Assembly (NCBI GenBank): GCA_010093515.1
Contig: MU001707.1
Coordinates: forward strand, 153,402 to 183,895
Source: Lineolata rhizophorae
Taxonomy: Eukaryota; Ascomycota; Dothideomycetes; Lineolatales; Lineolataceae
Length of the DNA: 30,494 nt
Direction of reading: 5' to 3'
The notes beneath the pieces are model-generated. The model was given only the letters and a program-made list of their open reading frames with translations. It was not told where the DNA came from and did no database searches. Shown piece by piece: positions 1 to 30,494 of the stretch. The position numbers and the translations under genes were made by a program. Each line of letters begins with the position of its first letter. Positions within the stretch are counted from its first letter, which is position 1.

Positions 1-2
1 GG

Positions 3-260
3 GCAGCAGAGTTTGAAACACAAAATAAAAGATTAAATAGTCAACTTGAGGCTCTTAAGCCTCAACAGCCACGAAAGAAAGTTCGTGTTAATCCAAATCA
101 ACGATTTGCAGATATAGATACAATCATGGTTGCTGTACAGGCCTCACAACTTCTTGAGGCACAACGGGATGCCGACGCTGAGGAACGGGCAGCAGAAAGA
201 GTAGCAGCTGAAACAGCAGCTCAAACACTTCAGTCTATGTGTACAGAGTGGCAATTGTAA
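3..260 (+). mobile_element. 3' end of a pogo/Fot-like DNA transposase (partial, cut by window edge)
   Basis: Frame 3 is open from the window start to a TAA at 258-260, giving 85 residues of a C-terminus. It carries a basic stretch (QQPRKKVRVNPNQRFADID) followed by an alanine/glutamate-rich helix (QRDADAEERAAERVAAETAA). This arrangement (a K/R-rich patch, then an 'NxRFAxI' motif, then a coiled-coil-like tail) is what I know from the C-termini of fungal pogo/Fot1-type (DDE_1, CENP-B-related) transposases, downstream of the catalytic domain. The HTH and DDE parts would lie left of the window. No stop interrupts the visible part, so nothing here says the copy is dead. The family assignment rests on the tail only. 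Confidence 0.65.
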
Positions 261-313
261 CTACGTTGAGAGAATAAACACGATTTTTCATGAGGATGGG
301 TGGTTTCGGGTCA

Positions 314-344
314 GTGAGTTGGAACCCCGGGTGACTCGGAACCC
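314..344. repeat. Tandem motif in the probable terminal repeat of the left transposon
   Basis: Two 14-mers, GTGAGTTGGAACCC (314-327) and GTGACTCGGAACCC (331-344), match at 12 of 14 positions with a 17-bp period. They lie 55-85 bp after the transposase stop codon, where the terminal inverted repeat of a pogo-like element is expected, and are followed by GGTCAG and a TA at 352-353 that could be the target-site dinucleotide. They may be transposase binding sites. The exact element end is inferred, because the partner end is outside the window. Confidence 0.45.
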
Positions 345-2927
345 GGTCAGCTAGCTTACGGTCATATGCAGATGACGCGCTTGCGGTCGACGACGGTCCC
401 GAAGACACTTCGACGCCACGCCCTCCTCAACAAAAGTGTAAGCGCCGTGGGCGTGCTCCGGGAAATCCAAACGCAGAGCATCATCGCTCAGCGAACTCTA
501 TGGATGATTCTTGCCATCATTTTATAATACAGATCATCCTTACGCGGGGTCAGACCGTACTTCGATCGACACCGCTAATTTTCGGAGCAACTTTTACTGT
601 CATGTTATTTGTTCTGTGACCCGGTGGCTAGAAACTGCTTGCTAATATGTAGCGGCGTGCTGTCCTATTTGCCAATAACTATCTAAGAGTACGCTTCGGT
701 TTGCAAGCATGAAGCACATGGAAGGGGTTCAATTGCTGATAGGTATGATTTTGCCCAGTGGACGTAGTCGTGCAGCGTGCATCCATTGTTGTTCTACATC
801 GCTAGTGTCAGACCTGACCGGTCCATAGAATTCCTCTGCCGACCTACACGTTAATTTCCTTTGCCTTCTCGTGGGCATCCTTGATCGCATTATCTCTCTA
901 CTCTTCTTGCCTAATATATCGCGTTCCTGAACTAGATAGCATCTTTTCTAAAGCCTTCCATGGAGCCAGTCATATCCCATCTGCCGATTTTCGTCGTGTA
1001 GTATCTAGGACTACCTCCCATCCTAGCTGGATCAGAAACTTGAGCTGATGATGTACTCCTTTCCGTCGCACTCTGGATTCTGGCTCCCATAAAATTGCAG
1101 GGTGCACATACCTTTTGCGCCCAGTGAACCGTTGGGCGCAGCCGCAAGCTCCCAATCGGCCATCGCAAAAGATTCACGCGGCTCTTTTGCCGGGACAAAT
1201 AAGTTCGCAGCAGTGAGTGGGTACCTCGCCACGGGAATTCAGGGTGCTGAGCTTGAGTCTTTCACAGCGGTACCTCGAGCCACTTTCCCACCTTCAATGA
1301 AAGGGAGCATCGACTCTGTCGTCTGCTGTTTGTGACGAGCTTTGCGCTCCTCGTGATCTCTAGGCGAAAAACTAGGCGTAGAGAGTGAGAATCGCCGACG
1401 GGCTAGCTTCCGTACAATTTCGGTAAAGTCCTTCGGCTCTGAATGGTTTTGGCCCCTGGATGTTTCTGATATCGGGTAATGCAATAAGATTCGATGCAAC
1501 GTGTTGTCCGTCCTAGGACGAGCCTCAAAGCCTACTGGATTCTTCAAATGCCCAGCTACACTGACTCAGTGCCATGGCATCTGATTCATGCTGGAATGGC
1601 ACCGTCAGCTCGGGCACAAGCTCTAGGCATCTCGGAAATACATACGCCATTCGAACCCGACAAATCGGGGCCACCGTTTCGAGCATATCGTTGTGTCGCC
1701 TTTGGGTCAGAATTCCCATATTGGTGGAAGATGTCAGCTGCAATTTGAGGAGACCGTTAATTGGTAGTAGTAGGAAATGGATGATGTGCGAGTTGAGAGT
1801 TGCTTTGGTCTAGCTCCTCTAGGGCCTCTTCGGTTAGCCTGGACGAGGAATCGCCTCGCGCCGCAGCTGTTGATGAAAATCCCGTGGGCTGGCGGATCGG
1901 CGTGGCGATCTCCACCCGTGCATATGACACGGTTTCTGATGCTTTGGTGTTTTGGTGGTATGTGGTGACACTTACTTCGACCGCCGGCTAGTCCTAGGTT
2001 TGACAAGAGAGCGGCGGTAGAGAAATACTTAATTCTTGCTGCTGAATTTTGCTACAGAGCGTATTGTAGACGCACCGAGTCATTTCAGTCGTCGGGCCAC
2101 AATGGCGCAAATAGTTAGAATAGTCATGCTGTGGGAGTAAAGCAATATGCGCACGTGGCAAGGACGATATGGTTTGTGCCAACGTGCAAAACCTCCTATA
2201 ATGGTTCCGAGTTAACCACAGTCGGCTTCGGTGAAGGCCCAGGGTGGAACCGGTAGCTAACTCGCCCACGAGAACGACAGGACATCATGAGATCTGCGAA
2301 GGTTGCGAGTTCTGTAGAATACATTGAACTGTCTTGAGGCAATGAGTGATTGGAAAGAACATTTATGGCCTGAAAACCAAAATGGGCATATGAGGAAAGC
2401 ACCGAATTTCCGGCTCAATTTAGAAACTTCGGTTCAAGCAGTATATGCACGTGCGTTCATGCAAATATGAAAGTATATTGTTCGCTTCCCATCCTCTTTA
2501 GTTCAGATGCGGTGTTTGCGTACTTCGCATCAAGGGCCGGAGTCCGATGGCACTAATATGCCCGCTTCCTGGTTGCGATTGAAGGAATGTTGCATTTTAA
2601 ATGGAACGCTTGTCGCAAGGTTCCGATTACTGGTCGAACTACGATTGTGATTTTGTGAATACGACTTGAAGACTAACACCTACTTCGCCGTGCATGGTGA
2701 GACTTGTGTTGGGTCGAGAAAACACGGGTTCTAACTCCAGCGACGTAGGAATCACCCGAAGCACTGAGTAATCAGTAAGCCCTCAGTTTAACTTAAGGCA
2801 ACCGTTGATGTACAGTAACGTAAGCGAGACTGCTAGTACGTAGTATGCGCATCCCTGGAAGTGGGGTAGAGGTACGTATCAATGTGTCCTCCGAGGCAGG
2901 AACAAGCACGCCTCCAAACATTACACC
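345..2927. other. Gene-free interval
   Basis: I see no supported gene. The open frames are short, overlap on both strands, lack conserved motifs and show no convincing donor/branch/acceptor sets. Base composition is mixed, without long runs of one kind. No tRNA or rRNA fold was recognised. The last roughly 100 bases form the 5' flank of the short-chain dehydrogenase. Confidence 0.6.
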
Positions 2928-4111
2928 ATGGATTTCACGCAAAACATCAGCGATGCAAAGCTGTTCTCTGCCAAGGACCTCGTCGTCGTCCTTACGGGAG
3001 GTGGTTCAGGTTCGTAGATGATGAGACCTCCATATCAAGTGAACAGGCGATAGCAGCGGTAGATTGCGCGCTCTCAAAGGATTCCCGACATCAAATTCCA
3101 CGACTTCTCATCCGTTGACGAGACCGTAGGCATCGGCGCGGCCTTCGCCTCAGCCCTCGCCCAAAGCTCCGCGCGCAAAGTTTACATCCTCGGCCGACGC
3201 CTCCCGTCGCTGCAAGCCACGGCCTCGACCATCAACGCGCTCCCGGGCCTGGCCGGGCCGGACCCCGTCGTGGTGCCGGTGCAATGCGACGTCACGGACC
3301 GGGAGTCGGCGGCGGCGGCCGCGCAGCGCGTGCACGACGACGCCGGGGGCTACGCCGACGTGCTCATCAACAACGCGGGCGTGACGGGGCCCAAGCACAC
3401 GGCCGTCTACGGCGCGCAGTCCCTCGCCGACGTCCAGGTCATCCTGCAGAGCAACGCCGACGGGTGGCCGGCCACCTTCGCGACCAACACGGCGGCCGTC
3501 GTTGGCGTCGCGGCCGCCTTCCTGCCGCTGCTGGACGCCGCCAATCGCCGCCGCGGCTGGGAGCCCGGGAAGCTGGAGCCCGGCGCGAAGCCTCGGGGCA
3601 GGGGGCTGCCGCGGGCCGAGGGCGTCGAGGATGCCGATGTGCGGACGAGCCAGATAATCACGGTGGCGAGCATCGCGGCGTTCAATCGGTATGTCACGGC
3701 TGGGCTAGCCTACTCGTCCAGCAAGGCTGGCGCCGTGCATATCGGGAAGACGCTCGCGACTATGCTGGCTCCGTGGGGAATCAGGAGCAATGTGCTTTGT
3801 CCCGGAAGTATGTACCTTTTCCTAATTGGTGGATCTACGTTGCACGAAACCCCCCCTTTTTGGGCCTCTAGTATCCAGGGAATATGCTGATGAAGTGCTA
3901 ACGCTTCAAACTAAAAGTCTTTCCGTCTCAGATGACTGAAGGGGCGCCAACTGAGTTTCCCGCTGACAAGATCCCTTCGGGGCGTCAAGGGAGCTTTGAG
4001 GATCTTGCGGCGTACCTTCTGTACCTAGTTGGCAAGGGTGGGTCATATGTGAATGGGAGTGTCCAGCTCGTGGATGGTGGCCGTTTAAGCATGCATCCCG
4101 CAACATACTAG
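2928..4111 (+). CDS. Short-chain dehydrogenase/reductase (SDR), three exons
   Basis: An NAD(P)(H)-dependent oxidoreductase of the classical SDR fold; the substrate cannot be read. Exons are 2928-3009, 3130-3807 and 3918-4111, giving 317 residues. Both splice joins restore conserved motifs. The first rebuilds the Rossmann loop TGGGSGIG (residues 23-30). The second rebuilds LCPGIFPSQMTEGA, a typical SDR active-site flank after the PG. Other landmarks are NNAG (108-111), catalytic Asn147, Ser208 (ITVASIAAF), Tyr222 and Lys226 (YSSSK), and the C-terminal VDGG. The ATG is placed so that about 20 residues precede the first beta strand; an upstream ATG at 2882 is out of frame. The first donor (GTTCGT) is not the strongest form, while the second intron has GTATGT. 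Fungal relatives are often annotated as RhlG-like or 3-oxoacyl-ACP reductase-like, but no pathway partner is adjacent. Confidence 0.88.
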
Positions 4112-6859
4112 AAGCGCTCGGGAGTTCTCTACTCCAAGAGAAGCTGTTGATAGAGCATTCACGATGTGGATCTGACATAGTTTTATCTCCGAACGCAACG
4201 AAAGGGATAATAGCAAAGAATGCACCAAATAGACTAAGCGAAAGGTCTCGCGAAGCATGGCTCCTAAGGTAACGGACAGCAAGTAGAGAAAAACAATTAA
4301 ATCGATGTTTTGCTGAATGATATTATCAAGAACACTCAATGGGCGCTGTTCACTCGGCCCCGCCACGCAACGACATTAGCGAGTACATCTACGTAGTAAA
4401 TGTTGCTACGAATGATCTACATCGTCCACCTAAGCGTAGAGCGGCCTATCACTGGTAGAAGGCCGCACTCTACTCATAGGCGCGGAATGCTTACGCTACG
4501 GGACATGCCGTGATATTATTCGCTTGCGGCCCTAACTCCGGACGTCAACGCACGTCTCGGAAGTCCGCGCGTTATGCATACCTAAGTAGCTTGGTAGGGA
4601 ATGCCGGCAGATGCCTCTGATTGGGCGCGCCCTTGTGCTGGTTCCAAGAAAGGCTAGGGCAGCGCACATCGAGTTCACGTCTGGTTATTTCGTGATGGCA
4701 TCCCTAGGTAGCTCTGTCGGGGAAGCCACAAGTTTGATGGCGAGAACATTGGGATCTAGCGCTTGAGCAAATCGAACATGCCACAACAGGCGGTGTGACG
4801 GGATTTGCCTGCGCCATGGTTTCGATCGTGGTCTAGACTACGATGTTTGCTTGCTACCAGGACATTGGTACTGAGTCAGGAGATGTGTGTGACCTGAGGC
4901 CGTCCGGCCATATCGAATGAACGATGTCTTCGCCTGGGACCCAAGGTTCAAACGGCGAGGCAGGATGCGGGTAGGCAGACTGGGCAGAGGAATATCGCAC
5001 GAACGAGGCCAATCAGCAGCACACACCACGCCCGGTCGTCGATCGCAAACTTTCGGAGAGTATTCATGTGATACATTGTATGCAGCCACCGAGCCACCCT
5101 TGCGGGTGAGCCGAATGGAAATTGACAGAATCGGAGTTAGACATGCCGGATGGCGCGACGACGCCAAAGCACCAAGGCCCTGCGGGGATTGGAAACACCC
5201 TTACCTAAGGCAGCCAGCTTCGGCCAATGGCAACGGCGCGCTCTCTTCTCGGCTCGCAGCGACCGAGCCAATTGGCCGTCGTGACCGCGCAGGCCGCGGC
5301 CGGGAGCTGGTGCGTGAGCTCGGGCCTCGCGCAAGCGAGCCGATCGTCTTGATCGAGCTGCCTCAGATGAGTTCCGAGCGATTTCCGGCCTCATACGCAC
5401 CGCTTGCGCAACGCACGGGAGTGTGCGTTGGGGGGCTCACGAGCGCATCCGGAGCCGCTCGTGGAAACAGCGGAACTCGCGGCCGCGGTGCAATTAGTAC
5501 CGCTGCCGCAGTGCGGCCGGCATCCGAGAGATCCGACAAGTCGGCCGGGGCCACCACCGTTCATCTACGCCCGACGGTGGTGAGTCAAGGGGGGCCGAAC
5601 GTGCCAGCTGTATCCGCAGGAAGCCGCACGCAGGGATTGCCAAGAGCACATGTCGTGACGGCCGACCATTCATCAGCATCGCCGCCAGCCTTGCGCGCTG
5701 CTCTCGCCCAGGCTTGGTCGGGCCCGTGATGCAGGCCGGCGTGGCTGCAGGACGGCAGGTCCAGCCGACCCGCAGGCGGCTCCCAGCCCGCCAGGCGCTT
5801 GGAGTGAGGGGAACTGAGAATTTTCTTCGCGGCCATGTGGCCGGCGGTGAAACGGGAATGCTGCAGCGACACCGGTCTGGACGGAGAACTGGGAAGCGTC
5901 TCTCCAGCTCTTCTCGCCGGGAACAAAGCGACGCTCGTGCGAACGCAGCGATATTGAAAGACCGCAACGGGAATAGCGACAGCCGAAACGGAGCGGAGCA
6001 GCCAACGATCTTGTCCGTTCAGGGCGACGGCCAGTAGAGCGGCGTCTCGAGCAGGGGTTTCCGCGCAAGCCGCTGCGCAGATCAAACGGCGCACCGCTCC
6101 GCAGGCGGGCCCGCTAGCTGGGGGGAGGCGGCAGGTCGTCACGACGCCACGAGACATCACGGCATTGGTGGCGACGGGACCCATGGTCGCGACGACCACC
6201 TGGGCCAAACCACCACATCGAACCGCTCCAGTTGCCTCAACCTCAGATGACCGAAACTCTGCCGTCGGGCGGATAGGCGTGCCGTCGATGCCTGCGTTTG
6301 TCAGCCGTGGACCCTGGCTCCGCGCGCCGCAGAAGCTGCATCGTCGAATATCCCCCCAGGCGCCCACAGCGATCCCTTGCCTCCACCGTGAACGGCATCG
6401 TGATTCATCCCCCACTCCGCGCATTTCCCGGTCGATGCCAGGGGTATCCGCATCGTCCCACCTTGTCCGACCTGTCCGGCATTGCCCGACGTGGCGACCC
6501 CAGGGAAGTCACTTGAAGCTGTGGAAGCTTTCTGCGGGCTGCGGCAGGAAGACGGCCCGCTACTGGCCGGCGCTCGAGACCTGGATCGAGATGGAGTGAT
6601 GGAATTGGATAGAAGCAGGAGAGCTGCCTCTGCTGCCTCGGCCAGAGGCAGTTAAGCTCCCCGCAGCCCTAACATACGGCTCCCAACAATGCGCTCAGGC
6701 GTCACTACTGTGGAGCGAGCCATCCGGACAAGCCGCAAGGTCGGGAGCGGTTCGGATTACACACCTTGTCACCAACCTGACCTGGGCGGGGACGCCTTCT
6801 ATCGTCATATCCGCTGGACGCCGGGTCAGAGGATTTAAGTACTGGAGTGACTCTTGTCC
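4112..6859. other. Gene-free interval with a GC-rich block (about 5200-6650)
   Basis: The first 800 bases hold nothing I recognise. From about 5200 to 6650 the DNA turns GC-rich, and long frames open on both strands at once (for example 4917-5729 plus and 5585-6424 minus). Their translations are dominated by Arg, Ala, Pro, Ser and Gly, have no domain, helix periodicity or motif I can name, and overlap each other. This is what stop-poor GC-rich noncoding DNA produces. I see no paired splice signals that would create a better product. Transcript evidence could overturn this. Confidence 0.5.
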
Positions 6860-7041
6860 AACCACCGCTCACCTTCTTGCAGAGCGCTTCCACTGGCTGG
6901 ACTAGTACTTGACCACCCGTCCTCCCCAGCACATCTTGAGCCACATCCCATCTTGCTCTTTGATCTTCCACTTGTGATACCCAAAATACCCAGATACCCA
7001 TTTGCTTGTCTTCCATAGACTCCTTGCTATCCACCGCCAAG
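6860..7041 (+). promoter_or_regulatory. Pyrimidine-rich promoter/leader of the opsin-related gene
   Basis: The coding strand directly upstream of the ATG at 7042 is rich in C and T, with runs such as CCACCCGTCCTCCCCAGCAC and CTCTTTGATCTTCC, ending in CACCGCCAAGATG. Such CT-rich leaders are common before well-expressed genes of filamentous fungi. No canonical TATA box is obvious. The transcription start is not determined. Confidence 0.5.
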
Positions 7042-8129
7042 ATGTATCTCGTCAAGAGGAACGATGCTCTCGAGATCAACGGTTAGTGACTGCTTTCGTC
7101 TGAGTGATCTTGTAGAACGGTCGGATGCTAACGGCAAATTGCAGGCTTTATGGTCAACGGCGAGCGTGCCGATATCCACCAGACCGTTGAGGCCTCTGAC
7201 TGGTACTGGACCGTGACTGCCATTATGGGCCTCTCTACCATCGCCTTCTGGTTCTTGCGCTGGGTCAAGTCGTTCAACCGTCTTTACACGTCTTCGATGG
7301 CTGTCGCTACTCTCATTGCTGCTGTTGCCTACTTCAGCATGGCCTCGAATCTCGGCTGGGTCCCAATTGATGTTGAGTGGCATCGCTCAGACGACGAGGT
7401 TTCTGGCAACACCAGGCAAATCTTCTACGTTCGCTACATCATGTGGTATGTTGTCGTCGTGTTGTCAGATGTCTGTGGAGTATAGAGGCTAAGACTCGAA
7501 ATAGGTTCCTCACTCTGCCGATCATCCTCTCGGACGTCCTGCTCCTTGGCGCGGTCCCGTGGACGGCCATTGTCACCAACGTGATTGTGAGCTGGGTGTG
7601 GATTGTTAGCATCCTCATCGGCACCCTGGTCAGCTCGACGTACAAGTGGGGTTACTACACCTTCGGTGTCGTCTCCTTGCTCGCCATCTTCTGCACCCTA
7701 TTCATCGACGGCTTCAAGGGCGCCAAGGCGGTCGGCTCCGACGTCAACAGGACATTCCTCATCTCCGCCGCTACCATCTACATCGTCTGGATCTGCTATC
7801 CGGTTGCATATGGCGTTTGCGAATACGGCAACGTCATCTCACCTGCTTCCGAGTCCGCCTTCTACGGTGTTCTCGACGTTCTCACCATCCCTGTGCTAGG
7901 TGGCTTCCTTGCCTTGTAAGCAACTCCCTAGATTCCCACCCAATTCGGACTTCAGTTTGCTGACACATTTACCAGCGCCACGCGAAACATCGAACTGTCC
8001 CGTCTCGGCCTCAATCACACCGTCGCCGGCCACACCACCGAGAAGGGCCACACCACCGGCGCGACCAACGGCACCAACGGCGTGACCAATGGCACCACGC
8101 CCGCCACCGAACCTGCCCAGACAGCTTAA
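7042..8129 (+). CDS. Opsin-related seven-helix membrane protein (HSP30/YRO2/ORP type), no retinal lysine
   Basis: Exons 7042-7081, 7145-7445, 7505-7915 and 7976-8129 give 301 residues; all four join in frame across 59-63-bp introns. Seven hydrophobic segments span roughly residues 33-253. Helix C reads VRYIMWFLTLPIILSD, which aligns with the bacteriorhodopsin RYADWLFTTPLLLLD motif: the proton-acceptor Asp85 position is Met113 and Asp96 is kept as Asp124. Helix G reads FYGVLDVLTIPVLGG: Asp212 is kept as Asp238, but the retinal Schiff-base Lys216 is Ile242. The protein therefore cannot bind retinal in the usual way and belongs with the fungal opsin-related proteins (yeast Hsp30, Yro2, Mrh1; Neurospora ORP-1), plasma-membrane proteins linked to stress and weak-acid tolerance rather than light. 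The C-terminal tail (about 265-301) is a low-complexity Gly/Thr/Asn stretch with NGT repeats, presumably cytosolic. Confidence 0.93.
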
Positions 8130-10878
8130 GAATTTCCACTCGAGCATGTCTCGCGAAGCCTGGCGCTTATTTAATGAACGAACAACAACAACAACAGAAA
8201 GAGTCGCTCGGGCAAGCGCAATGATCGAAATGAACATGGATGTAGGGGAAGAGGATGGATGGACGAAAGCTGCTGGTCCGCTCGTTTTCACATCTCAATG
8301 GTGAATTTGACATTCTGCACCTTGGTCAGAAGGGGTTGTAATGTTTGCGATTCTTGTCGATACCCACTTTCGTTAGTGCATCATTGCATGTTATTACCTA
8401 GGCTCGGGTAAGAGGGATAACCGACGAAGGACGTAATGGCGGTCGTGGAAGTAATCGTAATGAATTGAAGCAAGTACTTTAACCAATTAGCAAAACGTTG
8501 GCTTGACTATAACGTAAAAATACGAGGGCTACATTAGCTGAACTTACATTTATGGTCTTTTTTATATGCTTATGCTCGCTTCGTAAGCTTTCTAATATAA
8601 TCTGCATACTCTAATAGTTACAAGCCTAGAAATTGCCCTTCTACTCAATTATTTGTCACCATCAGGAAGGAAGCGGCACGTTACATGCCAGCCCAAGAGG
8701 GAGTGTGGCATGGTTGGAAGACACAGACCACAATAAGGTCACGTGATCAGAATTGGATTCTGTAAGGATCCAACTCCGATCCAACACTTAGCTAGACAAT
8801 TCATTCTGCTACATCCATCATGCCCACAGTGCACATTGTGATAGACCTTCAATCCAACTCCAATCGTCCATCGATTGCACACCGATCAGAAATTCGCATC
8901 TCCACCACTCAATCCGCCTGCCAGAAGGCAGACCGCGACAGAGTGCTTAAGTACTCTACAGAAGGAAACCCTAGGCAGATAGACAATTTAACTCTACTTC
9001 AGTAGATATAGTTTTACTCTACAGAACACCAACTTTAGTCTTGGTTCAGAAACCATTGCCATACCGTGCATGTCACTCCTGGATCGAGAGTCGACCCGTT
9101 GGCCCATCCACAGTGTATCCAAGATCGATTCAGACTTTTACATTATTGTTATATCCTGAAAAAATTGAAAAGCGTATTTTAGAGGATTTCTTAACTAAGA
9201 TAGACTAGTGGAAAGCTACTATAGAGACAAAGCTTTGGAAGGTCGCCGAGCTTGCAAAGTTGGTTACTCTGCTGATATAGATAGTTGGTAGATTAGTAGG
9301 GAATACTAGGTAAAATTTGATCAATCGGCTAAAGCAACTTTTTCGAACTATATATTTCTATTTTTCACCGTTTGATCTTTGTTTATCTATAATTAGAGCT
9401 CTATCTCAATCTTACAAGTTCTATTTGCTTCTCTCGCTCTATTCACAGCTTACTTTACTCGTATTTTAAGGCCCTTGGAAACCCTAGTCAGAGAGGTTAC
9501 TCGTATAGACAAAAGTATATACTCCGTCTGTGAACGATTTATGGGCGGAATAAACTCGGAGCCGGCGCCATACGGCGCCAAAATCACGTGCCAATGCTAC
9601 CGCTTTCCACTCAGTTCACGATAGTTCCCCACCTCTGAAATCACTCTTATATCCTGCGTGTAGCAGCTCTAAATTTCCTCTTAAATAGCACAAAACTGGA
9701 CACTCTACATGTCTACAGGAGATGTAATGTTTGACGACGACAGGCTAGTTGAAGAAATGCTTCTTAGAAGTCCCTATACTTCAGAATGCCTGTGGCTATT
9801 CTTACCTATGCCTGTCCGCCTGGCGACTTTTCCGTAAGCCCCAGGGCGCCCACTATGACCCATGCTTGGAGACCTAGCGACATTCAAGGTTTAATCGCTC
9901 CGTGGAACAAACGCGACCGACGATCGGGAGGAGCAGCAAGGTCAGGATGAGGTCCGGAGGAAAGGAGCGGATACGATTAAATCTGTGACTTTTGCAAATT
10001 TGGTCGCAGAATTGCCTGGCTTAGTCTGCGGTGAACTTGATATCGAAGATGTTCTTAACCTGAGTCTTAAGAATCTGTATTCCTGCAACGTCGGCAGTAG
10101 ACGCTCCGGGAGCACGTAGTCCAATTTCTCGGACAATGAGCTGAAGAGAGGCTTATTTGCGAGGACGCTGTATCGAAAGCGACAACTGCGTAGCTGAAAG
10201 TTTCCTATAGGAAGAGAAGGCCTATTTTTCTCAATGGGGAGGGTTGTGTTCGTGTCGTCTCGGGGCCCCTTACGAAGAGCCTCCCAGGCTTCCCGCTGCA
10301 TTGTTTACGCGGCTTCATTCTGTCTGCGAGACTTAATGCCAGCGACAGGGTGCAAAGATGATACATGCCTGTATACAGAGTAGAGGGCGCTTAGCTGGCG
10401 AGCTCGGGTGCATAAATACTCAAACCCGAGGGCTGTGGCCGAGTGCAGTGGTAGCAAACCCCGCCGCGCAGCACACGTGCCTCTAGCGGGAAACGCGCTC
10501 TCACGTCGCTCTTCACACGCGCAACTGACCTCTGCGTCACAGATGCCGGCGTCCCTCCGCCACGACTTGGGCACGATGCGACTTCTCGGCGCCCAAATGC
10601 TCCGTGCTCCTCGCATATTCTTTTCGAGCTGGGCCGTCGCTCGCACGCGTACTCTGCCACGCGTGCTGCCTCCAGAGCTTCCGGCCTCCTACACCCGTGC
10701 CCGAAGACTATCGTCGCAGCCTCACTAATTGCAAGCGCGCCCTCTCCCTGCACCCCCAATCGCCCGGGCCCGCGCCCTTTCTGGCGACCAGTTCGTCGCT
10801 TTCGCGCACCCCGCCGCTGCCGCAGTTCACAGCGATTGTAGTTCGCTCGACCGCAACTATAACACTGCTGCTGCGCAT
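8130..10878. other. Gene-free interval, AT-rich between about 8480 and 9480
   Basis: The first 150-200 bases are probably the 3' UTR of the opsin-related gene. About 8480-9480 is AT-rich with many TA dinucleotides and broken frames, as expected for DNA degraded by repeat-induced point mutation. I cannot name a parent element. Landmarks are an 8-bp palindrome TCACGTGA at 8739-8746 and an inverted repeat GGCGCC-ATAC-GGCGCC at 9564-9579. From about 10400 the DNA becomes GC-rich and leads into the large ORF. Short open frames in 9942-10759 show no recognisable motif. Confidence 0.55.
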
Positions 10879-13800
10879 ATGCTCACATCTACGCCGGAGA
10901 ATAATACTGACGGTGGAACGCTGGCGGGCGTTGTCGGTAGTCATCGAGACACCGCACTACCGCCAGAGGTGATCCACGCGCTAGTCCAGCGTACTGGGGC
11001 GCTACACGCACAGCTACGGGAGCTCCAGAGGCGATGGTATCCGGAAGACTATAGGCCAGAGGGGGAAGATATTGCTGGCGGTGGAGAAGCGTCCATGTTA
11101 CTGCCAGGCGCAGCCCCCACAGCAGAGCTCGCCCGGCCATTGCTAATGCAGTCGTCCTCGCACCTTGCGACGCCTCCGTCTTCCACGACGCTACCCGCCG
11201 CCATTGACGCAAACGAAAAGGAAGATGACATTGGAACCGTCCTTTCCGACCTCGCGCGCCTTGTCTCAGAAGTCGGCGAATTCACGCACACGCCCATCCG
11301 CGTCATCACGTCCTCTTCCCCGTTTCCCCACTCATGCCGTGCGCGTGCGGACGCTTCCTCTTCACCTTTACAGCGTAGCCAGCATGCGCACGACCTTTTG
11401 AAGCGCCGACTCCTGTCACCGCGAAAAGCGCAGGGTGATCCTACCCGGCCGTGGGTGAACGTGGAGGGTACTGATGCCAGCACCGATGACGTAAGCGAGA
11501 TCACGACTGGAACTGCCGCTGAGAAGAGAGAGGACCTTGCTGCAAAGGCGCCTGCGTATTTGGGTCAGAAAGACGAGGTTCCGCCGACATCGCCGAGGCC
11601 GGGGTACCGGGAACTGCGTGGCAGCACTGACGTGGGCAGTCCGCCTTCGGTGCCTTCGGCGGGGCCATTGTCTACTGTTTCCCCGTCGGGACGCAACTTG
11701 CGCTTTAGCACCACTCCTGCCACTGGAGGAAACAGTCCGCGCGCCTGGCGTAGGGATTTCTCACTGCGGCGCGCGGCGCTGCTACATCGACGGAGTCTTC
11801 TCCCAGCTGTTGGGGGGGACGGTGACGGCGGCAGCGCTGCGGCCGGGTCTGCGTCTGTGTCTGAGTTTGGCGCCAGGTGTGGGTCTAGGTCCGATCATGC
11901 GACGAGTGTCGATAACGACGAGGAGTATGAGATTTTGTTTAGTGGTACTCTTCCGAGCACTCCAATCACGTGCACGGGCACGGAAACGGACCCTAAAGCG
12001 CGGACTAAGGTCGACAGGGAATGGGATGGCAAGAGCGGGTGGCTCAGGCGAAATGATAGAGAGAACGATGACGATGCGGTGATGCAGGACCGGGCTGAGG
12101 CCGAGGCCGAGGCATCAGCTAAGGACATGTTGATGGGTGGTTTAGCAACTGCCCCGGACGTGAAAGTCCGGCGGTCGTCTGGGAGGGTTGCGGTGCTTAA
12201 GAGCAAGGATGATAAGACATCTCTCAAGCAGGCGCATGAGGGTGTGACTGGAACCGCATGCATCAACTCTGAAGACCACGACACTGAGAAGGAAGATGCA
12301 AGACAAGAACACATGCAAGACACCGCATCATACAGCATCCATTCGTCGACAGAGCAAGTACAGAGCAGCCCCCCCACCATGTCCACCGGCGACGTCGACG
12401 AAGATGGGGAAGACATGGTTATTGACCTCCTCTCCAATTCCTCGCGGTATCCACGCCCTACTATTGCCAGAGAGACAGACTTTTCTGACGACGGCCGGCC
12501 CTTGCACAGCCACAGCTGCTGGCGACCAGGCTCAGAGCCGCGTTCTGGGCCAGTTGACGGGAATGAAATTATCGTCCTCCAGTCACCGCACACGCCGGAT
12601 CCCGGACCAACACAACCAGAACCCACAGTTGAAGCTCAGCAACCTCCTGTCCCGACAATTTTGGACTCATCTCTCACGTCATTTCCCGTCAATGTGTGCG
12701 TGCGTGATGCGTCGCCGCTATTCGTCCCGGGCGGCGGAAGCGATTCCTCGACTTCTCCCCTGTCCACGCCGCCAAGCCAGTTTGCGCCTAGCACGGAGAG
12801 CAAAAATGAAGCCGACCCCCCGAACTCCGCGACCTCCGCGTTCGAAGCCGTTGGCACCGCAGAAACCTATTTTTTGGACGGAGAGTATGCGAACGCGCTG
12901 CTTGCGACGCCGTCAGCAGGTAAGAACGAGCGCCAGGAGAGGCTGAGGAGGAGAAACTCGGTGAAGGATGGGCCGAGATTGACCTTGGGAATGGCTTTGG
13001 CGACGATTGAGGCGAGCAAAACAGATGCTGCTTCGCGGGATGAGAACGAGGAGATTGGTGAATACGAGGATACGAAGGCTAGGTGGGCTTCGAGTGAGGG
13101 GGAGGATGTGGTCGGTATTGTACAAGTTGGGTCTGAGTCCTCTAAAGGGAAGAGGAAGATCTTGTCTGAATCTAAAGCCGTACACGACGAAGAGCCGCAA
13201 AAAATGGCCGAAGGCTCGCAATACATGCCAGGCCAGCACAATGGTCCGGCATTCACAAATCAACAGGAAAATACTGCTACCGCACGCGCCGTAGGCCCTC
13301 CGGAACCGCGGCAGGATGTGGCTGCGCCAAACCCGTCCAGGGACCTGGACGCCCTCACGTCGCCGCTCGACGAGCCACGCCTACCTCCCATCCTTTCTCC
13401 CGCCAAAGACAAATGGGGCTTCTCAATCACACAGTCCGGCGCGAGTACCGATGCGGGCGAACACCCACTTGCGGAGAGTACGGGGTCCAGGACGAGCGAC
13501 GCTATTTATGCGCTGTCAGAATCACTGACTCCGCAAACGCACACAGGCAAAAGTAACCCAAACAGTCCAAAGATGCTATCTGATGCCACGGCCACGAGAG
13601 CGAGCGCGCAGGATCCGGAACTTGAACTTGTGACGCGTGGATTCACGACGCAGACTGCGAGCAACAACAGCATGACGCTGGAACGCGAGGCACCCGAAGG
13701 TGGCGAGGGCAAGGACGTCGTGGGGGCATTTATCAACTGGATCATGCACAGCAATGACGGGTGCTGGAAGCACGCCCCAACAAAGCACCTGCTAGGAAAC

Positions 13801-16716
13801 ATAGAAATACGCGCGCTCGACCATCTTCGGCTTAGTGTCGCCGAGGAAGAAGGCATCAAGGAAGGCTTGCGCGTGTGGGCTTGGGCCCGGAAATCGCACG
13901 CGTCTGGCACGCGGAGCAGCCCGACCACCAGCGCCCGGGCGCCGCCGTCGCAGGCAGCTGCGGAGCGCATGTTCGAGGATGCCGTCTTCGTCGGCGAGCC
14001 GAGGGATTCGTACTACTGCCGACTCGCGCCGAATGGCCAGGGCGACTCCTCGTGGGTCGTCATGGTGGGCTCGGGCTTGCTGCCGGACAAGGGCGATTTG
14101 CAAGACGAAGACACCCCCAGGAGGTGCGACGGCGTCGCGCTTACCACCCCGCTGACCGTTATCCCGCGCACGCTCAACCTCGAGCACGCGTTGATTGGCA
14201 CCGAGACCAGCGCCACGGTGTACATCTTCATCGTGATCCCAGCGAGCGAGCGGGCGAAGCTCGATGAGTGCATTAGGCGTGCTTTGGGGGAGGACCAGAA
14301 AGCCGACTTAATGGTAACGGCCTTAGGGGAGCCTAGAGTGCGCACGCGCGGCCAGCGGGGAGAAGGCAAGTTGTCCAAGCCCGAGTGCCCCGACTCCACC
14401 GTAAACCACCGCCTCCTCTTCATCCCGCCGAGCACGCTGCGCATGTGGAAGGTCGACTTTACGTGCCTGGTGCGGCGCGTCAATGATCGGCTCCTAGTCG
14501 GTAGTGGCGCCTGTATCCAGGCCGTTTGCTGCGGATTCCCTGGCCGGCGGACGGGGATCTGGAGCGTGCTGGAGATGTCGTGGCGGGCGTCTGCGGCAGA
14601 GCGAAACAATGTCGCGCGCGAGTGCAGTGAGTGCGCGAAGAGGCTGGCGGTGGGCGAGGGCAGTATACTGCCGTCCAAGACGTCATCCACTCAGGAGTGC
14701 GAGATACTTTTGTCGCCGCCGTGGCGGTCGCCGAAGTCGGAACTTCTCCCGCCGGCAGACGATCAATCGGCGGTTAGAGGCGTCGCCTCGCTGCGGCAGC
14801 GGCGGAGGTTGATGGACATCGCGAGCGAGGCCGTCCCCTTCGCCGAACTGCCACTACCGGACGAACGAGTCGACAGAGACCAGCCTCGCGCTCGGGGCGC
14901 CGCGCCCGAGGACTGGCTAATGACTCGTTCCTCAGATGACAACGACGCTACCGCGGAAGGCATGCACAGCCCGAACATCCCGCCGGCAGAGAGCGACGCG
15001 CCGCAAATCAAAAGGTCACCTTCGGAGTCACCGTCTGTCGAGATGCTGCCGCCGGAAGAGGACAGACAGGTGGAGGCGGACGCCCCTCGAAAGGACAAGG
15101 GCAAGGGCGTCGCGCACGCGGACGAGCGCCCGGCGTTGATTTCCATTAGCGACACGAGCGAAATACCGCAAATCTCCATCAACACCGATTCTGACATGCC
15201 TATCGCCGCGGCGCCCACAAGTCTCCTGCCCTTGGCAAGCAATGGCACCGATGAAGAGTGCGCCGACGAGATCCGCACCATTCGCGACTTCATCACCGAA
15301 CATGACATCCCGCCCGCTTTTTTGGATAGTGTAGGGCCGTCCGATTACTCCGAACGCCTTCACCAGTTCAACCCGGGCCAGTGGGTCGACGATGTCGTCC
15401 TACGCAGGATTCTGCTGCACATCACGGCAGGCCTACGCTATAGCGTTGTGGACAGTCTTCACCTCGACATCTCGCGACCAGAGACGCTGCTGCCGCACCT
15501 TCCCGATCGGCACGAATTCGACGGTACGATCCTCCCTTTCAGCGTCAACTTTGCGGACCAGACCGCGCACGCCGGAAAAAACCACTGGGTTGTCGCGGTG
15601 CTCGACTGGTCCGAGGGGATGTTCACTGGCTACGGCATACACAGGAATCTGGTCAAGACCTGGGCCAACGTTGTCGGCGCCGCCCTGTGTCGGAGACTCG
15701 GCCACGCCACGCAGCCGCTCGGCGCCAACGACGACGCGACCTGCGCGCTGCTCTGCGCCAACGCAGTGGAGCAGCACCTCGATGCTTTCCCAAAGAACAT
15801 CGCCCTTTCACCCGTGCAGCTCCGCGCCCGCTACTTCCGCATGCTACTCGAAGCGTGGGTAGCCCCTGCGCAACAGGCGATGCTAGCGGGGGCCGCGACC
15901 ACCCAAGCTGAGGCGATACCCCTCGCCAAGGTGCGGTCGGAGGAGAGCACGCCTGTGCCGGAGCTCAAGCTCAAGAAGTACACCTGCGTGTGCGACACCC
16001 CGGACGCGCCGGGCGTGCACACATGCATGGAGACAGACGTCAGAAGCCTCGGAAAAGAGTCCGGCAACGCGGAGCTGTTCTTGCAAGCGCTGCGGGCGGA
16101 GGATGGCAACATGCCCGACCGGCGCGCGCGCTTAATCCAGATGATCATGCAATGTTCGGCGGAGCATATAGGTCCCGCCCTACTCGAGCAATTCCCGCAC
16201 ATATTCCAGGGGTTCTTGCCCGACAGTCAGCCGGACAATGAGTTCGGCCGGAGGATGTTTTCGCTGCTGGAAAGGCTCGAGCGCATCAATACGCATACGC
16301 AGGCGAGCGCTTTTGCGCGCCGCGTCACGCTAGTAGAGCTCGCACGCGTCTTCGAGGCCGAGCTGTTACGGACCAAGAAGGACCTTCACGGAGAGCGCGC
16401 CAAGCGTATCCGGGCCTGCAAGTACAAGATGGAGAAGCCGCCAGATAACAAGGACAAGCGCGCACACGCCGAGACGCGCGCCCTTCAGAAGATGTTCAAT
16501 GGCCTCTCCGCCGACGACCCGCGTTGCAAAAAGGGCAAGTGGGCCGCTGTGAAGCGCCAGCTCAAACAAGGCCAGACGCTACGGTTCCTAGCTTCGCGAC
16601 TCGGCACATGGGTGCTAGCTGTGCTACCCGGGGACAGTATCAAGCCCAAGGCCGTGTATCCGACCGCGAAAAAGTGCTTCCGGCTATTTTGTAAAGACAT
16701 TCAGCCGAGCGAGTAG
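10879..16716 (+). CDS. Giant intronless protein with a divergent Ulp1/C48-like cysteine protease domain
   Basis: A single uninterrupted frame of 1945 codons; the frame is open from 10729, but the first ATG is at 10879. Residues 1 to about 940 are low-complexity, Ser/Pro/Asp/Glu-rich and probably disordered. About 945-1290 looks folded (hydrophobic/aromatic runs such as SATVYIFIVIPAS and WKVDFTCLVRRV), of no family I recognise. About 1290-1465 is again disordered. About 1480-1660 resembles the Ulp1/SENP peptidase fold: GQWVDDVVLRRIL (Trp1502), then KNHWVVAVLDW with a candidate His1569, then NDDATCALLCAN with candidate Cys1622. The Asp expected after 'GY' is Ile1587, and the oxyanion Gln position six before the Cys is Ala, with Asn at -5. 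It could thus be a pseudoprotease or use altered residues. After a linker comes CVC...HTC (Cys1703, Cys1705, His1714, Cys1716), a possible zinc knuckle, then about 230 helical, basic residues. CpG-rich coding DNA shows no sign of repeat-induced mutation. Host SUMO/ubiquitin-pathway protein or transposon-borne ORF are both possible. Confidence 0.75.
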   Translation: MLTSTPENNTDGGTLAGVVGSHRDTALPPEVIHALVQRTGALHAQLRELQRRWYPEDYRPEGEDIAGGGEASMLLPGAAPTAELARPLLMQSSSHLATPPSSTTLPAAIDANEKEDDIGTVLSDLARLVSEVGEFTHTPIRVITSSSPFPHSCRARADASSSPLQRSQHAHDLLKRRLLSPRKAQGDPTRPWVNVEGTDASTDDVSEITTGTAAEKREDLAAKAPAYLGQKDEVPPTSPRPGYRELRGSTDVGSPPSVPSAGPLSTVSPSGRNLRFSTTPATGGNSPRAWRRDFSLRRAALLHRRSLLPAVGGDGDGGSAAAGSASVSEFGARCGSRSDHATSVDNDEEYEILFSGTLPSTPITCTGTETDPKARTKVDREWDGKSGWLRRNDRENDDDAVMQDRAEAEAEASAKDMLMGGLATAPDVKVRRSSGRVAVLKSKDDKTSLKQAHEGVTGTACINSEDHDTEKEDARQEHMQDTASYSIHSSTEQVQSSPPTMSTGDVDEDGEDMVIDLLSNSSRYPRPTIARETDFSDDGRPLHSHSCWRPGSEPRSGPVDGNEIIVLQSPHTPDPGPTQPEPTVEAQQPPVPTILDSSLTSFPVNVCVRDASPLFVPGGGSDSSTSPLSTPPSQFAPSTESKNEADPPNSATSAFEAVGTAETYFLDGEYANALLATPSAGKNERQERLRRRNSVKDGPRLTLGMALATIEASKTDAASRDENEEIGEYEDTKARWASSEGEDVVGIVQVGSESSKGKRKILSESKAVHDEEPQKMAEGSQYMPGQHNGPAFTNQQENTATARAVGPPEPRQDVAAPNPSRDLDALTSPLDEPRLPPILSPAKDKWGFSITQSGASTDAGEHPLAESTGSRTSDAIYALSESLTPQTHTGKSNPNSPKMLSDATATRASAQDPELELVTRGFTTQTASNNSMTLEREAPEGGEGKDVVGAFINWIMHSNDGCWKHAPTKHLLGNIEIRALDHLRLSVAEEEGIKEGLRVWAWARKSHASGTRSSPTTSARAPPSQAAAERMFEDAVFVGEPRDSYYCRLAPNGQGDSSWVVMVGSGLLPDKGDLQDEDTPRRCDGVALTTPLTVIPRTLNLEHALIGTETSATVYIFIVIPASERAKLDECIRRALGEDQKADLMVTALGEPRVRTRGQRGEGKLSKPECPDSTVNHRLLFIPPSTLRMWKVDFTCLVRRVNDRLLVGSGACIQAVCCGFPGRRTGIWSVLEMSWRASAAERNNVARECSECAKRLAVGEGSILPSKTSSTQECEILLSPPWRSPKSELLPPADDQSAVRGVASLRQRRRLMDIASEAVPFAELPLPDERVDRDQPRARGAAPEDWLMTRSSDDNDATAEGMHSPNIPPAESDAPQIKRSPSESPSVEMLPPEEDRQVEADAPRKDKGKGVAHADERPALISISDTSEIPQISINTDSDMPIAAAPTSLLPLASNGTDEECADEIRTIRDFITEHDIPPAFLDSVGPSDYSERLHQFNPGQWVDDVVLRRILLHITAGLRYSVVDSLHLDISRPETLLPHLPDRHEFDGTILPFSVNFADQTAHAGKNHWVVAVLDWSEGMFTGYGIHRNLVKTWANVVGAALCRRLGHATQPLGANDDATCALLCANAVEQHLDAFPKNIALSPVQLRARYFRMLLEAWVAPAQQAMLAGAATTQAEAIPLAKVRSEESTPVPELKLKKYTCVCDTPDAPGVHTCMETDVRSLGKESGNAELFLQALRAEDGNMPDRRARLIQMIMQCSAEHIGPALLEQFPHIFQGFLPDSQPDNEFGRRMFSLLERLERINTHTQASAFARRVTLVELARVFEAELLRTKKDLHGERAKRIRACKYKMEKPPDNKDKRAHAETRALQKMFNGLSADDPRCKKGKWAAVKRQLKQGQTLRFLASRLGTWVLAVLPGDSIKPKAVYPTAKKCFRLFCKDIQPSE

Positions 16717-16768
16717 GTTTCCGTCGTTGTGTTCTCCTTTTTTTTTTCTTTTCCCCATGTACTTACAG
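16713..16768 (+). other. Intron-like segment at the end of the giant ORF
   Basis: GTAGGT (16713-16718) is followed by a long T/C tract and TACTTACAG ending at 16768, a near-ideal acceptor; the segment is 56 bp, matching other introns here. Removing it would replace the last codon and stop of the giant ORF with the short end E-DKATTT, and the new TGA (16788-16790) would overlap the ATG at 16787. I see no strong branch point in it. The tract could equally be an untranslated leader of the next ORF. Use in vivo is unproven. Confidence 0.35.
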
Positions 16769-16786
16769 GGACAAAGCTACGACAAC

Positions 16787-17572
16787 ATGACGGCAGACCG
16801 TGCTCTCTTCTTCACCTGTTGGCTTCCGCTTCTGCGTCCGGAGCTCCCGCGCTTATCCTCCGTCGACTCCCGCCTACTCCAGCCCATTGTCGAAGCCGCC
16901 GGCGCCGCACCGGCGCCGCTGTCGCAACCGTACCACGCGCTTCCCGCCGCGGCGTTCCACAGCGTCGAGACCGCAGGACCTTCGCTCAGAAATATCCGGC
17001 CCAAGCGTGCGGGCGAAGGCGATGACACGTTCGGAGCGCAGCGCAAGCGCCTACGCACCAAGCTCGAGGGGCCTCCGCATTTCGAGCAGCAAGCGCATGT
17101 GCAGAGCAGTCCAGCCTCCCCCACTTTCAACGGCATGTATAAATCCGTCCAGCCGCCCACGTACAGCAACGCGAATTATTACCTCACTCCGTACCAGCAC
17201 GACCCGACAAACCCGCAATATGCACCGTATGCTTCGCATTCTCACCACCCTCATCAGGGTGTTCCTCTCCAGGACTTTCAGCAATACCAGCTGCCACCGC
17301 CACCGCAGCCGGTCGCAACCCCCTCGCCTCCACCGCCTCCATTATGCGCGATGATGCCGCAGCAAGGTAGCGCGAAGAGCAACGGGGAGGAAAAGGAGCC
17401 GTGGATGGAGAAGGCTGGGCCGGCGCCGACGCCGGCAGGACCGGTCTCGCAGTTCTCGCTGGAGCGGCAGAAGCGGATGCTAAGCATGGAGAACGAGAAG
17501 ATGACATGGAGCTTGAAGAGGGCAGGAACACGGAATAGGAAGGTGTATGGAAAGAGTAATACAGGGTTGTAG
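16787..17572 (+). CDS. Hypothetical proline/tyrosine-rich protein with basic nuclear-type signals
   Basis: 261 codons from the ATG at 16787 (context CAACATGA); an in-frame ATG at 16757 lies inside the pyrimidine tract and is less likely. I do not recognise a family. The N-terminus (MTADRALFFTCWLPLLRPEL) is mildly hydrophobic. Two basic clusters, RPKR (71-74) and QRKRLRTK (85-92), resemble a bipartite nuclear localisation signal. Roughly residues 120-205 are rich in Pro, Tyr, Gln and His (YQLPPPPQPVATPSPPPPP), probably disordered. The last 40 residues are again basic and helix-forming (SLERQKRMLSMENEKMTWSL). It lies 70 bp after the giant ORF's stop on the same strand, so it may be part of the same transcription unit or an alternative exon. 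A chance ORF cannot be excluded, but the biased composition and single frame over nearly 800 bp favour coding. Confidence 0.5.
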   Translation: MTADRALFFTCWLPLLRPELPRLSSVDSRLLQPIVEAAGAAPAPLSQPYHALPAAAFHSVETAGPSLRNIRPKRAGEGDDTFGAQRKRLRTKLEGPPHFEQQAHVQSSPASPTFNGMYKSVQPPTYSNANYYLTPYQHDPTNPQYAPYASHSHHPHQGVPLQDFQQYQLPPPPQPVATPSPPPPPLCAMMPQQGSAKSNGEEKEPWMEKAGPAPTPAGPVSQFSLERQKRMLSMENEKMTWSLKRAGTRNRKVYGKSNTGL

Positions 17573-19795
17573 ATTCATTTCTTGTCTGGCGTATGCCGTG
17601 AAAGGGAGTTGCATAATGGCGTTTTTGTGGTGCATCATGGATGCGTTCCGCTTGGAAGTGATGGCGTTCTTGGAAAGATACCCACTATTTGCAATAGCGT
17701 CGGAGACAATCAAATGGCCGCGAAGAATGATTAGGATCCTATTCTTAATCATGGAAAGCTTGAATAATATTTTTTTACATATAGGTGGTCGAGTTTGCGG
17801 CGATTAAAACAGCTTTCCAATTATCGCGCCGAAGGCGGGACGTTTCTACCATGCAAGTAACATACGCATGGTCCACACTAATATGGGACTACCGCTATGG
17901 AAAAACAATGTTAGAGATTGGCATGCTTACGTCTCTGTATTTTCTGACAGTGCATGCTTGGTACTGTACAGTGACCCCTAGATTAATGGCGTGGCTTTGC
18001 TTAGCAAAAGAGCGCGGGTGAGTATCCAATATGCGCATCTTTTGACGCGGGCGTCACTGCGGGCATCATGAACTGCTCTCAGTTCTGCAAAAAAAACATA
18101 GGGATATGTATTTCTATCAGCATGCAAGGCCCGCAACTGCTGCAGCATGATTGTTATTTACACCAATCTAAAAATTTGTTCTACAGACCTGTTCTTAGCG
18201 TCTAGTTCCACGGAATTTCTTTGCACACTAGCGGCCTGGACAGATTTCGGCGGCGTACTAAGTACGCAATACTTCCCCCCCCGCTTACGTAGTATGCATA
18301 CCATGCGCGACTACACAAGCGCGGCAATTTTTCTACTAGGTGAGGAAAAGCACAGCTGCAACCATAGATTAGTCATGTATCCCCGAATATTTAACCAAAC
18401 CTCCTTCCTCGCGCACTACGCAAGCGCTCGGGAAAAGCCTATAAGTATAGGAATTTCTCGCGGCGAATCACGGGCGGTTTGTTGTTTAGTCGGTCGTCGG
18501 TCTTACTAGCTACGCCTAAGTGCATTGCGTCATGTTAATGAGTTTTGACCAGTTTTGTCCGCTGGCTCCCAGTTAGGTCTCTTTGGCGAGTTCAGCGTGG
18601 CAATAGCACCAAAACAAAAAGTAGTAGTCGAGATATTCTGAGCTCCTAGCTATAGACTTACTATATAAGTCTTTCTAATTAAGTCTATATCTATATAAAT
18701 ATTGTTATAGATATTATAGTAGCTACGTAACGCTGGGGGCTAAAGGAAATACCGACCCCGGTCTAGCGTATAGCGTATATAGATCGCAGAGTGCAGGTTT
18801 ACGTCAACCTCAACCCTAACCTCAACCTCGTCTACACTCTGTTTACCACCGTATATTCTATAACGCTCGACAAATCTTTATTCTACTTTTTCTTGTAATA
18901 TGCATTTGTACTAGCCCCTGCCGCTATATATAATGTCAGGTATAAAATATAACGCTCAAGTGTCTACCCATAAATATACGTTCAGTTGTCTTATTGTATA
19001 CGAAACCTAAGATAAGCATACACAAAGTTACGAGCTTGAGCCTTTAAGCTACAAGAATTGCATGGCATAGTGTAACAAGTCCTCCCAACCCATCCTACAT
19101 GACATGCATTGTTGCCCGACCGCTCTCACCATCCATTGCCCAAATCTTCTTTGGCGGCAGCCTTAGCTATTCAGTGAACGGGCCACAGCTTATAAGGGCT
19201 AAGCTTCGCTGCAGTTTTCTCCTAGTCTGTTGTCTGCGACGGTACATCAAAATGCCAGAATATTCTATTGTGTAGTTTATCTATGTATATACCATGACTA
19301 CAAGTTCAGATATTAGTCCAACATCCTCAGTGCCAACTAGCACCGTAGACCTAGACTTGCGGGAGCGAAGGACATTAACGATAACCGCACTAATGCGCAT
19401 AAGTACTCGCTCCGCAGTAGCGGGACATCTGGCAACCCTTAGCATTATAATCGCTGAATGATTAAAACGACCGCTTAGGCCAGTTCGGTCGGCCGTCTTA
19501 AAGAGCTAGCGGCCGCTAGGGACAACACGACTATCGCTACAACATGAAGTACAGGGAAGAACACGCAGCAGAGACAAGACTATATTGCACATGTAAAAGT
19601 ATGGGGTGCAGCCCCGGGAAGACTATATAGTATAGGGGTACGTTCAAAGATCGCTAAAGCGGGGCACAGCACGTACATGCCGTCAAGACTCTACCGCATG
19701 CACACATAACCCATTGACGCTTTGAACACCATCCCAACGTTAAAAAAGTGTCCCTCTCATCAACAGCGGCAAGACTACCAAACTCCCTTAAACCT
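17573..19795. other. Gene-free interval, AT-rich between about 18630 and 19080
   Basis: No supported gene. Open frames such as 17785-18021 and 18147-18509 have no recognisable motif. About 18630-19080 is AT-rich with many TA steps and resembles mutated repeat DNA; I cannot assign it to an element. One CAACCTCAACCCTAACCTCA stretch near 18805-18830 contains a single CCCTAA unit, which is not a telomere array. The 12-mer TACGTAGTATGC at 18286-18297 also occurs at 2837-2848. Confidence 0.5.
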
Positions 19796-20781
19796 CTATT
19801 GTCTCAGTCGCTCCCTCCCATCACCGGGTAGCTCGACGGGCGGCGTAAATGAATCAGGTGGCAACTCTTGGACCACCGTTTGCCCCGCGTTCACGCCAGC
19901 CGGAACGTCTTTATACGGTGGGTCTTGTTGCGATTGGTTCACGCCCATGATCAGTCCATGGTTTTGGGACGCCCCTTTCTGCCGCCAGTTGCGCCAGAAA
20001 AAGAAGCAGACGACGGCGACAGCGATGACACCGACTGAAACGCCAACGCCAATGCCGGCTTTTGCGCCGGAAGAGAGGCCGTCGGAATGAGGGAGCGAAC
20101 GCGCAGTCGCCGTAGCTGAAGGCGATGCTATTTTCGAATCAACATACAGCCCGGGAACTCTGATGACGGTGGACGGCCGAAGTGGACTTACAAGCCGCGG
20201 TGGCTGTCGCGGATGTCTCGGGGAACGTCGAGGTCTAGACGATAGCGCCAGCCAAGAAGACGGCGGGCCCGATGTCGAGCTGCCGCGAGCGGTCATCGCA
20301 GCAAGAATAGTCGTCTTCTTCCGCCAGCGGCTGCGTAGCGTTGTAGCTACAGCAGTAGCTGTCGGCGGAGCAGGCGAGCGCAGGCCAGTTAACTCTCGGA
20401 GCGTCGGAGTCTGGTTGAGGTGGGGTCGAGTGAGCAAGATGGGCGACGCAGGAATTGAACAGTTAGTCCGTTGGCGTAGGCTGACCTACGAGTGTCGTTG
20501 GTGTTGCAAAAAGACGGGCAAGCGCTGGAGCGCCACGCCGGATCTGTGCACGACTCTCTCCAGTACCGATTTATATTTCCCTCCAGCGAGCCTTTGCAGA
20601 GGCCATTAGTGAGGCACTCGTCACCCAAAACGCAGCAGTGACTATGGTCCGCGGTAGAGTTGCAGACGAACCAGTCGGTCGTGTCGGAAGTCGAGCCATC
20701 GGGAAAGTAGCAAGCCTGTGCCAAGATAGTTCCGCACAGCGAAAGCTGCGCGAAGAAGGCTCGCGCATCGGAAGCGTACAT
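19796..20781 (-). CDS. Cysteine-rich secreted-domain, single-pass membrane protein; frame interrupted by one TAG
   Basis: Exons on the minus strand are 20781-20490, 20410-20192 and 20127-19796 (introns 79 and 64 bp; the first has a CTAAC branch site), giving 281 codons. A signal-peptide-like start (FFAQLSLCGTILAQA) leads to CYFPDGS at residues 24-30, then VCN, HCC, YWRESCTDPAW (residues 73-83), SYCCSYN and SCCDD. This cysteine pattern is the fungal 'CY(F/Y)PDG ... WRESCTD' ectodomain, found in Pezizomycotina surface proteins. It is followed by a Ser/Thr/Ala stalk, a transmembrane helix (GIGVGVSVGVIAVAVVCFFF) and a basic cytosolic tail with proline motifs. The stalk joins the ectodomain in the same frame except for a TAG at 20237-20235 (codon 156). 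If real, translation gives a 155-residue secreted form without the anchor. A skipped-segment splice (GTAGCT donor within YCCSYN, same phase) would remove the stop but also the conserved CC motifs. A sequencing error or young pseudogene is possible. Confidence 0.75.
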
Positions 20782-21488
20782 TTTGCGGGGTTGTGGTGTG
20801 GTTTTTGGGTACGGCTAGGCAGCCATTTGTGCAGCGTCCAGATGGGTCGGAGTCTCGCGCCGGCCCTCGCAGAAGGCTGAAACGGAGGAAGGCAACTTAC
20901 GTACCACGTAGTATGTCTAAAAACCGGGATTTGGAATCCTTCTACGTCACGTGAGAAGGAACATCGGCACCATATCATACCCAACTAAAGCACACTAGTG
21001 AAAGGCTCTCATCAGAAGAATTTGTAAGCCTACCGATGAACGTCAAACTGGCCTCATGGCACAGACGGGAAGTCGCAATTAACTCTAAGCCTAGTCTGTG
21101 AGCGTCATGCCAAGGTATTGATTGGGGGCGGAATAAGCGGACGCGTATACCTACATAGTTCCCACGGCAGCCTATCTCGTGCCTGTTATGTAGTACCCGC
21201 GCACGGACTTCCGCCCCAAAAGCGGGTCGAGAAAGGATTGAGCTTCCATTGGACAACGATAGCGGCCAAGTAACCCCAGTGTGCATCCATTCACCAGACA
21301 CCCCAGTCTAATGCCGGCTGGGCAACCAAGTACTGCACGCGCCGAGCATAGCATGGAATTAGCGCTTCAATCTTCCTTTTGGATAGGTACACTTCCCAAG
21401 GTACCACGCACCTAGAATAGCATGCTTCGAAATGGGAAGAAGGCGGCTGTCTCCAATAAGGCACGCAACAGCGCGCAGCCACTGCTAA
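20782..21488. other. Intergenic: 5' flank of the Cys-rich gene and 3' flank of Dlt1
   Basis: No supported gene. The minus-strand start at 20781 has a good context (CGCAAAATG). Short minus-strand frames in 20975-21482 have no motif. The interval should hold the promoter of the Cys-rich gene and the terminator of Dlt1; I can point to no precise terminator. Confidence 0.5.
20947..20954. promoter_or_regulatory. TCACGTGA palindrome, possible bHLH (Cbf1-type) site
   Basis: A perfect 8-bp palindrome about 165 bp upstream of the minus-strand start at 20781. TCACGTGA is the high-affinity form of the E-box bound by Cbf1/USF-type bHLH proteins. Only position and match support it; the same octamer at 8739-8746 has no clear target gene. 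Confidence 0.3.
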
Positions 21489-22994
21489 TCATCCCCTCTC
21501 AAACTCGAACTGGTAGGGCAGTTCATTCTGTCCAGGGCTGGGAGTGAGCCTGATGACGCTCCTGGCTGATCTCAATGACGAAGCGGCCGACGAAGACAGT
21601 TCTGTCTCGGTCTGGAACGTTGGTCTCTGCTGCTGTTGGCGTGAGCCCATTGAGACACCGGAAGGCGTGCGCGGCGCGGCCCGCGTTCCCGATGACACCT
21701 TAGCGGCGCGCGATGGCGCGGTGCGGATGGTGCCGGTGACGCTGTTTGAAGACGAGAGGGACTCGGAAGAGGAAGGTTCGCTGCCCGCGTGCGGCGGGCG
21801 AGGCGTGTAGAAAGGCATGCGGCTGCCTGACTGAGTCGACGCGTCCGATCCGCTCTCTCTCCTCTCCAGATGGCCTTCGCTGTAGTATCCGCTACCATTA
21901 GCAAAGCTCTGGTGGTCACTATCGGCGTCTTCATCGCTGTCTCCATGTTCATCCTCATCCTTCACACTCGCTCTCAATTCCGCCACCACGTCCTCTTCTA
22001 GCCCGTTCATCCCGCCCAGTAGCTCCGCAAAGGCGTCCATGAGAACGCGGAATTGCTCCTCTGTAGCCGGGGTCGGCCCGAATCTCGCACGCTCGTACTG
22101 CGCCACGAAACGTGCCCCGAGTGTCGGCAGCTTTATCAATCCGAACGACGTCAGCCGCCCGATGTATTCGCGCAGAGTCATAGCGGCCGGCCGGCGCAGC
22201 GCTGCGACCACGCGCGCGTCCGGCAAGGCGTCGAACGCACCCGGCATTTGCCCCTCCGCGCCTTCGTCCCCCTGATCTTGGGCGTGGTTTCCCGGCGGCT
22301 GCGGCGCAAATGCGGGATCCACGGGCGCCATGCTGACGGCACGCGCTTCGATCAAGTTTGGCAGCTCGCGGATCACGCTGAGGAACTGAACGTTCGGTAG
22401 GTCCGGGCTCGCAGGGCAGGACCATCCAGGGTGCTCGATCGCGCCCCAGGGAGGCCGTTCTGCGCTCGCGATCGGTATTGCGACGGCGCTCCACCCGCCG
22501 CGCTTGCCGGTCAGGCGACGTTTGAAGCCCTGCGCATGCGTGAGAGCGTGCGGCGCGCGGTCGGCCGTCGCCGGCCGCTGCAGGTTCAGGTGGTGGCTCG
22601 TGGTGCGGGAGGCGCTGGCCGGGGAGACGACTTCGATGGCATTGGATATATCGCGCGGGCGCGAGTCCCAGGCGATCAGAGCGGAGCGCTCGAGCTGCTT
22701 GGCGATCAGACGACGCACGTTGGTGCCGACCTCGCCGGGCTCGACCGGGATGTAGGCTTTGGGGATGGCAGCGAGGGCGGCGCGGTTGGTGTAAAGGCGC
22801 GAGGCGTAAACAAAGATGACGAGAAGGGCCGTTATGAGATGTGCGCCAGCGATGACAAAGATGTTCTCGATGTTGCTATTGCGGTAGGACTGGTAGATTG
22901 TGTCCCCAGGGGTCACGGCGATGAGGACGAGTACGAGGATGAAGAGGCCCGTGTACGTCGAGCTGTACCAGATGCGGAAGAGCGGAACGCGCAT
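21489..22994 (-). CDS. dlt1: Dlt1-like protein (defect at low temperature 1)
   Basis: A single-exon frame of 501 residues. The N-terminus FRIWYSSTYTGLFILVLVLI plus the PGDTIYQSYRNSNIENIFVI loop is the hallmark of fungal Dlt1. Two transmembrane helices lie at about residues 14-30 and 43-63. A conserved cytosolic segment follows (AYIPVEPGEVGTNVRRLI, about 80-97; RSALIAWDSRPRD). The middle holds the second conserved block (TLREYIGRLTSFGLIKLP, RVLMDAFAELLGGMNG). The last 150 residues are acidic then Ser-rich and probably disordered, as usual in filamentous fungi. In yeast, loss of Dlt1 causes a cold growth defect; the biochemical role is unknown. The ATG at 22994 starts exactly where family members start. 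It lies downstream of, and in the same orientation as, the FAD monooxygenase, with 0.9 kb between them, so separate transcription is likely. Confidence 0.93.
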   Translation of the reverse strand: MRVPLFRIWYSSTYTGLFILVLVLIAVTPGDTIYQSYRNSNIENIFVIAGAHLITALLVIFVYASRLYTNRAALAAIPKAYIPVEPGEVGTNVRRLIAKQLERSALIAWDSRPRDISNAIEVVSPASASRTTSHHLNLQRPATADRAPHALTHAQGFKRRLTGKRGGWSAVAIPIASAERPPWGAIEHPGWSCPASPDLPNVQFLSVIRELPNLIEARAVSMAPVDPAFAPQPPGNHAQDQGDEGAEGQMPGAFDALPDARVVAALRRPAAMTLREYIGRLTSFGLIKLPTLGARFVAQYERARFGPTPATEEQFRVLMDAFAELLGGMNGLEEDVVAELRASVKDEDEHGDSDEDADSDHQSFANGSGYYSEGHLERRESGSDASTQSGSRMPFYTPRPPHAGSEPSSSESLSSSNSVTGTIRTAPSRAAKVSSGTRAAPRTPSGVSMGSRQQQQRPTFQTETELSSSAASSLRSARSVIRLTPSPGQNELPYQFEFERG

Positions 22995-23897
22995 CTCTGG
23001 AGACGCCGGCGGGACATTGCTGTCCTAGGTATGCTGAGGGCGTCTAAGGAGGGCGGGGGAAGCGGGTGGAAGAGTTGGAGTCGGTTGAGGCGGAAGAGAG
23101 TCGGAGCTTTGAGGTGGCGCAGTAACGAATTCCCCGATCGGCCGAAGCCAATCACACCTCGCCGTCATCGTGTTTGCTGCTGGAGTCAACTACTTAGTGA
23201 ACACCATCCGCACTTTTGGGGGGAGCACTGCGAACAGAGCGGACGAGCAAGAGGCTGCGCGAGGCGAAACCTGTCGGTGTAGACATAATTGTAGGACCAT
23301 ATTGATCCAGCCGGAAGGACAAGTAATCCCCAGATCCGACTAGGATTGCTTCCGCGAGCATCATCAATTCACCGTGACTTGCTAGCCTAGCCATTGTGTA
23401 TGCGCTGTAGAAAGAGTGATGAATTCAAGCCGATAGTAAAGCCGGCCTGCTATTATCGACTACTGTAGCTCAGACGCTGAACACAACATTTTCCTCTATT
23501 TGGGCATGGTCTTTTTCTCATCCCAAATCTCCGGTGACGCCAATATGTTCCAATATAGCGTTCGCGAGCAATTGTCCTGGCTCTAAGTTTCTTGTGCCAG
23601 TTCCCTTACATTAGTAGGTACGCTATAGAAACCCCGCTTGTAATAGCTTCCGCGGTGTTGCTTGTTTTCGAAGAAGCCTTGCGACGCTTTTGTGCCCGAC
23701 GTGCTTTTGACAAGTGCACATGCAACGTAATCTCAAACGGATGAGATCTTACTGTACTCTATCACTGAAGAAACTATTGTAAGCTAGTCGATTAACTACG
23801 CTCCATACACTCCTCCATACGCATGTCGTACGTATTGTCCAGGCTTCGCGCACTTCTACGCGGTGTTGAACTGCAAGTTTGCACTGGCGAATCTCGC
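22995..23897. other. Intergenic: Dlt1 promoter and 3' flank of the FAD monooxygenase
   Basis: No supported gene. Plus-strand frames running from Dlt1 to about 23282 are shadows without motifs. The 200 bases upstream of 22994 are purine-rich on the plus strand, that is, CT-rich upstream of Dlt1 on its own strand, in keeping with a fungal promoter/leader. Confidence 0.5.
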
Positions 23898-25718
23898 TTA
23901 GAGATTTGGACCCGGCTTATCCAGCCTCAGAATGCGCTCCATGACAGCCCCGAAGTCTCCCACAGTCTTCTCATCCGTGTTGATTGCCCTCCAGCCGACG
24001 ATGCGATCCGGCCTGACGAGGACCGCCCCCTTTGGCCCGACCCCGCACATCTTCTCCCACGTGCCGTCTTCGTCTTTCCAGCCCGTCTCGCCGCCAATAA
24101 CGTGCACGTCCACCATCTCGCTCTGCACACCCTCCCAAATTCCCGGTGTCCGCGTCAGCAACGCAAATCTGCCCGCGCGGCTCAAATCTCGAGTCGACAA
24201 CCGAGTATCACCTTTCTGCAGCCAGGCGTGCGGCACGTGGTGGCCCGGGATCGTGCTTGGGAAGTAGTTATTCGTATCGAGCTCGCCGTTTTCGAGCAAC
24301 GAGCCTCCATGCCTATTGTCCTTGCCTTCGCCGTCAATGTCCGCGCTAGGGTAAAACCAGCCGACCTCCGCGCCAATGGCATGAAACTCGCCGTCGAGCG
24401 AGCGCTGGGCCTCCTTGACAGCCTCGCCGACCTCCTTGTGGCCTTTTCTAGCAGGGTCAAAGTACGTCTTCATGGCATCCTCGTTCTCCTCGACGCTCTT
24501 CGACGCCGACACACCCAGCGCATTGTCCATAACGAGCGTGTGCGACTGTAGATTGTGCAAACTGGTGCGAGCGACGCGCTCGCCTATCGGCCTGCGCTCC
24601 TCGTCGTACGTGTCGAGCAGGCGGTCATACTTGGCCTCATTCCCCTCTCCTGCTTTGATGACCAGTCCTAGCTTCCAGATCAGGTTCTGTACATCCTGCA
24701 GGCCAGAATTGAGTCCCAGGGCCCCCCAGGGTGGGATGCGGTGGGCGGCGTCACCGGCCAGAAAGACACGCCCGCCTTTGCTGCGGTAACGCTCCGCCAC
24801 AACAGCGTTGACGCGCCAGTGCGAGGTGCTTAAGAGCTCCACCGGCAAATCCGGGATGGCGAGCGAGCGGTGCACGCGCCGCACCATGGCGTCCGTGTCG
24901 AACGCGGCCGGGTCATCCGGACGCATACCCGCGGCAAAGACCCATTCTTCGGTCTCCGGCCGCGACGGATACGGGCCGAGATGGTACAAATAACCCGTGC
25001 CGATGGTGCCACCGAGCGCCGGGTTGATGAGCCACGTGATGAAGGGCTTGGGATCATGGTGTTGCGAGATGGGCGACCGGATGTGCGCCGTCACCATATC
25101 GACGATGTCGCGCTCGCCGAGCCAGGCGATGCCCAGCTTGTCCGTAAGCCCACGGCCGCCGTCCGCCCCGATGACGAAGCGCGCATCGTACTCTTGGGTT
25201 TCAGCCTCTTGGCCGCCACGCCTGTGCTGCACCGTCACCGTCGCCTTGTCGCCAATCTCCCGCACGTCGACGACCTCGGACCGGTAGTGTATGCCGTCGG
25301 CGTTCAGCTCGAGCGCGCGCCGTTGCAGGACTGGCTCGAGCCGGATCTGGGGGAGGATGATGTACGGGCTCGGACTGGCGCTTCCGTACTCGCCGCTCAA
25401 GCTCCATCCGCCCCACGCGTCCCGGCGATAAATCTCCCTTCCTTGCGGACCCAGGCTGGTGAACCAGGCCGTCTGCCCGCACGTCTCCGGCGGGGCGCGA
25501 GCCTCGAGCACCGCGCGCTCGACGCCGAGCTCCCGGAAGATCTCGGTGCTGCGTTGGTTGAGGCCGCATGCCTTTGGGTGGATCGAGGTGCCGGGGTAGC
25601 GCTCGAAGAGCAGATGCGAGATGCCGAGCTGGGAGAGGTAGATGGAGGCACAGAGGCCGACGGGTCCGCCACCTACGATGATGACGGGCCACGTCTTGGG
25701 GGCGTCGGCGGGAGGCAT
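23898..25718 (-). CDS. FAD-dependent monooxygenase (phenol hydroxylase / TfdB-like, PHBH fold)
   Basis: A single-exon frame of 606 residues, the usual length for this class. The dinucleotide-binding motif IIVGGGPVGL lies at 13-22, with Glu39 ending the second strand (LLFERYPGTS, followed by PKACGLNQRSTEIFRELG). The 'DG' motif is GADGGRG (184-190). The FAD ribityl/pyrophosphate motif is GDAAHRIPPWGALGLNSGLQ (322-341). Residues from about 430 on form the thioredoxin-like C-terminal domain of phenol-hydroxylase relatives (TIPGHHVPHAWL; VGPKGAVLVRPDRIVGWRA). Such enzymes hydroxylate phenolic rings with NAD(P)H and O2; the order PPWGALGLN resembles 2,4-dichlorophenol 6-monooxygenase annotations. 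The actual substrate (aromatic breakdown or polyketide tailoring) cannot be told. The protein is presumably soluble, as no signal or helix anchor is seen. No partner enzymes for an aromatic pathway or polyketide synthase lie in the window. It is divergent from aha1. Confidence 0.93.
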   Translation of the reverse strand: MPPADAPKTWPVIIVGGGPVGLCASIYLSQLGISHLLFERYPGTSIHPKACGLNQRSTEIFRELGVERAVLEARAPPETCGQTAWFTSLGPQGREIYRRDAWGGWSLSGEYGSASPSPYIILPQIRLEPVLQRRALELNADGIHYRSEVVDVREIGDKATVTVQHRRGGQEAETQEYDARFVIGADGGRGLTDKLGIAWLGERDIVDMVTAHIRSPISQHHDPKPFITWLINPALGGTIGTGYLYHLGPYPSRPETEEWVFAAGMRPDDPAAFDTDAMVRRVHRSLAIPDLPVELLSTSHWRVNAVVAERYRSKGGRVFLAGDAAHRIPPWGALGLNSGLQDVQNLIWKLGLVIKAGEGNEAKYDRLLDTYDEERRPIGERVARTSLHNLQSHTLVMDNALGVSASKSVEENEDAMKTYFDPARKGHKEVGEAVKEAQRSLDGEFHAIGAEVGWFYPSADIDGEGKDNRHGGSLLENGELDTNNYFPSTIPGHHVPHAWLQKGDTRLSTRDLSRAGRFALLTRTPGIWEGVQSEMVDVHVIGGETGWKDEDGTWEKMCGVGPKGAVLVRPDRIVGWRAINTDEKTVGDFGAVMERILRLDKPGPNL

Positions 25719-26575
25719 CGTCTGGTCTCGGGCGGCTGCGCGTCTTGTTCTGTGACGAAATCGGGGAGCGCGGGCTTGCGAGGAGGCGAGGGAGGAGCGG
25801 ACAGGCTCCCGGCGACCGTGTCGGCCTGGCTAAGTAATAAAGTTGGCCCCATCGTGACGAGCGCTGGCACTGGAGTCGTGTGAGGCTGGCCGAGTCGGAC
25901 CCCACAGCCGCGACGGGGCCCTTGGCGAAGCCGGGCCCCGCACAGGTACAATGTGGGGAGCCCTCGGCTGCCGGCGTTCAGCGCGCCAAAGGAGACGTCG
26001 GGCCGTCTCGTCGGCCGAGCCCAGCCGAGTCAGCGGGCCGCCACGGGGCATCTGCGCACGATTCGTGCTGCGTCACCGCCGCCTGCGCCACAGCCTCGGC
26101 CCTCCGGTCGGGCCGGGCCAGCCACTTCTGCCCCGTGCAGCTCGTCTGGAATCCTCGCCCGGCATCTTTCCAAGCGATTCCACTCTCGTTCGGCCTTTAT
26201 TCCGCGCTTCTTATATTCCATGCACCGCCCGCGGCTTGCTTCCTTCCCCTGACTTCGCCCGCGGTCTGGGATTGTCCTAAGCAAACCGGCGTAGGTGAGT
26301 TTGCCCGTTTGCCAACCTCGCGCTCGATTTGCTTGCCCCAACTCCCTCATGATGAAGCCATAGCTGGCACCAGGCCGAGAAAGACTTGTACTCTACTTGC
26401 TGCGGAATAGCTGTTGCTGGAGACGCGCATGTCTCCATGCCCTGACCTTATACTCTATACGCGCACCCTCAACTGTCTCTGGTTTGGAGAAATTGCTGAC
26501 AGTCCTCGCCAAGCCAATTTTTGTCAACAACACGTGCGAAAACCTCCCCACGTCCGCGCCGCATTCGCCCTCACC
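25719..26575. other. Divergent promoter region between the FAD monooxygenase and aha1
   Basis: GC-rich DNA with open frames on both strands whose translations are Arg/Pro/Ser/Ala-rich and motif-free. I read them as noncoding. The last 150 bases before aha1 are the likely leader, and contain a CACGTG at 26531-26536. Several TTCC units occur near 26166-26220, but they do not have the alternating 5-bp spacing of a canonical heat-shock element. Confidence 0.5.
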
Positions 26576-27693
26576 ATGGTCCTCCATAACCCCAACAACT
26601 GGCATTGGGTAAACAAAAATGTAGCTCCTTGGGCCGAGGAGTACTTAAAGAAAGACCTGTCCGGTATATCCGCGGAGGCAGACGGCAACTCGGCCCAAGT
26701 CGAAACTGTCACGTCGATGGAGGGCGATGTGGACGTCAGCCAGCGTAAGGGCAAGGTCATCACTCTTTTTGACGTGAAGCTCTCGCTGTCGTATTCTGGT
26801 ACGTGGCTGAATGGCCGATTTGTGTGATCCGGCTCGGCAACTAACTCGACGGCAGGAAAGACAAAGGACGGCGAGGACGCGAGCGGAACGATCACGGTAC
26901 CAGAGGTCGCCCATGACACAGAGGAAGACGAGTATGTTGTACGTTCCCTTTGGCCGGAAGTTACCCCAACCGCTTTCCGAACTATCCTCTTACTGACACA
27001 GCCCAGTTCGAGATAAATCCATACGGCGACTCGGCCTCGAAGCAAGCCGTCAAGGACCTCGTGCGCAGCGCCATCGTCCCGCAGTTGCGCAAACACCTGG
27101 CCCAGCTCGGCCCCGCCCTCATCGCCGAACACGGCAAGGACATCCAGCACGCGCCAGGCTCGAATCCTTCTTCGGGATTCTCAACCCCGAAAGTCCTCTC
27201 GAACACGTCGATTCCGAAGTCGTCCGAGGCGTCCAAGGGGTCCGGCACGGCGCAAGCCGCCCCTGGCGGCCCGGCGGTCAACGTGACGACGCTGACGGAC
27301 GAGGAGGAGTTCCGCACGACGGCCGAGGAGCTCTACGCCACCTTCACGACGCCGGAGCGCGTCGCAGCGTTCACGCGCGCCCCACCCAAGGTATGGGAGG
27401 GCGCGAAAGTGGGTGGCAAGTTCGAGCTCTTTGGCGGAAACGTGGTGGGCGAGTTCGTGGAGCTAGAAGAAGGGAAGCGCGTCGTGCAGAAGTGGCGGCT
27501 AGCGCAGTGGCCGGCGGGGCATTTCAGCACCTTGAGCATCGACTTCGACCAGAACAACGTGGATGCGGTGACGGTGATGAAAGTGAAGTGGGAGGGCGTT
27601 CCGGTGGGGCAGGAGGAGCCGACGAAGCGGAACTGGGGCGACTATTATGTGCGGAGCATCAAGACGACTTTCGGATTTGGGACGGTGCTGTGA
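26576..27693 (+). CDS. aha1: Aha1, activator of Hsp90 ATPase
   Basis: A cytosolic co-chaperone that stimulates the Hsp90 ATPase cycle. Exons 26576-26798, 26856-26938 and 27007-27693 give 330 residues, normal for the family. The introns are 57 bp (with a CTAAC branch site) and 68 bp, both phase-consistent. The N-terminal Aha1_N domain (about 5-150) opens with NPNNWHWVNKNVAPWAEEYL, the signature that contacts the Hsp90 middle domain; the joins restore LSLSYS-GKTKDGEDASG and EDEYV-FEINPYG. A Ser/Gly/Pro linker spans about 155-200. The C-terminal AHSA1/START-like domain (about 205-330) includes EELYATFTTPERVAAFTRAP, FGGNVVGEFVELEEGKRVVQ and KWRLAQWPAGHFSTL. The start is the first ATG (CACCATGG, strong context). 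It is convergent with the Apd1/Aim32-type gene, with about 230 bp between stops. The full domain set is present and nothing looks broken. Confidence 0.96.
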
Positions 27694-27925
27694 GGATGAC
27701 GTAGGTCGGGGCTGGCGAACACGGTCTGGGATTGCGAAGGAAACAGGGGCATCACGTGTGGGCGTCGAAGGCTGGGCTAGAAGGCATTGACCACGTACGT
27801 GGCGCGTTCCATGGAATAAGAAAAAGACATGATTAATTTTCTACACGACTCTAGCGCGCTATGCTGTAAATATTGCAAACGACTGCTTACTTGCCATGGA
27901 CTTCCATTTCGGACCGCTTGCAACG
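27694..27925. terminator. Shared 3' intergenic region between two convergent genes
   Basis: 232 bp between the aha1 stop and the stop of the minus-strand Apd1/Aim32-type gene. It must hold both poly(A) regions. AATAAG at 27814-27819 and the AT-rich run to about 27845 could serve aha1. Assigned from gene arrangement; no cleavage site is demonstrable. Confidence 0.35.
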
Positions 27926-29206
27926 CTACCAGCTCACCAGCTGCTTGCACCGATCAAAGCCCCCCCTCAGTTGCCTATCCGGCTTCACTACCTTTCCCTT
28001 TAGGATGGTGTACCGCACGATATTCTCGCAGTCCTCCGGCCGCACTCTCGCCAGCCAAATGCACTGCATGGCCTCTCCCGGCTCCGTCGGCTTCTCCGCC
28101 TCGCCGTCCGCCGCCTCGCCGTCCGCCGCCTCACCATTCGGCTTCTCGCCCCCGTCCGCCGCTTTCGTCGGCGGCCCGCCGTCTCCAAACGCGCCTGCCC
28201 TCCTATACAACAGCACGTTCGCCGAGTACTTGTGGCCGCCGACGTGGTTGATGAAGTAGATGCCGACGCCGCCGGCCCGCTCGTCGTGCAGGTCGCGCGC
28301 CAGCCCGAGCGGGCGCAGGTGGCGCTCGAACTCGCGCCGCAGCAGGGGCGCCGACTGCCCGCAGCGCGCGTCGCGCGTCTTGTGGCTGCAGAGCAGGATG
28401 AGGGCGGCGTGGGGGCACGGCCGCGACGTCAGCTGCGGGGTCGACAGGGACGGGGGCAGCGACGGTGGCGAGGCGGGCGCGGGCGGAGAGCGCGAGGTGG
28501 TGCGCGTGAGGGGTGGGGAGGCGGGCAAGGGCGAGGTGTTGGTCGGGCACGCGTTCACGTAAGTGGCGATGAGATCTGGGACGTTGGCGGGGACGACGTT
28601 GTCGACGAGGACGAAGGCGGGAAGGAGGAGAACGGTAGTCGGGGGCCTTTGGGACTGGCTGGTGGAGACGGAGGTGGAGTGGAGTTCGTGCGGCAGGGGC
28701 ATGTCGGACGCGGAGAGTTTGAGCTTCTGGCGCGACCGTCAGTATACGCCCGCGAAACCCAAGTGGGGCGGGCGTAGAAGCAACCTACGCCGTTGGTGGG
28801 TTGAACGCGGCTCCGGTCGACCGCTTCCATGATGCTGCCCTTCTCGTCGGCGACATCGCGGACCTAGACAGCAAAATTAAGTTCGACTCGGTCAGCATGC
28901 GAGATCCAGGCGTCGAAAGGCCACGTGACGAGGACGCACCCAGTCCGTCTTGCCGGTCGCGACGATCAGATGCGTCTCCCATCCCTTGATGTTCCCGTAG
29001 ATCTGGTCGCTCGTGTCGATGGTGAAGCGGCGCGGGTACTTGATAGTGCACGACTCGCAGTCGTGTAGACACCCGTCGCCGTCGACGGCTGGGTCGGTCT
29101 GGGGAAACAGCTGGTCCCTGCCGGCCCTGCTGAAGCCGTTCTCGCGGGCGCTCTCGCCGCCACCGAGGCTGAGCTTGCCAAAGAGGCCCTTGATCGATGA
29201 GGCCAT
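27926..29206 (-). CDS. Apd1/Aim32-type sucrase/ferredoxin-like protein with bis-histidinyl [2Fe-2S] site
   Basis: Minus-strand exons 29206-28940, 28863-28789 and 28726-27926 join in phase 0 (introns 76 and 62 bp with CTGAC branch sites) to give 380 residues. The C-terminal thioredoxin-like ferredoxin domain has CSHKTRDARC (Cys227-x8-Cys236) and HVGGH (His275, His279), the ligand set known from yeast Apd1 and Aim32 for a [2Fe-2S] cluster. The N-terminal half has CLHDCESC (46-53), DWVRDVADEKGS at the first join and KLKLSASDMP at the second. A Pro/Ser/Thr-rich insertion (about 174-215) and an EAADG repeat (about 311-325) make it longer than the roughly 310-residue yeast proteins. An in-frame upstream ATG at 29272 (context AACCATGG) would add 22 Arg/Pro-rich residues, which could act as a mitochondrial presequence; I kept the inner start because LFGKL-type N-termini look native. 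Apd1 (cytosol) or Aim32 (mitochondria) orthology is not settled. Confidence 0.9.
28098..28127. repeat. 15-bp tandem repeat inside the Apd1/Aim32-type gene
   Basis: Two exact copies of GCCTCGCCGTCCGCC (28098-28112 and 28113-28127), followed by a degraded third to about 28142. The repeat encodes GGEAADGEAADG-type sequence on the minus strand. It lies in a low-complexity insertion between the HVGGH motif and the conserved C-terminus, so copy-number change would keep the frame. Confidence 0.8.
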
Positions 29207-30138
29207 CCTGAAGGGCCGCGGGGAGAGGGTGGAGTGGGCAGCCGGCGGGCGAGAGTCGCGGGCAGGCGCCATGGTTTTATCTGATGGGGCGATAATCGCC
29301 GGCAGCCTGCCAAGCGTGATCGGCGGGCGCAAGCTTTCTGCGAGGTCTGGGCGCCCACGCTCCGGGTGTTGGCAGCGGCAAGTCCGTCGACGCGTGCCGG
29401 ACTCGACTTCGACTTCGACCTGCAGCGCGCCGAGCCCGGAATCCGGGCGCCCGCTATTTATCAGCGCCGGCGGGGACCTCCGCGGCCGTCGCCGCCTGCG
29501 CGCGTCGCCGCCGTCGCTCGGGCCTGGCAGACCCGCATCCGGCAGCCTGCTCGGGGTTAACGGCGCCAAGGCCGCGCGCCGACGCCGACCTACTCCGACC
29601 CCGACGGCACCGGGTGCAAACACGGCCCACGGACGCTGCGCTTCTCCTGTTTGCCGGCGCGCCAAAGGCTGCAAACTGGGCCTGGAGCCCGGACGAGCTG
29701 ACGGCCGGTTGGGCGCCGCCTCGGCCGAGCCGCCAGCCATCCTCACCCGCGCCCCGACGAGCTCGAGCTTAAGCTGGACTGACCGAGACTTGACGGCCGC
29801 CTTCGCCCCGGCGGTGTCGCGGCCCCTGCGTGCCGAAGGATGCGTGGGTCACAGTGGCCGTCGAGGACGTGAGGAGGAGTCGGAACGGGATATTGAACCT
29901 GCCCGGACCCCAGCCTCTCATCCGTTCCTCACAATCACGGATGGTGAAGGCACAAGTCTGCCCGGAGACTCGTTCCTAGCAGATTCGGGCTTCCTAGAGC
30001 GCTCCTACGTGTCCTACGAGAACGAAGCGCTCCGGGACGGCGTTGACCACTTCCTCGCCCAGACGGTTGTTCTGCCGACCGAAATGACTCCACTCGCCGC
30101 AATTCCGTCTGCATAGTACATTAACCGTTCCTATCAGT
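29207..30138. other. Gene-free GC-rich 5' flank of the Apd1/Aim32-type gene
   Basis: Probably the promoter and leader of the minus-strand gene, including the alternative upstream ATG at 29272. A long plus-strand frame (29013-30116) covers both exon 1 of the minus gene and this flank. Its product is Arg/Pro/Ser-rich in the first 250 residues and has no motif I know; I do not call it. Confidence 0.5.
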
Positions 30139-30165
30139 GTATGACCCGCCCTCAGGGTATGACCC
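30139..30165. repeat. Tandem motif in the probable terminal repeat of the right transposon
   Basis: GTATGACCC at 30139-30147 is repeated exactly at 30157-30165 (18-bp period), about 105-130 bp beyond the transposase stop. It is preceded by CTATCAGT, where a TA target dinucleotide at 30132-30133 could mark the element edge. The arrangement mirrors the left element, whose 14-bp motif repeats with a 17-bp period. Confidence 0.45.
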
Positions 30166-30269
30166 ACTCAACACCATCATCCTATCCCAATTCATCATAG
30201 AACCATCAATTCTTACTCAATTTGAATGGTCTCCGGCTCATTTTGAAGCTGATCACCTGAAGAATCCTG

Positions 30270-30494
30270 CTAGCACATCCTGGCGTTGCGTCCTAAGGTA
30301 CCACATTTGCCACATCGCCTTTTCTTCTTGGCGCCGGGGGCCTCCATGAGGACATCTTCGACCAATTCGGTCTGCCATTGCGCATATAGCTCCTCATCAT
30401 CGATCATTTCTTGCCCTTGAGCCACAGATATTGGTCCTTCAGCCTTCAGTAGCTTCCTCTTGCGCTTCTTCCGTCCAGAAAGCTCTTCATTTAG
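30270..30494 (-). mobile_element. 3' end of a second pogo-like transposase with CCHC-type knuckle (partial)
   Basis: On the minus strand the frame is open from the window edge to a TAG at 30272-30270, giving 74 residues. They contain a strongly basic patch (SGRKKRKRKLLKAEG), an acidic/aromatic segment (DDEELYAQWQTELVED) and a terminal KRRCGKCGTLGRNARMC. The last part matches the 'RRCxxCGxxGHNxRTC' zinc knuckle that ends many fungal pogo/Fot-type DDE transposases, with the usual His replaced by Arg here (GRNARMC). That substitution may spoil zinc binding. The catalytic part lies right of the window. It differs clearly from the knuckle-less transposase at the left edge, so these are two subfamilies. 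Confidence 0.72.

Follow-up and report, generated by a model that had tools for sequence, protein, structure and literature searches.

The closest described systems to the locus considered here are the Ulp1/SENP peptidases (MEROPS family C48, PF02902). The protein encoded at this locus shares with them the order of three landmarks, W-x-x-D, His-Trp and Cys, at roughly alike spacing. It differs in having no Pfam match, in bearing Gly at H+17 and Ala at C-6 (positions counted from the His and the Cys, respectively), and in being much longer, with unassigned regions on either side of the domain. Ulp1 domains also occur in certain DNA transposons, Ginger among them. The present locus resembles these elements in holding a Ulp1-like domain within a large open frame, whereas no terminal repeats, no further copies and, in the frames scanned, no transposase were found here. 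Among ascomycetes, Aspergillus niger has three C48 peptidases, which the available text of one report describes with a Q-x5-C motif together with His, Asp and Cys (PMC7804941). In Parastagonospora nodorum, the accessory chromosome AC23 carries two genes named 'Ulp1 protease', SNOG_16274 and SNOG_16214, according to the accessible part of its description (PMC8146201). As far as that part of the source goes, the likeness is one of Ulp1-like genes additional to a basic set in an ascomycete; however, the P. nodorum genes are two and lie on an accessory chromosome, whereas the present gene is one and lies beside ordinary host genes, and the two cases are likened by description, not by sequence (PMC8146201).

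The window analysed here is a stretch of 30,494 nucleotides of Lineolata rhizophorae DNA and makes up the right-hand end of contig C38 (183,895 bases, 6,601 of them N) in an assembly of 30,968,845 bases and 48 contigs. Coordinates are window positions unless prefixed C38. On the forward strand, an open frame runs uninterrupted through 1945 codons from the ATG at 10879 to 16716, the last base of a TAG stop. At the frame's own base composition, the log10 probability of an open run this long is about −27 per start. Codon usage was scored against a training set made up of the window's FAD-monooxygenase and DUF4129 genes plus the Ulp2-like and Ulp1-like genes of the host. Of the six frames, only this one scores above zero (+0.135); the two remaining forward frames give −0.379 and −0.470, and those of the opposite strand lie between −0.06 and −0.48. 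The third-position GC is 0.59–0.63 over residues 1–945 vs. 0.75–0.79 over residues 946–1945, and the two neighbour genes measured gave 0.75 and 0.79. Codon score and third-position GC thus indicate that the frame is coding, with a first half that is looser in codon composition. The first-pass annotation had reported a single open frame of about 6 kb, which the ORF call and the host-like codon usage confirm, and had seen no repeat-induced mutation (RIP) inside it, in agreement with a TpA/ApT ratio (a RIP index) of 0.62 vs. the mildly RIP-like 1.04 and 1.15 of the two flanks. It had also set the intronless length against nearby genes with 2–3 short introns; such a length is not exceptional here, since the same contig holds two other long frames, of 1871 and 1444 codons (stop-to-stop). 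These two frames, at C38:131222-141784 on the minus strand, encode low-complexity, apparently disordered proteins, and the 1871-codon frame has no Pfam match.

Searches of the genome with residues 1–944, with residues 945–1945 and with the C48-like part returned the gene itself as the sole match, so that the copy number in the assembly, which the first-pass annotation had proposed to check, is one. By ORF call, codon usage, length statistics and copy number, the 1945-codon frame is a real, single-copy host orphan gene. A match of the whole protein to a conserved single-copy family was looked for and not found: Pfam and PHROGs gave none, NCBIfam gave weak matches far under the cut-off, and the PDB sequence search returned nothing for either the full ORF or residues 941–1300, so that none of these collections holds a convincing match. 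A literature search on the protein found no paper. Scans of two contig collections likewise confirmed none of the pattern-matching stretches that they returned, whether viral_contigs was scanned with residues 1475–1945 (one stretch), genome_contigs with residues 945–1945 (22 stretches) or viral_contigs with the host's three C48 domains (29 stretches); because fungi are scarce in these collections or missing from them altogether, absence there tells little about conservation.

The three host C48 domains come from a PF02902 search of the genome, which found three other genes, all above the cut-off, with the 1945-codon gene absent from the matches. Judged by their closest PDB matches, they are a Ulp2/SENP7-like gene on contig C17 (E 5.1e-27), a Ulp1-like gene on C7 (3.8e-19) and a SENP8-like gene on C13 (6.0e-12). 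Their count equals the number published for A. niger in the text available (PMC7804941). These three canonical genes appear to do the ordinary C48 work of this genome.

Residues ~1490–1675 of the orphan protein (15346–15903, forward strand) likely form a divergent C48 (Ulp1/SENP)-like domain; this is the best reading of the region, with moderate support from landmarks and a profile score. All landmarks are present in C48 order. By comparison with C48 sequences, W1502-V-D-D (15382–15393) matches the W-L-N-D motif, H1569-W1570 (15583–15588; also aligned by HH-suite) matches the catalytic His-Trp, and C1622 (15742–15744) matches the catalytic Cys. A regular expression for these landmarks, composed post hoc with the domain already in view, matched once, at the domain itself, in the 133,752 residues of contig frames of at least 100 codons; it matched none of 20,000 shuffles of residues 1476–1700 and two of four true C48 sequences. 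A looser HW-to-Cys pattern was found in all four true sequences; on the contig it occurred once, and 7 of 20,000 shuffles contained it. A whole-domain profile built from the four C48 sequences scored −62.9 (shuffles: mean −95.1, sd 9.0). Among 2000 shuffles, 6 scored as high; among 391 windows of other contig ORFs, none did. Against this, two overlapping windows of the same ORF, starting at 1581 and at 1591, contain neither the W nor the His-Trp landmark and scored −60.7, slightly above the domain itself.

The strongest rival is that the protein is an orphan unrelated to C48, in which the His-Trp and Cys came to stand in this arrangement by chance; we consider this unlikely, yet a chance to be taken seriously. 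It is favoured by the lack of any family or PDB match, including a Pfam C48 search at E up to 10 that returned neither the ORF nor two C48 segments. The HH-suite comparison with the host C48 alignment points the same way, being weak (score 20.5, P 0.032, over 22 columns round the His-Trp, reached by 3 of 200 shuffles) and nearly equalled by residues 901–1276 of the same protein, which scored 18.8–19.8. Single-sequence AlphaFold models are uninformative, with pLDDT 44.0 and pTM 0.38 for residues 1475–1700 and pLDDT 37.8 and pTM 0.28 for residues 1475–1945. In the shorter model, at this low confidence, a helix follows W1502, strands span 1549–1556 and 1569–1576, and a helix spans 1616–1636 across C1622, an order that we take to match the C48 topology; in the longer model, also of low confidence, both strands are absent. 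A Foldseek search with the 1475–1700 model (pLDDT 44.0) gave 125 PDB matches, none at E ≤ 0.001 and with no C48 structure among the best 50 of them. Two PDB sequence matches of the C48-like segment (E 0.15 and 0.24) were set aside as chance level. Against a chance arrangement stand the full landmark pattern, absent from every shuffle and unique on the contig (although this pattern was post hoc), and the profile score that so few shuffles reached. Of the divergent Ulp1-like domain proposed at first pass, the landmarks and the profile score thus speak in favour, whereas Pfam, HH-suite and AlphaFold lend it little or nothing. The same annotation had placed a peptidase-like domain with a W...NHW...C pattern at the C-terminus; the W, His-Trp and Cys do exist, but about 245 residues lie beyond the C48-like part, which is therefore not the C-terminal end. 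It made no mention of the Gly at the Asp position, the Ala at the Gln position, the three canonical C48 genes elsewhere in the genome or the second coding frame that follows.

If the region is a C48-like domain, the next question is whether it still cuts. The Asp and Gln positions were compared by ungapped spacing with the host Ulp1, DEN1-like and Ulp2-like genes and with PDB 6dg4. The C48 catalytic Asp position, H+17, is Asp in three of the four compared enzymes, all but the Ulp2-like one, which has a long insert in this region; the orphan protein has Gly1586 (15634–15636). The C-6 position is Gln in all four and Ala here, with a Gln (Gln1612) at C-10 instead; the Q-x5-C motif, as given in the text available for A. 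niger (PMC7804941), is accordingly absent from the domain. The His-to-Cys distance is 53 residues vs. 59, 63 and 65 in three of the compared enzymes and 140 in the Ulp2-like gene. Gly1586 and the Ala at C-6 together mean that the Asp and the usual place of the Gln are lost while the His and the Cys are kept, and the domain is probably catalytically degenerate and inactive. The His-Cys dyad might nevertheless still be active. A divergent yet active C48-type protease, working with a His1569–Cys1622 dyad or with another acid and Gln1612 after a local insertion, would agree with the retained order of His-Trp and Cys and with the Gln at C-10; however, the Asp and Gln positions are both altered by ungapped spacing, and we give this alternative a rather small chance.

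Residues 1–945 of the protein (10879–13713, forward strand) contain few order-promoting residues and are probably disordered. They hold four SIM-like motifs vs. a shuffled mean of 1.38, with at least four in 25 of 500 shuffles; one further motif lies in residues 1301–1475 (199 of 500 shuffles), and two other long disordered proteins, taken as controls, have one each. The SIM-like signal of the disordered half is weak. Residues 945–1290 (13711–14748, forward strand) are of mixed composition and possibly folded, with no family found. The C-terminal region, residues 1700–1945 (15976–16713, forward strand), is helical in the low-confidence AlphaFold model and has no family above the cut-off: assignments of residues 1701–1945 to DUF2267 (E 0.0057) or MMU163 (E 0.068) were rejected, both Pfam matches being below cut-offs, as were seven PDB sequence matches (lowest E 0.88). 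At the start of this region, an arrangement C-x-C-x9-H-x-C found by eye at residues 1703–1717 (15985–16029) is a possible metal-binding hairpin and could bind metal.

The gene may extend past its TAG. After a gap of 40 bases, a frame of 271 codons, likewise host-like in codon usage, follows on the same strand (16757–17572; codon score +0.114, with −0.318 and −0.347 for the two alternative forward frames), which could be a separate gene or a 3′ exon and thus part of the same gene. It has no family in Pfam, NCBIfam or PHROGs and no second copy in the genome, the two rows returned (E 0.4 and 3.4) being chance. Forty-six frame-compatible junctions would join the two frames; none is convincing, and a strict branch motif is absent from all 25 of the 46 that were listed. 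A pyrimidine run and ttacag (16763–16768) lie at the onset of the 271-codon frame.

Ordinary host genes surround the locus. By family match, the neighbours include a short-chain dehydrogenase (E 4.6e-26), Aha1 (AHSA1, 2.8e-21), a Suc_Fer-like gene (9.9e-46) and an FAD-monooxygenase (5.7e-72, Pfam). A gene at 21489–22994 matches Pfam DUF4129 (E 1e-06) and presumably resembles the fungal DLT1 protein. The C/D-box snoRNA Afu_190, first described from Aspergillus fumigatus, is found at 26347–26446 (60.3 bits), where it overlaps the first Aha1 frame in part. These surroundings fit a filamentous ascomycete as the probable host. On either side of the orphan gene lie AT-richer flanks with no evident genes, at 8401–10400 on the left and 17573–19750 on the right. 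In 500-base windows, their GC is 0.37–0.53 (8501–10500) and 0.39–0.48 (17501–19500), which bears out the AT-rich, gene-free blocks noted earlier on both sides. Each flank contains a short dispersed repeat, at ~8735–8946 (14 of the 16 rows of a genome search are matches elsewhere) and at ~18717–18882 (33 of 34 rows), and the two are unrelated to each other. The right-hand repeat forms inverted pairs on contigs C6 and C23, much as the termini of a small non-autonomous element would.

Elsewhere on the contig, a 713-codon frame at C38:82817-84955 is of hAT transposase type (dimerisation domain E 1.2e-16, with a BED zinc finger match just under the cut-off). Three FunK1-type (PF17667) kinase loci lie at C38:15871-17047, 87468-88719 and 145821-147139; across the genome, 33 matches to FunK1 occur, of which 11 contain in-frame stops, mostly TAG.

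The first-pass annotation had offered a rapidly evolving host SUMO-pathway protein or the coding part or cargo of a large element, and of these the host protein is favoured by the single copy and the host neighbours, whereas the element is left without terminal repeats or a transposase to support it. No 11-mer, inverted or direct, is common to 8101–10878 and 16717–20400, and scans of the ORF, of the downstream frame and of part of the window's other frames found no transposase family. Within the window, a single long inverted pair is present (31 nt, 77%); its arms, at 7614–7644 and 22952–22982, fall in unrelated coding regions (the frame 7377–7919 and the gene 21489–22994). That the gene belongs to a large mobile element, as coding part or as cargo, or was domesticated from one, is therefore improbable: Ulp1 domains do occur in some DNA transposons, both flanks hold short dispersed repeats, and hAT and FunK1 genes lie elsewhere on the contig, but the gene is single copy with host genes on both sides, its flanks share no 11-mer, the two flank repeats are unlike each other, and the only inverted pair falls within two unrelated coding regions.

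We tentatively favour, at somewhat less than even confidence, a lineage-restricted, single-copy gene of the host's nuclear genome whose divergent C48-like domain binds rather than cuts SUMO or another ubiquitin-like protein. The frame, its codon usage, its single copy, the landmarks and, by ungapped spacing, the two substitutions are observed; the fold, the loss of activity, the ligand and the role of this protein we infer. The tail of SUMO or of a different ubiquitin-like protein would sit in the C48-like groove and not be cleaved efficiently; extra SUMO contacts would come from the SIM-like motifs in the disordered half, and partners would be recruited by the regions on either side of the domain. 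Taken together, these three properties would make the protein one that reads ubiquitin-like tags, or serves as a scaffold for them, and does not erase them. A further step, which we regard as doubtful, is that a fungal lineage converted a duplicated SUMO protease into a large protein that reads ubiquitin-like tags without catalysis. It would then have a C48-fold pseudo-protease architecture, in which a SIM-bearing disordered half, an unassigned folded region, a possible metal-binding hairpin and then a helical region accompany the domain, an arrangement that is to be held just as doubtful, jointly with the duplicated protease.

If the binding reading is untrue, the finding is an ordinary one, another orphan fungal gene. 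If it is true, a C48-fold protein would have swapped cutting for binding beside three intact ordinary C48 genes in this lineage, and would provide a concrete test case for SUMO-pathway enzymes evolving into binding proteins.
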